64,000 bases of DNA from Oscillospiraceae bacterium (GTDB taxonomy: Bacteria > Bacillota > Clostridia > Oscillospirales > Oscillospiraceae). The DNA lies in contig CAJTGJ010000005.1 in NCBI GenBank assembly GCA_910575695.1, forward strand, positions 85,993-149,992. Reading direction: 5' to 3'. The notes beneath the pieces are model-generated. The model saw nothing but the letters and a program-made list of their open reading frames with translations, made no database searches and was not told the origin of the DNA. The position numbers and the translations under genes were made by a program. Below, in pieces: positions 1-64,000 of this stretch. Position 1 is the first letter of the stretch; each line of letters opens with the position of its first letter.

Positions 1-712
1 TGCCGTAGTGGTCGTACAGCATTTTCATGACGGCCAGCTTCACCCGGTCCTTGCCGTCGTCCCCCTTCAGGGGGCGGCTTCCCACCAGGATGTTCAGGTT
101 CTCGGCGGGGATGGCCTCGCCCAGGGGCTTTTTGGACTGCTCCGCGCCCAGGTGGGGGAGCAGATCGTCGATGGTGAACAGCGGGTCGCCGGGGTGGGAG
201 CCTACCTGGACGTGGACGATGGAGCCGTCCTTCATGGCCACCACGCCCCTCAGCTCCAGGGGGATGGTCACCCACTGGTATTTGCGGATGCCGCCGTAGT
301 AATGGGTCTTGAAAAAGGCCAGCTCGCCGTCCTCATACAGCGGGGAGGGCTTCAAGTCCAGCCGGGGGCTGTCGATGTGGGAAGCGGTGATGGACACGCC
401 CTGGTCCAGCGGCGCGGAGCCCACCACCGCCAGATTGACCGCCCGGCCCCGGTTCACCCGGTACACCTTGGCGCCGGGCTGGAGCTCCATGCCCCGCTCA
501 AAGGGGACGAAGCCCGCCGCCTCGGCCAGCTCCACGGTGTAATCCACGCAGTCCCGCTCCGTCTTGCTCTTGTCCAGGAAGGTTTTGTAGCCCTCGCAGT
601 AGTCGGTGATGGCCTTTTCAGCGGCCTCGTCCACTGTGTCCCAGCCGTTCTCCTTCTGGTTCAGCAGTGCCTCCCGCAGCTGCTGTCCCGGCGTCTTTTC
701 CTTTTCTTCCAT
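1..712 (-). CDS. M18 family aminopeptidase, 5' part only
   Basis: Cytosolic zinc exopeptidase of family M18 (aspartyl aminopeptidase type), which removes N-terminal residues from peptides. Only the first 237 codons are present; the 3' end lies beyond position 1. The frame reads MEEKEKTPGQQLREALL and continues with family-typical segments such as VVGSAPLDQGVSITASHIDSP written as two overlapping blocks around residues 85-105, where ASHID carries the first metal-ligand His-x-Asp. ATG at 712 is chosen because AGGAGG lies 10 nt upstream. The start sits 95 bp inside the end of coaE, so the two genes overlap in different frames. Last visible gene of the minus-strand run. Assigned by motif recall; the C-terminal metal ligands cannot be seen. 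Confidence 0.85.
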   Translation of the reverse strand, partial: MEEKEKTPGQQLREALLNQKENGWDTVDEAAEKAITDYCEGYKTFLDKSKTERDCVDYTVELAEAAGFVPFERGMELQPGAKVYRVNRGRAVNLAVVGSAPLDQGVSITASHIDSPRLDLKPSPLYEDGELAFFKTHYYGGIRKYQWVTIPLELRGVVAMKDGSIVHVQVGSHPGDPLFTIDDLLPHLGAEQSKKPLGEAIPAENLNILVGSRPLKGDDGKDRVKLAVMKMLYDHYG

Positions 713-1322
713 GTCCTGATTGATCCTCCTTATTCAAAATTTGCTCAAATAGTGCCCGCGCCTGCCGCTCCAGCTCTTCCCGCGTCCCGTCACTGCGCAG
801 GGTGTGGGCACAGCGCTCCTCATACCAGGCGGACGGTTTCTGGGCGGCGGTCCGCGCCCGGGCGTAGTCCTCGCTGATGCCCTCCCGGGCCATGATGCGC
901 TCCACCCGTACATCTGTCCGCGCCGTGACCGCTATGGCGGTATCGCACAGCGCCCCCGCCCCGCTCTCCAGCAGAGCCGCGGCATCCAGAGCCATAGCGG
1001 GACGGCCTTCGGCTTCGGCTTGGGCAATCAGGCGCTCCAGCTCGGCTAAAATGTACCGGTGGGTGATGGCGTTCAGCTCCGCCAGAGCGGTCTGATCCCC
1101 AAATACAATAGCACCAAGTTCCCTCCGGCGCAAGCCCCCATTTTCATCAAAAATTTCCCCGCCAAACCGTTCCTTCAGCTCATGCTGCATGGACACGCTG
1201 GTGCGGAGCAGCTCATGGTACACCGCGTCGCAGTCCGCCACCCCGCCGCCCATGTCCCGCAGGACATTCAGCACGGTGGTTTTGCCCGCCCCGGTGGGCC
1301 CGGTGATGCCGATGACGATCAT
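618..1322 (-). CDS. coaE: Dephospho-CoA kinase
   Basis: Catalyses the last step of coenzyme A synthesis, ATP-dependent phosphorylation of the ribose 3'-hydroxyl of dephospho-CoA, in the cytosol. The P-loop GPTGAGKTT is at residues 8-16, followed by DCDAVYHELL with the acidic residue expected in the substrate site. The frame is 234 codons, about 30 longer than usual family members; the extra tail after residue 200 is Gly/Arg rich, has no family resemblance and is exactly the part that overlaps the aminopeptidase start. The ATG overlaps the stop of the upstream TsaC-like gene (ATGA), so translation is probably coupled. Confidence 0.93.
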   Translation of the reverse strand: MIVIGITGPTGAGKTTVLNVLRDMGGGVADCDAVYHELLRTSVSMQHELKERFGGEIFDENGGLRRRELGAIVFGDQTALAELNAITHRYILAELERLIAQAEAEGRPAMALDAAALLESGAGALCDTAIAVTARTDVRVERIMAREGISEDYARARTAAQKPSAWYEERCAHTLRSDGTREELERQARALFEQILNKEDQSGHGRKGKDAGTAAAGGTAEPEGERLGHSGRGR

Positions 1323-1948
1323 GATGCCACCTCCCGGCCCAGCACCGTTTCAATCTGCTCCTTCAGCAGCCCGCCCTGCCGCAGGATGCGGTACGGCGCC
1401 ACAGTCAGGTCCAGAATGGTAGATTCCACCCCCACCGAGCACGGCCCGCCGTCCAGCACCCCGTCGATCCGCCCGCCCAGCTGGGCCAGCACATCCCCGG
1501 CGGACCTGGGGCTGGGCTGGCCCGACAGGTTGGCGGAGGGGCAGGCCAGCGGACGGCCCAGCGCTTTGATAACCGCCAGAGTGTCCGGGTGGTCGGGACA
1601 GCGCACCCCCTGGGTGTTCCCCCCGGCGGGGACGATGGGGGGCAGAGTCCCGTTCCCCCACAAAATCATGGTCAGCGGCCCCGGCCAAAATGCCTCCGCC
1701 AATTGATACGCGTCCGCCGGAATGTCCCGGCACACCGCCTCCACCATGGCCATGCCGTCCACCAGCACGTTCAGCGGCTTTGCCTCCGGACGGCCCTTGG
1801 CGTCGTAGTTGGCCCGCACGGCCTGCTCCTGGGCGGCGTCGGCGGCAAGGCCGTACACCGTCTCGGTGGGAAGGGCCACCAGCTTGCCCTGCCGGAGCAG
1901 CTCCGCCGCCTGGGCGGCATCACCGCTTGTCAGATATTGGGTATTCAC
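1319..1948 (-). CDS. L-threonylcarbamoyladenylate synthase (TsaC/Sua5/YrdC family)
   Basis: Makes threonylcarbamoyl-AMP from threonine, bicarbonate and ATP, the first step of the t6A37 modification of ANN-decoding tRNAs. It is a single YrdC domain of 209 residues with no C-terminal Sua5 extension, so closer in architecture to TsaC. Visible family motifs are LPTETVYGLAADA near residue 26, the basic KGRPEAKPL near 51 and ACPSANLSGQPSP near 138. The stop overlaps the coaE start by 4 bp. It lies between a HAD phosphatase and coaE in the minus-strand run. Confidence 0.93.
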   Translation of the reverse strand: MNTQYLTSGDAAQAAELLRQGKLVALPTETVYGLAADAAQEQAVRANYDAKGRPEAKPLNVLVDGMAMVEAVCRDIPADAYQLAEAFWPGPLTMILWGNGTLPPIVPAGGNTQGVRCPDHPDTLAVIKALGRPLACPSANLSGQPSPRSAGDVLAQLGGRIDGVLDGGPCSVGVESTILDLTVAPYRILRQGGLLKEQIETVLGREVAS

Positions 1949-2038
1949 GTTTCTTCCCCCGCCTTCCGGGTTTGATCGCAGCGCGGATAGTCAGAAAAAA
2001 CACAGGCGATCCTATGAAGCTCTTTTTTTGCGTGTTCC

Positions 2039-2695
2039 TTATGCACCATTTTCTTGAACCAGGGCAAGCATCTGTTCCGGGCGCTCAATGATATGATCCG
2101 CCCCTGCGGCTTCCAGCTCCGCCCGGTCCCGGAAGCCCCACAGCACTCCCACCGCCGTCAAGCCGCCGTTTTTTCCCGTGCGCACGTCCACGTCGCTGTC
2201 CCCCGCAAACAGGGTACGCTCGGGGCTGGCCCCCAGCTCCTCCATAACGCGGCGCAGAAGGGTGGGGTCAGGCTTCAGCGGCACGTCGGGCAAGGCCCCC
2301 TGCACGTGCTCAAACACGCCGGGGAAATAGCGCTCCACCACCGGTCCGGCCAAAAAGTGGGCCTTGTTGGACAACACCGCCATATGCGCCCCCAGCCCCT
2401 TCAGCGCCGCCAGAAGCTCCGGCACCCCGGGATAGGGGGCGGTCCTGTCCTCCTTATGCGCGTCATAGTACGCGGAAAACTGCGCTGTGGCCTGGGCCAG
2501 CGCGTCCCCAGCCGTCCCGGCGGGGGCGAAGCGCTCCACCAGCTTTGGGATGTCGTTGCCCACCATATGCTTATATGCGTCCACCGTATGAACAGGCCAG
2601 CCGCGGGAGGCGCAAACATAATTCCCCGCAGCCGCCAAATCGTCAATGGTGTTCAGCAATGTTCCATCCAAATCAAAAATAATATGATCAAACAT
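2039..2695 (-). CDS. HAD-superfamily phosphatase, phosphoglycolate phosphatase-like
   Basis: Haloacid dehalogenase fold phosphatase of subfamily IA, 218 residues. All four HAD motifs are visible: DLDGTLLNT near residue 8 (nucleophile Asp plus acid/base Asp), VLSNKA near 106, Lys in KPDPTLL near 140 and GDSDVDVRTG near 164. A helical cap sits between motifs I and II. Phosphoglycolate is the usual annotation, but substrate cannot be deduced from sequence. ATG 2695 is preferred over an in-frame ATG at 2740 because the protein then begins MFDHIIFDLDGT as in the family; GGAGA lies 13 nt upstream. A dispersed hairpin repeat separates it from prfA. Confidence 0.85.
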   Translation of the reverse strand: MFDHIIFDLDGTLLNTIDDLAAAGNYVCASRGWPVHTVDAYKHMVGNDIPKLVERFAPAGTAGDALAQATAQFSAYYDAHKEDRTAPYPGVPELLAALKGLGAHMAVLSNKAHFLAGPVVERYFPGVFEHVQGALPDVPLKPDPTLLRRVMEELGASPERTLFAGDSDVDVRTGKNGGLTAVGVLWGFRDRAELEAAGADHIIERPEQMLALVQENGA

Positions 2696-2754
2696 ACTTA
2701 AATATCCATCTCCCAGTCCGCCGCAGCAGCCGCGAAACATCTCCCGCTCTGTCC

Positions 2755-2809
2755 CGTCAGCGAGCTTAAAGTTCTTTTTCGGTTCCTTTTTACTTCAAGG
2801 AAAAGGAAC
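2755..2809. repeat. Dispersed intergenic hairpin repeat, copy A
   Basis: Positions 2755-2779 are identical to 42708-42732. Each copy is followed by a long perfect hairpin whose sequence differs: here GTTCCTTTT (2782-2790) pairs with AAAAGGAAC (2801-2809). The repeat abuts the prfA stop codon, on the 3' side of a minus-strand gene, the same placement as copy B at tex. Probably a REP-like element or a mobile terminator-like unit. Confidence 0.75.
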
Positions 2810-3867
2810 TACCCTCGTTCCGCCAGCTGTTCGGCCTGCCGGGCGGTGGTGAGGGCGTCGATGATCTCGTCCAAATCCCCGTCCATCACCGCGTCCAGCT
2901 TGTACAGCGTCAGCCCCACCCGGTGGTCGGTGAGACGCCCTTGGGGGAAATTGTAGGTGCGGATGCGCTCGTTGCGCATACCCGTGCCCACCTGGCTGCG
3001 GCGGTTCTCGCCGTACTCCGATTCCACCCGCTCCCGCTCCCGGTCGTACAGGATGGACGCCAGCAGGCGCATGGCCTTTTCCCGGTTCTGGAACTGGCTC
3101 CGCTCCTGCTGGCACTCCACCACCGTGCCCGTAGGACGATGGATCAGCCGCACGGCGGAGGAGGTCTTATTGATATGCTGGCCCCCCGCCCCGGAGGACC
3201 GGAACACCTGCATCTCCACGTCGGCGGGGTTGATTTCCACATCCACCGTCTCCATCTCGGGCAGGACCGCCACGGTAACGGTGGATGTATGCACCCGCCC
3301 GCCGGATTCCGTCTCCGGCACCCGCTGTACCCGGTGGACGCCGCTCTCAAATTTCATCCGGGACCAGGCGCCGTCCCCCTCGATGGTGAAGGAAATCTCC
3401 TTCACGCCTCCCAGCTCCGTCTCGCTGGCGCAATTGACCTCCACCTTCCAGCCCCGGGCCTCGGCGTACATGGTATACATCCGGGTCAGGGAGTGGGCGA
3501 ACAGGGCGGATTCCTCCCCCCCTACCCCGGCCCGGATCTCCATAATTACGTTCTTGCCGTCGTTGGGGTCCTTGGGGAGAAGCAGAATTTTGATTTCCTG
3601 CTCCAGCCGTTCGATATCCGACTTGGCCCGGGCCAGCTCCTGCTGGGCCAGCTCCTTCATCTCCGGGTCGCCCAACAGCTCCTCCGCGTCCGCCAGGTCG
3701 CTTTGGGCCCTGCACAGCGCCCGGTATGCCGTTACCAGCGGCTCCAGTTCCTTCTGCTCCCGGTTCAGGCGGGAGACCAGCTCCGGGTCGCTGTAGGTCT
3801 CGTTGGCGGCTAAGCGGGCCTCCAGCTCCTGATATCTCAACTCAATGGCTTTTAACTGTTCGTCTAT
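2809..3867 (-). CDS. prfA: Peptide chain release factor 1, probable AUA start codon
   Basis: Class I release factor that reads UAA and UAG in the ribosomal A site and triggers peptidyl-tRNA hydrolysis. The catalytic [16 protein letters not shown] is at about residue 203-218 and the codon-recognition segment [13 protein letters not shown] near 158. If translation starts at ATA (3865-3867) the product is 352 residues, beginning [17 protein letters not shown] (initiator Met in practice), as expected for the family. That ATA has GGGAGGGG 6 nt upstream. No ATG, GTG or TTG lies in frame between it and a TTG at 3960, which is inside an intergenic hairpin and lacks a ribosome site. ATT at 3889-3891 is another poor option. 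Ends in TAG at the edge of repeat copy A. Confidence 0.9.
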
Positions 3868-3899
3868 GGGATTCCCCTCCCAATCGTAAATTTTTGCGG

Positions 3900-3958
3900 G
3901 GAAAGGGCCTGCCCCTTCCGAAAAAATCCAAATCAGGCGGGAGGGGCAAGCCCCTCCC
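3900..3958. repeat. Two GC-rich hairpins between the ydcF-like gene and prfA
   Basis: Hairpin 1: GGAAAGGGC (3900-3908) with GCCCCTTCC (3911-3919), one mismatch. Hairpin 2: GGGAGGGGC (3939-3947) with GCCCCTCCC (3950-3958), perfect. The core of hairpin 2 recurs at 8075-8092, again between minus-strand genes, so this is probably a family of intercistronic units that stabilise or process mRNA. There is no U-run, so neither is a convincing terminator. Confidence 0.6.
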
Positions 3959-3965
3959 AAACGGT

Positions 3966-4631
3966 TTATCGGTCGAAAAGGAAGGATTTCACCAGCGCCA
4001 GCGGCTCCCGGAAAAACATCTGCACCCGGGAGGGCACGTGTGTACAGGGCGCGGCCAGGGTGGAAATATACTGGTCCTTGTACGCCTCACCCGTCAGTCT
4101 GCCGGTGCGCACCCGGTCCCAGAGCATCTCGATCCGTGCCAGATGGAACCCGCTGGACACCAGCAGCACATCATCGGTGAGGCTCCACCCCTCCCGCTCC
4201 ATCAGGTCAAAGGTGTTGTTGATATTCTGCCAGGTGTTGTGCGACTGGTCCTCCAAATAGATGAGGGACCCATCCACCCCGTGGGCGGTGAGGTAGTCGT
4301 ACATCCCCTGGGCCTCGGAGACGTGCTCATCGTCCCCCTTGCCGCCGGTGACGATGATCTTCATATCCGGGTGGTCGCCCAGATACTCCAGCGCCTTGTC
4401 CAGCCTGTCCCGCAGGAGGATGGACGGCCCGTCCCGACGCATCTGACAGCCGAAGATCACCATGACCCGGGGCTCCCCCGCCATGCGGTCCCGGCTGTGG
4501 AGGCCGATACAGGCCTCCAATCCGGCAAAGCACAAAACGCCCAAAATCACCAGCGCCAGCAGAGCGGCCAGCCATTTCTTTCCCCCGCCGCCCCCGCGTT
4601 TTTTCTTCCCCCGATAGTTATTGTACCGCAT
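3966..4631 (-). CDS. YdcF/SanA-family (DUF218) membrane-anchored protein
   Basis: 221 residues: a very basic N-terminus (residues 1-19), one membrane helix (about 20-40) and a DUF218 domain facing outside. The family motif [23 protein letters not shown] (split: [11 protein letters not shown] at 58-68, then RLDKALEYL) and [17 protein letters not shown] near 92-108 are clear. Members bind S-adenosylmethionine in one case and are linked to envelope integrity; no reaction is firmly established, so function is not assigned. Located between the ABC-F ATPase and prfA in the minus-strand run. Confidence 0.8.
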
Positions 4632-4637
4632 GATTGC

Positions 4638-6545
4638 TCACGACCCCTTTGCTTCCTCTAACTCTGCCGCCAGACGCTCCCACTCCGCGTACAGATGGGC
4701 CAGCTCGTCCTCCAGCCCCTCCCGCTCCCGGTAAATCTCCTGGAGCCTCAGATAGTCCGACGCGGCCTCCTCCGCCGCCTGGGCCAGCTCGTCCAGCCGC
4801 ACCTCGGCCTTCTCCACCGCCCGCTCGGCGCTCCGCACCTGCTTTTCCAGCTCCTTGGTGCCGCCGGGGCGGCGGGGCTTGTCCTCGCGGGGCCGCTCCG
4901 GCTCGGGAGCGGGGGCTTTGGCGTTCCTGAGCTGCTCCTGCCGCTCCCGGAACGCCCGGAACTCCGTATACGTGCCCTGGAAGTCGGTAATCTGCCCGTT
5001 TTCCAGCATCCACACCCGGGTGGCGAACTTCTCAATAAAATAGCGGTCGTGGGAGACAAACAGCAGATTGCCGCCATACTCCTCCACGGCCTCCTCGATC
5101 CACTCCCGGGAATCAATGTCCAAATGGTTGGTGGGCTCGTCCAGGATGAGAAGGTTGATCCGGCTGTCCATCAGCATACACAGGCGCAGGCGGGACTGCT
5201 CCCCGCCGGACAGGGCGGACACTGCCTTGAACACATCCTCCCCCCGGAACTTGAACGCCGCCAGCCGGTCCCGGGCCTCCTGGGTGGAGCAGTCCTGGGC
5301 GTACAGCATCGTGTCCACCAGATTCCGGTCGGGCCGGTCGAAATGGATGATCTGGGGCAGATAGCCCACCCGGATGGACGGGCCCAGGTAGATGGAGCCG
5401 GAATCCGGCGCTTCCTCCCCCATAATCAGCTTGATGAAGGTGGATTTCCCGGTGCCGTTGTCTCCCAGCAGGGCAATGCGCTCCCCGCCCGCCACCTCCA
5501 AATTGATGTGGTCAAACAGAGTGCGCTCCCCGAAGGATTTTTTCAGCTCCGTCACCGCCAGGGCCTCGTCCCCGTGGAACTCCCGCTCGCCGAAGCGGGT
5601 GGCCATTTTCCGCTCCTTGGTGGGCCTGTCAGTGGTGCGCATCCGCTCAATGCGGCGCTCCATGTTGATGGCCCGCTTGTACTGCTTGTCGTTGCCCTTG
5701 AACGCCCACAGGCGCATCTGCTCCGCCGCGGCCTCCAGCTGGGCGATTTTCGCCTGCTCCTTCTCGTACTGCTTCAGGCGTTCCTGATACCGCCGCTCTT
5801 TTTCCTCCACGTAGAAGGAGTAGTTGCCGGAATAAAGTTCCGCCCTGCCGTCCTGGATTTCCGCCACCCGGCGCACCACCTTGTCCAGGAACCAGCGGTC
5901 ATGGGAGATGGCCAGCACCGTGCCCTTGAACCGCTCCAGGTAGCCTTCCAGCCATTCGGTGGCATTCAAATCCAGGTGGTTTGTAGGCTCGTCCAGCAGG
6001 AGGATGTCGGTATCCTCCAAAATGAGCCTTGCCAGGTTGATGCGGGTCTTTTCCCCGCCGGACAGGGCGTCAAAGGGCCGGGAGCGCATATCCGCCCCGA
6101 TGCCAAGGCCGTTGCAGACTTTATTGAGCCGCGTCTCGGTGTCGTAGCCGCCCCCCAGCTCAAAGGCGGCGGTGAGCTTGTCGTACCGGGCCATCACCTG
6201 AGGGTCGTCCCCCTCCGCCATTTTCGCGGCCAGGTCCGCCAGCTCCGCCTCCATGGCGCGGAGGGGGGCGAAAGCGGTGTCCAGCACATCCCGCACGGTG
6301 TAGCCCCCGGGGTAGACCGGGATCTGGGAGATCAGCCCCAGACGCTTGCCGGGGGCGATGGTGACGGTCCCCTCGTCCGGGTCCACCTGCCCGGTCATCA
6401 TGCGGAAAATGGTGGTCTTGCCCGCGCCGTTCCGGCCCAGCAGGCCCACACGCTCCCCCTCGTCGATCTGGAGGGAGAAACCGTCCAATATCCGTTTGCC
6501 GACCTCGAACTCCTTGACGAGGCCGGTCAGCTGTATGTCAATCAT
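4638..6545 (-). CDS. ABC-F family ribosome-associated ATPase
   Basis: Soluble tandem ABC ATPase without membrane segments, 635 residues. Walker A GRNGAGKTT near residue 37 and GDNGTGKST near 355; signature LSGGEKTRINLARL near 155 and LSGGEQSRLRLCML near 440; Walker B LLLDEPTNHLD in both halves. The linker of about 80 residues between the ATPase halves (EEKERRYQERLKQYEKEQ) is the ABC-F arm/interdomain region, and a charged coiled coil closes the C-terminus, as in Uup/YdiF types. Family members act on the ribosomal E site; some confer antibiotic resistance. This one looks like a housekeeping member, but sub-family needs a tree. Confidence 0.9.
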   Translation of the reverse strand: MIDIQLTGLVKEFEVGKRILDGFSLQIDEGERVGLLGRNGAGKTTIFRMMTGQVDPDEGTVTIAPGKRLGLISQIPVYPGGYTVRDVLDTAFAPLRAMEAELADLAAKMAEGDDPQVMARYDKLTAAFELGGGYDTETRLNKVCNGLGIGADMRSRPFDALSGGEKTRINLARLILEDTDILLLDEPTNHLDLNATEWLEGYLERFKGTVLAISHDRWFLDKVVRRVAEIQDGRAELYSGNYSFYVEEKERRYQERLKQYEKEQAKIAQLEAAAEQMRLWAFKGNDKQYKRAINMERRIERMRTTDRPTKERKMATRFGEREFHGDEALAVTELKKSFGERTLFDHINLEVAGGERIALLGDNGTGKSTFIKLIMGEEAPDSGSIYLGPSIRVGYLPQIIHFDRPDRNLVDTMLYAQDCSTQEARDRLAAFKFRGEDVFKAVSALSGGEQSRLRLCMLMDSRINLLILDEPTNHLDIDSREWIEEAVEEYGGNLLFVSHDRYFIEKFATRVWMLENGQITDFQGTYTEFRAFRERQEQLRNAKAPAPEPERPREDKPRRPGGTKELEKQVRSAERAVEKAEVRLDELAQAAEEAASDYLRLQEIYREREGLEDELAHLYAEWERLAAELEEAKGS

Positions 6546-6644
6546 GGGTAAATTTTCTCCTTATCAAGCCTGGCCCAGCCGCACGAAATACGCCCCTGCG
6601 GGCGCCTTTTCCGTGCGCCGGCCAATCGCTCCCGCGCAAAGGCA

Positions 6645-8036
6645 TCATTCCGGCACGTTTGCCAGCAGGAAGTCCACGATCTTCTCAAAGGCCATGGAGC
6701 GGGACGCCTTCACCAGAATGGTGGCCCCGGCCCGCACCTCCCGGGACAGGGCGTTCCTCGCGTCGTCCAGGGTGGGGTAGTAGTCCGACTGCTCCAGCCC
6801 CGCCTCCCTGGCCCCCTCGGCCATGAACCGGGCCTGGTCGCCCACGGCGATGAGGCGGTCCGCCCCGGACTGGGCGAAATAGCCTCCCACCGCCCGGTGG
6901 AACTGCTCAGAGCCTGTGCCCAGCTCCTTCATATCCCCCACTACGGCCACCTTCCGGCGCTTCTGGCCCGCGTCGCCCAGCACCGCCGCCGCCGCCCGCA
7001 TGGACTGGGGGTTGGCGTTATAGGCGTCGTTCAGAATCACGATGTCCCCCTTACAGCGGACGATATTCATCCGCATTTTGGTGGGCAGGAACGCGCCGAT
7101 GCCCCGTACGATCTCGTCGGGGGCCATGCCCAGCGCCTCCCCCACGGCGGCGGCCATCAGGGTGGGGTAGATCATATGACGGCCCAGGGCGGGTATCTCC
7201 GCCTCAAACTGACTGCGGGGGGTCTTGATCCGGCAGTCCAGATGGGCCGCGCCGTCGCTGTTCAGATCCCAGGCGGTGTAGTCCAGCCCCTCGCCGCCCC
7301 CCACGAACACGGCGCGCTGGGACAGCGTTCCCCGGAGCGTGGCCAGCATGGGATCGTCCCCGTTGAGCACCGCCAGACCGTCCTGCTTCAAATGGGGGAA
7401 GATCTCGCACTTCGCCTTGAAAATGTTCTCCCGGCTCCCCAGGTTTTCAATGTGGGCGTCTCCAATGTTGGTGATGACCGCCATATCCGGCTCCACCAGA
7501 CGGCCCAGGCCGTCGATCTCCCCGGCGCGGTCCATCCCCATCTCCACCACGCATACCTCATGCTTTTTTTCCAGCTCCAGCAGGGTGAGGGGTACGCCGA
7601 TGTCGTTGTTGAAATTGCCCTCGGTCTTGTGGACGCAGAATTTAGCCCCCAGCACCGCCGCCGTCATGTCCTTGGTCGTGGTCTTGCCCACCGAGCCGGT
7701 GATGGCCACAAACGGGATGGGGAACTGCCCCTTGTAATACCGGGCCAGCTCCCACAAGGCCCGCTGGGTGGAGCGCACCTTGACATAAAATTTGTCCGGC
7801 CGGTAGCTCTCCCGCTCCCGGGCGGTAAAGCAGCCCGCCGCTCCCGCCTCCAGGGCGGTGTTGATAAAGGAATGGCCGTCAAACCGCTCCCCCTCCAGCG
7901 GGATGAACAGGCACCCCGGGCCGATGCTCCGGCTGTCGGTGCTCACACCGGCCACCGCCGCGTCCAAATTGTCAAATTCCCCCAGCAGGGTGCCGTTTAC
8001 CGCTTCCAAAAGCTGTCTCAGTGTCAATGCCTCCAT
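6645..8036 (-). CDS. murF: UDP-N-acetylmuramoyl-tripeptide--D-alanyl-D-alanine ligase
   Basis: Mur ligase that adds D-Ala-D-Ala to the UDP-MurNAc-tripeptide in the cytosol, completing the peptidoglycan pentapeptide. 463 residues with the three Mur domains: N-terminal UMP-binding part, central ATPase with GSVGKTTTKDM near residue 112, and C-terminal ligase domain with LNDAYNANPQSMRAA near 335. It follows ddl, which makes its dipeptide substrate, in the same direction 64 bp downstream, with a hairpin in the gap. Confidence 0.95.
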   Translation of the reverse strand: MEALTLRQLLEAVNGTLLGEFDNLDAAVAGVSTDSRSIGPGCLFIPLEGERFDGHSFINTALEAGAAGCFTARERESYRPDKFYVKVRSTQRALWELARYYKGQFPIPFVAITGSVGKTTTKDMTAAVLGAKFCVHKTEGNFNNDIGVPLTLLELEKKHEVCVVEMGMDRAGEIDGLGRLVEPDMAVITNIGDAHIENLGSRENIFKAKCEIFPHLKQDGLAVLNGDDPMLATLRGTLSQRAVFVGGGEGLDYTAWDLNSDGAAHLDCRIKTPRSQFEAEIPALGRHMIYPTLMAAAVGEALGMAPDEIVRGIGAFLPTKMRMNIVRCKGDIVILNDAYNANPQSMRAAAAVLGDAGQKRRKVAVVGDMKELGTGSEQFHRAVGGYFAQSGADRLIAVGDQARFMAEGAREAGLEQSDYYPTLDDARNALSREVRAGATILVKASRSMAFEKIVDFLLANVPE

Positions 8037-8064
8037 AATGGCGCTCCTCTCTCTCGCTTTTTCC

Positions 8065-8099
8065 CCGCGGGCCAGGAGGGGCCTGCCCCTCCCCCGCGG
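8065..8099. repeat. Intercistronic hairpin between ddl and murF
   Basis: GGAGGGGC (8075-8082) pairs with GCCCCTCC (8085-8092); an outer CCGCGG pair (8065-8070 with 8094-8099) extends it. The core matches the hairpin at 3939-3958. It begins right after the ddl stop codon and has no U-run, so mRNA stabilisation or processing is more likely than termination. Confidence 0.6.
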
Positions 8100-8100
8100 T

Positions 8101-9147
8101 TTATTTCCCGGCTTTCCGGGCGCTCAGGGATGCTTCAATAATGCGTTCGCACAGCTCGCCGTAGCCGATGCCCACCGCCGCCGCCTCCTGGGGCAGGAGG
8201 CTGGTGGGGGTCATGCCCGGCAGGGTGTTGATCTCCAGAAACCAGGGGGTGCCATCCTCGGCAACGATGAAATCCGCCCGGGAGTACACCGACAGGTCCA
8301 GCGCCCGGAACACGGTGAGCGCCGCCTCCCCCAGGCGCTTTTCCCACTCCGCCGGGATGGGGGCGGGGGTGATCTCCTCCGCCGCGCCGGGCTGGTACTT
8401 GTTCTCGTAGTCGTAAAAGCCCTCCCTGGGGATGATCTCAATGGAGGGCAGGGCTTTATCCTCCAGAATACCCACCTGGATCTCCCGCCCCGGGATGTAC
8501 TGCTCCACCACGCACACGCCGCCGAAAGCCAGACCGTCCGTCAGGGCGGCGGACAGGGCGTCCCGCTCCCGGACGATGGACACGCCGATGGACGAGCCCG
8601 AGGCCACCGGCTTCACCACGCAGGGCGGTTCCAGACGCTCCGTCAGGGCGGGTATGTCCTCCAACCCGTAGCGCACCAGCTCCCACTTCGGGGTGGCCAC
8701 CCCCAGCGGGGCCACCAGCTTTTTGGTCAGGTCCTTATCCATGGCGATGGCGCTGCCCAGATGGCCCGCGCCGGTATAGGGGATGCCCAGCAGGTCCAGC
8801 GCGGCCTGCACCCGGCCGTCCTCCCCGCAGGCGCCGTGGAGGGCCAGGAACACCGCGTCCGCCATGCGGCACAGCGCCAGCACGCCGGGGCCGAACTGGC
8901 CGTCCCCCTCCCCCACACGGGACGCCTTGACGGCCTCCAGGTCGGGGGCCTGCCGCCCAATGCGGGTCAGCTCCTCCGGGATGGGGGCGGAAAACAGGCG
9001 CTCCGGGGCCTGCTGCGCGCCCAGATACATATCGATCAGCGCCGCCTCATGCCCCCGCTCCCGCAGTGCGGCGCACACCTTACAGCCGCTGGACAGGGAC
9101 ACATTCCGCTCGGGGCTGAGCCCGCCCGCCAAAACTACGATTTTCAT
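8101..9147 (-). CDS. ddl: D-alanine--D-alanine ligase
   Basis: ATP-grasp enzyme that joins two D-alanines for peptidoglycan synthesis. 348 residues. Family motifs: GGLSPERNVSLSSGCKV at the N-terminus, KPVASGSSIGVSIV near residue 186 (ATP binding), and EINTLPGMTPTSLLPQEA near 307, which holds metal ligands and the D-Ala2 contacts. Start ATG 9147 has AAGGAGAGCTGAC upstream. First gene of the minus-strand cell-envelope run, with murF next; a good promoter lies at 9205-9233. Confidence 0.95.
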   Translation of the reverse strand: MKIVVLAGGLSPERNVSLSSGCKVCAALRERGHEAALIDMYLGAQQAPERLFSAPIPEELTRIGRQAPDLEAVKASRVGEGDGQFGPGVLALCRMADAVFLALHGACGEDGRVQAALDLLGIPYTGAGHLGSAIAMDKDLTKKLVAPLGVATPKWELVRYGLEDIPALTERLEPPCVVKPVASGSSIGVSIVRERDALSAALTDGLAFGGVCVVEQYIPGREIQVGILEDKALPSIEIIPREGFYDYENKYQPGAAEEITPAPIPAEWEKRLGEAALTVFRALDLSVYSRADFIVAEDGTPWFLEINTLPGMTPTSLLPQEAAAVGIGYGELCERIIEASLSARKAGK

Positions 9148-9204
9148 GTCAGCTCTCCTTATCGATCAAGGGTTGTTTCCCTCTTATTTTATGCTGGAAT
9201 GTAA

Positions 9205-9233
9205 ATTATACCACAACAGGAAACGGGAAACAA
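9205..9233 (-). promoter_or_regulatory. Promoter for ddl
   Basis: Minus strand: -35 TTGTTT (9228-9233), 17-bp spacer, -10 TATAAT (9205-9210), 58 bp before the ddl start. Back to back with the galK promoter. Confidence 0.65.
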
Positions 9234-9256
9234 GTGCCCGAACCCCGGTTTTTGCC

Positions 9257-9285
9257 TTGCCAAAGTCCGCCCGGTGTGATATGAT
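9257..9285 (+). promoter_or_regulatory. Promoter for galK-galT
   Basis: -35 TTGCCA (9257-9262), 17-bp spacer, -10 TATGAT (9280-9285), 62 bp before the galK ATG. No clear operator palindrome was found next to it. Confidence 0.6.
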
Positions 9286-9347
9286 TTGCATTGAAAATCA
9301 GGCAAATCCCGGGGCCGCGCAACGGCTCCGCTGATGAGGTGAGCACA

Positions 9348-10643
9348 ATGTCAACCTGTTCCCAGCTTTTGGCCGCCCTGAAGGACGGCGCCCACAACCA
9401 GGCCCTTGCCGCCCTCTACGCCCTGGACGGCAGTCCCCAGCGGCTGGACGCGGCCCGGGCCCGGGCCGTCCGCACCACCGAGGCCTTCGCCGCCCAATAC
9501 GGGGCAGACGCGGAGGGCGCGGCCCTGTTCAGCGGCCCGGGCCGCACCGAGATCGGCGGCAACCATACCGACCACCAGCACGGCCGGGTGCTGTGCGGCA
9601 GCGTGGACCTGGATATGCTGGCCTGCGCCGCCCCCAACGGGCTGAACGCGGTGCGCATCGTCTCCGAGGGCTATCCCGCGCTGGAAATCTCCCTGGACGA
9701 CCTGGCCCCCAAGAAGGGGGAGGAGAACACCTCCGCCGCCCTGGTACGGGGGGTTGCGGCCCGCATTGCGGAATTGGGGTACAAGCTGTCCGGCTTCGAC
9801 GCCTGCGCCTGCTCCACGGTGCTGTCCGGCTCGGGGCTGTCCTCCTCCGCCGCCTATGAGACGCTGGTGGGCAATATCTTCAACCACTTCTGCTGCGGGG
9901 ACAGGCTGGACCCCGTCACCATCGCCAAGATCGGCCAGTACGCCGAAAACGTCTATTTTGGCAAGCCCTGCGGCCTGATGGACCAGATGGGCTCCTCCGT
10001 GGGGGGCGCGGTGTTCATTGACTTCAACGACCCCGCCGAGCCGGTGGTGAAGCGGGTGGACTACGACTTCAGCAAATCCGGCTACGCCCTGTGCATTGTG
10101 GACACCGGCTCCAGCCACGGCGATTTGACCGACGACTACGCCGCCGTCACCCGGGAGATGGGGGCGGTTGCCGCCCACTTCGGCAAGTCCGTCCTGCGGG
10201 ACGTGTCCGTGACGGACTTCCGCGCCGCCATCCCCGCCCTGCGGGAGGAGTGCGGCGACCGGGCGGTGCTCCGGGCCATGCATTTCTATGATGATGACCG
10301 CAGGGCAGAGCTGGAGGCCGCGGCCCTCCAGAACGGGGACTTTGACTTCTTCCTGACCCTGGTGGATCAGTCCGGGCTGTCCTCCGCCCTCCACCTGCAA
10401 AATACCTGGTCTGTCCATGACACCAGACAGCAGGCCATCCCCCTGGCCCTGGCGGAGGCCAAGCGCCTGCTGGACACAGGTGCGGCCCGGGTCCATGGCG
10501 GCGGCTTCGCGGGCACCATCCAGGCCTGGGTGCCCAACGGCGATCTGGCGCAGTTCAAGGCCGGGATGGAAGCCCTGTTCGGCGAAAACAAGTGCCACAT
10601 CCTGCACATCCGTCCCCAGGGCGGATGCGTGGTGGCCGAATAA
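9348..10643 (+). CDS. galK: Galactokinase
   Basis: Phosphorylates galactose at C1, the entry to the Leloir pathway. GHMP kinase of 431 residues: galactokinase signature GPGRTEIGGNHTDHQHG near residue 63, ATP-binding LSGSGLSSSAAYE near 160 and the C-terminal GGGFAGTIQAW near 382. Compared with classical GalK (GRVNLIGEHTDY) the sugar loop is the variant seen in clostridial members. Start 9348 is chosen over an upstream in-frame ATG at 9291 because GATGAGGTGAGC precedes it by a normal distance. galT follows 18 bp downstream; no galE is present in the window. Confidence 0.93.
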   Translation: MSTCSQLLAALKDGAHNQALAALYALDGSPQRLDAARARAVRTTEAFAAQYGADAEGAALFSGPGRTEIGGNHTDHQHGRVLCGSVDLDMLACAAPNGLNAVRIVSEGYPALEISLDDLAPKKGEENTSAALVRGVAARIAELGYKLSGFDACACSTVLSGSGLSSSAAYETLVGNIFNHFCCGDRLDPVTIAKIGQYAENVYFGKPCGLMDQMGSSVGGAVFIDFNDPAEPVVKRVDYDFSKSGYALCIVDTGSSHGDLTDDYAAVTREMGAVAAHFGKSVLRDVSVTDFRAAIPALREECGDRAVLRAMHFYDDDRRAELEAAALQNGDFDFFLTLVDQSGLSSALHLQNTWSVHDTRQQAIPLALAEAKRLLDTGAARVHGGGFAGTIQAWVPNGDLAQFKAGMEALFGENKCHILHIRPQGGCVVAE

Positions 10644-10661
10644 ATCTGGGAGGGAATTACA

Positions 10662-12158
10662 ATGATCGATACTGCTGTGGCCAAGCTGGCGGATTACGCC
10701 GCCAGCACGGGCCTGATCGAGAAATGTGAGCGCATCTGGGCCATTAACACAATACTGGACGTATTAAAGCTGGACAGTTATACAGAACCGGAGCGCACCT
10801 GGGACCCGAACCGCGTGGAGCTGGCCCCGGTGCTGGAGGAGCTGCTGGACGATGCCCACCAGCGGGGCATACTGGCGGAGGACTCCGTGGCCTACCGGGA
10901 CCTGTTCGACACCGAAATCATGGGACGGCTCACCCCCCGGCCCGCACAGGTCATCCATCGGTTCAAGGCCCTGTATCAGGAGTCCCCCAAAAAGGCTACC
11001 GACTGGTACTATGAATTCAGCCAGTCCACCAACTACATCCGCCGGGACCGCATTGCCAGGGATGTGCAGTGGAAGTCCCCCACGGAATACGGTGAGCTGG
11101 ACATCACCATCAACCTGTCCAAGCCGGAAAAAGACCCCAAGGCCATCGCGGCGGCGAAAAACCTGCCCGCCTCCGCCTATCCCCGGTGCCAGCTGTGCGC
11201 CGAGAACGAGGGCTACGCGGGCCGGGTGAACCACCCGGCCCGGCAGAACCACCGCGTCGTCCCCATCACCATCAATGATTCGCCCTGGTTTTTGCAGTAT
11301 TCCCCCTACGTCTATTATAATGAGCACTGTATCTGCTTCAACAGCGCCCATGTCCCCATGAAAATCGACCGGGCGTGCTTCGGCAAGCTGCTGGATTTCG
11401 TCCGGCAGTTCCCCCACTACTTTGTGGGCTCCAACGCCGATCTGCCCATTGTGGGCGGCTCCATTCTGGCCCACGACCATTTCCAGGGCGGGCGGTACGA
11501 GTTCGCCATGGCCAAGGCCCCGGTGGAGGCCCCCTTCACCTTCCCCGGCTTTGAGGACGTGGAGGCAGGCATCGTGAAATGGCCTATGTCGGTGGTGCGG
11601 ATTGCCTCAAAAAATGCGCCGCGGCTGGTGGAGCTGGCAGACCGGATCCTGACCGCGTGGCGGGGCTACACCGACGAGGACGCCTTCATCTATGCTGAGA
11701 CGGACGGCGAGCCCCACAACACCATTACCCCCATCGCCCGGATGCGGGACGGGAAGTTTGAGCTGGATTTGGTTCTGCGCAACAACATCACCACCGGGGA
11801 GCACCCCTTGGGGGTATACCACCCCCACGCCGAGCTGCACCACATCAAGAAGGAGAACATCGGCCTCATTGAGGTGATGGGGCTGGCTGTGCTCCCGGCG
11901 CGGCTGAAGGAGGAACTGGCCGCGGTGGCGGACGCGCTGGCCGGCGGGAAGGACCTGCGCACAGACGGGCTGACCGACAAACACGCCGATTGGGCGGAGG
12001 GCTTTGCGCCCAATTACACCATCACGGCGGACAACGCGCTGGATATCGTGAAAAAGGAAACCGGCCTTGTATTCGCCAGGGTGCTGGAGCACTGCGGCGT
12101 GTACCCCCGCACCCAGACAGGCCGGGAGGCTTTTCTGCGGTTCCTGAACACCATATAA
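10662..12158 (+). CDS. galT: UDP-glucose--hexose-1-phosphate uridylyltransferase, class II
   Basis: Exchanges galactose 1-phosphate with UDP-glucose in the Leloir pathway. At 498 residues it is of the longer Gram-positive class II GalT. Visible: RCQLCAENEGYAG near residue 176 and the active-site GGSILAHDHFQGG near 265, plus YHPHAELHHIKKENIGLIE near 385-400. GGGAGGG precedes the ATG. Same operon as galK; the next gene, a pseudouridine synthase, is separated by a strong hairpin. Confidence 0.94.
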   Translation: MIDTAVAKLADYAASTGLIEKCERIWAINTILDVLKLDSYTEPERTWDPNRVELAPVLEELLDDAHQRGILAEDSVAYRDLFDTEIMGRLTPRPAQVIHRFKALYQESPKKATDWYYEFSQSTNYIRRDRIARDVQWKSPTEYGELDITINLSKPEKDPKAIAAAKNLPASAYPRCQLCAENEGYAGRVNHPARQNHRVVPITINDSPWFLQYSPYVYYNEHCICFNSAHVPMKIDRACFGKLLDFVRQFPHYFVGSNADLPIVGGSILAHDHFQGGRYEFAMAKAPVEAPFTFPGFEDVEAGIVKWPMSVVRIASKNAPRLVELADRILTAWRGYTDEDAFIYAETDGEPHNTITPIARMRDGKFELDLVLRNNITTGEHPLGVYHPHAELHHIKKENIGLIEVMGLAVLPARLKEELAAVADALAGGKDLRTDGLTDKHADWAEGFAPNYTITADNALDIVKKETGLVFARVLEHCGVYPRTQTGREAFLRFLNTI

Positions 12159-12164
12159 AGTATG

Positions 12165-12191
12165 GTCCTCCCGCCCAAAGGGCGGGAGGAC
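12165..12191 (+). terminator. Perfect 12-bp hairpin after galT
   Basis: GTCCTCCCGCCC (12165-12176), loop AAA, GGGCGGGAGGAC (12180-12191). There is no U-run (GTATTA follows), so it may be a partial terminator or an mRNA 3' stabiliser between galT and the next gene. Confidence 0.5.
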
Positions 12192-12212
12192 GTATTACGG
12201 GGAGGAATTTTT

Positions 12213-13175
12213 GTGAAGAAATTTACCATCGGGCCCAACGATGCGGGCCAGCGGCTGGACCGCTGGCTGACCAAGGCCGTCCCCCTCCTCCCCGCCCCTC
12301 TGGCCCAGAAATATATCCGGCTCAAGCGGGTGAAGCGCAACGGCAGGGGCGCAAAGCGGGACGCGCGGCTGGAGCCGGGAGACGTGCTCCAGCTCTACAT
12401 CAGCGACGAGTTTTTTGACGCGCCCTCCCCGGACAACGCCTTTCTCCGGGTGGATAAGCCCCGGCTGGATATTTTGTACGAGGATGAGCATCTCCTTCTG
12501 CTGAACAAGCGCCCGGGCATGGTGGTCCATCCGGATGACAGGGAGCAGGTGAACACCCTCATCACCCACGTCCAGGCGTACCTGTACCAGAAAAAGGAGT
12601 GGTCGCCCTACCGGGAAAATTCCTTTGCCCCCGCGCTGTGCAACCGCATCGACCGCAACACCGGGGGAATCGTGATCGCCGCCAAAACCGCCGAGGCCCT
12701 GCGGGTGATGAACCAGAAGATCCGGGACCGGGAACTGCAAAAGCTGTACCTGTGCGTCATCCACGGGACAATGGAGCCAAAAGAGGGACAGCTGAAGGGC
12801 TGCATTTTGAAGGACGGGAACCGGGCCCAGGTCAGGGTATACGACAAACCCGTCCCCGGCGGCAAAACGGCGGTGACGCTGTACCGCACGCTGAAAACAA
12901 GGGCTGGGCTGTCGCTGGTGGAGTGCGACCTGATCACCGGGCGCACCCACCAGATCCGCGCCCAGTTCGCCGCCGCGGGCCATCCCCTTCTGGGGGACGG
13001 CAAGTACGGCCGGGAACGGGACAACAAGCGGTACGGCCGACGGTTCCAGGCCCTGTATTCCTACAAGCTCCGGTTCGCGTTCACCACGGACGCGGGATGC
13101 CTGGAGCATCTGAACGGCCGGGAATGGACGGTGGAGGACGTGGACTTCGCGGCAGAATACTTTCCGGAAGGGTGA
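12213..13175 (+). CDS. RluA-family pseudouridine synthase
   Basis: Isomerises uridine to pseudouridine in rRNA or tRNA. 320 residues: an S4-like RNA-binding part (about 1-75, with QRLDRWL and KRVKRNGR) and the RluA catalytic domain. The catalytic Asp is in CNRIDRNTGGIVIAAKT near residue 145-160; GRTHQIRAQFAAAGHPLLGD near 245 is the second family motif. The GTG start at 12213 has GGGGAGGA 6 nt upstream and gives the normal N-terminus; a start at 12162 would fall in the hairpin. Target nucleotide cannot be predicted. Confidence 0.88.
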   Translation: MKKFTIGPNDAGQRLDRWLTKAVPLLPAPLAQKYIRLKRVKRNGRGAKRDARLEPGDVLQLYISDEFFDAPSPDNAFLRVDKPRLDILYEDEHLLLLNKRPGMVVHPDDREQVNTLITHVQAYLYQKKEWSPYRENSFAPALCNRIDRNTGGIVIAAKTAEALRVMNQKIRDRELQKLYLCVIHGTMEPKEGQLKGCILKDGNRAQVRVYDKPVPGGKTAVTLYRTLKTRAGLSLVECDLITGRTHQIRAQFAAAGHPLLGDGKYGRERDNKRYGRRFQALYSYKLRFAFTTDAGCLEHLNGREWTVEDVDFAAEYFPEG

Positions 13176-13181
13176 GCATCC

Positions 13182-13643
13182 ATGGCCTATCATATCTTCA
13201 ATCTGCGGGACCACGGCCCATGGCTGGACCGCGCGGCGGCTTGGTTCCACGACAAATGGGGCATCCCGCTGGAGGCCTACCGGGAGAGCATGGCCCAATG
13301 CCTAAAAAAGGAGGGGGCCGTGCCCCAGTGGTACATCGCGGTGCGCGATGAGGAGATCATCGGCGGCTTGGGCGTCATCGAAAACGACTTCCATGACCGG
13401 AAGGACCTCTCCCCCAACGTGTGCGCCGTCTATGTGGAGGAGGCGTACCGCTGCCAGGGCGCTGCGGGGGCGCTTTTGACCCGCGCCTGTGAGGACATGG
13501 CGGACATGGGGGTGGCTACCCTCTACCTGCTTACCGATCACACATCTTTTTATGAACGGTACGGCTGGCAGTTCCTGTGCATGGTCCGGGGGGACGGGGG
13601 CCAGGAGCCGTCCCGGATGTACGTCCGCCGCCGGGAACCGTGA
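13182..13643 (+). CDS. GNAT-family N-acetyltransferase
   Basis: 153-residue acetyl-CoA-dependent N-acetyltransferase. The GNAT core is visible: GGLGVIENDFH (beta 4), VCAVYVEEAYRCQGAAGALL near residue 85-104, where RCQGAAG is the acetyl-CoA pyrophosphate loop, and TDHTSFYERYGWQF near the end. The acceptor is unknown. It starts 6 bp after the pseudouridine synthase stop, so they are probably cotranscribed; a terminator follows. Confidence 0.85.
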   Translation: MAYHIFNLRDHGPWLDRAAAWFHDKWGIPLEAYRESMAQCLKKEGAVPQWYIAVRDEEIIGGLGVIENDFHDRKDLSPNVCAVYVEEAYRCQGAAGALLTRACEDMADMGVATLYLLTDHTSFYERYGWQFLCMVRGDGGQEPSRMYVRRREP

Positions 13644-13644
13644 A

Positions 13645-13690
13645 GCGGAACGGCAAGGTCCATCCCCTGCCGTTCCGCCGCCGTCTTTTT
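13645..13690 (+). terminator. Terminator of the galK-galT-rluA-GNAT run
   Basis: GCGGAACGGCA (13645-13655) pairs with TGCCGTTCCGC (13668-13678), followed by CGCCGTCTTTTT. Confidence 0.7.
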
Positions 13691-13706
13691 ATATCAGGTT
13701 ATGCCG

Positions 13707-14429
13707 TCAATCGGCCTCCGCAAAGCCCGCCACCCCAAAGGAGGACGGCCCGCTGTGGGTGGTGATGACGCCTCCGGCCTTCACCCATATCACGTCCCGG
13801 AAACCGCAGCGCTGGGCGGATTCCTCCACCAGGGTGCGCAGCTCATCCGGGAAACCCGGCGTCCAGACCAGCCACAGTTCGTCCCGCTCCAGGCGCTCCT
13901 GGGCGGCAAATTCCTCCACCAGCCGGGGGGCCAGCCTGGCTATCCTGCCCCGGGGCTTTTTGGTGGCCACCAGCCTGCCGTCCAGCAGCTCGATCCGGGG
14001 ATGGATGCCCAGCAGCTTCCCGCACAGCGCCACCGCGTTGCTCACACGGCCCCCCGCCCGCAGGTATTCCAGCTCGTCAGGGATGAAGCACAGCCGGGAA
14101 CGGCGGATCAGCTCCTCCGCCGCCGGGACGGCCTGCTCGATGCCCCAGTCCGGATGCTCCTCCAGCAGGCGGGCCACGCGGACCACAATGGCGCACTGGG
14201 CCGCCGTCACCACCTTGGTGTCCAGACTGGTGACATAATCCCGCCCCTCCGCCGCGATCTGGGCGCTCTGGTAGGAGCAGATCTCCTCTGAGGGGAACGC
14301 TCCGTCGTCCCGGGTGCCGTCCCCAAAGGAGACGTGCATGGGGACAATGTAAATGCCGTACTGCCGCGCCGGCTCAGGGACACCGCCGCAGCGTCCAGGC
14401 TGCTCTATGGGGGAGCTGATGATCCCGGT
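13707..14429 (-). pseudogene. degV-family fatty-acid-binding protein, decayed
   Basis: DegV proteins bind fatty acids, for example for FakA-dependent phosphorylation. The frame reads IVPMHVSFGDGTRDDG, then YQSAQIAAEGRDYVTSLDT and RRSRLCFIPDELEYLRAGGR, all DegV-like. Two parts are missing. First, homology continues upstream of the only ATG (14339) as PARQYGIYIVPM, but the frame hits TAG at 14430-14432 with no start codon between, so the N-terminal strand with the fatty-acid loop is lost. Second, PSEEI runs directly into CSYQSA, where intact members have roughly 45-55 more residues. The remaining open frame is 210 codons against about 280-290 in the family. Family comparison is from memory. Confidence 0.75.
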
Positions 14430-14527
14430 CTACACGCCGGGGGGCACGGGGCAGGCCGGTCCCAGGAGAGCATTTGTCAGGAGGGATTACACCAAAAAGA
14501 TGAAAGCCCCCGATAAAATGGAAGGTA

Positions 14528-15136
14528 TCACTGCGCCTTTTGAAAATGTTTATATGCCAGCACACCAACAGGAAGGAAATACGCACACCAGCCTAATAGG
14601 GCAATCGTTCCTCCGTTTCCGGCTTCTCCGCCTGCCATACCTGTGAACATTCCTGTCATCGGCATAATAAAACAGCTGATAAAGAAGACCCCGTGCACCA
14701 TCATCAAGTATTTCAGCCACTTGTCCATTTGGGAATTCGGGTTGATAGAAAGGCCGATGAAAAATGTGGAGAGAGCCATCATTCCGTAACCAAGCAAATC
14801 ATAATTGAACAGCAGGCCGCCATGCTGGAAATCCAATATTTGGATGGCTTGCTCATTCAAATCCTCCAATCGGACGCTCGTTGTCTGGGCGAAATATACC
14901 AAAAAAATCAATACTGCATAGATAACGCCAATAGCAACACCGACATTGGCAGGAACCCGTCGGTTCTCGTAACTTTCATATTGAAATCCCACTGCCATCA
15001 TAATGTATCCCAGAGGCAAAAACATACACACGAAGTATGAACCGAATGAAAAATCAGCAATCATACATACAGCAAAAAGAAAAACTGTGATGGTGACAAT
15101 CGCCGCACCGATTTGAGGAATTGTTCTGTTCATCAT
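14528..15136 (-). CDS. Multi-pass membrane protein of unknown function
   Basis: 202 residues with six likely membrane helices (about 8-30, 33-49, 64-84, 112-132, 140-165, 178-195). No motif that I recognise. GGAGGG lies a few nt before two adjacent ATG codons (15136 and 15133). Base composition is clearly lower in GC than the flanking genes, and it sits beside a degV relic, which suggests this interval has taken up foreign DNA. Transport or sensing role is only a guess. Confidence 0.6.
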   Translation of the reverse strand: MMNRTIPQIGAAIVTITVFLFAVCMIADFSFGSYFVCMFLPLGYIMMAVGFQYESYENRRVPANVGVAIGVIYAVLIFLVYFAQTTSVRLEDLNEQAIQILDFQHGGLLFNYDLLGYGMMALSTFFIGLSINPNSQMDKWLKYLMMVHGVFFISCFIMPMTGMFTGMAGGEAGNGGTIALLGWCAYFLPVGVLAYKHFQKAQ

Positions 15137-15306
15137 TTTCCCTCCACCAATCAGGATTTGTCGAATTGGCGCAAGTCAAGTGTATCACAATTGCAAGCGG
15201 CTATCAACCCCTATTTATAGATACTGACCGCTGTACCAGCAGCAAACAATGCCCCGGTATATACCCGGCGCGGCTTCACGGACGGCGCCAGCCTGGACGG
15301 GCACAG

Positions 15307-15344
15307 AAAGCGCCCGGCGGCTCCCACGAACCGCCGGGCGCTTT
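15307..15344. terminator. Hairpin after the BlaR1-like gene
   Basis: AAAGCGCCCGGCGG (15307-15320) pairs with CCGCCGGGCGCTTT (15331-15344), 14 bp, just downstream of the minus-strand gene ending at 15356. T-run is short on either strand. Confidence 0.6.
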
Positions 15345-15355
15345 TGTCTGGACGC

Positions 15356-17701
15356 TTACAGGCCGGTGCCTGTTTCCGTACAGGTCCATTTCCCGTCAAC
15401 GAGGCGCATAATGCCCACCCGCATGAACATCTGCGCCCCCTCCGGAGCGTCATTGCCGGTGTAGTCGACCGTATTTCCGGCGATCAAATAGTTTCTTGCG
15501 TTCTCGTTTTCCGCAACGAATACCAGGCTGTAGCCAAACGCGAACCAGGTCCTGCCGAAGTCCGCCCCCGCGAGGCCATAGCTCTGGGCAAAGGCGTCCA
15601 GCTCCTCCTCCGTCATCCAGCTGAGCCAGCTGGTATCAATATCCTGCCCTCTGACGTAGGTGCAGGCGAACTCGCTTCCGGCGGTGCATTTGGTCAAGGC
15701 CCCCTCGTTGCCGTCGATCCATTCCCGGACAACCTCATCCCGGCTCTGCCCCCGGTCCGGAACCGTGGTAATCCGCAAATTGTCCAATTCTGTCTGGTCA
15801 AACCAGTCCCGCAGGAACTCAAAGGTACCGGGATTCATGATAAAGGTGCCCAGCGGCGGTTCTTCGCCGTACAGGGATTTGGCCTGATACCACTTCATCT
15901 CATTGTCAACGGTGCGCACCGCCACCAGCGGCAAGCCCTCGTACACGGTGACGCAGGCGGAGCTGGCCGAACCAGAGGGGGCGAGCATCAGGGATACGCC
16001 GCTGCCCTGCTCCATCAGCGCGGCGGCCTGCTCTTGGGTCAGTTTCTCCCAGCCAAATTGGCTGGAGAAATAGACCAGCCTCTGGGACCAGTAATCATCG
16101 GGAGGCGTGTCGATGTTCAAGCTCACGCTTTCCGCTCCACCGGGCTGATACAGCACCATGCTGGTGCCGGGGGCGCAGGCGATTTCATCCATCACCGCGT
16201 TGATGGTCCGTACGATTCCCTCCACATCCGCCGGGTCAAAGGGCTCCACGCCCTCGGTGTTCAGCACCTGCCGCTCCGCATAGGCCCGGATGGCGTCAAA
16301 GGCTTTGCGGAAGGGCTCCTCGTCCTCCGGCGCGTACCAACGCACATCGGTGGCAAAGGAGAGCACAAAATAGGTATCGCCGCTGCGGGCAAAGCACTCC
16401 CAGCCGCTATTGTCCCGGCCAATGTGATCTTGAAATTCCCCTTGAGATATCTGGGTCACGTTCACAAGCCAGCCAAGCCCGGGGTCCAATTCCGCCCACT
16501 CAGGCCGGTTCATGGTATAGCCCACGGCCACGCCGCCGTCTATGGCCGCATCGACCGTACTGCTCACAACATCCGCCCGCAATTCCTCCGGCACATCTAA
16601 AAGGCGCTGCTGAAGGTCTTCCGCGGAAAGAGCGTCCCCCGAATCCTGGGTATTTTCAGGCCGCTGGGTTTCCCCCGGCCCCGCCGAAGCCTCCGGCGCG
16701 CCGGTGAAGGTACACCCCACCGCCAGCGCCAGAACCACCGTCAGAGCCAGCGCCGCCGCAATCACGGTTTTGGGTTTGCGGGCAATGAGCTGGATCCGTT
16801 CCCGCACCCGGCGTTTGCCGCCAGCCATGGTGGTGGCGGTTTGCAGCAGGGGCGTGCGCCCCGCCGCGATCATGTCCACCAGGGTGCGGCCATAGGACAA
16901 ACGCTCCCACTCGCCCAGGCGGCGGATGGCCCCCTCGTCGCAGGCCAGTTCGCAGTCCTGCCGGGACAGAGCCGCCGCCCACCACACCAGCGGGTCAAAC
17001 CAGTACACGCACAGGCAAAGGCACCGCGCCAGCGCCCACCAGTGATCCCGGTGGCGGTAATGGGTCAGCTCGTGGGCCAGCACATGGCGCAGGCGGTCCG
17101 GGTTTTCCAGCGCGGCGGGAGTGACGTAGACGGCGGGCCGCGCCGTCCCGCACAGGCAGGGCGAGGACAATGCGCCGGACACATACACCGGCAGCGGGCA
17201 GTCCGCCTCCACCGGCTGTGCGTCCCTCAGCCTCCGCCGCAGACGCAGATTCACCAGCAGGAACCACGCCGCCGCCACCGCCGCGCCGCCCAGCCACACC
17301 GGGCGGGCATATTTTGCCGCCAGCTCCGCCAGCGTGGGGCCGCGCATCAGCTCCCGGGCCTGGCTGTCGATTGCCATGAGGTCGCCGGGGGTGAGGGCGG
17401 CTTCCTCCACCCCCTGACGGCGGTATTCCTCCAGCACCTCCGCCCGGGCGCTGTCGTAGGATTGGACGGGGATGGACGTCTGTCCAACGGCCTCCACGAT
17501 CCGGGCCGGCTCCGACCCCCTGCCCAGCAGGGCCAGGGCGCTGTAGGCGCTGTCCACAAAATTCACCGGGATCAGCAGCCGCAGCACCACCGCCAGCCAC
17601 AGGGCGTACTGCACCCGTGGGTCCACCCTCCCCCGGAGCAGGGGCCGCAGAACGGCAATCATCACAATGAGAATGGACGATGTGATCAGAACAGCTTTCA
17701 T
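15356..17701 (-). CDS. M56-family (BlaR1/MecR1-like) membrane metalloprotease sensor
   Basis: 781 residues. N-terminal helices (about 1-20, 33-50, 110-135), a cytoplasmic zinc protease with HELTHYRHRDHWW near residue 206 (HExxH) and ELACDEGAI near 250, a further helix near 313-333, then about 440 residues outside. In BlaR1 the outer domain is a penicillin-binding sensor; here it is not recognisable as one and instead ends in a domain like the DUF4829 type, so the signal is unknown. The ATG overlaps the stop of the BlaI-type repressor gene (ATGA). By analogy, sensing activates the protease and inactivates the repressor. Confidence 0.82.
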   Translation of the reverse strand: MKAVLITSSILIVMIAVLRPLLRGRVDPRVQYALWLAVVLRLLIPVNFVDSAYSALALLGRGSEPARIVEAVGQTSIPVQSYDSARAEVLEEYRRQGVEEAALTPGDLMAIDSQARELMRGPTLAELAAKYARPVWLGGAAVAAAWFLLVNLRLRRRLRDAQPVEADCPLPVYVSGALSSPCLCGTARPAVYVTPAALENPDRLRHVLAHELTHYRHRDHWWALARCLCLCVYWFDPLVWWAAALSRQDCELACDEGAIRRLGEWERLSYGRTLVDMIAAGRTPLLQTATTMAGGKRRVRERIQLIARKPKTVIAAALALTVVLALAVGCTFTGAPEASAGPGETQRPENTQDSGDALSAEDLQQRLLDVPEELRADVVSSTVDAAIDGGVAVGYTMNRPEWAELDPGLGWLVNVTQISQGEFQDHIGRDNSGWECFARSGDTYFVLSFATDVRWYAPEDEEPFRKAFDAIRAYAERQVLNTEGVEPFDPADVEGIVRTINAVMDEIACAPGTSMVLYQPGGAESVSLNIDTPPDDYWSQRLVYFSSQFGWEKLTQEQAAALMEQGSGVSLMLAPSGSASSACVTVYEGLPLVAVRTVDNEMKWYQAKSLYGEEPPLGTFIMNPGTFEFLRDWFDQTELDNLRITTVPDRGQSRDEVVREWIDGNEGALTKCTAGSEFACTYVRGQDIDTSWLSWMTEEELDAFAQSYGLAGADFGRTWFAFGYSLVFVAENENARNYLIAGNTVDYTGNDAPEGAQMFMRVGIMRLVDGKWTCTETGTGL

Positions 17702-18081
17702 TTTGATTCCTCCTCCGCCTTGTCCAAAATGGCGTACAGCTCGTCAATGTCCGCCCGGGTCAGGCTGCTGCGCTCCACCAGGGAGCTGACCAGCAGGCCC
17801 ACGCTGCCGTGGAACGCCCGCTCCAGCAGGCTGTCCGTCTCCGCCGCCGCCGCGTCCTCCCGGGCCAGCGCCGCTTGGAATATTTTCGTCCGTCCGGACG
17901 TCTCGTGGTCCACCAGGCCCTTTTCCTCCAGCCGCCGCACCATGGTGGTGACGGTGCTCTTGGCCCAGCCCGCGCTGTCCTTCAGCGCCCGCACCAGCTC
18001 CATCAGGGTTTTGGGGCCCGACCAAAGGCACTCCATCACCCGCCATTCGCTGGGGGACAGCAGATTGCGTCTTTCTTCCAT
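17698..18081 (-). CDS. BlaI/MecI/CopY-family transcriptional repressor
   Basis: 127 residues: winged-helix domain (LSPSEWRVMECLW near residue 8, KSTVTTMVRRLEEKGLV near 41) and a helical dimerisation tail. ATG 18081 has AAAGGA 9 nt upstream; an in-frame GTG at 18108 is less well placed. Cotranscribed and overlapping with the M56 protease gene. A consensus promoter and an 18-bp imperfect palindrome lie directly in front, so autorepression is likely, and the divergent MATE exporter may share the control. Confidence 0.88.
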   Translation of the reverse strand: MEERRNLLSPSEWRVMECLWSGPKTLMELVRALKDSAGWAKSTVTTMVRRLEEKGLVDHETSGRTKIFQAALAREDAAAAETDSLLERAFHGSVGLLVSSLVERSSLTRADIDELYAILDKAEEESK

Positions 18082-18112
18082 ATCCGCACATCCTTTCTGT
18101 GATTTCACGCTT

Positions 18113-18130
18113 GGTTTACCTTTGTAAGCC
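18113..18130. promoter_or_regulatory. Candidate BlaI-type operator
   Basis: GGTTTACCTTTGTAAGCC is an imperfect palindrome (arms GG-TTAC / GTAA-CC) lying just after the -10 box of the repressor gene, where bound protein would block transcription. Confidence 0.5.
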
Positions 18131-18131
18131 T

Positions 18132-18160
18132 ATTATAGCAAAAAGGACTACTCTTGTCAA
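18132..18160 (-). promoter_or_regulatory. Consensus promoter of the blaI-blaR1-like operon
   Basis: Minus strand TTGACA (18155-18160), 17-bp spacer, TATAAT (18132-18137). Both boxes are perfect consensus. Confidence 0.85.
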
Positions 18161-18189
18161 CCAATTTTTCAAAATGGTCCCTGGGTCTG

Positions 18190-18219
18190 TTGACAAGGGG
18201 GGGCGGAATACAGTACAAT
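18190..18219 (+). promoter_or_regulatory. Promoter of the MATE gene
   Basis: TTGACA (18190-18195), 18-bp spacer, TACAAT (18214-18219). Its -35 region forms a perfect 9-bp inverted repeat with that of the opposing promoter: CTTGTCAAC (18153-18161) and GTTGACAAG (18189-18197). Confidence 0.7.
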
Positions 18220-18274
18220 TCAAATCGCACACAAGATGTGACGACAACAAGGGAAAAGGCGGTGGACGGCTGAC

Positions 18275-19627
18275 ATGAATCGTGATTTGACCAAAGGCCC
18301 GGTAATGGCCTCCATGCTGGCCTTTGCCGTCCCAATGATCCTGGGGGACCTGCTCCAGCAGTGCTACAACATCGCGGACACCCTGATCGTGGGGCGGTAT
18401 CTGGGCAAAAACGCCCTGGCGGCGGTGGGCTCCTCCTTCACGCTGATGACCTTCCTCACCTCCATCCTGCTGGGGCTGTGCATGGGGAGCGGGGCGGTGT
18501 TCTCCATCCGCTTCGGCCAGCGGGACGAGGACGGCCTGCGGGAGGGCGCCCACGCCTCTTTCGTGCTCATCGCGGGGCTGACTGTGGCACTGAACGCCGG
18601 GGCGTTCCTCTGCCTGGACTGGATCCGGGTATTCCTCCGGGTGCCGGACGAGGTCTGGGGCATGATGCGGGAGTATCTGGCGGTGATCTTCTGCGGCATC
18701 GCCGCCACCTTCCTCTATAATTACTTCGCCTCCTTCCTCCGGGCGGTGGGCAATTCCGTGGTTCCGCTGGCGTTCCTGGCGGTGTCCGCCGGGCTGAACA
18801 TCGCCCTGGATCTGTGGTTCGTGCTGGGCCTGCGCCGGGGCGCGGCGGGGGCGGCGGAGGCCACCGTCATTGCCCAGTACGTCTCCGGCCTGGGCATCGC
18901 CGCTTATACGCTGGCCAAGCACCCGGAACTGCGGCCCGCGAAGGGACAGTTCCGGCTCCGTTGGTTCCGGGTGCGGGAGATCGCCGGGTTTTCCATCCTC
19001 ACCTGCGTCCAGCAGTCGGTGATGAACCTGGGCATCCTGCTGGTGCAGGGCCTGGTGAACAGCTTCGGCCCCACAGTAATGGCGGCGTTCGCGGCGGCGG
19101 TGAAGATCGACGCCTTTGCCTATATGCCGGTTCAGGACTTCGGCAACGCCTTTTCCACCTTCATCGCCCAGAACTACGGGGCCAGGCAGGAAACGCGCAT
19201 CCGCGCCGGACTGCACGGGGCGGTGGCGGCTTCCATGGCGTTCTGCCTTGTGGTGTCCGCCCTGGTATTCGCCTTCGCCCGGCCCCTCATGGGCCTGTTT
19301 GTGGAGGCCAAAGAGGCGGAAACCATTCTGGAAGGGGTGCGCTATCTGCGCATTGAGGGCGCGTTCTACTGCGGCATCGGCTGTCTGTTCCTGCTGTACG
19401 GGCTGTACCGCGCCCTGGGCAGGCCGGGTATGTCGGTGGTGCTGACGGTGGTCTCCCTGGGCACACGGGTGGCGCTGGCCCATATCCTGTCCGCCGTCCC
19501 CGCCATCGGGGTGGCAGGCATCTGGTGGTCGGTGCCCATCGGCTGGCTGCTGGCGGATCTGGCCGGGCTGGGGTATTACCTTGTCCGGCAGAAAAAGCTG
19601 TTTGTCTGGCCGGATATACCGGAATAA
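18275..19627 (+). CDS. MATE-family efflux transporter
   Basis: 450-residue inner-membrane antiporter with twelve predicted helices in two halves. The MATE opening MTKGPVMASMLAFAVPMI-like segment is present (LTKGPVMASMLAFAVPMI) followed by LQQCYNIADTLIVGRYLG. Members export cationic drugs or metabolites using H+ or Na+. It is divergent from the BlaI/BlaR1-like pair with interlocking promoters, so it may be the regulated output of that sensor. Substrate is unknown. Confidence 0.9.
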   Translation: MNRDLTKGPVMASMLAFAVPMILGDLLQQCYNIADTLIVGRYLGKNALAAVGSSFTLMTFLTSILLGLCMGSGAVFSIRFGQRDEDGLREGAHASFVLIAGLTVALNAGAFLCLDWIRVFLRVPDEVWGMMREYLAVIFCGIAATFLYNYFASFLRAVGNSVVPLAFLAVSAGLNIALDLWFVLGLRRGAAGAAEATVIAQYVSGLGIAAYTLAKHPELRPAKGQFRLRWFRVREIAGFSILTCVQQSVMNLGILLVQGLVNSFGPTVMAAFAAAVKIDAFAYMPVQDFGNAFSTFIAQNYGARQETRIRAGLHGAVAASMAFCLVVSALVFAFARPLMGLFVEAKEAETILEGVRYLRIEGAFYCGIGCLFLLYGLYRALGRPGMSVVLTVVSLGTRVALAHILSAVPAIGVAGIWWSVPIGWLLADLAGLGYYLVRQKKLFVWPDIPE

Positions 19628-19633
19628 CAAAAC

Positions 19634-19668
19634 GACGCATGGAAACGCTCCATGCGCCGTTTTCTTTT
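19634..19668 (+). terminator. Terminator between the MATE and lipoprotein genes
   Basis: CGCATGGA (19636-19643) pairs with TCCATGCG (19649-19656), extended by a CG/CG pair, then a T-rich tail. Convergent genes on both sides, so it may serve both. Confidence 0.65.
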
Positions 19669-19680
19669 TCCGGGAAATGA

Positions 19681-20274
19681 TTACCGGACCGCGTACTGGT
19701 AGGTTTCACCGCCCACGGTAATATACACCACCAGAGATTCCTCCGCGTTTTCCACCTCGGTGGGTATCTCAATGGGCAGGCACTGCGTTTTTTCCGCCAG
19801 CGGCGCGATGCTGTCCTCGCCAACAAAGAAGCTCTCCGCTTCATACTTGTACTTATCGTTGTACATGGCGTAGGCCGTGTACATCTTATCGCCGCTGTCC
19901 CAGGTATCCAATTCCTCGGTGGCGATATTCTTGACCGCAGCGTCAATGATGATCAGCGTGTTGCCCTCGCTGGCCTCCTTGACCCGGCTGGAGTGGGACC
20001 CGGTTGAGACCGAGCATTCGCTGGAAATGGTGACGCTGTTAAATGTAATTTCGCAGTCATCCGTGGCGTACATCTCCCCAATGGCGAGCTCCTTGGCGGG
20101 CTCGGGAGTGGGTTCCGGCGTAGGCTCGGGGGTGGGCTCCGGCGTAGGCTCTGCGCCGTCCTGGCCCTGGGTCTGCTCAGGGGGCGCACTGTTCCCGCCC
20201 TCGGACGCGTTCCCGCAGGACGCCAGCGAAAACACCAGGGCCGCCGCAAGCATAAGCGATAGCAATCTTTTCAT
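19681..20274 (-). CDS. Secreted lipoprotein with Thr-Pro-Glu-Pro repeats
   Basis: 197 residues. Lipoprotein signal MKRLLSLMLAAALVFSLASC with Cys at 20 as the lipid-bearing residue. Then a linker with about four TPEP units (residues 42-59), encoded by a 24-bp tandem repeat near 20098-20152, and a C-terminal domain of roughly 125 residues resembling the DUF4352/telokin-like fold of small surface lipoproteins. ATG 20274 has GGAGG 8 nt upstream. No neighbour suggests a function. Confidence 0.75.
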   Translation of the reverse strand: MKRLLSLMLAAALVFSLASCGNASEGGNSAPPEQTQGQDGAEPTPEPTPEPTPEPTPEPAKELAIGEMYATDDCEITFNSVTISSECSVSTGSHSSRVKEASEGNTLIIIDAAVKNIATEELDTWDSGDKMYTAYAMYNDKYKYEAESFFVGEDSIAPLAEKTQCLPIEIPTEVENAEESLVVYITVGGETYQYAVR

Positions 20275-20465
20275 GTTGTCAACCTCCGTTTGATTTTGTC
20301 GGCAAAAATGCTGCCGCAACGATAATAGCATATCAGAGCGATCAAAACAATTACTTGGCTGCATAGTATCATCAGGCGAGGTATATCAACGCCAGATCCC
20401 CCCGGGCGGCGGGCTGTTTTCCACCTTACTGTCACAATTTTCACAATGTTTTTCCGAAATTCCTA

Positions 20466-20493
20466 TTGCTTTTTGTAATTTTTGTGCTATGCT
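20466..20493 (+). promoter_or_regulatory. Promoter of the hydrogenase operon
   Basis: TTGCTT (20466-20471), 16-bp spacer, TATGCT (20488-20493). Upstream at 20432-20437 and 20441-20446 lie two direct TCACAA half-sites, the half-site of Rex; they are not inverted as in a normal Rex operator, so redox control is only a possibility. Two small hairpins (CTAAG/CTTAG and GGGCG/CGCCC) follow in the leader before AGGAGG. Confidence 0.5.
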
Positions 20494-20533
20494 AAGAATA
20501 GCTTAGGGCGAACGCCCATCAGGAGGTTTCCCG

Positions 20534-20872
20534 ATGAATTTAAAAGAAGTCCGCGATATCCTGCACGCAGAGGTGCTGTGCGGCGGGGATATGCTCGACA
20601 CCGAGGTCCGCTCCGCCTGCGGCAGCGACTTCATGAGCGACGTGCTGGCCTACGTGAAAAACCAGGCCCTGCTGCTCACCGGGCTGGTCAATCCCCAGGT
20701 GGTGCGCACCGCCGAGATGATGGACATGAAGTGCATCGTCTTTGTCCGGGGCAAGCAGCCCGACGGCGGCATTCTGGCCCTGGCCGAGGACAGGCAGCTG
20801 GTGGTCATGACCACCAAGGAACGGATGTACAACGCCTGCGGCCTGCTGTACATCAACGGGCTGCGGGATTGA
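20534..20872 (+). CDS. DRTGG-domain protein, first copy
   Basis: 112 residues, a single DRTGG-like domain of unknown biochemical role. Such small proteins recur beside [FeFe]-hydrogenase genes in clostridia and Thermotoga. Visible features are CGGDMLDTEVRSACGSDFMS near residue 16-35 and a second hydrophobic half ending in LLYINGL. AGGAGG precedes the ATG. First gene of a ten-gene run; a second related protein is encoded at 22684-23031. Confidence 0.8.
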   Translation: MNLKEVRDILHAEVLCGGDMLDTEVRSACGSDFMSDVLAYVKNQALLLTGLVNPQVVRTAEMMDMKCIVFVRGKQPDGGILALAEDRQLVVMTTKERMYNACGLLYINGLRD

Positions 20873-20877
20873 GCGCC

Positions 20878-21303
20878 ATGGACGAGAAAATCACAATGAC
20901 CTACCAGGTGGAGGGCGGCGACCTCACCCACGCAGGCGAGGCGTCCTCCGCGGTCAAGCAGTCCCTGCGGAAGCTGGGGCTGGACACCAGCGTCATCCGC
21001 CGGGTGTCGGTGTGTATGTATGAGGGCGAGATCAATATGGTCATACACGCCAACGGCGGCGCCGCCCGGGTGGAGGTGGGGCTGGACGACATCACCATCA
21101 TCCTCACCGACAGGGGCCCCGGCATCCCCGACATCGAAAAGGCCATGCAGGCGGGCTGGACCACCGCCGCCGATTCGGTGCGGGATCTGGGCTTCGGCGC
21201 CGGCATGGGCCTGCCCAACATGAAAAAATACAGCGACGAGATGACGGTGGAGTCCGTCCTCGGCGTGGGCACCACCGTCACCATGGTGGTGCGCATCGAA
21301 TGA
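20878..21303 (+). CDS. Histidine-kinase-like ATPase, RsbW/SpoIIAB type
   Basis: 141 residues: GHKL ATPase alone. The N box is EINMVIHANGG near residue 51, the G1 box LTDRGPGIPD near 77, and the G2 box FGAGMGLPNMKKYSDE near 107, resembling anti-sigma factor kinases. Its partner is unknown; the adjacent DRTGG and hydrogenase-like proteins suggest a redox-signalling module. ATG 20878 follows the first DRTGG gene by 5 bp. Confidence 0.85.
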   Translation: MDEKITMTYQVEGGDLTHAGEASSAVKQSLRKLGLDTSVIRRVSVCMYEGEINMVIHANGGAARVEVGLDDITIILTDRGPGIPDIEKAMQAGWTTAADSVRDLGFGAGMGLPNMKKYSDEMTVESVLGVGTTVTMVVRIE

Positions 21304-21333
21304 CGCGGAAGCGTCAGTTAGGAGGTATCCGGA

Positions 21334-22674
21334 ATGCGCCATTCCGTCGCCCTCAATATCAAGAAATGCCGGGGCTGTACCACCTGCATCAAAAGCTGCC
21401 CCACCGAAGCCGTCCGCGTGCGCAGCGGCAAGGCCACCATCCTGCCCAACCGCTGCATTGACTGCGGCACCTGCGTCCAGGTGTGCCCCCACCAGGCGGT
21501 GCAGTCCCGGTGCTGTGATTTCTATATGCTCCAGCGGTTCCAGTACAATATCGCCGTCCCGGACCCCGCCCTCTACGGACAGTTCCACCATCTGGACAAC
21601 ATCGACATCATCCTCAACGGCCTGCTGTCCATCGGCTTTGACGACGTGTACGAATCCGCCGCAGCCGCGGAGCTCCTGGCGGACTGCCTGGACCACCGCA
21701 CCGGGGACGGCACCCTGAAGCCGGAAATCTCCCCCGTCTGTCCGGCGGTGGTGCGGCTGATCTGCATCCGCTTCCCGGACCTGCTGGGCCACATCGCCCC
21801 GGTGATCACCCCTCTGGAGCTGGCCGCCATCCTGGCCCGGAGAAAGGCGTCGGAGGCCACCGGCCTGTCCCCCGACCAGATCGGCGTGTTCACCATCGTC
21901 CCCTGCACCTCCCAGGTCACCGCCGCCTCCAGCCCCGAGGGGCTGAAGCGCCAGGTGGTGGACGGGGCGTTCGCCGTCAAGGACATCTACCTGGCCCTGC
22001 TGGAGCCCATGCGCCAGCTTGATTCGGACCGCCTGAAGCCCATGGCGGCGGGAGCCGCCGGGGTGAGCTGGGCCTTTGCCGGGGGAGAGGCCCTGTCCCG
22101 CCGGGACAAGAACTACATCGCCGTGGACGGCATTCAGAATGTGATCAAAATGCTGGAGGAAATTGAGGACGGACGTATGCCCGAGGCAGACTTCATCGAG
22201 CTGCGGGCCTGCACCCAGGGGTGCCTGGGCGGCTGTCTCAACGTGGAAAACCCCTTCACCGCCAAAATGCGGCTGAAAAGCCTCATGTCCGGCCTCTCCC
22301 CCGTCCGGCCCCGGTCGGCGGACCGGGAGGAGGTCAGCGACATCCTGGACTACACCAAAAAGCCGGAATTTCTGCCCACCTTCCAGCTGGACCCCAACCG
22401 CCGCCGGGCCATGGAGAAAATGCGGGCCATCCAGAAGCTGGAGGAGCAGCTCCCCGGCCTGCGGTGCGGCTCCTGCGGCGCGCCCTCCTGCCGGGCCTTC
22501 GCCGAGGACGTGGTGATGGGCCGGGCCAGCGAGGACGACTGCATTTTCAAGGTGCGGGAGCGGATGCAGCACATGGCAGGCAAGACGGGAGCGGACGACT
22601 ACCTCCCCGCCCCCTTCCGCCGCCGTCTGGACGATGCCTACAGCGGGCTGCCGCCCTTGCTCGACGACAAATAA
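21334..22674 (+). CDS. Regulatory [FeFe]-hydrogenase-like iron-sulfur protein
   Basis: 446 residues. Two N-terminal [4Fe-4S] ferredoxin motifs (CRGCTTCIKSCP and CIDCGTCVQVCP), a Fe_hyd_lg_C domain, and a C-terminal four-Cys motif CGSCGAPSCRAFAEDV near residue 387. The H-cluster signatures are altered: PVCPAVV instead of TSCCPAW, VPCTSQ instead of MPC-K, and ACTQGCLGGCLN instead of ACPGGCxxGGG. It therefore resembles putative sensory (HydS-like) hydrogenases without a PAS domain, rather than a production enzyme. Operon neighbours with ATPase and DRTGG domains support signalling. Confidence 0.82.
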   Translation: MRHSVALNIKKCRGCTTCIKSCPTEAVRVRSGKATILPNRCIDCGTCVQVCPHQAVQSRCCDFYMLQRFQYNIAVPDPALYGQFHHLDNIDIILNGLLSIGFDDVYESAAAAELLADCLDHRTGDGTLKPEISPVCPAVVRLICIRFPDLLGHIAPVITPLELAAILARRKASEATGLSPDQIGVFTIVPCTSQVTAASSPEGLKRQVVDGAFAVKDIYLALLEPMRQLDSDRLKPMAAGAAGVSWAFAGGEALSRRDKNYIAVDGIQNVIKMLEEIEDGRMPEADFIELRACTQGCLGGCLNVENPFTAKMRLKSLMSGLSPVRPRSADREEVSDILDYTKKPEFLPTFQLDPNRRRAMEKMRAIQKLEEQLPGLRCGSCGAPSCRAFAEDVVMGRASEDDCIFKVRERMQHMAGKTGADDYLPAPFRRRLDDAYSGLPPLLDDK

Positions 22675-22683
22675 AAAGCGGTG

Positions 22684-23031
22684 ATGAACATGACGGTACA
22701 ACAGCTGACCGACGCACTTTCCCTCACAATATTCAGCCTGGAGGAGCCGGACCGGCCCGTGACGGGGGGCTACTGCGGCGACCTGCTCAGCTGGGTGATG
22801 GGCCGCGCCCCGGCGGACGGCGCGTGGCTCACCATCATGAGCAATGTGAACGTGGCGGCGGTGGCCGCGCTGGCGGACACCGCCTGTGTGATTCTGGCGG
22901 AGGGGGTGGCCCCGGACCCGCCCCTGCTGGACAAGGCAAAGGCCCAGGGCATCAACCTTTTGGGGACGGATCTGTCCGTGTATGGCTGCGCCCTCCGGCT
23001 GGGCCGGCTGGGCGTGGGGACGGATGCGTGA
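22684..23031 (+). CDS. DRTGG-domain protein, second copy
   Basis: 115 residues, similar in size and layout to the protein at 20534-20872 (GYCGDLLSWVMG near residue 30). GTG 22681, ATG 22684 and ATG 22690 are all possible starts and no strong ribosome site separates them. The stop overlaps the next gene's ATG (ATGA). Biochemical role unknown. Confidence 0.75.
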   Translation: MNMTVQQLTDALSLTIFSLEEPDRPVTGGYCGDLLSWVMGRAPADGAWLTIMSNVNVAAVAALADTACVILAEGVAPDPPLLDKAKAQGINLLGTDLSVYGCALRLGRLGVGTDA

Positions 23032-23756
23032 TGGAGCGGCTGTCCTTTGACCTGCACCTCCACTCCTGCCTGTCCCCCTGCGGCGGGGAGGACAATACCC
23101 CCGCCGCCCTGGCCGGTATGTGCGCCCTGGCCGGTATCAACGTGGTCGCCCTCACCGACCACAACACCTGCGGCAGCTGCGCCCCCTTCTGCCGGGCGGC
23201 GGAATACTACGGCGTGCTGGCCCTGCCGGGGATGGAGCTGACCTGCGCGGAGGAGGCCCACGTGGTCTGCCTCTTCCCCGACCTTGCGGCGGCGGAGGCT
23301 TTTGGAGCTCTGGTGCGGGAAAAACTGCCGCCCATCCAGAACAGGCCCGCTGTATTCGGCCCACAGATCTATATGGACGAGGAGGACCGGGTTCTGGGCG
23401 AGGAGACCGCTTTCCTGGCGGGAGCCGCCTCCATCGGCATCTATGAGGCGGCGGAGCTGGTCCGCTCCTTCGGCGGCGCGGCATACCCCGCCCACATCGA
23501 CCGGGATTCCTTTTCCCTCCTGGCCAATCTGGGGCTCTGGGACCCGGCCATGGGCTTCCCTCTGGCGGAGGTGTCCCGGAACTGCCCCCCGGGGCTGTTT
23601 GAGCGCCCCGATCTGCGGGGCGTCCCCCACTTCGACGGGAGCGACGCCCACTACCTGGACCAGATTCTGGACGCCCACCAGTATATGGACCTGCCGGAGC
23701 GCTCCACCCGGGCGGTGCTGGACTGGATCCGGGCGGGAGGCCCAGGTCCGGATTGA
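23031..23756 (+). CDS. PHP-domain metal-dependent phosphoesterase-like protein
   Basis: 241 residues with the PHP signature DLHLHSCLSPCGG at residue 7 and ALTDHNTCGSC near 38, then GMELTCAEEAHVV near 67 and HIDRDSFS near 150, FDGSDAHYLDQ near 201. These supply the His/Asp/Glu ligands of a trinuclear metal centre. PHP genes of this type sit in bifurcating hydrogenase clusters, as in Thermotoga, but their substrate there is unknown. Translationally coupled to the preceding gene. Confidence 0.87.
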   Translation: MERLSFDLHLHSCLSPCGGEDNTPAALAGMCALAGINVVALTDHNTCGSCAPFCRAAEYYGVLALPGMELTCAEEAHVVCLFPDLAAAEAFGALVREKLPPIQNRPAVFGPQIYMDEEDRVLGEETAFLAGAASIGIYEAAELVRSFGGAAYPAHIDRDSFSLLANLGLWDPAMGFPLAEVSRNCPPGLFERPDLRGVPHFDGSDAHYLDQILDAHQYMDLPERSTRAVLDWIRAGGPGPD

Positions 23757-23951
23757 TTTTCCTGACAAATTTCCAGTAAAACCGTGCTGTTAGCTTGGAC
23801 AAACCGGCACATTACATGATAGAATGTCTTGTCTGGGTACGTCTTCAAAAAAGTATTGCCCAGACTCTTTCTTATCATTGAGCGCGGAACCAGGGCCCGG
23901 CGCACCTTGCCCCGCCCTATTCATTATGTAAAGAAACAAGGAGGAAGCGAA

Positions 23952-24455
23952 ATGCCTAACTGTAAAACCGCGGTGCCCTACCGGGGCGCCCCAGAACAGG
24001 AGGAACGCCTGCACCAGGTCATCGAGGCCCACAAGGGACAGCCCGGCGCTACCATGCCGGTGCTCCAGGCCGCGCAGGAGATCTTCGGCTATCTGCCCGA
24101 GGAGGTCCAGATCATGGTAGCCGAGGGGCTGGACATCCCCCTGTCCGAGGTCTATGGCGTAGCCAGCTTTTATTCGTTCTTCACCCTCAATCCCAAGGGC
24201 AAGTACCAGATTTCCGTCTGCCTGGGCACCGCCTGCTACGTCAAGGGCGCGGCGGACGTGCTCAGCGCGGTGGAGAAAAAGCTGAACATCGCCCCCGGCG
24301 GCATCACCGGGGACGGGCTGTTCTCCCTGGACGCCTGCCGGTGCATCGGCGCCTGCGGCTTGGCCCCCGTCATGATGATCAACGACGACGTGTACGGCCG
24401 CCTCACCGCCGCCCAGGTGGGCCCCATCCTGGACGAATACATCAAAAAGGGATGA
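23952..24455 (+). CDS. hydC: NADH/ferredoxin-bifurcating hydrogenase, HydC (NuoE-like) subunit
   Basis: 167 residues, thioredoxin-like [2Fe-2S] protein of the NuoE family. Cluster ligands are CLGTACYVKGA near residue 93-103 and CRCIGACGLAPV near 130. ATG 23952 has GAGGAAGC upstream and gives the family N-terminus. The preceding 195 bp gap (23757-23951) holds no gene; an internal promoter is possible there but not convincing. The stop overlaps the next ATG. It works with HydB and HydA encoded downstream to oxidise NADH and reduced ferredoxin together to H2, or the reverse. Confidence 0.92.
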   Translation: MPNCKTAVPYRGAPEQEERLHQVIEAHKGQPGATMPVLQAAQEIFGYLPEEVQIMVAEGLDIPLSEVYGVASFYSFFTLNPKGKYQISVCLGTACYVKGAADVLSAVEKKLNIAPGGITGDGLFSLDACRCIGACGLAPVMMINDDVYGRLTAAQVGPILDEYIKKG

Positions 24456-25030
24456 AAGAGCTTTCCCTGCATCTGCTGGACGTGGCTAAAAACTCCACGG
24501 CGGCGGGGGCGCGGAACGTCTCCATCACCCTGGAGGAGGGGGCGGACGGCTGGCTGGCCGTCACCATCGCTGACGACGGCCGGGGGATGTCACCGGAGTT
24601 CCTGGCCCAGGCCGCCGACCCCTTTACCACCACCCGCACCACCCGGAAGGTGGGGCTGGGCCTGCCGCTGCTGCGGCTGACGGCGGAGCAGACCGGCGGC
24701 TCGCTGGACATTCAGAGCACCCAGGGCGTGGGCACCACCCTCACCGCCCGCTTCCAGCGGCGGCATCTGGACTGCCCGCCCCTGGGCGATCTGGCCGGGA
24801 CAGTGGCCCTGCTCATCCAGGGCAGTCCGGAGGTGGAGCTGGCCTACCGCCACACCACCCCCCGGGGGGAGGCGGCGCTGTCCACGGCGGAGCTGCGGGA
24901 AATTCTGGGCGGCATCCCCCTGTCCGAGCCGGAGGTGTTTGCCTGGATCCAGGAGTATCTCACGGAACAGGAAATCGAAACAGCGGTGGAGGCGGTTCCC
25001 TCCACCGGAATTGAAGGAGAGATCATATGA
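24452..25030 (+). CDS. Histidine-kinase-like ATPase, second copy
   Basis: 192 residues. GHKL ATPase domain at 1-110: N box LLDVAKNSTAAGA near residue 6, ADDGRGM near 47, and TTRKVGLGLPLLRLTAEQTG near 73-92; a 70-residue C-terminal part has no recognised domain. No phosphoacceptor His domain is present, so it is not a complete sensor kinase. Start and stop both overlap neighbouring genes by 4 bp (ATGA), placing it firmly in the hydrogenase operon. Confidence 0.85.
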   Translation: MKELSLHLLDVAKNSTAAGARNVSITLEEGADGWLAVTIADDGRGMSPEFLAQAADPFTTTRTTRKVGLGLPLLRLTAEQTGGSLDIQSTQGVGTTLTARFQRRHLDCPPLGDLAGTVALLIQGSPEVELAYRHTTPRGEAALSTAELREILGGIPLSEPEVFAWIQEYLTEQEIETAVEAVPSTGIEGEII

Positions 25031-25395
25031 AAAGCTTGGAAGAACTGAAGGCCATCCGGGAAAAGATGAAGCGTCAGATGGACCTGCGGGACAATGACGA
25101 GAACAATATCCGGGTGGTGGTGGGCATGGCCACCTGCGGCATCGCCGCCGGGGCCCGCCCGGTGATGACCGCCTTTCTGGATGAGATCGAGCGCCGGGGC
25201 CTGTCCAACGTCACCGTGTCCCAGACGGGCTGCATCGGCGTGTGCCGGCTGGAGCCCATCGCCGAGGTATTCGTCCCCGGCGAGGAGAAGGTCACCTATG
25301 TCCGGCTGCGCCCCGAGATGATCCCCGCCATCGTGGAACAGCATCTGGTCAACCACAACGTGGTCCAGGACTATACCATCGGCGCCGCCGAATAA
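25027..25395 (+). CDS. [2Fe-2S] thioredoxin-like ferredoxin
   Basis: 122 residues with four conserved cysteines in the thioredoxin-like ferredoxin layout: GMATCGIAAGARPV near residue 36 and QTGCIGVCRLEPIAEV near 68. The spacing of the first pair is altered (only one Cys in that loop), so the fourth ligand should be checked. Equivalent small [2Fe-2S] proteins accompany HydB in bifurcating hydrogenase operons. Overlaps the preceding ATPase gene. Confidence 0.82.
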   Translation: MKSLEELKAIREKMKRQMDLRDNDENNIRVVVGMATCGIAAGARPVMTAFLDEIERRGLSNVTVSQTGCIGVCRLEPIAEVFVPGEEKVTYVRLRPEMIPAIVEQHLVNHNVVQDYTIGAAE

Positions 25396-25414
25396 CGGGA
25401 GGGAGGAATCACTT

Positions 25415-27217
25415 ATGAGCCATATCCGAAGCCATATCATGGTGTGTACGGGCACCGGATGCACCTCCTCCGACAGTCCCAGGCTGATCACCGCCTTTGA
25501 GGAGGAGCTGAAGCTGGAGGGCATGGACCAGGAGGTCCGGGTGGTCAAGACGGGCTGCTTCGGCCTGTGCGCCATGGGCCCCATCGTCATGGTGTTCCCC
25601 GAGGGGGCGTGCTACACCCGGGTCACCGTGGACGACGTGAAGGAAATCGTGTCCGAGCACATCGTCAAGGGCCGCATCGTCAAGCGCCTGCTCCATGTGG
25701 ACGGCGAGGAGGGCGAGGCCGTCACGTCGTTGGCGGACACCCAGTTCTATAAGCATCAGATGCGCATTGCCCTGCGCAACTGCGGCGTTATCAACCCCGA
25801 GTCCATCGACGAGTACATCGGCGCGGACGGCTATACCGCCCTGGAGCGCATCCTCACCGAGAAAACCCCGCCCCAGGAGATCATCGACGCGCTGAAGCAA
25901 TCCGGCCTGCGCGGGCGCGGCGGCGCGGGCTTCCCCACCGGGAACAAGTGGCAGTTTACCTACGACGCCGCAAGCCCCGACGGCACCAAGTACGTGTGCT
26001 GCAACGCCGACGAGGGCGACCCCGGCGCGTTCATGGACCGCTCCGTGCTGGAGGGCGACCCCTTCTCCGTCATTGAGGCCATGACCATCGCGGGCTATAC
26101 CATCGGCTCCAACCAGGGCTACATCTACATCCGGGCGGAGTACCCCATCGCCGTCAAGCGGCTGGAGCTGGCCATCAGTCAGGCGGAAGAATACGGCCTG
26201 CTGGGCGAAAACATTCTGGATTCCGGCTTCTCCTTCAACCTGGAGCTGCGGCTGGGCGCGGGCGCGTTCGTTTGCGGTGAGGAGACCGCGCTCATCACCT
26301 CCATCGAGGGCCACCGGGGCGAGCCCCGGCCCCGTCCTCCCTTCCCCGCCGTCAAGGGCCTGTTCGGCAAACCCACTTTGCTGAACAATGTGGAGACCTA
26401 TGCCAACATCACCTGGATTTTGAACAACGGCGCGGACAAGTTCGCCGCCATCGGCACCGAGAAATCCAAGGGCACCAAGGTGTTTGCCCTGGGCGGCAAA
26501 ATCACCAACACCGGCCTGGTGGAGATCCCCATGGGCACCACCCTGCGCACCATCATCGAGGACATCGGCGGCGGCATCCCCAACGGGAAGAAGTTCAAGG
26601 CCGCTCAGACCGGCGGCCCCTCCGGCGGCTGTATCCCCGCCGAGCTCATCGACACCCCCATCGACTATGACTCCCTCACCGCCATCGGCTCCATGATGGG
26701 CTCCGGCGGACTGATCGTCATGGACGAGGACAACTGCATGGTGGACATCGCCAAGTTCTTCCTGGAGTTCTGCGTGGACGAGTCCTGCGGCAAGTGCGTC
26801 CCCTGCCGGATCGGCACCAAGCGGCTGTACGACCTTTTGTGCAAGATCACCGACGGCAAGGGCACCCTGGAGGACCTGGACACCATCGAGGAGCTGTGCC
26901 ACCATTTGAAGGCCTCCGCCCTGTGCGCCCTGGGCCAGTCCGCCCCCAACCCGGTGCTGTCCACCCTGAAATATTTCCGGGACGAGTACGTGGCCCATGT
27001 GGTGGAAAAGCGGTGCCCCGCCGGGGTATGCCGCAACCTCACCCGGTACATCATCGACGCGGGCAAGTGCAAGGGCTGTACCCTGTGCGCCCGGAACTGC
27101 CCGGTGAACGCCATCTCCGGCGCGGTGAAGGCCCCCCACGTCATCGACCAGAACAAGTGCATCCACTGCGGCCTGTGCCTGAACAACTGCCGCTTCGACG
27201 CCATCTCCAAATCGTAA
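25415..27217 (+). CDS. hydB: NADH/ferredoxin-bifurcating hydrogenase, HydB (NuoF-like) subunit
   Basis: 600 residues. N-terminal thioredoxin-like [2Fe-2S] domain (CTGTGCTSSDS near 11, TGCFGLCAMGPIVM near 49), a NuoF core with GLRGRGGAGFPTGNKW near residue 164 for FMN and NADH, GEETALITSIEG near 288, a four-Cys N3-like motif ESCGKCVPCRIG near 455, and two C-terminal [4Fe-4S] motifs (CKGCTLCARNCP, CIHCGLCLNNCR). It is the flavin site of electron bifurcation between NAD and ferredoxin. Full-length for the family; GGGAGG before the start. Confidence 0.95.
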   Translation: MSHIRSHIMVCTGTGCTSSDSPRLITAFEEELKLEGMDQEVRVVKTGCFGLCAMGPIVMVFPEGACYTRVTVDDVKEIVSEHIVKGRIVKRLLHVDGEEGEAVTSLADTQFYKHQMRIALRNCGVINPESIDEYIGADGYTALERILTEKTPPQEIIDALKQSGLRGRGGAGFPTGNKWQFTYDAASPDGTKYVCCNADEGDPGAFMDRSVLEGDPFSVIEAMTIAGYTIGSNQGYIYIRAEYPIAVKRLELAISQAEEYGLLGENILDSGFSFNLELRLGAGAFVCGEETALITSIEGHRGEPRPRPPFPAVKGLFGKPTLLNNVETYANITWILNNGADKFAAIGTEKSKGTKVFALGGKITNTGLVEIPMGTTLRTIIEDIGGGIPNGKKFKAAQTGGPSGGCIPAELIDTPIDYDSLTAIGSMMGSGGLIVMDEDNCMVDIAKFFLEFCVDESCGKCVPCRIGTKRLYDLLCKITDGKGTLEDLDTIEELCHHLKASALCALGQSAPNPVLSTLKYFRDEYVAHVVEKRCPAGVCRNLTRYIIDAGKCKGCTLCARNCPVNAISGAVKAPHVIDQNKCIHCGLCLNNCRFDAISKS

Positions 27218-27235
27218 GGGAGGGAGGAATACACG

Positions 27236-28990
27236 ATGGAACCGAATATGGTAAATCTGAAAATCAACGACATCCCCGTTACCGTCCCCGAGGGCACCAC
27301 GGTGCTGGAGGCCGCCCGCAGCGCGGGCTTCAAGATCCCCTCCCTGTGCTTCCTCAAGGACATCAATGAGATCGGCTCCTGCCGCATCTGCGTAGTGGAG
27401 GTGAAGGGCGCCCGCTCCCTGATGGCGTCCTGCGTCTACCCCGTCAGCGAGGGCATGGAGGTATACACCAATACCCCCAAGGTACGCCACTCCCGCCAGC
27501 TCTCCCTGGAGCTGATTTTGTCCAACCACCGTATGGACTGCCTGACCTGCGCCCGCAACGCCCACTGTGAGCTGCGGGACCTGGCGGCGGACTTCAACAT
27601 CGACGCGGTGCGCTACGCCAACGATTTGATGGTCCCCCAGATCGAATCCTCCGCCCTGCACCTGGTGCGGGACAACTCCAAGTGCATCCTGTGCCGCCGG
27701 TGTACCGCCGCCTGCCGCAAATACCAGTCCGTGGGCGTCATCGGCCCCAACGACCGGGGCTTCATGACCCACATTGGCTGCGCTTTCGACCGGGACCTGG
27801 CGGAATCGGACTGCGTGTCCTGCGGCCAATGCCTGGTGGCCTGCCCCACCGGCGCACTCAGCGAGCAGGATTCCATCCCCGAGGTGATGGAGGCCCTCCA
27901 CGACCCCAATAAGCACGTGGTTATCGGCCCCGCCCCCTCCGTTCGGGTCACCCTGGGCGAGTGCTTCGGGATGCCTGTGGGCGCCAACGTGGAGGGCAAA
28001 ATGGTGTCCGCCCTGCACCGCCTGGGCTTTGACAAGGTGTTCGACGTGGATACCGCCGCCGATTTCACCATCATGGAGGAGGGCACCGAATTCCTGGAGC
28101 GGCTCCAGAACGGCGGCGCCCTGCCCATGATCACCTCCTGCTCCCCCGGCTGGATCCGGTTCTGCGAGCAGCACTACCCCGAGTTCATCCCCTCCCTGTC
28201 CTCCTGCAAGTCCCCCCAGCAGATGTTCGGCGCGCTGGTCAAGAGCTATTACGCGGAGAAGGCGGGCATCGACCCCAAGGACATCTATGTGGTGTCCGTC
28301 ATGCCCTGCACCGCCAAGAAGTACGAGGTCAAGCGGGAAGAGCAGCGGATGGCCAACGGCTGTATGCCGGTGGACGCCTCCCTGACCACCCGGGAGCTGG
28401 CCCGGATGATCACCCAGGCGGGCATGATGTTCGACCACCTGCCCGACGGGGAGTTCGACCCCATGCTGGGTATTTCCACCGGCGCGTCCGTCATTTTCGG
28501 CGCAACCGGCGGCGTGATGGAGGCCGCCCTGCGCACCGTAGCCGCCAAGCTCATGGGCGACGACAACGCCCCGCTGGAGTTCCACGAGGTCCGGGGCATC
28601 AAGGATATTAAAGAAGCCACCTACGAGCTGCCCGGCCGCACGGTGAGGGTGTGCGTGGCCTCCGGTCTGGCCAACGCCAAAATCGTGCTGGACGGCATCA
28701 AGAGCGGCGAGCTGAGCTACGATTTCATCGAGTTCATGGCCTGTCCCGGCGGCTGTGTCAACGGCGGCGGCCAGCCCCTCCAGCCCTCCATGGTGCGCTC
28801 CTTCACCGACCTGCGCACCCTGCGGGCCCAGGCGCTGTACAAGCAGGACGAGGGCATGGCCCATCGCCGCAGCCACGAGAGTCCCGTGGTCAAGGAGGTC
28901 TACGAGAGCTACCTGGGCGAACCCGGCGGGCACAAGGCCCACGAGCTGCTCCACTGCACCTACGTACCCCAGACCCGCTACCGCACCTGA
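27236..28990 (+). CDS. hydA: [FeFe]-hydrogenase catalytic subunit HydA
   Basis: 584 residues. N-terminal [2Fe-2S] domain (CFLKDINEIGSCRICVVEV around 37-55), His-Cys cluster NHRMDCLTCARNAHC near 97, two [4Fe-4S] motifs (CILCRRCTAACRKY, CVSCGQCLVACP), then the H-cluster domain with all three signatures intact: TSCSPGWIRFCEQ, MPCTAKKYE and EFMACPGGCVNGGGQP. It makes or uses H2 and needs the HydEFG maturases, which are not in this window. Last gene of the operon, followed by a strong terminator. Confidence 0.96.
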   Translation: MEPNMVNLKINDIPVTVPEGTTVLEAARSAGFKIPSLCFLKDINEIGSCRICVVEVKGARSLMASCVYPVSEGMEVYTNTPKVRHSRQLSLELILSNHRMDCLTCARNAHCELRDLAADFNIDAVRYANDLMVPQIESSALHLVRDNSKCILCRRCTAACRKYQSVGVIGPNDRGFMTHIGCAFDRDLAESDCVSCGQCLVACPTGALSEQDSIPEVMEALHDPNKHVVIGPAPSVRVTLGECFGMPVGANVEGKMVSALHRLGFDKVFDVDTAADFTIMEEGTEFLERLQNGGALPMITSCSPGWIRFCEQHYPEFIPSLSSCKSPQQMFGALVKSYYAEKAGIDPKDIYVVSVMPCTAKKYEVKREEQRMANGCMPVDASLTTRELARMITQAGMMFDHLPDGEFDPMLGISTGASVIFGATGGVMEAALRTVAAKLMGDDNAPLEFHEVRGIKDIKEATYELPGRTVRVCVASGLANAKIVLDGIKSGELSYDFIEFMACPGGCVNGGGQPLQPSMVRSFTDLRTLRAQALYKQDEGMAHRRSHESPVVKEVYESYLGEPGGHKAHELLHCTYVPQTRYRT

Positions 28991-29006
28991 TATTGTTTGA
29001 TAAAGC

Positions 29007-29047
29007 AAAAACCGGCGCAGGCTGCTGTCAGCCTGCGCCGGTTTTTT
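29007..29047. terminator. Terminator after hydA
   Basis: 17-bp stem AAAACCGGCGCAGGCTG (29007-29023) with its complement ending at 29044, then TTTT. A-rich upstream side makes it usable for the convergent ABC transporter operon too. Confidence 0.9.
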
Positions 29048-29081
29048 ATTGGGCTTGATGCGCCGCTTCCACGCCTCTCCG

Positions 29082-29876
29082 TCAGGACAGCAGCAGCTTG
29101 TCGTCCGCCTCGTCGGAACCGGTGGCCTGGCCGAACTTGGCCAGCAGGTCCTCCACGGTGAGCTTTTTCTTCTCCTCCCCGGAGATGTCCAGGGCCACAT
29201 TGCCCTCGTACATCATAATCAGCCGGTTGCCGTGGACAATGGCGTCCTTCATGTTGTGGGTAATCATCAGGGTGGTCAGGCGGTCCTTTTGGACGATGCG
29301 CTCGGTGGCGTCCAGCACCTTGGCCGCGGTCTTGGGGTCCAGGGCCGCGGTGTGCTCGTCCAGCAGCAGGAGCTGGGGCTTTTGCAGCGTGGCCATCAGC
29401 AGGGTCAGCGCCTGACGCTGTCCGCCGGACAGCAGGCCCACCTTGGACGTGAGCCGGTCCTCCAGCCCCAGGTCCAGGATCTTCAAAATCTCCCGGTATT
29501 CATCCCGCTCCGACTGGGTGATGCCGGTGCGCAGGGTGCGGGATCTGCCCCGGCGGGCCGCCAGGGCCAGGTTTTCCTCAATCTGCATGGTGGCGGCGGT
29601 GCCCATCATGGGGTCCTGGAACACCCGGCCGATGTATTTCGCCCGCTTGTATTCCGCCAGATGGGTGACGTCCGCGCCGCCGATGGAGATGGAGCCGGAA
29701 TCCACCGGCCACACCCCCGCCACCGCGTTGAGCAGGGTGGACTTGCCCGCCCCGTTGCCGCCGATGACGGTGACGAAATCCCCGTCGTTCAGGTGGAGGG
29801 ACACCCCCCGCAGGGCGGTCTTTTCGTTCACTGTGCCGGGGTTGAAGGTCTTGTAAATGTTCCTGACGTCAAGCAT
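29082..29876 (-). CDS. ABC transporter ATPase (TrpX/COG1101 type)
   Basis: 264 residues: Walker A GGNGAGKST near residue 40, signature LLSGGQRQALTLLMA near 166, Walker B LLLLDEHTAALDPKT near 189. Overlaps the permease gene by 8 bp. With the permease and binding protein upstream it forms an importer of the family annotated as tryptophan/tyrosine or general amino-acid-like (ABC.X4) systems; ligand is not deducible. Confidence 0.9.
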   Translation of the reverse strand: MLDVRNIYKTFNPGTVNEKTALRGVSLHLNDGDFVTVIGGNGAGKSTLLNAVAGVWPVDSGSISIGGADVTHLAEYKRAKYIGRVFQDPMMGTAATMQIEENLALAARRGRSRTLRTGITQSERDEYREILKILDLGLEDRLTSKVGLLSGGQRQALTLLMATLQKPQLLLLDEHTAALDPKTAAKVLDATERIVQKDRLTTLMITHNMKDAIVHGNRLIMMYEGNVALDISGEEKKKLTVEDLLAKFGQATGSDEADDKLLLS

Positions 29877-30822
29877 TGGCCTTGTCCCCCTTTCCCTCTG
29901 GCACGACTTTTTTGGTGAGATAGCGGCCCTTCCAGTAGGGCACCGCCAGAAATACCGCCACCACCAGGGCGGTGAGAAGCTTCAGGTCATCGGTGGACAG
30001 CCCCAGCCGCAGCACAAACTGGATGACGATATAGTAGATGACCGCGCCGATGGCGCAGGCCAGCAGCTTCAGCGCGAAGTTGCGGAACACCTTGGAGAAC
30101 AGCACCTCGCCGATAATCACGGCGGCCAGGCCGATAACGATAGCGCCCCGGCCCATGTTCACGTCGGCAAAGCCCTGGTATTGGGCCAGCAGCGCCCCGG
30201 CCAGCGCCACCAGGGCGTTGGACACCATCAGCCCCAGCACCTTGCACAGATTGGTATTGATCCCCTGGGCCCGGGCCATATTGCCGTTGGAGCCGGTGGC
30301 ACGCAGAGCGCACCCCAGCTCGGTGCCGAAAAACCAGTACAGCACGCCGATGACCGCCGCCACAAAGACCGCCAGCGGAATCAGCGGATTGTTCAGCGCC
30401 AGGTCCCGCACGTAGCGGGCGGACACCAGCAGGCCGTATTTGTCTACGCTGACGGGCAGATTGGCCTTGCCTGTCTCCGTCCCCCAGCCCATGATCCGCA
30501 GGTTCACCGAGTACAGCGCCAGCTGGGTCAAAATACCGGACAGGATGGCGGGGATGCCGCAGGCGGTGTGGAGCAGGCCGGTGACCAGCCCTGCCAGCAG
30601 CCCAGCCAGCACGGCGCACGCCATGGCCAGCCCTATGGGGACCCCGTTGACGGTAAGCAGAACGCACACCGCCGCCCCGGTGCCCAGGGAGCCGTCCACC
30701 GTCAGGTCGGCAATGTCCAGGATTTTATAGGTGATGTATACGCCGATGGCCATGATGCCCCAGGCAAGCCCCTGTGCCGCCGCGCCGGGCATGGAGTTGA
30801 ATAATGCAGTCAGGAACGACAT
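29869..30822 (-). CDS. ABC transporter permease (COG4120 type)
   Basis: 317-residue integral membrane protein with about nine helices, related to branched-chain amino acid permeases. Starts MSFLTALFNSMPGAAAQGLAW and contains ADLTVDGSLGTGAAV near residue 51, characteristic of this permease family. Second gene of the importer operon; a hairpin separates it from the binding-protein gene. Confidence 0.88.
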   Translation of the reverse strand: MSFLTALFNSMPGAAAQGLAWGIMAIGVYITYKILDIADLTVDGSLGTGAAVCVLLTVNGVPIGLAMACAVLAGLLAGLVTGLLHTACGIPAILSGILTQLALYSVNLRIMGWGTETGKANLPVSVDKYGLLVSARYVRDLALNNPLIPLAVFVAAVIGVLYWFFGTELGCALRATGSNGNMARAQGINTNLCKVLGLMVSNALVALAGALLAQYQGFADVNMGRGAIVIGLAAVIIGEVLFSKVFRNFALKLLACAIGAVIYYIVIQFVLRLGLSTDDLKLLTALVVAVFLAVPYWKGRYLTKKVVPEGKGDKANA

Positions 30823-30916
30823 GAGATTCCCCCCGTTATTTGTTAAATGCGGTCACGCAGTATCGTCAAAAACCACCGCAGGCTTCAAAAAAGCGGTTCC
30901 ATAAATACCAAAAGGG

Positions 30917-30945
30917 GGCGGGAAAGGGAACTCCCCTCTCCCGCC
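30917..30945 (-). promoter_or_regulatory. Intercistronic hairpin after the binding-protein gene
   Basis: GGCGGGA (30917-30923) pairs with TCCCGCC (30939-30945), with AGGG/CCCT inside. Such a structure commonly gives the binding-protein mRNA a longer life than the permease message; no U-run is present. Confidence 0.55.
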
Positions 30946-30970
30946 TCGCGTTGGACTGTATCAGGCAGGC

Positions 30971-32029
30971 TCAGTCCATCACCACGGCCTCGTAGCCGTC
31001 GGGGACGGTGATGTTCAGCGCCTCGCAGTTGGCGGCGTTGTACTTCTTGACCACCTCGGGGGCGGACTTCACCGCCATGGTGGAGATATCCGCGCCGTTG
31101 ACCAGGATGTCGCAGGCCATCTCACCGGCGATGTAGCCGATGTCGTAGTAGCTGATGGTGAGGGTCACCGCGCCGCAGCCCTTGCAGATGCCCTCCTCAC
31201 CGGCTACCACGGGCACTCCGGCGGGCAGGACTACGTTGGCAATGGCCTCGGTATTCTTAGCGGCGGTATTGTCGGTGGGAATATAAATCACGTCGCTGCT
31301 GTCGCAGGCGGTCTGGGCCACGGAAGCCACATCGTTGGTGTCGGTAAAGGCAAAACGGCTGACAGAATAGCCCATATCCTTCAGATAGCCCTCAATCACG
31401 TCGCACTGGTAGACGGAGTTGGGCTCGCCGGAGCAGTACAGCAGGCCCACGCTCTGGGCGTCGGGGAACAGCTCGTGGAGCATCTCGGCCTGCTGGTCCA
31501 GCGGGGCCAGATCGGAGGTGCCGGAGATGTTGCCGCCCACGGTGCCGCTCCAGTCTTCCAGCTCCAGGGCGGTGGCGTAGTCGGTAATGGACGTGCCCAG
31601 GATGGGGATGTCCGCGGTGGCGGAGTGGGCGGCCTGGAGGGAGCCGGTGGCGTTGGCCAGGATCAGATCCACGTTCTCAGACAGGAAGCCGTTGATGATG
31701 GTGGAGCAGTTGGCGGTGTCGCCGGAGGCGTTGCCCTCCTTGAACTCTACGTTGGCCTCTCCCAGCTTTTCGATGAGGGCCTCCTTGAAGCCCTGGGTGG
31801 CGGCATCCAGGGCGGGATGCTGGTCCTGCTGGCAGATGCCGATGGTGTACTTGGTGCCGTCACCGGCGGGCGCGGCGGTGTTGTCGCCGCCGCCGGACTG
31901 GGCGGTCTCGACGGGCTGGGTCTCATCCTGGGGCGGATTGCTCTCCTGAGTGCCGCCGCCGCTGGAGCAGGCGGCCAGGCCCGCCACCATCATGCAGGCC
32001 AGCAGCAGGGCAAGGATCTTCTTTTTCAT
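30971..32029 (-). CDS. ABC transporter substrate-binding lipoprotein (TrpX/COG2984 type)
   Basis: 352 residues. Lipoprotein signal MKKKILALLLACMMVAGLAAC with lipid Cys at 21, a Gly/Gln/Thr linker, and a periplasmic-binding-like fold (YTIGICQQDQHPALDAATQG near 62; ILGTSITDYATALE near 148; NSVYQCDVIEGYLKDMGYS near 216). Family members are tested binders of tryptophan, tyrosine or unrelated ligands. First gene of the importer operon; promoter at 32093-32121. Confidence 0.9.
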   Translation of the reverse strand: MKKKILALLLACMMVAGLAACSSGGGTQESNPPQDETQPVETAQSGGGDNTAAPAGDGTKYTIGICQQDQHPALDAATQGFKEALIEKLGEANVEFKEGNASGDTANCSTIINGFLSENVDLILANATGSLQAAHSATADIPILGTSITDYATALELEDWSGTVGGNISGTSDLAPLDQQAEMLHELFPDAQSVGLLYCSGEPNSVYQCDVIEGYLKDMGYSVSRFAFTDTNDVASVAQTACDSSDVIYIPTDNTAAKNTEAIANVVLPAGVPVVAGEEGICKGCGAVTLTISYYDIGYIAGEMACDILVNGADISTMAVKSAPEVVKKYNAANCEALNITVPDGYEAVVMD

Positions 32030-32363
32030 AACATTCTCTCCTTTGTTGATCGCATCGCTGCCGGCTCTTTGGCGGCAGTATTCAGCTTATATACTATAAT
32101 GCTTTAAAGCAACAAAAGCAAGTGTTTTTTTCAACAAATTGCGCCGGGGCATTCGCCTGTCCCTCATGCAAATTTTCCCTTGGACGGAAAACAGGCGTCA
32201 AAATCCGGCCCCCGAAGGGTTCGCCTCCAAGCGGAATACACAAAAAATCCTGTCCCGGATTGGTAAAAGAGTAAAATACCGAAAAACACCTTGAACAAGT
32301 CCGGTTTTGCACGTTATAATGTGGGCAGGCCACGCAAAACGGCCCGTGAAAGGAGGTACGGCT
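32030..32363. other. Intergenic control region between the importer and araC
   Basis: 334 bp without a gene. It holds two divergent promoters. Minus: TTGCTT (32116-32121), 17 bp, TATAGT (32093-32098) for the importer. Plus: TTGAAC (32291-32296), 18 bp, TATAAT (32315-32320) for the AraC regulator. The middle part (32130-32280) shows nothing I can name. Confidence 0.6.
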
Positions 32364-33245
32364 TTGTTCATCCATCATTCCTGCCACTCGGCAATCCAGT
32401 CCTGCCTGAGCACTAAAAGCTTCGCCATCGCCCGGCTGTATAACGACGAGAGTACCATGAGCATCCACATACACGACTGCTGCGAGATTTATTTCTCCAT
32501 CTCCGGCGGAAAGCAGTTTTTGATCGACAGCCGGGTATATGAATTCCTGCCCGGGGATATCTTTTTCATCAATCAGTTTGAAAGCCACTACCTCTCCCAG
32601 GTGGATCAGGACGCCCATGAGCGGGTGGTGCTGTCCATCCACCCGGAATATCTGAAACGGCTCTCCACGCCCCAGACGGCGCTGGATTACTGCTTCACCT
32701 GCCGGGACGCCGCTTTCGGCCACAGGCTCAGCCTGTCCCAGGAGGAGCGCAAGCGGTTCATGTATTTCGTCCACAGGCTCTCCGAAACCCAGGCGTACGG
32801 GCAGGACGTGCTGGATCAGGCGGTATTTCTGGAGATGATGGCGTTTTTGAACCACGCTTTTCTCTCCCGTATGGCACAGTCGGCCAGCCCCGTCCGGGAA
32901 CGGGCCTCCACCCCCCACTACGCCCAGATCGACGGGATTCTGTCCTACATCAACCAGCATCTGGCCGAGCCCCTCAGCATCCCCATGCTGGCCTCCCATT
33001 TTTACCTGAGCAGCTCCTATCTGTGCAAGATCTTCAAGGACGCCACCGGAACCACCATCAACCGCTATATCACCGCCAAGCGCATCTCCCGGGCCAAGGC
33101 CCTGCTGGCCGAGGGCCACCCGGTGGCGGAGACCAGCAGCCTGTGCGGCTTCGGCGATTACAGCAATTTCCTGAAATCCTTCACCAAAACCGTGGGAATC
33201 CCCCCCAAAAAGTATGCCTCCTATACCCGGGGGGCGGGAGGATAG
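32364..33245 (+). CDS. AraC-family transcriptional regulator
   Basis: 293 residues: cupin-like sensor domain (about 1-150, HIHDCCEIYFSISGGKQFLID near residue 32) and two C-terminal helix-turn-helix motifs (LSIPMLASHFYLSSSYLCKIFK near 205 and VAETSSLCGFGDYSNFLKSF near 253). TTG at 32364 is taken as start because AAAGGAGG lies 7 nt upstream; in-frame ATGs further up have none. Placed between the divergent ABC importer and a sugar-acid dehydrogenase, so it may regulate either. Confidence 0.88.
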   Translation: MFIHHSCHSAIQSCLSTKSFAIARLYNDESTMSIHIHDCCEIYFSISGGKQFLIDSRVYEFLPGDIFFINQFESHYLSQVDQDAHERVVLSIHPEYLKRLSTPQTALDYCFTCRDAAFGHRLSLSQEERKRFMYFVHRLSETQAYGQDVLDQAVFLEMMAFLNHAFLSRMAQSASPVRERASTPHYAQIDGILSYINQHLAEPLSIPMLASHFYLSSSYLCKIFKDATGTTINRYITAKRISRAKALLAEGHPVAETSSLCGFGDYSNFLKSFTKTVGIPPKKYASYTRGAGG

Positions 33246-33396
33246 GATTTGCAATATTCCTGTGAAAATGTTCCGTGAAAAAGGGTCTTTGCTTTGATAT
33301 AATTGCTTCACGGAAGTGTATGCCGTTCTCCGCGCGGCGCTGGACGGAACTGCCGGACCGCGCCGGAGAACAGGTCTTTTGAAAGGGGACAATCAT

Positions 33397-34188
33397 ATGG
33401 TAAACTTCGATTTATCCGGAAAGGTGGCCCTGGTCACCGGGGCATCCTACGGCATCGGCTTCGCCATCGCTGCCGCCATGGCCGGGGCGGGCGCCGCCAT
33501 CGTATTCAACGACATCAGGCAGGAGCTGGTGGACAAGGGCCTTGCCGCCTACAGGGAGGCGGGCATCGAGGCCCACGGCTACGTCTGCAACGTCACCAGC
33601 GAGGACGCAGTGAACAAGCTGGTGTCCAAGGTGGAGGCCGAGGTGGGCGTCATCGACATCCTGGTGAACAACGCGGGCATCATCAAGCGCATCCCCATGT
33701 GCGAAATGACCGCAGACCAGTTCCGTCAGGTGGTCGATGTGGATCTGAACGCCCCGTTCATCGTTTCCAAGGCCGTGATCCCCTCCATGATCAGGAAGGG
33801 CGGCGGCAAGATTATCAACATCTGCTCCATGATGAGCGAGCTGGGCCGGGAGACGGTCAGCGCCTACGCCGCCGCCAAGGGCGGGCTGAAAATGCTCACC
33901 AAAAACATCGCCAGCGAGTACGGCCAGTACAATATCCAGTGCAACGGCATCGGCCCGGGCTATATCGCCACCCCCCAGACCGCGCCCCTGCGGGAGCCCC
34001 AGCCCGACGGCTCCAGGCACCCCTTCGACCAGTTCATCCTGTCCAAAACCCCGGCCAACCGCTGGGGCGCGCCCGAGGATCTGGCGGGTCCGGCGGTGTT
34101 CCTGGCCTCGGAGGCGTCCGACTTCGTGAACGGACACATTTTATATGTGGACGGCGGCATTCTGGCCTATATCGGGAGACAGCCTTGA
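33397..34188 (+). CDS. SDR oxidoreductase, gluconate 5-dehydrogenase-like
   Basis: 263 residues, short-chain dehydrogenase. NAD(P)-binding TGASYGIGFAIA near residue 14, NNAGIIKR near 90, catalytic Ser in INICSMMSELGRETVSAYAAAKGG with Tyr-x3-Lys (YAAAK) near 155, and C-terminal FVNGHILYVDGGI. The sequence resembles gluconate 5-dehydrogenase/KduD groups, which interconvert 5-keto-D-gluconate and gluconate or related uronate derivatives; exact substrate is open. GAAAGGGGAC precedes ATG 33397. A TATAAT at 33298-33303 has only a weak -35. Confidence 0.85.
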   Translation: MVNFDLSGKVALVTGASYGIGFAIAAAMAGAGAAIVFNDIRQELVDKGLAAYREAGIEAHGYVCNVTSEDAVNKLVSKVEAEVGVIDILVNNAGIIKRIPMCEMTADQFRQVVDVDLNAPFIVSKAVIPSMIRKGGGKIINICSMMSELGRETVSAYAAAKGGLKMLTKNIASEYGQYNIQCNGIGPGYIATPQTAPLREPQPDGSRHPFDQFILSKTPANRWGAPEDLAGPAVFLASEASDFVNGHILYVDGGILAYIGRQP

Positions 34189-34246
34189 GGCATAAATCAA
34201 CACAAAATAAACCTTGCAATCTGCCTGAAAGTGTGGTAACATAGCT

Positions 34247-34252
34247 TATAAT
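34247..34252 (+). promoter_or_regulatory. -10 box for secG
   Basis: TATAAT 64 bp before the secG start; the -35 region (CTGAAA) is weak. Confidence 0.4.
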
Positions 34253-34310
34253 TGTGCGGGGGTTTGAGTGCCCGCCCATATGAAGCTATAACCGAAAGGA
34301 TATGAGTCAC

Positions 34311-34547
34311 ATGACTACTCCCCAGCTCGTTTTGTCTATCATCTACTTCATCGTGGCCTTGGGCCTCATCGCCGTTGTGATGCTCCAGTCCGGCAAGAGC
34401 GCCGGTCTGTCCGGCGTCTTCGGCGGCAATTCGGACACGTTTCTGTCCAAGAACAAGGCCAAGTCCGCCGACGCCCGTCTGGCACGCATGACCAAGTGGG
34501 TGGCCGTGGTGTTCATGGTGCTGACCCTGGTCATCTGCCTGCTGTAA
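34311..34547 (+). CDS. secG: Preprotein translocase subunit SecG
   Basis: 78 residues, two membrane helices (about 5-25 and 55-76) joined by a Gly/Ser/Lys loop, including MLQSGKSAGLSGVFGGN, which is typical of SecG. It assists SecYEG-dependent export. ATG 34311 is chosen over ATG 34302 because AAAGGA lies 11 nt upstream of the former and only 2 nt from the latter. Confidence 0.93.
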   Translation: MTTPQLVLSIIYFIVALGLIAVVMLQSGKSAGLSGVFGGNSDTFLSKNKAKSADARLARMTKWVAVVFMVLTLVICLL

Positions 34548-34554
34548 GAAGCGC

Positions 34555-34591
34555 AAAAAAATCCGCCCCGCTGTGCGGGACGGATTTTTTT
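34555..34591. terminator. Bidirectional terminator after secG
   Basis: AAAAAAATCCG-CCCGC stem with GCGGG-CGGATTTTTTT; A-run and T-run on both sides. Serves secG and the convergent SLH gene. Confidence 0.9.
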
Positions 34592-34607
34592 ATGTTCGTT
34601 CAGTGGC

Positions 34608-35870
34608 TCATCCCAGCTTGTTCAGCATTTCCACGGCGATTTTCAGCGCCTGCTCCACGCTGGCGTTGCCATCAGGATTGAACCGGTTTCCGCCCACACC
34701 GTTGATAATGCTCTTGGAGCTCATAAAGGCCACGGCGTTCTTGGCGTAATCCTTGATCTGTCCGTTGTCAGAGAAGCTGGTGCTGGAGACGGCGGGGATC
34801 TTGCCGCCCACCTTTTCATAGACCCGGGCCAGCATCACCGCGGCGTCCTGACGCTTCACCAGGGCATTGGGGGAGAAGGTCTTGTTGACCGTAGAGGTGC
34901 CGTTGACGATGCCCAGATGATACGCGCCCAGGATGTACTTATAATGGGGATTGCTTTCATTTACGTCCACAAAGGGACTTTCAGAGGGGCGGGTGAACTC
35001 GTTGGTGTTTGCCAGCGCACCATACAGGTACATCACGAGGGTGGCGAACTCGGCGCGGGTGATGTGCCCGGTCAAATCATAATTGTGGGCGGTTTCCAGG
35101 ATTTCAGGGAACAAGCCCTTGTTGATTGCATTGTTTACCGGATCAACAGCCCAACCGCTGACCACATCGCCGCACGTGGACAGATAAACGCCCTGGTCCT
35201 CCAGAGGATAGAGGACGCCTGCCGGAGCCTCTTTGCCGGAGAGCAGGAAGGAGACACAATCCTCCTCCGCCTCATCCCAGAAAATCATCAGGGTGTTAGC
35301 GCCAAACATCTTTACCAGGTAGTCGGTGGTGAGGGTGTGGTAGCCGGGGGTGCCCTTCAGGCTCGCCGAAAAGAAGTTAGGGCCAAACCCCCAGTTAAAG
35401 GTGTTGGCGTAGTCTTCCGTAGAAGCCGGGGTAATAGGTCCGGCGCTGGTAACAGGGACAACCTCATCGCTGACGTAATCACCATTCCCGTCATAAGTGA
35501 TCTTCAAAAGGCGCTCGTCATAGACCCCGTCCCCATCCGGGTCGGAAAACACCCAGATGTCTTTCAGAAGCTTGTTGTTGGGCCCTGCCGCCAAGGTAAC
35601 GCCCAGGGGCAGCTCATAAGCGTTCCAGGAACCGGGTTCGCTGGCTTCCTCGTCCCTGGTGATGACACCGTCGTTGGAATCCCAGTACCGGTAGCTGAGC
35701 GTGAACGTTTTCTTCAGGCTGTCTAGATTCTGCACGCCAACCCAGATACTGTCATTGTCGTTGATGTCCGCCAGGGTGTCTGCCTTTCCCGCGGCAAAGG
35801 CCGGAGAACACAACAGGCTGAATGCCATGACGGCTGCCAGCAGAACGCTGAGCAATTTTTTGGTTTTCAT
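34608..35870 (-). CDS. Secreted S-layer homology (SLH) domain protein
   Basis: 420 residues. Signal peptide MKTKKLLSVLLAAVMAFSLL ending near AFA (residue 27). An N-terminal region of about 220 residues shows no known domain but contains a Ca-binding-like DPDGDGVYDERL near 110. Three SLH repeats follow from about residue 265 (HITRAEFATLVMYLYG, FSPNALVKRQDAAVMLARVY, FNPDGNASVEQALKIAVEML), expected to bind pyruvylated wall polymer. The leader carries alternative hairpins (see 35926-35969). Confidence 0.85.
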   Translation of the reverse strand: MKTKKLLSVLLAAVMAFSLLCSPAFAAGKADTLADINDNDSIWVGVQNLDSLKKTFTLSYRYWDSNDGVITRDEEASEPGSWNAYELPLGVTLAAGPNNKLLKDIWVFSDPDGDGVYDERLLKITYDGNGDYVSDEVVPVTSAGPITPASTEDYANTFNWGFGPNFFSASLKGTPGYHTLTTDYLVKMFGANTLMIFWDEAEEDCVSFLLSGKEAPAGVLYPLEDQGVYLSTCGDVVSGWAVDPVNNAINKGLFPEILETAHNYDLTGHITRAEFATLVMYLYGALANTNEFTRPSESPFVDVNESNPHYKYILGAYHLGIVNGTSTVNKTFSPNALVKRQDAAVMLARVYEKVGGKIPAVSSTSFSDNGQIKDYAKNAVAFMSSKSIINGVGGNRFNPDGNASVEQALKIAVEMLNKLG

Positions 35871-35925
35871 ATTTTTTTACTCCTTTCGTAACATGCACCG
35901 GCTGGTCTGAACGGCCCTGAGAGAA

Positions 35926-35969
35926 GGCTCACCGTTTTGCAGAACAAAACGGTGAGCCCCATGGGGCTC
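35926..35969 (-). promoter_or_regulatory. Mutually exclusive hairpins in the SLH gene leader
   Basis: GGCTCACCGTTTTG (35926-35939) pairs with CAAAACGGTGAGCC (35945-35958), 14 bp. A second perfect palindrome, GAGCCCCATGGGGCTC (35954-35969), shares positions 35954-35958, so both cannot form fully at once. In the minus-strand transcript the short palindrome is made first. Confidence 0.55.
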
Positions 35970-35995
35970 ATGATCTTTTGGTACAGTGTTGATTA

Positions 35996-36024
35996 ATTAT
36001 ATCACAGGGCAGAGGGGAACGCAA
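35996..36024 (-). promoter_or_regulatory. Promoter of the SLH gene
   Basis: Minus strand TTGCGT (36019-36024), 17 bp, TATAAT (35996-36001). Predicts a leader of about 118 nt. Confidence 0.65.
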
Positions 36025-36176
36025 GGGATTATTGTATAAAATGTTATATTCTGGTCTCTGATGTTCATTTGCTCATCAATATTTTATACCTTAAAAATAC
36101 CTTCAAACTTTGCTAAGAATCAATGCATCGGCGTATTGTTAGATCATGTTTGTTTCACTTGAGGGAGGCCGTACCC

Positions 36177-36362
36177 ATGAATGATAAAATTTACCTCACC
36201 ATCCGCATGAACCGGGAGCTTCACGACAAGTTCCGCTCCGTGGCCGCGTATGAGGGCCGCTCCATGAGCCGCCAGATCCTCTACCTGATGAATCAGTGCG
36301 TCATTGACTTTGAGAAGAAAAACGGCCCCATTGACCCGCTGCCGGGGGACAGCGGACAGTGA
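36177..36362 (+). CDS. Small Arc-like ribbon-helix-helix protein
   Basis: 61 residues. IYLTIRMNRELHDKFRSVAAYEGRSMSRQ (residues 4-32, shown here in outline as a beta strand LTIRM plus two helices) and QILYLMNQCVIDF fit the Arc/MetJ ribbon-helix-helix fold. GAGGGAGG lies 8 nt before ATG 36177. Its stop overlaps the GTG start of comF (GTGA), suggesting coupled translation. Probably a DNA-binding regulator with unknown target. Confidence 0.75.
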   Translation: MNDKIYLTIRMNRELHDKFRSVAAYEGRSMSRQILYLMNQCVIDFEKKNGPIDPLPGDSGQ

Positions 36363-37063
36363 AACCGCTCCAGTGGCTGCTGGATCTGCTCTATCCGCCA
36401 AAATGCCCCTTCTGCGGACGGATCCTGGAGCGGGGCGAGGACGGGATGTGCGCCCTGTGCCAGCGGGAACTGCCCTGGACGGATGGCCCGGGCACACCGG
36501 CGGACTGCTGCGACTGCTGTCTGGCCCCGCTCTACTACCGGGACGGGAAGGAGGACAGGGTGCGCAGCGGCGTCCACCGCTACAAATTCAAGGGCGGCGC
36601 GTCCCACGCCAGGCTGTTTGGGACCTTGACCGCCCAATGCCTGGCTGACCGCTGGGATGAGCCGGTGGATCTCATCACCTGGGTGCCCCTCCACCCCGAG
36701 AAGAAGCGCCGCCGTGGTTACGACCAGGCCGAGCTGCTGGCCCGCCGGGTGGGCGAGGTATCCGGCATTGCCGTTGTGCCCGCTTTGGAGAAAATCCGCG
36801 CCACCGGGACCCAGTCCCATTTGAATGACGGGGCGGAACGCCGCGCCAATGTGGAGGGCGCTTACCGCGCCCTGCCGGAGCTGGACCTGACCGGGAAGCG
36901 GGTGGTGCTGGTGGACGATGTGTTCACCACCGGGTCCACCATGGGACAATGCGCCGCCTGCCTGCGCGGGGCCGGGGCGGAGCGCGTTGTGGGGCTGACC
37001 TTCGCCCAGGCAGGACGGAAGGGAGGCCCCTCCTTAACAACACAGGAAAGCAAGGGATATTGA
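36359..37063 (+). CDS. comF: ComF-family phosphoribosyltransferase-like protein
   Basis: 234 residues. N-terminal zinc-binding motif CPFCGRILERGEDGMCALC near residue 16, then a phosphoribosyltransferase fold with PRPP motif VVLVDDVFTTGSTMGQCA near 181 and HPEKKRRRGYDQAELLARR near 121. ComF contributes to uptake of transforming DNA in competent bacteria; here it stands alone with no other com genes in view. GTG start overlaps the Arc-like gene. Confidence 0.88.
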   Translation: MKPLQWLLDLLYPPKCPFCGRILERGEDGMCALCQRELPWTDGPGTPADCCDCCLAPLYYRDGKEDRVRSGVHRYKFKGGASHARLFGTLTAQCLADRWDEPVDLITWVPLHPEKKRRRGYDQAELLARRVGEVSGIAVVPALEKIRATGTQSHLNDGAERRANVEGAYRALPELDLTGKRVVLVDDVFTTGSTMGQCAACLRGAGAERVVGLTFAQAGRKGGPSLTTQESKGY

Positions 37064-37064
37064 A

Positions 37065-38237
37065 ATGCAAGAGATTATGCTGCTGAAGCTGGGAGAAATG
37101 GTGCTCAAAGGGCTGAACCGCCGGGGCTTTGAGGAAAAGCTCATGGGCAACGCCAAGCGGAGGCTGAAAAAGTACGGCTCCTTCAAGGTTTACACCCGCC
37201 AGTCCACCACCTATGTGGAGCCGCTGGACGACAGCGCCGACTTTGAGGGGGCTTGGGAGGCCATGGGCAAGCTGTTTGGCGCGGTGGGCCTGTGCCGTGC
37301 CCGGGCCTGCCCCAAGGACAGGGACGCCATTACGGCCTGCGCGGCGGACTATCTGGGGGACAAGCTCCGGGCCGCCCATTCCTTTAAGGTGGAGTCCAAG
37401 CGGGCAGACAAGACCTTTCCCATGACTTCCATCCAGCTCTCCCAGTACGTGGGCGGGGAGCTTCATGACAAATTCCCCCACCTGGCGGCGGATATGCACC
37501 ACCCGGAGCTCACTGTCCATGTGGAGGTCCGGGACTTCGACGCATACGTCCACGCTGACCCGGAGCCGGGAGCGGGGGGCCTGCCGGTGGGCATGGGAGG
37601 CCGGGCGCTGTCCCTGCTGTCCGGCGGCATCGACTCCCCGGTGTCCTCCTACATGATCGCCAAGCGGGGGGTGATCGTGGACATGATCCACTACTACTCC
37701 TACCCCTACACCTCCCCGGAGGCCAAGGAAAAGGTGCTGGACCTGGCCCGTCTGCTGGTGCCCTATACGGGCAAGCAGTGCGTCCACGTGGTGCCCTTCA
37801 CCAAGATCCAAGAGGAGCTGCGCCGCTCCTGTCCCGAGGAGCTGTTCACCATTCTGATGCGGCGGTTTATGATGCGCATCGCCTGCCGGGTGGCGGAGAA
37901 AAACGGGATACAGGCCCTGGTCACCGGCGAATCGGTGGGCCAGGTGGCCAGCCAGACCCTGGACGCCCTGGCCTGTACCGACGCGGTGTGCACCCTGCCC
38001 GTCCTGCGTCCGCTGGTGGGGATGGACAAGGAGGAAATCGTCCGCGTTTCCCGGAAAATCGGCACCTTTGAAACGTCCATCCTGCCCTACGAGGACTGCT
38101 GTACGGTGTTTACCCCCAAGCACCCCCGCACCAAGCCCAAGCTGGAGGAGCTGGAGGCGGCGGAGGCCGTGCTGGACGTGGAGGTCATGGTGGAGGACGC
38201 GGTGAACGGCATCGAGCGCGTCATGCTGGAGCTTTGA
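37065..38237 (+). CDS. thiI: tRNA 4-thiouridine synthase ThiI
   Basis: 390 residues. Ferredoxin-like and THUMP domains (about 1-165) bind tRNA; the PP-loop ATPase motif SGGIDSPVSSYMIAKRG near residue 186 adenylates U8 for sulfur transfer. There is no C-terminal rhodanese domain, as in Bacillus. A catalytic Cys candidate lies in EDCCTVF near 344. A cysteine desulfurase should supply sulfur but none is adjacent. Starts 1 bp after the comF stop. Confidence 0.94.
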   Translation: MQEIMLLKLGEMVLKGLNRRGFEEKLMGNAKRRLKKYGSFKVYTRQSTTYVEPLDDSADFEGAWEAMGKLFGAVGLCRARACPKDRDAITACAADYLGDKLRAAHSFKVESKRADKTFPMTSIQLSQYVGGELHDKFPHLAADMHHPELTVHVEVRDFDAYVHADPEPGAGGLPVGMGGRALSLLSGGIDSPVSSYMIAKRGVIVDMIHYYSYPYTSPEAKEKVLDLARLLVPYTGKQCVHVVPFTKIQEELRRSCPEELFTILMRRFMMRIACRVAEKNGIQALVTGESVGQVASQTLDALACTDAVCTLPVLRPLVGMDKEEIVRVSRKIGTFETSILPYEDCCTVFTPKHPRTKPKLEELEAAEAVLDVEVMVEDAVNGIERVMLEL

Positions 38238-38276
38238 TTTCAAAAACGGATCACGATGAGCGGCGTTTCGCCGCCG

Positions 38277-38313
38277 CGCCGCCAGGGAAAGGGCTTCTCT
38301 GGCGGCGTTTTTT
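38277..38313. terminator. Terminator after thiI
   Basis: CGCCGCCAG (38277-38285) pairs with CTGGCGGCG (38299-38307), followed by TTTTTT. Its T-run overlaps the last codons of the convergent spmB. Confidence 0.85.
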
Positions 38314-38831
38314 CAGAACAACAGGCGCACCGCCCAGGACGCGGCCAGAAAGCCCGCGGCGTCCGCGCACAGCGCCGCCGGGACGGCATACCGGGTCTTG
38401 CCCACCTTGGCCGCCCCGAAGTACACCGCGATGGTGTAAAAGGTGGTCTCGGTGGAGCCCAGCATCACCGCCGCCGTCCGCCCCACCAGGGAATCTGGGC
38501 CGTAGGTCTCGATCAGCTCCGCCCCCACCCCCAGGGCGGCGGAGCCGCTCACCGGGCGCACCAGCAGCAGGCCGATGGTCTCCGACGGGATGCCCACCGC
38601 CGACAGCAGCGGCCCCGCCGCCGCCCCCAGCAGCTCCAGCGCCCCGGAGGCCCGGAGCATATACACCGCCGTCAGCAGGCCGATCAGCGGCGGCATGATG
38701 CGCAGGGACACCCGGATGCCTTTTTCCGCCCCGTCGGTGATGGCCCCCCACAGGTCCACCCGCCTGACCAGCCCCCACAGGGCCACCGCCAGCATGAGAA
38801 AGGGCACCAGCATGGTGAAAACCAGATCCAT
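38313..38831 (-). CDS. spmB: Spore maturation protein B
   Basis: 172-residue membrane protein of the nucleoside-recognition (Gate) family, with about four helices. GIRVSLRIMPPLIGLLTAVYMLRAS near residue 38 and GSTETTFYTIAVYFG near 124 are diagnostic (each quoted in part: LRIMPPLIGLLTAVYML; STETTFYTIAVYFG). SpmA/SpmB are needed for spore core dehydration in Bacillus and Clostridium. Partner spmA lies 4 bp upstream. Supports a spore-forming lineage. Confidence 0.92.
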   Translation of the reverse strand: MDLVFTMLVPFLMLAVALWGLVRRVDLWGAITDGAEKGIRVSLRIMPPLIGLLTAVYMLRASGALELLGAAAGPLLSAVGIPSETIGLLLVRPVSGSAALGVGAELIETYGPDSLVGRTAAVMLGSTETTFYTIAVYFGAAKVGKTRYAVPAALCADAAGFLAASWAVRLLF

Positions 38832-38835
38832 CCCC

Positions 38836-39411
38836 TCACCTCCACCAGCGGGAGAACAGCTTCACCGCTGTGATCCCCACCGTAATGGACACCGCCGACG
38901 CCAGCCACACCGCCGGCAGGATGTCGAAGGGGTTGGCGCTCCCCGCCGCCGAGCGCAGGCTGGCCACCGTGGTGGGGATGAGCTGGAAGGACGCCGTATT
39001 GCACACCACCAGCATACAAAGGCCGTCCGACGCCGTACCGGGGGTGCGCTCCGCCATGAGGCGGGATGCCTCCAGCCCCAGGGGGGTGGCCGCGTTGCCC
39101 AGCCCCAGCAGATTGGCGGACAGATTGGCGCTCACCGCGTCCATCACCTTTTTGTCCCCGGCGAAATCCGGGTACAGCCTCCTGATGGCGGGACGCAGCA
39201 GCCGGGACAGCCCCCGGGCAATCCCCGAGCGCTCCATCACCTCCATCACCCCCATCCACAGGCACAAGATCCCCATCATGGACAGGCACAGCTCCACCCC
39301 GGCGGCGGCGCCGTCCAGCGCCCCCTTGGCCACCTCCGGGCCGTTGCCCGTGGCCAGGCCGCACAGGATGGCCGCGCCCACCATCACCGTCCAGATCAAT
39401 GACATCGCCAT
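38836..39411 (-). CDS. spmA: Spore maturation protein A
   Basis: 191-residue membrane protein, Gate family, with LWMGVMEVMERSGIARGLSR near residue 50 and LSANLLGLGNAATPLGLEA near 97, the conserved SpmA segment. GGAGG lies 7 nt before the ATG. First gene of a two-gene operon with spmB. Confidence 0.92.
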   Translation of the reverse strand: MAMSLIWTVMVGAAILCGLATGNGPEVAKGALDGAAAGVELCLSMMGILCLWMGVMEVMERSGIARGLSRLLRPAIRRLYPDFAGDKKVMDAVSANLSANLLGLGNAATPLGLEASRLMAERTPGTASDGLCMLVVCNTASFQLIPTTVASLRSAAGSANPFDILPAVWLASAVSITVGITAVKLFSRWWR

Positions 39412-39568
39412 CGTAACGCCTCCTTTGTCCGCCTGTCCTCCTATCTATACGGGACAGTCCGTCCGGATATGCCCCAAAACGGGGCGGCGGAAACCGGGTA
39501 AATTCCCTCCCCTTCGGGGCCGTGCGACAGTCTCTCCCAAAATTTGTTGCTTTTCTCCATTATTTTGA

Positions 39569-39596
39569 TTGACAACCGTATACAATGTGTTATAAT
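39569..39596 (+). promoter_or_regulatory. Promoter of the AbrB-like gene
   Basis: TTGACA (39569-39574), 16-bp spacer, TATAAT (39591-39596), 50 bp before the ATG. Both hexamers are perfect. Confidence 0.8.
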
Positions 39597-39645
39597 GAAG
39601 GTGCCGTGATACTATACCAGCGTAAGACGCAAGGAGGATACTCTT

Positions 39646-39888
39646 ATGAAAGCAACCGGAATTGTTCGTAAGGTCGATGAATTGGGACGTATTGTTCTAC
39701 CCATCGAGCTCCGACGCACCCTAGACATTGCGGAGCGAGACCCCCTTGAGATCTATGTCGACGGCTCTTCTATCATCCTGAACAAGTACCAGCCCGCCTG
39801 CATTTTTTGCGGAGATTCAAGGGATATCATCTCCTACAAGGGCAAGAATGTCTGTGATGAATGCCTGAAGGATCTCGTCAGCAAGTAA
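39646..39888 (+). CDS. AbrB-family transition-state regulator
   Basis: 80 residues. N-terminal swapped-hairpin DNA-binding domain MKATGIVRKVDELGRIVLPI is textbook AbrB/SpoVT; the C-terminal part has CIFCGD and VCDECL, two CxxC pairs that probably bind zinc, common in clostridial members. Controls transition-state genes. Adjacent to rsmI, an association also found in Bacillus. Strong promoter in front and terminator behind: monocistronic. Confidence 0.92.
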   Translation: MKATGIVRKVDELGRIVLPIELRRTLDIAERDPLEIYVDGSSIILNKYQPACIFCGDSRDIISYKGKNVCDECLKDLVSK

Positions 39889-39909
39889 TTCCGCGAATAG
39901 AACGTCAGA

Positions 39910-39943
39910 AAGAGCCGCCGGAAAAACCGGGCGGCTCTTTTTC
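39910..39943 (+). terminator. Terminator of the AbrB-like gene
   Basis: AGAGCCGCCGG pairs with CCGGGCGGCTCT (one bulged G), loop AAAAA, followed by TTTTT. Confidence 0.85.
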
Positions 39944-39971
39944 ATCTCAGTTTTTGTCAAAATTTCAGGAC

Positions 39972-40032
39972 TTATCCAATTTCACAGGATAAATTGGGCA
40001 AATTTTTCCACAATCAGGACAGATTATCCAAA
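39972..40032. other. Cluster of DnaA-box-like motifs in an AT-rich gap
   Basis: Four near matches to TTATCCACA in 61 bp: TTATCCAAT (39972-39980), TTATCCTGT on the minus strand (39984-39992), TTTTCCACA (40004-40012) and TTATCCAAA (40024-40032). The gap 39944-40147 is markedly AT-rich against the surroundings and contains no gene. Not claimed as an origin. Confidence 0.3.
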
Positions 40033-40147
40033 AATTAGAAACACTTCCGCTCTCAGGAAAAATAAAATTACAGATATTTACTTTTTCGACAAATTCCGCA
40101 TCTGAGCTGTGCCCCATAATTTGCCAAAGGCGATATACAGACTGTTA

Positions 40148-40990
40148 TCAAAGCCCCTGCTCCGGGCTTTGGACCGCCCGATTGTACAAGGTCCGTTTTT
40201 TGACGCCGTATTCCTCCGCCGCCTGGGCCGATGCCGCCTTCAGGGGCATCCCCTCCCGGCGCAGCTCCCACACCCGGGCCAGGGCGGCGTCCTCGTCCCC
40301 CGCCTCCGCCTGAGGCGGACGGCCCGCCACTACCAGCACAAACTCCCCCCGGGGCTCCTGTCCGGCATAGCGCTCCGCTGCCTCCCCGATGGTGAGCCGC
40401 AGCACCTCCTCGTGGAGCTTGGTCAGCTCCCGGCACACCGCCATGGGGCGACCGGGGCCGAAGGCGGCCGCCAGGTCGTCCAGGGTGGCGTGCAGCTTGT
40501 GGGGGGCCTCGTAGAAAATCATGGTGCGCTCCTCCGCCGCCAGGCTGTCCAGCTGGGCCCGGCGGTTTTTCCTGTTCAGGGGCAGGAAGCCCTCAAAGGT
40601 GAACCGCCCCGTGGGCAGGCCGGACACCGACAGGGCCACCGTCAACGCGCAGGGGCCGGGAATGGCCTCCACCGCCACCCCGGCGGCGGCGCACAGGGCC
40701 ACCAGGTCCTCGCCGGGATCGGAGATGGCTGGAGTGCCCGCGTCGGTGACCAGGGCGCAGGTCTCGCCGCCCTCAATCCGCCGCAGGATGGCAGGCCCCG
40801 CCGCGTCACAGTTGTGGCGGTGGTACGTCACCATGGGCTTTTTCAGCCCCAGGTGGTTGAGCAGCTTCACCGTCACCCGGGTGTCCTCGGCGGCGATAAA
40901 GTCCGCTTTCTCCAGAGTCTCCGCCGCCCTGCGGCTGATGTCCCCCAGATTCCCGATGGGGGTGGGTACTAAATAGAGCTTCCCGGCCAT
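40148..40990 (-). CDS. rsmI: 16S rRNA (cytidine-1402-2'-O)-methyltransferase RsmI
   Basis: 280 residues, tetrapyrrole-methylase fold. LYLVPTPIGNLGDISRRA at the N-terminus, DTRVTVKLLNHLGL near residue 36 and VTDAGTPAISDPGEDLV near 78 are RsmI-specific. It methylates the ribose of C1402 in the decoding centre using S-adenosylmethionine. GGAGG precedes the ATG. Lies 15 bp before the MerR-RDD gene end, same strand. Confidence 0.95.
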   Translation of the reverse strand: MAGKLYLVPTPIGNLGDISRRAAETLEKADFIAAEDTRVTVKLLNHLGLKKPMVTYHRHNCDAAGPAILRRIEGGETCALVTDAGTPAISDPGEDLVALCAAAGVAVEAIPGPCALTVALSVSGLPTGRFTFEGFLPLNRKNRRAQLDSLAAEERTMIFYEAPHKLHATLDDLAAAFGPGRPMAVCRELTKLHEEVLRLTIGEAAERYAGQEPRGEFVLVVAGRPPQAEAGDEDAALARVWELRREGMPLKAASAQAAEEYGVKKRTLYNRAVQSPEQGL

Positions 40991-41005
40991 GGCTGGCCCT
41001 CCTTT

Positions 41006-42544
41006 TTAATCTGCCTGCCCGGACGGGGGCGGGAAGGACCCGCCGCTTCCGTTGGGGATGATGGAAAACGTCACCGTTTTTTCGCAGTGATGGGGCGCGT
41101 CCTCATCCTCGCACCACAGCTGTGCGCCAAAGGCGTTGGTGGGCTCGTACCCCACCGACGCCACCTGCTGGCTGATGTGTACGCCCAGGAAATCCTCCTC
41201 AAAGTCCTCCCAACGGTCCAGCAGCGCCGCCGCGTCCCGCTGGGCGGACAGGATGTTGAACAGGTTCAGCTCCCCCGCCGAGCGGCACAAGGACAACAGC
41301 ACAAGACGCTCACGGAGGGTGTCCCCCACCGCTATGTCCCGGCTGCTCATGCGCAGGGTCACTGCCGTCACCCCGTTGCTCAGGGTGTACTCCGGCTTTT
41401 CATACACCGTGGTATCGCCAAACATGGAGACCGTCACCACGTTGGGGGGCTGCTCCCACTTCACCCACTGGCCCTGGCTGTCCAGGGTGGGGGTGAGGGG
41501 CCAGCCGCCGCGCCCCGCCAGCCGCAGGCAGTGGTTGTAGTTTTGGGCAAATTCCGGCACATCCAGCGGCCCCTGGCAGGGGGGCAGATAACTCCACGAA
41601 ACGGCAAGCGCCAGCACCGCCAGCATAACCGCCGGCGCCGCCACAAATATTTGGGCGCTGAACCGCCGCTCCTCCTTGGTGTAGCGGTGTCCCTCCTGGC
41701 CGTCCCAGTAACAGTCCCGGCCATCCAGGCTGGTCTCCCGGCTTTTCCAGAGACGCCACTGGCTGTACACGGGGATGTTCAGCCCATAGCCCTCCCACAA
41801 GACCTGACGGCTGCGGTGGAACGCCTCATTCAATCTGAGCTTATTGCCGTGCCCGTCCCGCAGCTTCAGCCCAAACAGCCACTTTCCCGGCGTCCAGCCC
41901 CAGAGGTGGAGCCACAGCGGCTCCACCGCCAGGGTAAAGCACAGCAGGAGCAGGTTCAGGAACCACTGGGCTATGGCGCTGTCCGCCGCCAGCCAGATCA
42001 GGTCCGGGGCACGGAACAGCACCAGCAGCAGCACGTTGAACACCGTGCTGTAAAGGTTCATGTCCAGCATCCGGGCAAAGAACCGCTGCCAGGGGCAGCA
42101 GCACGCCCGGGGGGTGTCGTCCACCTCCGGCCGGACGGGCCGGGGGGGCGGGGCCGGGGGCAGGGCCGGACCGGCCGGGGGCGCTTCCAGCCGGGTCAGC
42201 CAGGGCTGGGGCTCCAGAGCGGCGTACTCCACGCCGCTGGTTTCCAACTCCCGGCACACCTCCGCCGCCCGCTCAATGAGGAGCTTGTCCCCCTCCAGCC
42301 GGGTGAGCTGGGTGAACAGCGCCTGTTCCAGGGTCAGCGCCCCCTGCTGCACCTTGCGGATGGTGTCGATGTCCAGCTGGAGCTGCCGCAGCAGCCTGAT
42401 CTTCTCCAGCGTCAGCGCGTCCTCGTCGGAGTAGTCCCGGTAGCCGTTGTCCAGCCGCCTGGGGTGGAGCAGGCCCTCCCCCTCGTAAAACCGGATGTTG
42501 GCACGGGTCATGCCAGTCCTGTTTTCCAGTTCTTTAATGGTCAT
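41006..42544 (-). CDS. MerR-type DNA-binding domain fused to an RDD membrane domain
   Basis: 512 residues. N-terminal MerR helix-turn-helix and wing (MTIKELENRTGMTRANIRFY, then LDNGYRDYSDEDALTLEKI) and its dimer helix to about residue 100; a Pro-rich linker (about 118-140); an RDD domain with two or more helices (FARMLDMNLYSTVFN near 156, GWTPGKWLFGLKLRDGHGN near 218); a further helix near 305-327; then about 180 residues outside with no known domain. ATG 42544 has GGAGG 7 nt upstream. The build suggests a membrane-tethered regulator sensing an envelope signal. The exterior part is unassigned. Confidence 0.8.
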   Translation of the reverse strand: MTIKELENRTGMTRANIRFYEGEGLLHPRRLDNGYRDYSDEDALTLEKIRLLRQLQLDIDTIRKVQQGALTLEQALFTQLTRLEGDKLLIERAAEVCRELETSGVEYAALEPQPWLTRLEAPPAGPALPPAPPPRPVRPEVDDTPRACCCPWQRFFARMLDMNLYSTVFNVLLLVLFRAPDLIWLAADSAIAQWFLNLLLLCFTLAVEPLWLHLWGWTPGKWLFGLKLRDGHGNKLRLNEAFHRSRQVLWEGYGLNIPVYSQWRLWKSRETSLDGRDCYWDGQEGHRYTKEERRFSAQIFVAAPAVMLAVLALAVSWSYLPPCQGPLDVPEFAQNYNHCLRLAGRGGWPLTPTLDSQGQWVKWEQPPNVVTVSMFGDTTVYEKPEYTLSNGVTAVTLRMSSRDIAVGDTLRERLVLLSLCRSAGELNLFNILSAQRDAAALLDRWEDFEEDFLGVHISQQVASVGYEPTNAFGAQLWCEDEDAPHHCEKTVTFSIIPNGSGGSFPPPSGQAD

Positions 42545-42707
42545 GAAACCACCTCCCACGGCCATACTAAGGTATCAAGCCGCTGGACAGTCAAGTGTTT
42601 TTTCAAAAAAACCAAAAATTCTCAAGGTAAAGCCCCTTGATCCCATTCCCCAGCCAGGCAGACCGTTCCGTCGCCGGGCCAAATACCTGACGGACAGCAG
42701 GGCAGGC

Positions 42708-42761
42708 CGTCAGCGAGCTTAAAGTTCTTTTTGCTTACTTTTTCTTTCAAGAAAAAGTAAG
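42708..42761. repeat. Dispersed hairpin repeat, copy B, inside the tex 3' end
   Basis: Positions 42708-42732 match 2755-2779 exactly. The hairpin that follows, CTTACTTTTTCTT (42734-42746) with AAGAAAAAGTAAG (42749-42761), is perfect but differs from copy A on both arms, so pairing is conserved while sequence is not. On the minus strand it encodes the last residues and stop codon of Tex. Confidence 0.75.
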
Positions 42762-44908
42762 TCCTTGCGCATGGTCAGGGCGATGCGTTTTTTCTTCTCG
42801 TCCACTTCCTTCACCCACACCGTCACCACGTCGCCCACGCTGAGCACGTCCGACGGGTGCTTGATATAACGGTCGCAGATCTGGCTGATATGCACCAGCC
42901 CGTCCTGGTGGACGCCGATGTCCACAAATGCCCCGAAGTCAATCACGTTGCGCACGGTGCCCTTCAGCTCCATGCCGGGCTTGAGGTCCTTCATCTCCAT
43001 TACGTCGGTGCGCAGCACCGGGGCGGGCAGCTCGTCCCGGGGGTCCCGGCCCGGCTTCACCAGCTCCGCCGCCACGTCCCACAGGGTGGGCACCCCCACG
43101 CCGCACTCCTCCGCCGCCTTGTCCTCGCCATAGGCGGCCAGCCGGCCCTTCAGATCCCCCAGCTTCCCGGCCCGCACGTCCGCCATGTCATGGCCGCATA
43201 GCGCCAGCAGCTTTTCCGCCGCCTTGTAGCTCTCCGGGTGGACAGCGGTGTTGTCCAGGGGGGACTTGCTCTCCGGCACCCGCAGGAAGCCCGCGCACTG
43301 CTCAAATGCCTTGGGACCCAGCTTGGGCACCTTCAGGATCTGCTTGCGGGTGGTGAAAGGCCCGTTTTCCTCCCGGTATTTCACGATATTTTTCGCCGTG
43401 GCGCCGTTCAGCCCCGCCACCCGGGTGAGCAGGGGCGCGGAGGCGGTGTTCACATCCACCCCCACCGCGTTGACGCAGTCCTCCACCACCCCGTCCAGGG
43501 CCTCGCCCAGCCGGGCCTGGGGCATATCGTGCTGGTACTGGCCCACGCCGATGGATTTCGGGTCGATTTTCACCAGCTCCGCCAGCGGGTCCTGGAGCCG
43601 CCGGGCGATGGACACGGCGGAACGCAGGTTCACGTCGAACTCGGGGAACTCCTCCGCCGCCAGCTTGGACGCGGAGTACACCGACGCCCCCGCCTCGCTG
43701 ACGATCATATAGCTGACGCCGCCACCCACCTTACGGATGAGCTCCACCGCCATCTGCTCCGTTTCCCGGCTGGCGGTGCCGTTGCCGATGGCGATGTGTG
43801 CCACCCTGTGCTTCTTAATGAGGACGGACAGCTTGTCGATGGCCTCGTTTTTCCCCCGTTCTCCGTGGGTGGGGTAGACCACCGTGGTGTCCAGCACCTT
43901 TCCGGTGGCGTCAACCACCGCCACCTTACACCCCATGCGGTATCCGGGGTCCAGGCCCATGGTGACGAAGCCCTTCACCGGCGGCTGCATCAGCAGGGGC
44001 TTCAGATTCAGCGCAAACTGCCCGATGGCTCCCTCGCTGGCCTTCTCGGTCAATTCCGAGCGCACCTCCCGCTCCAGGGAGGGGGCGATCAGCCGGTCGT
44101 AAGCGTCCTCGGCGGCGGTTTTCACGAACTCCATGGCGGCGCGGCCCGGCACCACCTTCCGGCGCAGGGCCACCAGGGCCGTCTCCCGGTCCATGTCCAC
44201 GGAAGCCTTTAAAATGTCCTCCCGCTCCCCCCGGTTGATGGCCAGCACCTGATGCCCCTGGGTTTTGGACAGTGGGCTGGAAAACTCATAGTAAAGGCGG
44301 TATACGCTGTCCTCCGGCTCCTTCGCCGCCGCGCAGGACACCAGGCTGGCCCGCCGCCAGTACAGCTCCCGCAGCAGCTTGCGCACGTCGGCGTCGTCGG
44401 AAATGACCTCGGCAATAATATCGGACGCGCCCTGCAAAGCGTCCTCCGCCGTCTCCACGCCCTTTTCCGGATCGATATAGTCCTGCGCCGCCTGCTCCAG
44501 GTCCACTGCGGGGCCGATGCTGAAAGCCAGCTCTGCCAGGGGCTCCAGCCCCTTTTCCCTGGCCATGGTGGCCCGGGTGCGGCGCTTCTGTTTGTAGGGC
44601 CTGTAAAGGTCCTCCACTTCCGCCAGGGTGGAGGCGGCGTCGATGGCGGCGGACAGCTCCTCCGTCAGCTTGCCCTGGTTCTCGATGGACTGCTTCACCT
44701 CGTCCCGGCGGGTCTGCAAATTGCGTAGGTACTGCAGCCGGTCCGCCAGCTGGCGGATGAGCTGGTCGTCCATGGCCCCGTGAAGCTCCTTGCGGTATCG
44801 GGCGATGAATGGGACGGTGTTCCCCTCGTCCAGCAGGGCGATGATGTTCTCAATGTGCTGCTCGGGACGCTCCAGCTCCCGGGCCAGAATTTGTATGATC
44901 GTTTCCAT
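42719..44908 (-). CDS. Tex-family transcription accessory/RNA-binding protein
   Basis: 729 residues, cytosolic nucleic-acid-binding protein: N-terminal helical Tex domain, a YqgF-like fold (GLDPGYRMGCKVAVVDATGK near residue 320), helix-hairpin-helix repeats (NAVGVDVNTASAPLLTRVAGL near 485) and a C-terminal S1 RNA-binding domain (LKGTVRNVIDFGAFVDIGVHQD near 645, quoted across the barrel start). The final tail LLFLERKSKQKEL is translated from the dispersed repeat and is unlikely to be part of the ancestral protein. Roles in transcription are known, the mechanism less so. Confidence 0.92.
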   Translation of the reverse strand: METIIQILARELERPEQHIENIIALLDEGNTVPFIARYRKELHGAMDDQLIRQLADRLQYLRNLQTRRDEVKQSIENQGKLTEELSAAIDAASTLAEVEDLYRPYKQKRRTRATMAREKGLEPLAELAFSIGPAVDLEQAAQDYIDPEKGVETAEDALQGASDIIAEVISDDADVRKLLRELYWRRASLVSCAAAKEPEDSVYRLYYEFSSPLSKTQGHQVLAINRGEREDILKASVDMDRETALVALRRKVVPGRAAMEFVKTAAEDAYDRLIAPSLEREVRSELTEKASEGAIGQFALNLKPLLMQPPVKGFVTMGLDPGYRMGCKVAVVDATGKVLDTTVVYPTHGERGKNEAIDKLSVLIKKHRVAHIAIGNGTASRETEQMAVELIRKVGGGVSYMIVSEAGASVYSASKLAAEEFPEFDVNLRSAVSIARRLQDPLAELVKIDPKSIGVGQYQHDMPQARLGEALDGVVEDCVNAVGVDVNTASAPLLTRVAGLNGATAKNIVKYREENGPFTTRKQILKVPKLGPKAFEQCAGFLRVPESKSPLDNTAVHPESYKAAEKLLALCGHDMADVRAGKLGDLKGRLAAYGEDKAAEECGVGVPTLWDVAAELVKPGRDPRDELPAPVLRTDVMEMKDLKPGMELKGTVRNVIDFGAFVDIGVHQDGLVHISQICDRYIKHPSDVLSVGDVVTVWVKEVDEKKKRIALTMRKDLLFLERKSKQKEL

Positions 44909-44932
44909 AAATAACCCCCTGTTTTCGAATTG

Positions 44933-45319
44933 TTATTCCAATCCGGTCTCCCGGCACACGAACTCCACGCACTGGCGCACCACGCGGTCGCAGTGGGGCT
45001 TGCGTTCCTCCCCCCGGTCATGGGCGGCTTTCAAAAGCGCGGCGCAGTCGATGGCCCCGTTTTCGGTGCAGAACCGGCGGATCAGCTCCAGCCGCTTTTC
45101 CTGGGGCTGGCCCAGCCCGCCCAGGGCGATCATGGCCCCGATCATCGCCCCGCAGGTGGCCCCGCAGCCCATGCCGCCGCCAAAATTCAGCGCCATGTCG
45201 TAGGCCTGCTCCCGGGTGAGCCCCATGTCCTGGGCGAAAGGCACCACCACCGCCTGGGCACAATTATAATGCACCTTGGTGTCCGCCCGGAGGGCGGCCA
45301 TATCCTCTTTCCTTGTCAT
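44933..45319 (-). CDS. C_GCAxxG_C_C family protein
   Basis: 128 residues with the family's Cys pattern: NCAQAVV near residue 19, GGGMGCGATCGAMIGAMIALG near 49 and later Cys in RRFCTENGAIDC and CVEFVCRE. Probably a membrane-associated redox or metal protein; no reaction is known. ATG 45319 has AAAGGAG 7 nt upstream and is preferred over ATG 45325. It directly precedes tex on the same strand (24-bp gap). Confidence 0.8.
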   Translation of the reverse strand: MTRKEDMAALRADTKVHYNCAQAVVVPFAQDMGLTREQAYDMALNFGGGMGCGATCGAMIGAMIALGGLGQPQEKRLELIRRFCTENGAIDCAALLKAAHDRGEERKPHCDRVVRQCVEFVCRETGLE

Positions 45320-45403
45320 GTCCATTCTCCTTTGCTGCTGGATGTTCCATTCAGTATACCACATTCTGCCTGTCGTTGCTAGTGCAACTATATCGTCAAA
45401 ACG

Positions 45404-45450
45404 CAGCGCTCCGGGGATGAGGGCGGGGCGCCTCTCTCCCTGGAGCGCTG
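45404..45450 (-). terminator. Terminator of the small regulator gene
   Basis: CAGCGCTCC (45404-45412) pairs with GGAGCGCTG (45442-45450), long GC-rich loop; on the minus strand it is followed by CGTTTTG. The rest of 45320-45563 shows no gene. Confidence 0.6.
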
Positions 45451-45563
45451 TGTTTGTGCTGGGACCACGCAGTCAGGCCGTCGACAAGCCGCTTTCAACC
45501 GGACCGATGCAGCGCCAGAATTGCCGCCGCGCCGGGCAGCGGATATCCGGCCCACTTTTTGTG

Positions 45564-45764
45564 TCAAGCCTGGTCCTCGGACTCTGCGTCTTCACGCAGG
45601 CTTTCCAGGGCAACCCGGGTGGCCTCAATGACAAAGGCGGAAAAGGTAGCACCGGTGCCCCGGATGGCTTCCTCTACCTCGTCAATGATATCATTGGGGA
45701 AACGGATGGATTTTGAGGTTGTTGGCGGAATTACTGGAATTTTAAACTTTCTCACGTCACTCAC
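45564..45764 (-). CDS. Small ribbon-helix-helix-like protein
   Basis: 66 residues: a basic N-terminus, beta-strand-like SKSIRFPNDIIDEVEEAIRG (residues 17-36), then a helix FSAFVIEATRVALESLRED. The layout fits ribbon-helix-helix DNA-binding or antitoxin proteins. It is divergent from another very small gene at 45861, and two palindromes lie between them. Function unknown. Confidence 0.65.
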   Translation of the reverse strand: MSDVRKFKIPVIPPTTSKSIRFPNDIIDEVEEAIRGTGATFSAFVIEATRVALESLREDAESEDQA

Positions 45765-45784
45765 CTGTCTTATATTTTATGCTT

Positions 45785-45803
45785 TACATTGTGATACAAT
45801 GTA
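45785..45803. promoter_or_regulatory. Perfect operator-like palindrome between small divergent genes
   Basis: TACATTGT, spacer GAT, ACAATGTA. It fills the spacer of a plus-strand promoter with TTTACA (45783-45788) and TATAAA (18-bp spacing). A second inverted repeat, ACGTT/AACGT, lies at 45824-45838. Confidence 0.55.
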
Positions 45804-45860
45804 TGGTATAAATAAGCAAGACTAACGTTTTGCGAACGTCATACAAAAGAGGTGAGAACA

Positions 45861-46070
45861 ATGACAATGCTTCAATTTGTGCTGTCCACCCTGATCCGGA
45901 ACGGGAAAGTGACCGTGGAAACCCCTGATATCAACATGGACGAGCTGCGCCGGGCCGTGGACACCAGGGCGGCGGCAGCGCTTGAGGAGATCAGGGATAT
46001 CGTGTGCGCGGAGGAAATGACCGACACGGAAAAGGTAGGCTGGATTCAAAAACGGCTGGAGCTGGGGTAA
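45861..46070 (+). CDS. Small protein of unknown function
   Basis: 69 residues, acidic C-terminal half: VLSTLIRNGKVTVETPDINM near residue 5, then a helical segment to the end. ATG 45861 follows AGAGGTGA by 5 nt; GTG 45852 in frame lacks a ribosome site. No known family recognised. Divergent pairing with a ribbon-helix-helix protein suggests co-regulation, perhaps as a toxin-antitoxin-like or housekeeping pair. Confidence 0.6.
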   Translation: MTMLQFVLSTLIRNGKVTVETPDINMDELRRAVDTRAAAALEEIRDIVCAEEMTDTEKVGWIQKRLELG

Positions 46071-46073
46071 AAA

Positions 46074-46098
46074 AGCGGCCCGCGTGACGCGGGCCGCT
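46074..46098. terminator. Terminator shared by the small gene and ilvC
   Basis: AGCGGCCCGCG, loop TGA, CGCGGGCCGCT. On the minus strand it is followed by TTTTTT, so it mainly terminates ilvC. Confidence 0.85.
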
Positions 46099-46119
46099 GC
46101 AATTTATTTGAGCCGATTT

Positions 46120-47139
46120 TTAATTGGAAGCAGTATCGAGGTCAGAATCTCCGCCCCAAATCATATTTTTCCTGAGCTCGCCGCCCACGATTTCCATCTG
46201 GTGCTTCTTGAGCTGCTGGCGCTTGGAGTTGAAGAAGGTGCGGCCGTTCTTGTTTTCCGCGATCCACTTGCCGGCGAAGGTGCCGTCCTGGATGTCGGAC
46301 AGTACGGCGCGCATACGCTCCTTGGTCTCCTCGTGGGGGATGACACGGGGGCCGCTGACGTACTCGCCGAATTCAGCGGTGTCGGAGATGGAGAAGTTCA
46401 TGGCAGCCACGCCGCCCTTGTTGATGAGGTCAATGATGAGCTTCATCTCGTGGATGCACTCGAAGTAGGCGTTCTCCGGCTCGTACCCGGCCTCCACCAG
46501 CACCTCGAAACCGCAGCGCATCAGATCCACCACGCCGCCGCACAGCACGGTCTGCTCGCCGAACAGGTCGGTCTCGGTCTCGTCATGGAAGGTGGTCTCC
46601 ATCACGCCCGCACGGGCGCCGCCGATGCCAGCGATGTAGGCCAGGGCGATCTGGTAGGCGTGGCCGGTGGCGTCCTGCTCCACCGCCACCAGGCAGGGCA
46701 CGCCCTTGCCCGCCACGTAGGTGGAGCGCACGGTGTGGCCCGGGCCCTTGGGGGCGGCCATGAACACGTCCACCCCGGCGGGGGGGACGATCTGCTGGTA
46801 GCGGATGTTGAAGCCGTGGGCAAAGGCCAGGGCCTTGCCCTCGGTCATGTAGGGGGCGATGTCCCGGTGGTAGACCTCGGCCTGCACCTCGTCGTTGATG
46901 AGGATCATGACGATATCCGCCCACTCGGCGGCGGCGGGGACGGTCTTGACCGCCAGGCCCGCGCCCTCGGCGGCGGCCCAGTTCCTGGAGCCCTCACGAA
47001 GGCCGACGCACACGTCACAGCCGGAATCCTTCAGGTTCAGCGCGTGGGCGTGGCCCTGGGAGCCGTAGCCGATGATGGCGATTTTCTTGCCCTTGAGGTA
47101 GCTCAGGTCGCAGTCCTTCTCGTAATACATTTTAGCCAT
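46120..47139 (-). CDS. ilvC: Ketol-acid reductoisomerase
   Basis: 339 residues, class I. Converts acetolactate to dihydroxyisovalerate (and the isoleucine homologue) with NAD(P)H and Mg2+. Rossmann motif [17 protein letters not shown] at residue 25, cofactor-loop region [10 protein letters not shown] near 46, and catalytic Glu/Asp segment in the C-terminal knotted domain ([16 protein letters not shown] near 187). Encoded apart from ilvBN by an SLH gene. A 8-bp inverted repeat overlaps its -10 box. Confidence 0.96.
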
Positions 47140-47201
47140 GGTGAAACACTCCTCATAAATAGATAGAAATGGAAGCCGGTCAGGCCGCTTTCACAGCATC
47201 A

Positions 47202-47238
47202 TATCACAGGAAAGGGGAAAAGAATGATAACTGTGATA
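47202..47238 (-). promoter_or_regulatory. Inverted repeat at the ilvC promoter
   Basis: TATCACAG (47202-47209) and CTGTGATA (47231-47238), 21-bp spacer. The first arm abuts the minus-strand -10 TATGAT (47198-47203); the -35 is weak. Possible regulator binding site. Confidence 0.4.
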
Positions 47239-47255
47239 CAATTCAAAACATTCCG

Positions 47256-48077
47256 TCACGCGCCCTCCGCCAGTTTACAGAACCGCCCCAGGGACGCAGC
47301 CAGCTCGCCACGGGTCACAAAGGCGGCAGACGCATCATTTATATGAAGATCAACAAGCCTGTTGATCAACGCCCAATTCAGCCCGTCCCGCGCCCAAGCG
47401 GCCACTTGGAAGCCGTACAGCTCGGAGGTGACTTCGGGACTGCCCGCCTGCCGGTACAGCATCGCCGCCAGCTCCTGGACGCTGACCGCCCGCTGAGGGG
47501 CGGTGCCGTCTGTGATCCCTTGGGACATGGCCCAGTCGCGGGCCTTTCCGTACCAGGGCTCGCCGCCTTCAACGTCCGCGCCGTTGATCCGGGCCAGTAC
47601 CGTCCACAGCATAGCCCGGTTAAAGGTAGCGTCCGGGGTGAAAGTGCTGGCGGAGGTGCCGGTCATGATGCCCTTCTCCATCAAATACATCACATCGTTA
47701 AAATATTGCTCTGTGCCGGTCAGGTCGGTGAAGGGGTGGATCGTCTTCCACTGGGCGTAAAACTGACAGTCGCGGGCAGGAGTCACCCATACCGTATCCC
47801 CCGACTGGTAGACCGTGTTGTCCTCATCAGCCCAACCGGTAAAAGTAAAACCGGGGCGGTCAGGGGGAGCCGGCAAAACAAACTCCCCTGGGGAACCAGT
47901 GTATAAAATATGAACCGCCGCGCCGATGCCGCCGACAGGGTTTGGGATATTGTAATTTAGTGTGATTGAATGGCCTGTTTCCCTTTGGTCTGTGTCTGCG
48001 GCGGATGCGGCCGGGAGCATCATCATCAGGAGGCACAGAGACAATACGGTGCACAGCGTACGTTTCCAATATTTCAT
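47256..48077 (-). CDS. Secreted InlB-repeat and SLH-domain protein
   Basis: 273 residues. Signal peptide MKYWKRTLCTVLSLCLLMMM, cleavage near AASA-AD (residue 26). An InlB/Listeria-Bacteroides repeat-like unit (FVLPAPPDRPGFTFTGWADE near 66-85, ending WVTPARDCQFYAQWK) is followed by SLH repeats (YFNDVMYLMEKGIMTGTS near 125, FTPDATFNRAMLWTVLARI, VSVQELAAMLYRQAG). ATG 48077 lies 9 nt after AAGGAG; ATG 48086 overlaps that site. Likely wall-anchored; small and without a clear partner. Confidence 0.82.
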   Translation of the reverse strand: MKYWKRTLCTVLSLCLLMMMLPAASAADTDQRETGHSITLNYNIPNPVGGIGAAVHILYTGSPGEFVLPAPPDRPGFTFTGWADEDNTVYQSGDTVWVTPARDCQFYAQWKTIHPFTDLTGTEQYFNDVMYLMEKGIMTGTSASTFTPDATFNRAMLWTVLARINGADVEGGEPWYGKARDWAMSQGITDGTAPQRAVSVQELAAMLYRQAGSPEVTSELYGFQVAAWARDGLNWALINRLVDLHINDASAAFVTRGELAASLGRFCKLAEGA

Positions 48078-48241
48078 ATTGCACATCTCCTTGTTAGAAC
48101 TTGGGCAGGTAGGACGACGGGTGCTGCGGGAGTGCTTGCCATGGCCGCAGGATATGGAACAACAGCACGCCTGCTAACTACACTGACCATCCTTATTATA
48201 CCACCCTGTCCTATATAAATCAACCGCCCATCCCGATGTGC

Positions 48242-48802
48242 TCAGAGGATATTCTTGCCCAAATCGAACTCGTCCCGCACCTTGTTGCCGGAATTGTTGC
48301 GGATGGTGGCCTCGCCCCGCTCCAGGGCCACCATGCCGGTGCGCACCAACTCCAGGATGCCGAACTCCGCCAGCAGCTTTTCCAGGGCGTCGTCCTTGGA
48401 CTCCTGCCCGATGATGGCCAGGGTCAGGCTCTGGGTGGAAACGTCGATGATGGAGGCCCGGAAGATGTTGGCGATCTGGATGACCTCATTGCGCACCTCC
48501 CGGCTCTCCGCCTTGACCTTGATGAGCACCAGCTCCCGGCGGATGGATTCCTCCGGCGGCAGAAGGCGGACCGAATACACGGAAAACTGCTTGCGCAGCT
48601 GATTGATGATCTGACCCACCTGCTGCTCCCCGCACAGCAGCTCGATGGTGATGCGGGACACCTCTGGGTCGTCGGTGGTGCCCACCGCCAGGGATTCGAT
48701 GTTATAGCCCTTCCGGGAGAACAGCCGGGACACCTGGCTGAGCACACCGGCGGAGTTCTCCACCAGCACGGACAGGGTGTGGCGTTTGATAACGGTATTC
48801 AT
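48242..48802 (-). CDS. ilvN: Acetolactate synthase small subunit
   Basis: 186 residues. N-terminal ACT domain (RHTLSVLVENSAGVLSQVSRL at residue 7) that binds valine for feedback control, and the C-terminal activation part common to long IlvH/IlvN forms. It partners IlvB, encoded 15 bp upstream. Confidence 0.93.
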   Translation of the reverse strand: MNTVIKRHTLSVLVENSAGVLSQVSRLFSRKGYNIESLAVGTTDDPEVSRITIELLCGEQQVGQIINQLRKQFSVYSVRLLPPEESIRRELVLIKVKAESREVRNEVIQIANIFRASIIDVSTQSLTLAIIGQESKDDALEKLLAEFGILELVRTGMVALERGEATIRNNSGNKVRDEFDLGKNIL

Positions 48803-48817
48803 GGCGCTCTCCCTCCT

Positions 48818-50527
48818 TTAATGCAGCAGGAAATCGGTGACAGGGGTACCGCCGCTGACCATGGGGTGGACCATGGCGTCGATGTCGATGGCGCAGTCGA
48901 TGACGCAGCCGCAGCCCGTCTCCAGCGCCTGACGGAACGCCTCCTCAAACTCGGCCTGGTTTTTGGCCCGGAAGCCCTTCAGGCCGTAGGCCTCCGCCAG
49001 CTTGACGAAGTCCGGGCCGCGGTCCAGGGTGGTCTGGGAAAACCGCTTGCCGTAGATCAGGTTCTGCCACTGGCGGACCATGCCCAGGGTGCGGTTGTCG
49101 AAAATCACGGTAATCACGGGAATGTTGTAGTGCTCCACCGTGGCCAGCTCGTGGCAGTTCATGCGGAAGCAGCCATCCCCGGTGCAGTGGACCACCACCT
49201 TGTCCGGATTGCCCACCTTGGCCCCCATGGCGGCCCCCAGGCCGAAGCCCATGGTGCCGAACCCGCCGCTGGTCAGGAGCTGGCCGGGGCGGGAAAAGTG
49301 GTAATACTGGCAGGACCACATCTGGTGCTGGCCCACGTCGGTGGCAATGATGGCGTCGCCGTCCGTCAGGTCGGAAATGGTCTCCAGGATCTCGTGGGCG
49401 TGAAGGATATTGTCCTTCTTGAGGGGCAGCTCCTTCCGGGCGAACACCTGGGTTTTCCAGACGGTGAAATCGTGCTGGGGGAGCTTCTCGTTAATGAGCT
49501 CCAGCACCCGCCGGGCGTCGCCGATGATGTGGTGGTAGGTGAGGACATTCTTGTCGATCTCCGCCCGGTCGATGTCAATCTGGACAATTTTGGCGTTTTG
49601 GGCAAAGGAGGGCGGATCGGTGGCCACCCGGTCGGAGAAGCGGCAGCCGATGGCGATGAGCAGGTCGCACTCGGCGGTGGCCATGTTGGAGGCGTGGGAG
49701 CCGTGCATCCCCACCATGCCGGTGAACAGGGGATGATTGCCCGGGCAGGCCCCGCCGCCCATGATGGTGGAGCCCACAGGGGCGTCCAGCGTCTCGATAA
49801 ACTTGCGGAACTCAGGCACCGCGCCCTTGGAGCGGATGACGCCGCCGCCCACCAGCACCATGGGCCGCTGGGACCGGGAGACCAGCTCCAGCAGCTTGTC
49901 GATATCCCCCTGGTCCGGCTCGGGGATTTTGATCTCCCGGTTGGAGCGGCGCAGCAGGGTGGCCAGCCGCCCGTGGTTGGGATGCTCATGGACGGGCATA
50001 TACTGGTACTCGCCCTCGGCGGCGGTGACGTTTTTGGTGATGTCGATGAGCACCGGACCGGGCCGGCCGGAGCGGGCGATGGCGAAGGCCTCGCGGATCA
50101 CGTCCGCCAGCTCGTTCACGTCCTTCACCAGGAAATTGCATTTGGTGATGGGCATGGTGATGCCGGTGATATCCACCTCCTGAAAGGTGTCCTTGCCCAT
50201 GAGGCTGTCGGCCACATTGACAGTGATGAACACCACCGGGGAGGAATCGTAGTAGGCGGTGGCAATGCCGGTGACCAGGTTGGTGGCGCCGGGGCCGGAG
50301 GTAGCAAAGCACACCCCCACCTTTCCAGTGGAGCGGGCATAGCCGTCGGCGGCATGGGACGCGCCCTGCTCGTGGGATGTAAGATAGTGGCGGATCTTCT
50401 GGTTGTAGCCGTGGAGCTCAAATTCGTCGTAGATGTTCAAAATGGTGCCGCCGGGATAGCCGAACACAGTATCCACGCCCTGCTCCAGCAGGCACTCCAT
50501 CACGATCTGGGACCCTCGCATCAGCAT
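48818..50527 (-). CDS. ilvB: Acetolactate synthase large subunit
   Basis: 569 residues, thiamine-diphosphate enzyme that condenses pyruvate to acetolactate or with 2-oxobutyrate. YPGGTILNIYDEF near residue 24, catalytic Glu in TSHEQGASHAADGYARSTG near 49, and ThDP/Mg motif GDGCFRMNCHELATVEHYN near 430. ATG 50527 is chosen because AAGGAGGAGG lies 8 nt upstream; the in-frame ATG at 50572 lies in the leader hairpin. FAD-binding middle domain is intact by length. Possible attenuation through the leader is described separately. Confidence 0.95.
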   Translation of the reverse strand: MLMRGSQIVMECLLEQGVDTVFGYPGGTILNIYDEFELHGYNQKIRHYLTSHEQGASHAADGYARSTGKVGVCFATSGPGATNLVTGIATAYYDSSPVVFITVNVADSLMGKDTFQEVDITGITMPITKCNFLVKDVNELADVIREAFAIARSGRPGPVLIDITKNVTAAEGEYQYMPVHEHPNHGRLATLLRRSNREIKIPEPDQGDIDKLLELVSRSQRPMVLVGGGVIRSKGAVPEFRKFIETLDAPVGSTIMGGGACPGNHPLFTGMVGMHGSHASNMATAECDLLIAIGCRFSDRVATDPPSFAQNAKIVQIDIDRAEIDKNVLTYHHIIGDARRVLELINEKLPQHDFTVWKTQVFARKELPLKKDNILHAHEILETISDLTDGDAIIATDVGQHQMWSCQYYHFSRPGQLLTSGGFGTMGFGLGAAMGAKVGNPDKVVVHCTGDGCFRMNCHELATVEHYNIPVITVIFDNRTLGMVRQWQNLIYGKRFSQTTLDRGPDFVKLAEAYGLKGFRAKNQAEFEEAFRQALETGCGCVIDCAIDIDAMVHPMVSGGTPVTDFLLH

Positions 50528-50544
50528 AGTGGGAACCTCCTCCT

Positions 50545-50619
50545 TCATAACAAAAAGCACAGCCGCGCCCACACAGGACGAGCCATGCTCCGCGGTGCTT
50601 CCTCAAAAAGCGCATACAT
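50545..50619 (-). CDS. Possible ilvB leader peptide
   Basis: 24 codons, beginning MYALFEEAP and ending LCFLL, closing 17 nt before ilvB. It has four Leu and one Val codon, moderate for a branched-chain attenuator, and no clear ribosome site, so it may not be translated. Its second half overlaps a terminator-like hairpin. Confidence 0.3.
   Translation of the reverse strand: MYALFEEAPRSMARPVWARLCFLL
50552..50600 (-). terminator. Terminator-like hairpin in the ilvB leader
   Basis: In the minus-strand transcript, AAGCACCGCG (from 50600) pairs with CGCG-GCU-GTGCTT ending at 50555, then TTTG follows; an inner GAGC-ATG-GCTC stem sits inside. Location between promoter and ilvB fits an attenuator. 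Confidence 0.4.
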
Positions 50620-50638
50620 AATTTAATACAGTAAAGCT

Positions 50639-50667
50639 ATCATATCCTTTTGCGGCGGGTTTGTCAA
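50639..50667 (-). promoter_or_regulatory. Promoter of ilvBN
   Basis: Minus strand TTGACA (50662-50667), 17 bp, TATGAT (50639-50644). Predicts a leader of about 105 nt. Confidence 0.75.
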
Positions 50668-50702
50668 CGTAAAAAGTCTGGCGGGCCGTAAATTCCGCCG
50701 CT

Positions 50703-50741
50703 CAAACAAAAACCCGGCGGAAACCGCCGGGTTTTTGTTTG
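50703..50741. terminator. Strong bidirectional terminator
   Basis: 18-bp stem CAAACAAAAACCCGGCGG (50703-50720), loop AAA, complement 50724-50741 with GTTTTTGTTTG. Ends the DUF1540 gene transcript. Confidence 0.9.
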
Positions 50742-50787
50742 AAATTGTCAACGGCAGGCCGCCGCTGCCACATCAGTCCGGGCTTTT

Positions 50788-50973
50788 TCAGTTACAACCA
50801 CAAGTGGTGCCGTGGTCGCCCAGCTTGAAGGACGCGCACTCGGTCTCGCCGCACTTGCACACGCTGTTCTGGCAGTGGCCCACCTGGATCTCGTTCAGGG
50901 TGCAGCGCTGGTCCTTGTGGTAGGTGCAGCTGTTGACGGTACACTTGATGCTGGGATTGGTCTGGTTCATCAT
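50788..50973 (-). CDS. Small cysteine-rich DUF1540 protein
   Basis: 61 residues with nine Cys: KCTVNSCTYHKDQRCTLNEI, HCQNSVCKCGETECASF and TTCGCN. Typical DUF1540, small proteins in clostridia and bacilli thought to bind metal; function unknown. Start ATG 50973 follows GGAGG by 8 nt. Confidence 0.85.
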   Translation of the reverse strand: MMNQTNPSIKCTVNSCTYHKDQRCTLNEIQVGHCQNSVCKCGETECASFKLGDHGTTCGCN

Positions 50974-51049
50974 GATCGTTTCCTCCTTGTTTCCTTGGGG
51001 CATTGGGATTCCCGAATACAAAAAGGAGTATGCCCAGGCCGCCGGAGCG

Positions 51050-51907
51050 CTATTCATTTTTCTCCGCCGGAGCGGCCTCCTCCGGCTGGGCGGCGGGCCT
51101 GCGCTGGAAGCGGGGGATGAACCGGGTGGCAAAGCGCCCCCTGCCCCGGCCCTTCACATAGAGGAAGCCGATGGCGGAAAAGACCACCGCCCCGATGAAA
51201 TTGACAAACAGGTCCTTCATGGTGTCGATAATGCCCACGTCCAGATAGCCGCCCAGGCCCAGGGGCATCTGGGTTCCGTCCTCCAGCACCAGGATCACAT
51301 CCTGTATGCCCTTGACGACGACGGCGGCGGTGCCGTGGTTGGGGTCCAGGTTGACGGTGGAAATGGTGTTGACAATGGTGTCCTTCTGCATATCGAACAG
51401 CAGGAACTGGTCCATGGAGAACTCGAAGAACTCCCACAGCACGCCGATGGTCATGGAGAAGCAGAACGCCACCACCGCCATAAAGAAGGGGGACAGGTGG
51501 AGGGCCACCTTTTCCTCCTGGTTCAGGATATCCACCAGGGCGAAGCCGATGGCGGCGCACAAAAAGCCGTTCATGGTGTGGAGCATGGTGTCCCAGAAGG
51601 GAAATTCGATGTAGTAGTCGCTGATCTCGCCCAGAATTTCGGCGGCGTAGATGAACAGCAGGATGATGATCTCCAGGGTGTCCGGCAGGTCGATGTGCAG
51701 CCGCCGCTCAAAGGCGGAGGGCAGCATGAACAGCACCAGGGTGAGCACGCACAGCAGAACGTTCTCGTAGTTCTGGTTGAAGAACTGGGCCACCAGCATC
51801 CCCACCACCGACAGCCGGAGCACGAAATAGACGGTGTATACCAGCTTTTTGTTTTCGATGTGCCGCCATTCGTGGCCTCTTTTCTTTTTGAACTTCTGCT
51901 TTGACAT
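51050..51907 (-). CDS. Membrane protein, YjdF/DUF2238-like
   Basis: 285 residues. Basic N-terminus, then six or seven helices (about 25-45, 48-65, 75-95, 105-125, 137-160, 232-255). FPFWDTMLHTMNGFLCAAIG near residue 102 resembles the conserved part of the YjdF family. A cytosolic-side segment 165-225 and a Pro/Ala-rich tail follow. Transcribed towards the DUF1540 gene. No function known. Confidence 0.65.
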   Translation of the reverse strand: MSKQKFKKKRGHEWRHIENKKLVYTVYFVLRLSVVGMLVAQFFNQNYENVLLCVLTLVLFMLPSAFERRLHIDLPDTLEIIILLFIYAAEILGEISDYYIEFPFWDTMLHTMNGFLCAAIGFALVDILNQEEKVALHLSPFFMAVVAFCFSMTIGVLWEFFEFSMDQFLLFDMQKDTIVNTISTVNLDPNHGTAAVVVKGIQDVILVLEDGTQMPLGLGGYLDVGIIDTMKDLFVNFIGAVVFSAIGFLYVKGRGRGRFATRFIPRFQRRPAAQPEEAAPAEKNE

Positions 51908-52011
51908 AGTGTGCTCCTTCCTGTGTTTTTGATACAGTCTGCCGGTTTTGTCAGGAAAATGATGTCAGCCCGGGCCCCCTGCCGCATATGATGGCCTTGG
52001 AGGTGTTTTCA

Positions 52012-52224
52012 ATGGAATTACGCAACAACCAAATCACCCTGGGCGAGCTGTGGGACGACCCGAAAAGCAGGTCGGTGTTCCAGAAGCGCATCCCCATGCT
52101 GGCCAAGCACCCGGTGAAGGGCGCGGCCCGGACAGTGACGCTGGAGCAGCTGTGCGACTTCATGTCCAGCTGGGTGCCGGGGATGATGATCAACGGCGTG
52201 ATGTCGGATCTGAGGAAGCTGTAA
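52012..52224 (+). CDS. Small protein of unknown function
   Basis: 70 residues. TLGELWDDPKSRSVFQKRIP (12-31), then KGAARTVTLEQLCDFMSSWVPG and GMMINGVMSDLRKL at the end. GGAGG lies 8-9 nt before ATG 52012. Soluble, no family recognised. Divergent from the membrane protein gene (51907). Confidence 0.55.
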   Translation: MELRNNQITLGELWDDPKSRSVFQKRIPMLAKHPVKGAARTVTLEQLCDFMSSWVPGMMINGVMSDLRKL

Positions 52225-52360
52225 TACTCTTTTTATCGCGGCGCAGACGCCGCCGGACCGCTTCTGCGGCCCCATAAAGCGATTGCATCGTTTTATGAAA
52301 AATCAGTATAGCGCCGCTCCCGGACTCGGATGAGTACATTCAAGCATACCTTATCATGAA

Positions 52361-52392
52361 GCAGGCCCGCTGTCAACTGACGGCGGGCCTGC
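52361..52392 (-). terminator. Hairpin after the SDR gene
   Basis: GCAGGCCCGC (52361-52370) pairs with GCGGGCCTGC (52383-52392). T-run weak. The remaining 52225-52360 shows nothing I can name. Confidence 0.5.
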
Positions 52393-52402
52393 TCTTTCCG
52401 CT

Positions 52403-53218
52403 TTATGACAGACAGGCGCCCTCGGACAAAAAGCTGAGGACAGCCCCGACCGACAGCTGAAACTTCTCCGGGATTTCGTTCCGCCCCGGCAGGACGGCCT
52501 GGTAAGCCGGGGTATCGTTCCGTCCCACGTGGTAAACGGGCCGGGGCAGGTCCAGTCCCTCCGCCAGACGGTCCAGGAACGCGGTGTAGTCGGACGTGTC
52601 CACCGTCCCCACGTGGAACACCCCCCGCAGGCCGTGGGCCAGGACAAAGGCGGTCCATCGGGCGATTTGTATATCCGTCGTGTAGTTCACCGACAGATTT
52701 TCATAGGTCTGAATGGGAGTGCCCGCCCGGGTGCGCTCCAGCAGGGAATCAAGCCTGGGACAGCTCCGGCCCCAGATTTCCGGGGGGCGGAGGATGACGC
52801 AGTCCTGCCCCAGCCGCTCCCGCAAAAGCCGCTCACAGGCGATCTTGAACTGCCCGTAGGTGCTGTCCGAGCACACCGCGTCCCCCTCGTAATGGGGCCG
52901 GGACAGGTCGCCGTCGAACACGTTGGCGGTGGACAGGTAGACCAGCATCCCGTTTTCCCGGCGCAGGACATCCGCCAAAAGCGCATGGGCCTCCAGCTGG
53001 CGGTCAAAATCTCCCCGCAGGCAGGACACCACCGCGTCCGGGCGGGCCTGCTCCAGAAGGGGCACGATGGACTGCGGCTCATCCAGATCAAAGGGGAGCA
53101 TAGCGCTGCCGCCGGAAGGGACGCGGCAGGTGCCGGATACGGTGTGGCCCTCCGCCCGGAGCGTCCTCATGATGGCCGCGCCGGCCAGCCCGCTGGCCCC
53201 TAATACCAACACCTTCAT
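52403..53218 (-). CDS. NAD-dependent epimerase/dehydratase-like (RmlD-type) SDR
   Basis: 271 residues. Rossmann motif VLGASGLAGAAIMRTL at residue 5, strand-end VVSCLRGDF near 64, active-site region LSTANVFDGD near 95, and Tyr-x3-Lys as YGQFKIACE near 121. Resembles dTDP-4-dehydrorhamnose reductases and extended SDR sugar reductases, but no rhamnose genes are nearby, so substrate is open. Ends the sdaAB-sdaAA run (3 bp from sdaAA). Confidence 0.8.
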   Translation of the reverse strand: MKVLVLGASGLAGAAIMRTLRAEGHTVSGTCRVPSGGSAMLPFDLDEPQSIVPLLEQARPDAVVSCLRGDFDRQLEAHALLADVLRRENGMLVYLSTANVFDGDLSRPHYEGDAVCSDSTYGQFKIACERLLRERLGQDCVILRPPEIWGRSCPRLDSLLERTRAGTPIQTYENLSVNYTTDIQIARWTAFVLAHGLRGVFHVGTVDTSDYTAFLDRLAEGLDLPRPVYHVGRNDTPAYQAVLPGRNEIPEKFQLSVGAVLSFLSEGACLS

Positions 53219-53221
53219 GCT

Positions 53222-54067
53222 TCAGTGCCTCTCCGCGATTCTGCGCCCGGTGGGGGTGGCGGCCAAGCCCCCCTGGCCTGTCTCCCGGAGGGCGGACGGC
53301 ATGACGCGGCCCACCGCCCCCATGGCGTCGATGACCTCGCCGCAGGGGATGCCCACATCCAGCCCCGCCAGGGCCATGTCGGCGCAGGACAGGGCGTTCA
53401 CCGCCCCTATCACATTGCGCTTCACACAGGGGACCTCCACCAGCCCCGCCACCGGGTCGCACACCAGCCCCATCAGGTTTTGCAGGGCCATGCCGCAGGC
53501 GGCGGCCATCTGCTCCGGCGTGCCGCCGCGGGCGTGGACCAGCGCGGCGGCAGCCATACCGGAGGCGGAGCCCACCTCCGCCTGACAGCCCCCCTCCGCC
53601 CCGGAGATGGAGGCCCGGGCGGCGATCACCTGCCCGAATCCGGCGGACACATACAGGCACTCCACGATGGTTTCATCGCTGAGCCCCTCCTTGCGCTGGA
53701 AGGGGATGAGCACCGCGGGCAGTACGCCGCAGGCCCCGGCGGTGGGGGCGGCGACAATGCGGCCCATACAGGCGTTGTGCTCCCCCAGCTTCAAGGCGGT
53801 GGCCGCCACCTCCTGGATGAACGGCCCGCAGATGGGGTTGGAATAGCCCTCCATCCGGGCGCCCTGGCCCCCGGACAGGCCGGAAGCGGAGCGGCGGGCG
53901 GGGTCGTATTCCTGTACGGACTGCTTCATGGCCTGCCACAGCCTGCCCATGCGGGCCAGGCTGGCGTCGGGGTTTGCGTCCCGGTCCTGACAGTCGTCCT
54001 CCAAAACAGCGCGCCACAGCGGCTTCTCCTGCGCCGCAGACAGCAGCGCTTCCACAGATCCAAACAT
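53222..54067 (-). CDS. sdaAA: L-serine dehydratase, iron-sulfur alpha subunit
   Basis: 281 residues. Deaminates L-serine to pyruvate and ammonia with a [4Fe-4S] cluster. Cluster-binding candidates lie in GACGVLPAVLIPF near residue 111, MGLVCDPVAGLVEVPCVKRN near 196. Clostridial two-gene form; the beta subunit gene is 3 bp upstream. Oxygen-labile enzyme, in line with an anaerobe. Confidence 0.93.
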   Translation of the reverse strand: MFGSVEALLSAAQEKPLWRAVLEDDCQDRDANPDASLARMGRLWQAMKQSVQEYDPARRSASGLSGGQGARMEGYSNPICGPFIQEVAATALKLGEHNACMGRIVAAPTAGACGVLPAVLIPFQRKEGLSDETIVECLYVSAGFGQVIAARASISGAEGGCQAEVGSASGMAAAALVHARGGTPEQMAAACGMALQNLMGLVCDPVAGLVEVPCVKRNVIGAVNALSCADMALAGLDVGIPCGEVIDAMGAVGRVMPSALRETGQGGLAATPTGRRIAERH

Positions 54068-54070
54068 AGC

Positions 54071-54736
54071 TCAGCCCTCCTCCAGATTCAAATAGATACA
54101 CCGCACCACACCGGGCAGCAGGCCCAGGTCCTCCAGGACCTGGCGCGTCAGCGGCTGGTCGCACTCCAGCACCATCACGGACAGCCCCTCCCGGCGGTCC
54201 CGGTAGAGCTGCATGGTGGCGATATTGATCTCCCGCCGGGCCAGGCAGGAGCTTACCTCGGACACGATGCCGGGCTTGTCCCGGTTGCGGACGATCAGGG
54301 TGGGCATATCAGCGGAAAAGGAGGCCGGCATACCGTCAATAGAGTTCACCCGGATGCGCCCGCCCCCCAGAGATGAGGCATTTACCACAAGCGTACGGCC
54401 CCGCTCGCCGATGAGGGTCATGACAGCGGTGTTGGGGTGGGCGTCCCGTAGGTCCACGGTCTGGATATGTACCTCCAGCCGGGATTCCCTGGCCAGCTGG
54501 AAGCTGCGGGGGATATCCGGGTCATCCGGCTTCATGGCCAGCAGGCCGGCCACGATGGCCTTGTCGGTGCCGTGGCCCGCGCCGGTGGCGGCAAAGGAGC
54601 CGTGGAGGGCGATGTTGGCCCGGGCGGGCTGGAACCCCAGCAGCTTCCGGCCCACCAGGCCCATGCGGACGGCTCCGGCAGTGTGGGATGAGGATGGGCC
54701 CACCATGACAGGGCCCATGATGTCAAAAATGTTCAA
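54071..54736 (-). CDS. sdaAB: L-serine dehydratase, beta subunit with ACT domain
   Basis: 221 residues. FDIMGPVMVGPSSSHTAGAVRMG at the N-terminus (quoted in part: GPVMVGPSSSHTAGAVRMG) is diagnostic. The C-terminal ACT domain (TLIVRNRDKPGIVSEVSSCL near 149) is thought to bind serine. First gene of the operon; no promoter was identified with confidence in the 118-bp gap upstream. Confidence 0.93.
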   Translation of the reverse strand: MNIFDIMGPVMVGPSSSHTAGAVRMGLVGRKLLGFQPARANIALHGSFAATGAGHGTDKAIVAGLLAMKPDDPDIPRSFQLARESRLEVHIQTVDLRDAHPNTAVMTLIGERGRTLVVNASSLGGGRIRVNSIDGMPASFSADMPTLIVRNRDKPGIVSEVSSCLARREINIATMQLYRDRREGLSVMVLECDQPLTRQVLEDLGLLPGVVRCIYLNLEEG

Positions 54737-54811
54737 TAGAAAGCACCACCTTAACGGTCAAATAATGATTTATTATAGCACCATCTTTGGCGGGCCGCAA
54801 GCGGCACGGAC

Positions 54812-54847
54812 AAAAAAGCGCGGCCCGGGATCTGCTCCGGACCGCGC
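54812..54847 (-). terminator. Terminator of the CNNM/HlyC-type gene
   Basis: GCGCGG and CCGG arms (54818-54828) pair with 54837-54847; on the minus strand TTTTTTG follows. Confidence 0.85.
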
Positions 54848-54854
54848 CTTCTTA

Positions 54855-56198
54855 TTATTCCTGAATATCCTCCGAAACCGGCTCCAGCCTGGACACCAGC
54901 GCCCATTCCACCCGCCGGTCGGTGAAATTCAGCACCTTGATGCGCAGTCCGCAGGCGTCCACCTCGATCCGGGCGCCGTCCTCCGGGATTACGGACAGCT
55001 GAGCGAACACCAGACCGCCCAGCGTGTCGGATTTTACCTCCTCGGGGAACTCCATGTCCATGGCCTCCGCCACCTGCTCCAGGGCGCAGGAGCCGGACAC
55101 TTTCCAAACCCCCGGCTCCGTCTGCTCGATGTCCTTTTCCTCCAGAGGGTCGAACTCGTCGTAGATGTTGCCCACGATCTCCTCCAGCAGGTCCTCCATG
55201 GTCACCAGACCGGAGGTGCCGCCGTACTCGTCCACCACAATGGCCATATGTACCTTTTTGCTCTGCATATCCCGGAACAGGATGTCGGTGCGCACCGATT
55301 CCGGCACAAAGTAGGCTGGGCGGAGCAGCTCCGCCAGGGGCTTGGGCCGCTCCTCCTGGGCGTTGAGCAGAAAATCCCGGGTGTTGAGTATCCCCACAAT
55401 ATCGTCCGCGTCCTCCCGGTACACCGGAAACCGGGAACGGCCGGAGTCGAGTATGGCGGTGCGCACGTCGTCATTGGTGTCCTCCACCCAAACCATCACC
55501 ATATCGGTTCGGTGTATCATCACGTCCTCGGCGGTGGTGTTGTTGAACTGGAAAATGTTCTCGATGAGCTCCTTTTCCGACGCCTCAATGGCGCCGCGCT
55601 CCTCGCCCAGGTCCACCATCATGAGGATCTCGTCCTCGCTGACGTCCTGGTCGTCCGCCTTGGGGTCGATGTGCAGCAGCCGCAGCACGCCGTTGGTGGA
55701 TTTGGACAGCAGCCAGATGACGGGGCGGAACACCGCCGCCACGGCGCACACCGGGCCCAGGGTGAACCGGGCCACCGCCTCGGTCTTTTTCATGGCGATG
55801 CGCTTGGGGGCCAGCTCCCCCAGGACCAGGCTGAAATAGGACAGCACGATGGTAATCAGCACCACCATCAGGTTGTTCAGCGCGGCGGGGGACAGGGCGG
55901 TGACGCCCGCGCTGCTGACCAGCCAGTCCACCAAGGGGTCGGAAAAGCTGTCGGCGGCGAAGGCGGAGGACAGGAACCCGGCCAGGGTGATGGCGATCTG
56001 GATGGCGGACAGGAAGTGGTCCGGGGCCTGAGTGAGAGACAGCAGGCGGGCCGCTTTCCGGTCCCCCTCCTCAGCCTGCTTTTTCAGCTTCGTTTCGGAC
56101 AGCGAGATCACGGCGATCTCCGCCCCGGCGAAAAAGGCGTTGACCAGGATGAGGACGATCAGAATCATCAGCTTCGGTAATAACGGGTCGTCGGGCAA
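54855..56198 (-). CDS. CNNM/CorC (hemolysin C-like) membrane protein
   Basis: 447 residues. DUF21 membrane domain with about four helices (1-200; LILVNAFFAGAEIAVISLSE near 16), a CBS-domain pair (about 210-335; MIHRTDMVMVWVEDTNDD, FLLNAQEERPKPL), and a C-terminal CorC/HlyC domain (WKVSGSCALEQVAEAM near 362). Related to Mg2+/Co2+ export and tolerance proteins; hemolysin is a historical label. Last clearly chromosomal gene before the mobile element. Confidence 0.9.
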   Translation of the reverse strand: MPDDPLLPKLMILIVLILVNAFFAGAEIAVISLSETKLKKQAEEGDRKAARLLSLTQAPDHFLSAIQIAITLAGFLSSAFAADSFSDPLVDWLVSSAGVTALSPAALNNLMVVLITIVLSYFSLVLGELAPKRIAMKKTEAVARFTLGPVCAVAAVFRPVIWLLSKSTNGVLRLLHIDPKADDQDVSEDEILMMVDLGEERGAIEASEKELIENIFQFNNTTAEDVMIHRTDMVMVWVEDTNDDVRTAILDSGRSRFPVYREDADDIVGILNTRDFLLNAQEERPKPLAELLRPAYFVPESVRTDILFRDMQSKKVHMAIVVDEYGGTSGLVTMEDLLEEIVGNIYDEFDPLEEKDIEQTEPGVWKVSGSCALEQVAEAMDMEFPEEVKSDTLGGLVFAQLSVIPEDGARIEVDACGLRIKVLNFTDRRVEWALVSRLEPVSEDIQE

Positions 56199-56383
56199 GA
56201 TGGATAACCTCCTATGTTTGGGCGGCCTGATTGGATTCGCCGCTCAATCCTATCTATGCGGCGCAGGCCATGTCTGGTTCCAGTATACCAGCTTTTTTGT
56301 AAAAAGCAACAAAATCATGCGGCGGAGGGGCCTTGACAGGCTCCTCCGCCGTATGCCTCCCCAACGGGAGCGGGACAGGCTGG
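56199..56383. other. Chromosome to mobile-element junction region
   Basis: 185 bp between the CNNM gene start and the recombinase stop. It must contain the chromosomal junction if the element ends at its recombinase. A GC-rich imperfect hairpin at about 56318-56352 may terminate the recombinase transcript. No att core can be identified without the other end. Confidence 0.4.
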
Positions 56384-58054
56384 TTACTTCAGGCCGTTCT
56401 CGTAGGCCTCAATCATCTTCTTGAACGTGTGGCCCGTACGACACTTGAGCTTTTCCAGGGAACGGGCGGTGCTCTCGCCGGTGAAGATCTTCACGTCCAG
56501 CCGCAGGGAGCCGTCCTCCTCGGGGGTCACATAGATTTTGTCGATATACTGCTCCACGAACTCCTTGCCGATCAACCCCTGGGCAGCGCTGTCCTGGGCG
56601 GCTTTCAGGGTGCGGCGGATGTCCTCAATGTGCTTTTTGCAGTCGGCACTGGATTCCATCTGCTCCTCCAGCTCCTGGATGGCTTCCTCCGCCGCTTCGA
56701 TTTCGGCGTTGCACCCGGCGGTCATGGACAGGAAGTCCGCATCGGAAATCTGGCCCGTCACGTTGTACTCCAGCAGCTTGGCCTTTTTCTTCTGGGCCAG
56801 CTCCGCCGCCTTGCGGTGCTCCTCCATGCGCTTAGGCAGTTCACCGTTGTCTGACAGCTCCTTGTACATCCGCACATATTCCTCCACCATGGCGTCGGCG
56901 TCCGCCTTTGTCTCCTTGAACACATCGAACAGCAGAGGCTTCAGCTCCTCCTCATAGATGGCGAAGGAGGGGCAGGAATCCGCCCCGGCCTTGATCTTGC
57001 CGGAGCACACCCATTTGCTGTTTTTGTTCCCTTGGCGGTCTCTGGACTCCCGGCGGTAGTAGGGGGCCCCGCAGTGGGTGCAGAACAGCTTGCCGGTGAG
57101 CAGGTTGTCGTGGTTGCAGATGCCCTGGCGGGCCTTCACGTCCTCGCTGCGGCGGCGGAGCACCGCGTTAGCCTGCTCCCAAAGCTCCTCGGATACGATG
57201 GCGGGGACGATTTCCCCCGTTTCGTCCTTGAACATCACCCACTCCTCCGGGGGAAGAAACTTCTGCTTCTTGGTAAACATATCAACGACCCGTACTTTAT
57301 TCCCAACGTAATACCCTTTGTATTTGGGATTGGCGATCATGTTGGACATGGTGGAGTGGGCGATTTTGTTGCCCTTCAGGTTGCGGTAGCCCTTGTCCCA
57401 GAAGATGATTTCGATCTGCTTCATAGAGTATTGGTCGGTGGCGTACAGCTCGAACAGCTCCCGCACCATAGCGGCCTGTTCCTCGTCGATGACCAGCCGC
57501 TTGTTCTCCTTGCGGTAGCCGAAGATGCGGTCGTTGCCCAGCACCACGCTCTGCTTGATGGCCTGCTGGTGGCCGAACTTCACCCGGCTGGACAGCTTGC
57601 GCAGCTCATCCTGGGCGATGGAGGACATGATGGACAGGCGCAGTTCGCTGTCCTCATCGAAGGTGTTGATGTTGTCATTTTGGAAGAACACGCCAACGCC
57701 AAAGCCCAGCAGCTGGCGGGTATACTGAATGGAGTCCAGGGTGTTGCGGGCGAAACGGGAGATCTCTTTCGTGATGATGAGGTCAAATTTATCTGCACCT
57801 GCATCGTCAATCATGCGGTTGAAGTTCTCTCGCCTGCGGGTGGAGATACCGGACAGACCCTCGTCGATGTAGCCGGGGACGAAGATCCACGCTTTGTTTT
57901 TGCGGATCAGATCCTCATAGTAGCTGATCTGGTTGCCCAGAGAGTTGAGCTGCTCATCGCTCTCAGAGGACACCCGGGCGTAGTAGGTCACCCGCAAGGG
58001 GACGTCGTAGACGGCCCGGGTGCGCAGCTCCTGGCGGATGGTATGTAGGTCCAT
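56384..58054 (-). CDS. Large serine recombinase (integrase)
   Basis: 556 residues. N-terminal resolvase domain with catalytic Ser in TYYARVSSESDEQLNSLGNQ near residue 24-43, the recombinase domain with ELFELYATDQYSMKQIEIIF near 192, a zinc ribbon (LLTGKLFCTHCGAPYY near 315, paired with VCSGKIKAGADSC), and a coiled coil near 385-470. Excises and integrates the element by strand exchange at att sites. GGAGGGGG precedes the ATG. Full-length, so probably active; an 8-bp inverted repeat sits before the start. Confidence 0.93.
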   Translation of the reverse strand: MDLHTIRQELRTRAVYDVPLRVTYYARVSSESDEQLNSLGNQISYYEDLIRKNKAWIFVPGYIDEGLSGISTRRRENFNRMIDDAGADKFDLIITKEISRFARNTLDSIQYTRQLLGFGVGVFFQNDNINTFDEDSELRLSIMSSIAQDELRKLSSRVKFGHQQAIKQSVVLGNDRIFGYRKENKRLVIDEEQAAMVRELFELYATDQYSMKQIEIIFWDKGYRNLKGNKIAHSTMSNMIANPKYKGYYVGNKVRVVDMFTKKQKFLPPEEWVMFKDETGEIVPAIVSEELWEQANAVLRRRSEDVKARQGICNHDNLLTGKLFCTHCGAPYYRRESRDRQGNKNSKWVCSGKIKAGADSCPSFAIYEEELKPLLFDVFKETKADADAMVEEYVRMYKELSDNGELPKRMEEHRKAAELAQKKKAKLLEYNVTGQISDADFLSMTAGCNAEIEAAEEAIQELEEQMESSADCKKHIEDIRRTLKAAQDSAAQGLIGKEFVEQYIDKIYVTPEEDGSLRLDVKIFTGESTARSLEKLKCRTGHTFKKMIEAYENGLK

Positions 58055-58081
58055 GGCGCTTCCCCCTCCAAAAGTTTCGTT

Positions 58082-58106
58082 ATATCATGTTTCATTGCCA
58101 TGATAT
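58082..58106. repeat. Inverted repeat before the recombinase gene
   Basis: ATATCATG (58082-58089), 9-nt spacer, CATGATAT (58099-58106), within 52 bp upstream of the recombinase ATG. Could be an operator or recombination-related site. Confidence 0.4.
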
Positions 58107-58161
58107 CACAGAACGAGAAAAATATCAAGCGGGACACTGTCGCTGAGTGTTGAAGAATTTT

Positions 58162-58234
58162 GTTACAAATCGTCGAATAATGTCGAGAAAAATGTTACAA
58201 TACATTTGACGAAACGCAGGAATTATGTTACAAT
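58162..58234 (+). promoter_or_regulatory. Promoter with three spaced GTTACAA repeats
   Basis: GTTACAA occurs at 58162-58168, 58194-58200 and 58227-58233, spaced 32 and 33 bp, about three helical turns. The last copy forms the -10 TACAAT (58229-58234) of a promoter with TTGACG (58206-58211), 17-bp spacer, for the ATPase gene. Confidence 0.55.
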
Positions 58235-58275
58235 CATCCCATGTGTCTTATGGAAGCGGAAAGAGGGGTGCGGCC

Positions 58276-59634
58276 ATGCTTCGGCGGAAAGCCTATGAAT
58301 ACCTGAGTGAATGGAAAAATCAGAAGACAAAAAAGGCCCTGTGCGTCACCGGCGCACGCCAGATTGGTAAAACCACGCTGATCCGGGAGTTCGGGAGGCA
58401 AAACTATGAGAACTTTGTTGAGCTCAATTTTGTGACGGAAAAGGACGCTGGCGCCATCTTTTCCGGCAGTCTAGACGCGGATACTATCATCACCAACCTC
58501 AGCGCCTACACCCGCAGGCCCATGGAGCCGGGCCAGACGCTGGTCCTGCTGGACGAGGTGCAGGAGTGCCCCGAGGCCCGCACCGCCATCAAGTTTCTGG
58601 TTGAGGACGGGCGGTTCGACTATATCGAATCCGGCTCCCTTATGGGAGTGCGGCACAAGGAGGTGGCCTCCTACCCGGTGGGGTTTGAGGAGCTGTACCG
58701 GATGTACCCCATGGATTTTGAGGAATTCCTGTGGGCCAACGGCGTCCAGCCGTCCACCATCGACTATCTGCGGGACTGCTTTGACCGGCTGACGCCGGTG
58801 TCCCAGACCGTCCACGAGACGATGAAAAAGCTGTTCCTCAGCTATATCGTGGTGGGCGGGATGCCGGAGGCTGTCCAGCTCTATGTGGACACCCACGACA
58901 TCGCCAAGGTGGCGGCGCTGCAAACCGACATCCTGGAGCTGTACCGGCTGGACATCTCCAAGTACGCCCAGGGGAACGACAAGCTGAAAATCCGGGCCAT
59001 CTTTGACAGCATCCCCTCCCAGCTCAACGCCAAGAACCGCCGGTTCGTCCTCACCGATGTGGACGCCAACGGGCGGCAGCTGCGGTATGCCAACAGCTTT
59101 GAGTGGCTGGCGCAGGCCGGGGTGGCCCTGCCCTGTTACAACGTGTCCGAACCCAAGGCCCCGCTGGCGCTGAACGAAAAGCACAGCCTGTTCAAGCTGT
59201 TCATGGGGGACGTGGGGCTGCTGTGCGCCGCCTGCATGGAGAACGTCCAGTTCTCCATTTTGCAGGGCGACCTGGAAATCAACATGGGCAGCATTTTGGA
59301 AAACGTCATCGCCCAGCAGATCAAAAGCGCCGGACTGTCCCTGCACTTTTTTGACGCGAAGAAATACGGGGAGCTGGATTTCGTCATCCAGAACGGCCTG
59401 CATATTGAGCTGGTGGAAGTCAAATCCGGGAAGGACTACAAAAAACACGCCGCCCTGGACAAGGTGCGGAAGGTAAAGGAGTGGCAGGCGGAAAAGGCCT
59501 ACGTATTCTGCCAGGGGAACATCGAGGAGGAGGACGGCGTGACATACCTGCCTTGGTACGAGATCATGTTCCTTCAGCTGGACCGGCTGCCGGACACCAT
59601 GAAATTTGAGGTGGATATCAGTGCCTTACCGTGA
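58276..59634 (+). CDS. AAA ATPase with DUF4143 domain
   Basis: 452 residues. Walker A TGARQIGKTTLIREFG near residue 25, Walker B VLLDEVQECPEARTAIKFL near 84, and a C-terminal DUF4143 domain with nuclease-like DFVIQNGLHIELVEVKSGKDY near 372-392 (D-E-K in a PD-(D/E)XK arrangement: ELDF then ELVEVKSG). Widespread in bacteria with unknown role. In this element it lies between integrase and mobilization genes, divergent from the integrase. ATG 58276 has AGAGGGG upstream. Confidence 0.85.
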   Translation: MLRRKAYEYLSEWKNQKTKKALCVTGARQIGKTTLIREFGRQNYENFVELNFVTEKDAGAIFSGSLDADTIITNLSAYTRRPMEPGQTLVLLDEVQECPEARTAIKFLVEDGRFDYIESGSLMGVRHKEVASYPVGFEELYRMYPMDFEEFLWANGVQPSTIDYLRDCFDRLTPVSQTVHETMKKLFLSYIVVGGMPEAVQLYVDTHDIAKVAALQTDILELYRLDISKYAQGNDKLKIRAIFDSIPSQLNAKNRRFVLTDVDANGRQLRYANSFEWLAQAGVALPCYNVSEPKAPLALNEKHSLFKLFMGDVGLLCAACMENVQFSILQGDLEINMGSILENVIAQQIKSAGLSLHFFDAKKYGELDFVIQNGLHIELVEVKSGKDYKKHAALDKVRKVKEWQAEKAYVFCQGNIEEEDGVTYLPWYEIMFLQLDRLPDTMKFEVDISALP

Positions 59635-59654
59635 TCGGGCAGCCATTCAATACG

Positions 59655-59688
59655 AAAAAATGCGGGGCCGTGGAAACTTCCACGCCCC
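59655..59688 (-). terminator. Terminator of the small element gene
   Basis: GGGG-CGTGG (59664-59673) pairs with CCACG-CCCC (59680-59688); TTTTTT follows on the minus strand (59655-59660). Confidence 0.75.
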
Positions 59689-59695
59689 TTTCCGT

Positions 59696-59863
59696 TTACA
59701 TGGATGCCCCCTGCCAGCCACTGATCTTCAGCGCCATCCGATTGCGCTCCTGTTCGGTAATGAGCCCCTTCTCATATAGGACCCGGTTGTAGTAGTCCAG
59801 CCAGAGGCGGCTGCCCAGCTCCCGCTTTTTCTGCGCCTCAGGGGTGGTCTTCTGCTTTGCCAT
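59696..59863 (-). CDS. Small element protein of unknown function
   Basis: 55 residues: MAKQKTTPEAQKKRELGSRL, then WLDYYNRVLYEKGLITEQE and a basic end. Mostly helical. GAGGAGG lies 10 nt before ATG 59863. Small proteins of this kind accompany mobilization genes in clostridial elements; no function known. It follows the relaxase gene by 111 bp. Confidence 0.65.
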   Translation of the reverse strand: MAKQKTTPEAQKKRELGSRLWLDYYNRVLYEKGLITEQERNRMALKISGWQGASM

Positions 59864-59974
59864 GGACGTACCGCCTCCTCTCGGTGAAATGATTTCCAGT
59901 TTTGGCATTTGCTATTCGTATGGTAATGGCGTGCTCCTCTCTCCCGGGATGGCCCAGGACACAAAAAACAGACC

Positions 59975-61363
59975 TCAAAGGGTCTGCTCTATGGTATATT
60001 CCTCGTGGTCGTCCGGCTTGTGGCCGGCAGCAATCTTCTTTTCCCGCTCGCGGCGGAGGGTCTTGCTCTCGCTGTGGGGCCGGGTCACGTAAACACTGGG
60101 TTGAGTGCGCTCCAGAGCACGCCCCAGCCGTACCACAGCGCCCACAGCGCTGCCAATATCAGCGGCAGAAAAAGCCAGCCCAGGGATGGGCGCGGCAGGC
60201 TGGTTTTGAGAAAGCGAGCCGAAAAACGCCGCCCGCGCTTCTTCCCATCCTGTCCCTTCCCCTGCCGCACCAGCAGCTGACGGATCGCCGTCAGTTCCTT
60301 CTGTTCCTGCTCCATCAGACTTCGGACGGACGCAGTTTCCCGGTTCATTGTCTGGATCTGCTCCCACCGGGGGAGCGCAGTCAGGCACTGGGACAGCTCC
60401 TCTAAAATGACGGTCTGCTCCCCCAGCACCTCGCCCATCGTCCATAGGATTTGGCGCAGTTTCTGCCACTCCTCCACCGTTGGACAAACCGTCTGCACGG
60501 GAGCCGTTTTCGTCTGTGCAGACGGCTCCCCAGGCGGCACAACCGGCACGCCAGGCGGCAAGTTGCGCCGCTTCAATTCCTCCAGCGATGATCTGCTGTC
60601 TGATGGCAAACTCATGCTCCATCCTCTCCTTCCAATATTTTTCCTCATGGAGTTTCCGGTCTCGCACCGTCTTCCCGTTGGGGTGGGTGTAGGTGATATT
60701 CTGCCGCCCCGGCTCCCAGCGCACACTGTAGCCCAGACACTCCATCTCACAAATAAACTCTTCCCGGTTTGCCGCCCGTCTCATACACTGGTCAATGGCG
60801 TTCATAGTCTGAAACTTCCAACTCTCGCCCTTGGCCGCGGAGCGGTACTCCCGGCCCGTCATGCCTTGGGATTTCGGCTTCTGCGGCGGCAGGACACTGA
60901 GCCCGCGGGCCTGACACAGCCCATCGGAAATCCCGCGCAGCCGTGCCAGCGTCCCCGGACCTTGGCGGAGCATTTTCCCAGTCCCATGGCACACTGCATT
61001 AACCACAAAGTGGGAGTGGATGTGGTCAGCGTCCACATGAGTGGCAATCAGCACCTCGCTGTCTGGCCACGCCTGGGCGGCAAACTCCTGTGCGATCTGG
61101 TGTGCGGTGGCCCCGTCTATGTTCTCGTCCGGGTGGAAGGATTGGGTATAGTGATAGAACCACACCGGGCTGTTCTTATGCCACGTGGAGCGGGTGGTTT
61201 TGAATTCCCGGCAGGCAAACTGGGGTGAGCAGTTCTGCCCGGACACCAGACGCATCCCGCCAGCATCATCCCAGGTCTTTCCCGCCTGCACGACGTACTC
61301 GGCCACCCCTTTCAGCGCCCCGGCAGACTGCTCCTTGTAGCGGATAAAATTTACCGTCGCCAT
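59975..61363 (-). CDS. MOBP-type relaxase (MobA-like)
   Basis: 462 residues. Relaxase nicks oriT and pilots the strand in conjugal transfer. The His triad is in ATHVDADHIHSHFVVNAVCHG near residue 108 (H-x-D...H-x-H). A Tyr-containing opening (GVAEYVVQAGKTW near 19) may hold the catalytic Tyr. The catalytic part covers about 1-225; residues 250-426 are Gly/Ala/Asp-rich, low complexity and overlap another gene; the end REREKKIAAGHKPDDHEEY looks like conserved family tails. The ATG shares one base with the mobC stop (TGATG). Confidence 0.88.
   Translation of the reverse strand: MATVNFIRYKEQSAGALKGVAEYVVQAGKTWDDAGGMRLVSGQNCSPQFACREFKTTRSTWHKNSPVWFYHYTQSFHPDENIDGATAHQIAQEFAAQAWPDSEVLIATHVDADHIHSHFVVNAVCHGTGKMLRQGPGTLARLRGISDGLCQARGLSVLPPQKPKSQGMTGREYRSAAKGESWKFQTMNAIDQCMRRAANREEFICEMECLGYSVRWEPGRQNITYTHPNGKTVRDRKLHEEKYWKERMEHEFAIRQQIIAGGIEAAQLAAWRAGCAAWGAVCTDENGSRADGLSNGGGVAETAPNPMDDGRGAGGADRHFRGAVPVPDCAPPVGADPDNEPGNCVRPKSDGAGTEGTDGDPSAAGAAGEGTGWEEARAAFFGSLSQNQPAAPIPGLAFSAADIGSAVGAVVRLGRALERTQPSVYVTRPHSESKTLRREREKKIAAGHKPDDHEEYTIEQTL
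60085..60615 (-). CDS. Nested gene inside the relaxase gene: membrane-anchored MobB-like protein
   Basis: 176 codons, wholly within the relaxase gene in a different frame (relaxase residues about 250-426). ATG 60615 follows GGAAGGAGAGGATGGAGC. Protein layout: Pro-rich 19-45; amphipathic helical, probably coiled coil, 47-118; basic GKKRGRRFSARF near 124; one membrane helix about 145-170 (LGWLFLPLILAALWALWYGW); short outside end. It reads like a natural protein while the relaxase frame over the same bases is low complexity. Comparison to RSF1010 MobB, nested in mobA with a membrane segment, is by arrangement only; no sequence similarity is claimed. Confidence 0.6.
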   Translation of the reverse strand: MSLPSDSRSSLEELKRRNLPPGVPVVPPGEPSAQTKTAPVQTVCPTVEEWQKLRQILWTMGEVLGEQTVILEELSQCLTALPRWEQIQTMNRETASVRSLMEQEQKELTAIRQLLVRQGKGQDGKKRGRRFSARFLKTSLPRPSLGWLFLPLILAALWALWYGWGVLWSALNPVFT

Positions 61364-61680
61364 CAGCGGCGCTCATGGCTGGTAAGCACCTCCAGCCTGT
61401 CATAGACACGGCCCAGTGTCTGGACCATACTGTGCAGATCCGGCGCGGCAAACCGGCCCTGGTGGGCCAGCATGGTCAGCTGGTTCAGGTTGCGGCCCAG
61501 GCCCTTCAGCTCGTGGGCCAGTTCCTTCAGCCCATCCACCACCACGACCCTGTGGCGCATAGCCGCCGCCCGGATATAAGCGCTGGGCGTCATCTGGGCC
61601 ATCTCTGCCCGGGTGCAGATGCTCTTGTATTGTTCCGGCGTCAGCCGGATGGTGATGCGGATATCTTTGTTCTGCTTCAA
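61363..61680 (-). CDS. MobC-family relaxosome protein
   Basis: 105 residues. Ribbon-helix-helix N-terminus (IRITIRLTPEQYKSICTRAEM near residue 7-27, split at the fold: ITIRLTPEQY, then MTPSAYIRAAAMRH) and the C-terminal MobC motif ELKGLGRNLNQLTMLAHQG near 57. It bends and opens oriT for the relaxase. Overlaps the relaxase start by one base; translationally coupled. Confidence 0.9.
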   Translation of the reverse strand: MKQNKDIRITIRLTPEQYKSICTRAEMAQMTPSAYIRAAAMRHRVVVVDGLKELAHELKGLGRNLNQLTMLAHQGRFAAPDLHSMVQTLGRVYDRLEVLTSHERR

Positions 61681-62105
61681 ATTTTACCTCCTGCATTGTT
61701 TTATGGAATGGGGGCATGGGGGACACCCCGGAACGTGCCGCGTCCGACAACGTCGGACGGACGCTCTGCTTGCCCTCGTCGGAAGAAATTCCGCTCTGCT
61801 TCGCTTCTGCCTTCGGCGAAAGCTCCACCCGCTCCATTCCTTCCTCCTCTCCCCATCGAACCCGCTTCGCTGGGCTTCGATGGGGCCCCCAATGGGCGCG
61901 TCCTCCCGACGAGGTTTTTCGCCCCAACGGGGCATTTCTGTGGGTGCTGTAACTGGGCGCTCCCCGCAAACGGCCCGCAAAGGCCGCACGCCGCGTCGGG
62001 GCCGCTCAGCGGACACATTCTCGCCCTGCGCCGCAAAAGCGGGACACAGGGCCTCACACGGCGCAGCGTGGGGTTTCCTGCGGGTAAGGAGGCAACCGGG
62101 CAATG
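61681..62105. other. Structured non-coding segment, candidate oriT
   Basis: 425 bp without a convincing gene, directly upstream of mobC. Very GC-rich with many inverted repeats: GTCCGAC/GTCGGAC (61742-61758), CCCCATCGAA plus CCC with GGG plus TTCGATGGGG (61851-61885), GCCCC/GGGGC (61921-61933), and repeated CTCTGCTT. Position between the relaxase operon and replication ATPase and the repeat load fit an origin of transfer; no nic sequence is recognised. Confidence 0.45.
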
Positions 62106-63098
62106 TCACGAATGCTTTACCCCCTTACCCTCTTGGGCCGTTTCCGGTAGGTGGGAATACCAGCGGCCGCCCCGGCGGATGGCGGTCACACCCAGATTCT
62201 GCTTGGCTATCTTCAGCGTCCGTTCCGAGATTCCCTGTGCGGACGCATGGCTGAACAGTTCATCCGAGGCCATCTCCCCACCCTCCAGCAGGTTGAGCAA
62301 TAGCCGTTCCGCCTGCTCCGTTTTGGTGGTGCTGGGGCCGCTTCCGGAGAGCAGTTCGCTGGCGGTGGTGTCACAGAAGCCATCCCAGCGGAAACCCTTC
62401 TCCAAATCCAGAGAGAACAAAATGGCGGGACCTTCCAGGGCAAGACTGCTCTTGTCATGTACCGCAACCCGCAGTTGGTCATCGTCCTTGGCCCTCCCCA
62501 CCAGAAGGACGCTTCGTGCAGCCGCACGGAAATCGATGGAGCCAAGCCCACGGTATGCGGACTTGGCCCCCTGCATTTTGTTCATGTGTCCCACCAGCAC
62601 AATGGCACAGCCGGTCTGCTCCGCCAGATGTCCCAGCCGCTTGAAGATGGGACGCACCTCGTTGGCCCGGTGCATATCCACGCCGTTTCCCAGATACGCC
62701 TGTATGGGGTCAAGCACTGCCAGCCCCGCACCCGTCTGCCGGATGGCCTGGGCCAGCCGCTGGTCGTCCAAGGTCAACTCCCGTTCGCCCTCATCGATCA
62801 CCAGCACCCGGGAACAGTCCGCGCCCAGCGCATCCAGCCGGGGGCGGATGGTGTCCGCCAGACCATCCTCCGCCGTCTGGTAGATAACATTTATGGGCGG
62901 CGCAGCCGCGTTTCCTCCCGGCATGGGAAACCCCTGGGTCAGCAGGGCCGTCAGCGCCAGTACGAAGGTGGTCTTACCATCACCGGGATCACCTTGGATG
63001 ATGGTAATCTTCCCGCGGGGAAGGTAGGGCCGCCATAGCCAGCGCACCTCCTCCGCTTGGATATCGCTCATGGCGAGCAATTTCAACTGCTGTTTCAT
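62106..63098 (-). CDS. RepA-like AAA ATPase/helicase
   Basis: 330 residues. RecA-like ATPase with Walker A IIQGDPGDGKTTFVLAL near residue 33, Walker B-like LAVLDPIQAYLG near 129 and AIVLVGHMNKMQGAKSAYRG near 165 in the style of hexameric RepA (AAA_25). A winged-helix part at the C-terminus (TEQAERLLLNLLEGGEMASD; LFSHASAQGISERTLKIAKQ). Probably unwinds or replicates the element. ATG 63098 has GGAGGACGAAA in front; ATG 63167 upstream is less suitable. Confidence 0.85.
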   Translation of the reverse strand: MKQQLKLLAMSDIQAEEVRWLWRPYLPRGKITIIQGDPGDGKTTFVLALTALLTQGFPMPGGNAAAPPINVIYQTAEDGLADTIRPRLDALGADCSRVLVIDEGERELTLDDQRLAQAIRQTGAGLAVLDPIQAYLGNGVDMHRANEVRPIFKRLGHLAEQTGCAIVLVGHMNKMQGAKSAYRGLGSIDFRAAARSVLLVGRAKDDDQLRVAVHDKSSLALEGPAILFSLDLEKGFRWDGFCDTTASELLSGSGPSTTKTEQAERLLLNLLEGGEMASDELFSHASAQGISERTLKIAKQNLGVTAIRRGGRWYSHLPETAQEGKGVKHS

Positions 63099-63167
63099 TT
63101 TCGTCCTCCTCCAAATAAAAATCGCCCCGTCCGAAGACGCGGCGTCCGGCCCTTGTGGAGCCTTCAC

Positions 63168-63207
63168 TTGATTATTCTGGAATTTTTAGTATAATGTGAT
63201 TATCACA
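63168..63207 (+). promoter_or_regulatory. Promoter with a palindrome before the last gene
   Basis: TTGATT (63168-63173), 16-bp spacer, TATAAT (63190-63195), then TGTGATTATCACA (63195-63207), a perfect palindrome around one base, at the expected start of transcription. Confidence 0.6.
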
Positions 63208-63248
63208 AGACAACCTGATTTTGCATTTACGACAAGGAGGCGGAACAG

Positions 63249-64000
63249 ATGCCCATGGGAATCAGGCAGACCAACAATTTCCTGCACTCCACACTGGATG
63301 TATGGCATAACCAGGTATTTTTCAACGAGGAGGCATACCCTGCCGGATATTTTGCCGCCTCCGTTCTCAATATTTCCATGGATGAAATTAACAGTCTCAT
63401 GGAAAAGAGCGGTGCGTTGCTGGAACTGGCACCTCTGCTCATGTCAGAAGATCCGCAGCTGTATAACAGAGTCTGGCTGGAGCTGCGACACAGGATGATA
63501 ACGCTGGCGGAAGCCTTGTGGCAATATGAGCCCTTCTCCCACACTGACCGGGGTGCTGAACAGCGCTTGATCGACACGCTGCTGTCCAAGGAATACTTCC
63601 CCCGCATCATCACATCCGATTCCAGGGAGCAGGACTTTTTCATGGGATATATCAGCGCCTTGATCCAGCTTCCCCATGCGCTGTACCACTTTATGGCGGC
63701 AGGCCGGTTTTTCGAGTTGGATTATCTGCGCCGTCTGAAAAGGCGGGATGAATCCTACTTCGTCACTGCCGCCCACGACTGCTTCAATAGTGATTTATTC
63801 TGGCAGGAAATGAAATCGCTGGCCAATCCCCAGATGGAGCCGTTTACCCTTACCCCACAGCTGCGCTCCTCCTATGTGTTTGCCCAAAATCCAAAACGCG
63901 AGAAAGAAATGGTGTTTGTTCAGCGCATATTCTTTGACAGCTATATGGATATGCTTTGTTTTGATTTGCTGAATGGCCTCCATCATGGTCATGCCCCCAA
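63249..64000 (+). CDS. DUF6076-like element protein, 3' end cut off
   Basis: 251 codons visible up to the window edge. Helical throughout: TNNFLHSTLDVWHNQVFFNE near residue 8, LLSKEYFPRIITSDSREQDF near 112, and at the end FDLLNGLHHGHAPK, where zinc-binding cysteines usually follow in the family I have in mind (DUF6076). That assignment is from memory. ATG 63249 has AAGGAGG 9 nt upstream. Controlled by a promoter with a palindromic site. Confidence 0.6.
   Translation, partial: MPMGIRQTNNFLHSTLDVWHNQVFFNEEAYPAGYFAASVLNISMDEINSLMEKSGALLELAPLLMSEDPQLYNRVWLELRHRMITLAEALWQYEPFSHTDRGAEQRLIDTLLSKEYFPRIITSDSREQDFFMGYISALIQLPHALYHFMAAGRFFELDYLRRLKRRDESYFVTAAHDCFNSDLFWQEMKSLANPQMEPFTLTPQLRSSYVFAQNPKREKEMVFVQRIFFDSYMDMLCFDLLNGLHHGHAP

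Follow-up and report, generated by a model that had tools for sequence, protein, structure and literature searches.

A gene lies wholly inside, and out of frame with, the relaxase gene of a mobilizable element in an Oscillospiraceae genome, and we consider it almost certain that this nested gene is real. We suggest that its product is probably a tail-anchored docking protein of the MobB type, belonging to an integrative mobilizable element. The MobB-type reading is based on evidence that the shared bases code, and are under selection, in both frames, on a start signal within the relaxase gene, on a membrane helix that is predicted for the product, and on the gene order, the place of the gene, and its wide conservation. 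The protein is conserved in gut mobilizable elements but hidden within a relaxase gene, a location that gene-finding programs tend to pass over, and it is a candidate link through which these elements would use the transfer channel of a helper.

The nested gene and the element around it

Positions refer to the window, i.e., the whole 64,000-nucleotide stretch of DNA that was analyzed. The following genes probably belong to the element or lie beside its mobilization genes:

56384..58054, minus strand: large serine recombinase (Resolvase, Recombinase, and zinc ribbon matches)
59696..59908, minus strand: 70-aa ORF downstream of the relaxase, before the cargo gene (no significant family)
59975..61363, minus strand: relaxase, MobA/VirD2-like, 462 aa (PF03432, E 2.2e-30)
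61363..61680, minus strand: NikA-like relaxosome accessory protein, 105 aa (PF21983, E 5.3e-21)
62106..63167, minus strand: AAA ATPase (AAA_25), upstream of the mobilization genes (family match)

The relaxase has a MobA/VirD2-like nuclease domain with an HxH motif (PF03432; HIHSHF in the window relaxase); the label MOBP, which we use for this host relaxase, is taken from the typing of related plasmids. The stop codon of the NikA-like gene overlaps the relaxase start by one base (TGATG). The large serine recombinase is likely the integrase of the element, and the AAA_25 ATPase probably belongs to the same element, which combines a site-specific recombinase with a relaxase as an integrative mobilizable element does. 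A search for two coupling-protein families, PF02534 and PF12846, gave no matches on the window's contig (C5), and 28 and 14 matches, respectively, elsewhere in the genome. The absence of such matches from contig C5 fits a mobilizable element that borrows a channel.

Several further observations concern the surroundings. With 28 PF02534 matches on its other contigs, this genome (G000) offers numerous potential helper elements; its assembly carries a contamination rating of 6%. An AAA_14/DUF4143 ATPase gene, likely cargo, occupies positions 58225-59634 on the opposite (plus) strand, between the recombinase and the relaxase. In L151 (8242-18576), the region next to the element and past the window's upper end contains genes that we read by eye, from their translations, as coding for a TIR-domain-like protein, a type III restriction-modification-like pair, a second serine recombinase, and a sigma-factor-like protein; together they resemble a defence cargo region.

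The nested gene and its parts, each on the minus strand, are:

60085..60615, minus strand: nested gene, 176 aa, +1 frame relative to the relaxase (ORF list, relatives, profile, AlphaFold)
60626..60633, minus strand: Shine-Dalgarno GGAAGGAG of the nested gene; its AAG GAG are the K-E codons of the relaxase motif KExxxHE
60562..60588, minus strand: N-terminal motif SLEELKRRN of the nested protein (family motif; short helix 11-17 in AlphaFold)
60250..60477, minus strand: predicted helical hairpin, nested residues 47-122 (AlphaFold)
60238..60253, minus strand: doubly read motif, relaxase TGWEE (60239-60253) and nested QDGKK (60238-60252)
60091..60180, minus strand: predicted C-terminal membrane helix, nested residues 146-175 (hydrophobic stretch, AlphaFold)

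The nested frame has an ATG start and 176 codons, all within the 462-codon relaxase ORF (59975-61363, minus strand). It shares relaxase codons ~250 to 426, and ~35 relaxase codons remain after the nested stop. Counted from its first possible start, a GTG at 60750, the frame would be 221 codons long; the ATG at 60615 is at the place where the start is retained in relatives. A sequence-only reading of this DNA had proposed a 176-codon gene inside the relaxase gene with a Shine-Dalgarno of its own. The gene is borne out by the sequence and by the start place kept in relatives, and GGAAGGAG is present at 60626-60633, where that reading had put the ribosome-binding site, which also has a codon bias in relatives (described below). 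Further downstream, one short segment is read twice in a conserved way, the family consensus being TGWE.eR in the relaxase frame and eQaGk..E in the nested frame.

Build and proposed role of the nested protein

Proteins of the nested family begin with a shared motif, MsSxsexxlSmeELkxxNxP, carry eQaGkxxE ahead of the anchor, and are hydrophobic toward the C terminus. Across the 52 loci with an intact gene (see the next section), 0-19 residues separate the most hydrophobic 19-residue window from the C terminus, the charge before it is positive in 46/52, and a second hydrophobic stretch occurs in 1/52. AlphaFold, given a 30-row alignment, returned a mean pLDDT of 81 and a pTM of 0.33, with helices at residues 11-17, 47-80, 84-122, and 146-175 of the window protein. 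The predicted build is that of a tail-anchored protein with a helical stalk, and the charge pattern suggests that its N-terminal part would be cytoplasmic. A membrane-anchored product had been proposed from the sequence, and it holds as a prediction from the hydrophobic C-terminal helix and the AlphaFold model; the single membrane helix, the positive charge before it, and the helices were likewise recovered by a hydrophobicity/charge scan and AlphaFold. The window protein matched no family in Pfam, NCBIfam, or PHROGs, and the 30 family members had no family common to more than one of them. Matches confined to a single member were taken as coiled-coil noise and rejected.

RSF1010/R1162 MobB and ColE1 MbeB hold the relaxosome at the membrane near the coupling protein. 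By analogy, the nested protein may act in mobilization and bind the relaxase or the coupling protein. Judged from its sequence, the nested gene is probably translated, and we propose the following mechanism. First, ribosomes would start the nested gene inside the relaxase message, where the bases for the relaxase motif KExxx[HYR]E double as a Shine-Dalgarno and a start codon. Second, the N-terminal SLEELKxxN motif and the helical hairpin would lie in the cytoplasm, while one C-terminal helix would hold the nested protein in the membrane. There it would probably dock the relaxosome (the relaxase plus the NikA-like protein) beside the coupling protein of the helper element. The nested gene occupies the MobB place of mobC-mobA-mobB plasmids, but the relaxase frame continues beyond it here, so that the relaxase gene encloses all of it. 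Production of the relaxase and its anchor from one message would be coordinated, which could plausibly explain why the nesting has been retained.

Conservation and selection in both reading frames

A search with the nested protein matched 23 of 300 genomes of the family (its own genome included), from 16 of 106 genera, as well as three loci of named assemblies, two of which are Intestinimonas; the N-terminal part of the relaxase had matches in 120 of the 300 genomes. Our locus set comprises the window and 58 relatives, 59 places in all without duplicates, in which the relaxase match has at least 40% identity and reaches residue 235. Left out before this count were fragments without the relaxase part (L010, L022, L028, and L032), copies of counted places, and matches ending before residue 235 (L075, L082-L086, L088, L092, and L095-L102), while L076-L081, L087, L089, L093, L094, and the plasmids are outside the 59 for their lower identity. 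The relaxase frame of L075, a relative at 40% identity, is interrupted near residue 217.

In 52 of the 59 loci there is an intact +1 gene of 124-191 codons whose start falls on the corresponding relaxase residue and whose stop precedes that of the relaxase. A start-type codon at the homologous residue was part of the intactness criterion, and no locus had an intact gene with another start. The start codons are ATG (33 loci), GTG (16), CTG (2), and TTG (1). The relaxase frame of these 52 loci is open from its first residues in 45, cut by the locus edge in four, and broken upstream of the overlap in three (L017, L026, and L090); the nested gene and a complete relaxase frame therefore occur together in 45/52. 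These 52 loci form a natural set for studying how the same bases can serve two proteins.

A profile of 30 nested proteins matched 29 of 345 genomes of the order and 8 of 398 genomes of the phylum, both counts including its own genome and three of the eight phylum-level matches being weak. We examined 24 of the profile-matched places, a subset from which L124-L130 and others were left out, and found the nested gene intact at the same place in 20. These 24 were chosen by the nested protein, include some near-copies and two loci whose relaxase is cut by the locus edge (L133 and L154), and are no independent test. The other four are L131, without the N-terminal part of the relaxase; L138, with a broken relaxase; L153, with a frameshift in both frames; and L152, discussed below. 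In L131, a nested-type gene (2473-2976) and a frame like a relaxase tail (2556-3209) survive without the N-terminal part, and a downstream gene reads, by eye, like a tyrosine recombinase. A tblastn search of plasmid and phage records with the nested protein gave no match. In viral contigs, the nested protein had one 16-residue match (L032), and the relaxase part had none.

Seven of the 59 loci are without an intact nested gene (L007, L069, L047, L052, L061, L073, and L074). The frameshifts of L007 and L069 strike both frames. L047 (G077:C4) has a single TAG in the nested frame with the relaxase open, the sole such case among the 58 relatives, and the same state is found in L152 (G487:C14), outside that set. 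At both TAG sites, relatives have a glutamine (by eye). Recent losses, sequence errors, and read-through of TAG are all possible explanations. The remaining four, L052, L061, L073, and L074, have no nested gene and a shorter relaxase tail: 82-138 relaxase residues follow the start point, versus a median of 195.5 in nested loci, which indicates that the gene and this segment of the relaxase go together. The sequence-only reading had named stops in the nested frame beside an intact relaxase as evidence against it. That pattern does exist in L047 and L152 and counts against the reading, as does the lack of the gene in two lineages, whose four loci lack part of the relaxase tail along with it.

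To compare the two frames, we counted changes by codon position in 43 pairs of loci with 80-98.5% identity. In the N-terminal part of the relaxase, there were 0.051, 0.034, and 0.197 changes per site at relaxase positions 1, 2, and 3, respectively. The corresponding values were 0.158, 0.115, and 0.116 in the overlap, and 0.099, 0.112, and 0.245 after the nested stop. We also considered 11 disjoint pairs, with no locus in common, which were hand-picked from the 43 after the listing had been seen. In these, the third-position share of changes was 0.70 upstream, 0.295 in the overlap, and 0.555 after the nested stop, and the third position was the highest in 11/11, 2/11, and 10/11 pairs, respectively. 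Relaxase position 1, which is the wobble position of the nested frame, was the highest in the overlap in 9/11 pairs. The fall of the third-position share over the overlap shows that silent changes in the relaxase are no longer free where its gene also carries the nested one. Hence, the synonymous constraint that a nested gene predicts was found, with freedom regained after the nested stop. Selection on just one of the frames would be expected to give values to either side of those counted, and both frames therefore appear to be under selection in the overlap.

The start signal points the same way. A Shine-Dalgarno pattern is present in 51/52 loci, L006 being without a clear one. Its lysine codon is AAG in 52/52 (versus 470/741 lysines upstream), and its glutamate codon is GAG in 48/51 (versus 499/763 glutamates upstream). 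We also ran simulations that kept each relaxase protein and drew on its own codon usage. With the window relaxase, ~0.24 of the simulated versions had an open +1 frame, and the open frame in this one sequence is weak evidence. Over the 52 loci, simulated open +1 frames had a mean of 10.2 and a maximum of 20 in 500 runs, versus 52 observed; the 52 were selected as intact, and the fair comparison is with 52/59, seven loci having been set aside. The loci and pairs are related, so p-values are not exact. Together with the simulation, the codon-position counts (43 and 11 pairs) lead us to reject a chance open frame, unless these counts reflect an alignment artefact.

Could the nested protein be the only product under selection in the overlap, with the relaxase tail there a passive spacer? 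The relaxase frame is low in complexity, and it is slightly less conserved: median pairwise identity is 26%, versus 31% for the nested proteins over the same bases. The short tails of the four gene-less relatives (82-138 residues versus 195.5) would also suit a spacer. However, the nested wobble position should then exceed the others by more than 0.158 versus 0.115 and 0.116. The relaxase frame also keeps a TGWE..R motif in the overlap, and a similar SGWEYER is found in gene-less L052 and L061. We regard a passive tail as unlikely. The earlier expectation of a low-complexity relaxase frame, tolerant of overprinting, is right as to composition (Ala plus Gly make up 29.5% of overlap residues in the 52 loci), but the frame is not simply free: the TGWE..R motif is kept.

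The nested gene might also be real, overprinted on the relaxase tail, and yet encode a surface, host-interference, or entry-exclusion protein. Helices and a membrane anchor are all that the protein shows, and in ColE1 a nested gene that follows mbeB, mbeD, is annotated as a mobilization/exclusion protein. Moreover, two lineages without the nested gene retain the relaxase, and L131 keeps the nested gene without the N-terminal part of the relaxase. A function apart from docking is nevertheless improbable in our judgment: the nested start coincides with the MobB place of 7/10 plasmids (see below), the gene belongs to an accessory-relaxase-recombinase set, and MbeB is likewise nested, in +1, and membrane-spanning.

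Finally, we consider it very improbable that selection acts on the relaxase only and that the nested frame is a by-product, an open +1 frame arising from an Ala/Gly-rich tail. In its favor, roughly one in four simulated versions of the window relaxase has an open +1 frame, conservation of one frame can carry over to another, and the nested frame is interrupted by a stop in L047 and L152. Against it, relaxase third-position freedom drops over the overlap and returns after the nested stop, codons are biased at the Shine-Dalgarno, open frames are far above simulation, and conservation of the nested frame equals or exceeds that of the relaxase frame.

History and comparison with MobB-type systems

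On a tree of 58 relaxases selected from the loci, the nested state requires three changes, versus 16.2 in shuffles. Most simply, there was one gain and two losses (L052 with L061, and L073 with L074). The fork uniting nested and gene-less relatives has a support of 90/88 and the plasmid branch 89/58, both unstarred. The nested arrangement is old and conserved. We found no description of the nested gene in the open-licence PMC literature, a scope that does not exclude prior publication.

The closest known systems fall into three groups. First, we compared ten Firmicute plasmid relaxases, 26-37% identical and hand-picked from 60 rows spread over 1376 records. In seven of them (L103-L106 and L108-L110), the same relaxase residue marks the start of a +1-frame membrane protein whose gene extends 127-679 bases beyond the relaxase stop; L107, L111, and L112 have no such +1-frame membrane protein. 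Examples of the plasmid MobB include the DUF334 protein on S. aureus pRIVM4390, S. epidermidis pSE50D-3, and Priestia pBM200, and we take the pC221 type to count among these mobC-mobA-mobB plasmids. The nested gene resembles the plasmid mobB in the order accessory protein-relaxase-membrane protein on the same strand, in its +1 frame and its start at the same relaxase residue after a Shine-Dalgarno, and in one or more membrane segments in the C-terminal half. It differs in that it ends inside the relaxase gene, whereas the plasmid mobB overruns the relaxase stop.

The gene tables of the seven plasmid records, which are incomplete, list mobB with a later start in five and omit it in two. Frames starting inside the relaxase gene include L108 2120-2806 and L106 2132-2938, for which the later start is listed, and the unlisted L103 2201-2851 and L110 2150-2716. 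This suggests that the mobB start sites in related plasmid annotations may merit re-examination.

Overlapping mobilization genes have been published for such plasmids. Three partly overlapping genes, mobA, mobB, and mobC, are described for S. aureus plasmid pKKS49 in an excerpt of PMC6157413, and the start of mobB overlaps the stop of mobA in the pLd plasmids of lactococci (PMC6098607, section 7). With these reports, and with the +1 start residue shared by 7/10 plasmids, the idea of a separate, convergent invention in Firmicutes, as advanced in the sequence-only reading, is weakened. Aligned with a plasmid MobB profile, the nested family gave an hhalign probability of 1% over 13 columns, the plasmid side consisting of 6 divergent rows, and neither DUF334 nor DUF6040 matched the window nested protein or the 30 members. 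These comparisons detected no sequence homology between the nested family and plasmid MobB and so lend common descent no support; the nested gene and plasmid mobB may still share an ancestor. The nested protein sits where MobB sits and is built like MobB, while membership by sequence is not supported by hhalign.

Second, a gut Bacillota element, IME_Rho_tet, likewise combines a serine recombinase, a relaxase, and mobC in one element, and the excerpted text on it mentions no nested gene (PMC12904643).

Third, nested mobilization genes are known from two classical plasmids. R1162 MobB reportedly has a role in stabilizing the relaxosome. In RSF1010/R1162, mobB lies inside mobA in another frame, and MobB is needed for mobilization (PMC2200642); the relaxase is of another class (MOBQ) than the host gene in the window. 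Judged from published descriptions, the proposed likeness to this mobB holds in place and build. The likeness to the nested genes of ColE1 is supported, again in place and build, for mbeB. This gene lies wholly within the mbeA frame, in +1, behind AAAGGAG, with a start at approximately residue 230 and one membrane segment; mbeA, missing from the gene table of the record, was taken as an open frame. Unlike the nested protein, MbeB has its membrane segment in mid-protein, and ColE1 has a second nested gene, mbeD. The MbeB family was not among the matches of the 30 members at E 0.01.

A broader history is conceivable, and we offer it tentatively, as a possibility that we would not favor over its negation. 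The doubly read start and the +1-nested membrane protein may be one inherited feature of the MOBP module, common to ColE1 mbeB, the Firmicute plasmid mobB, and the nested family. This very old gene pair would then have persisted in different phyla even as the nested protein diverged until no likeness was recognizable, and the relaxase would have come to enclose the whole gene later, in the gut lineage.
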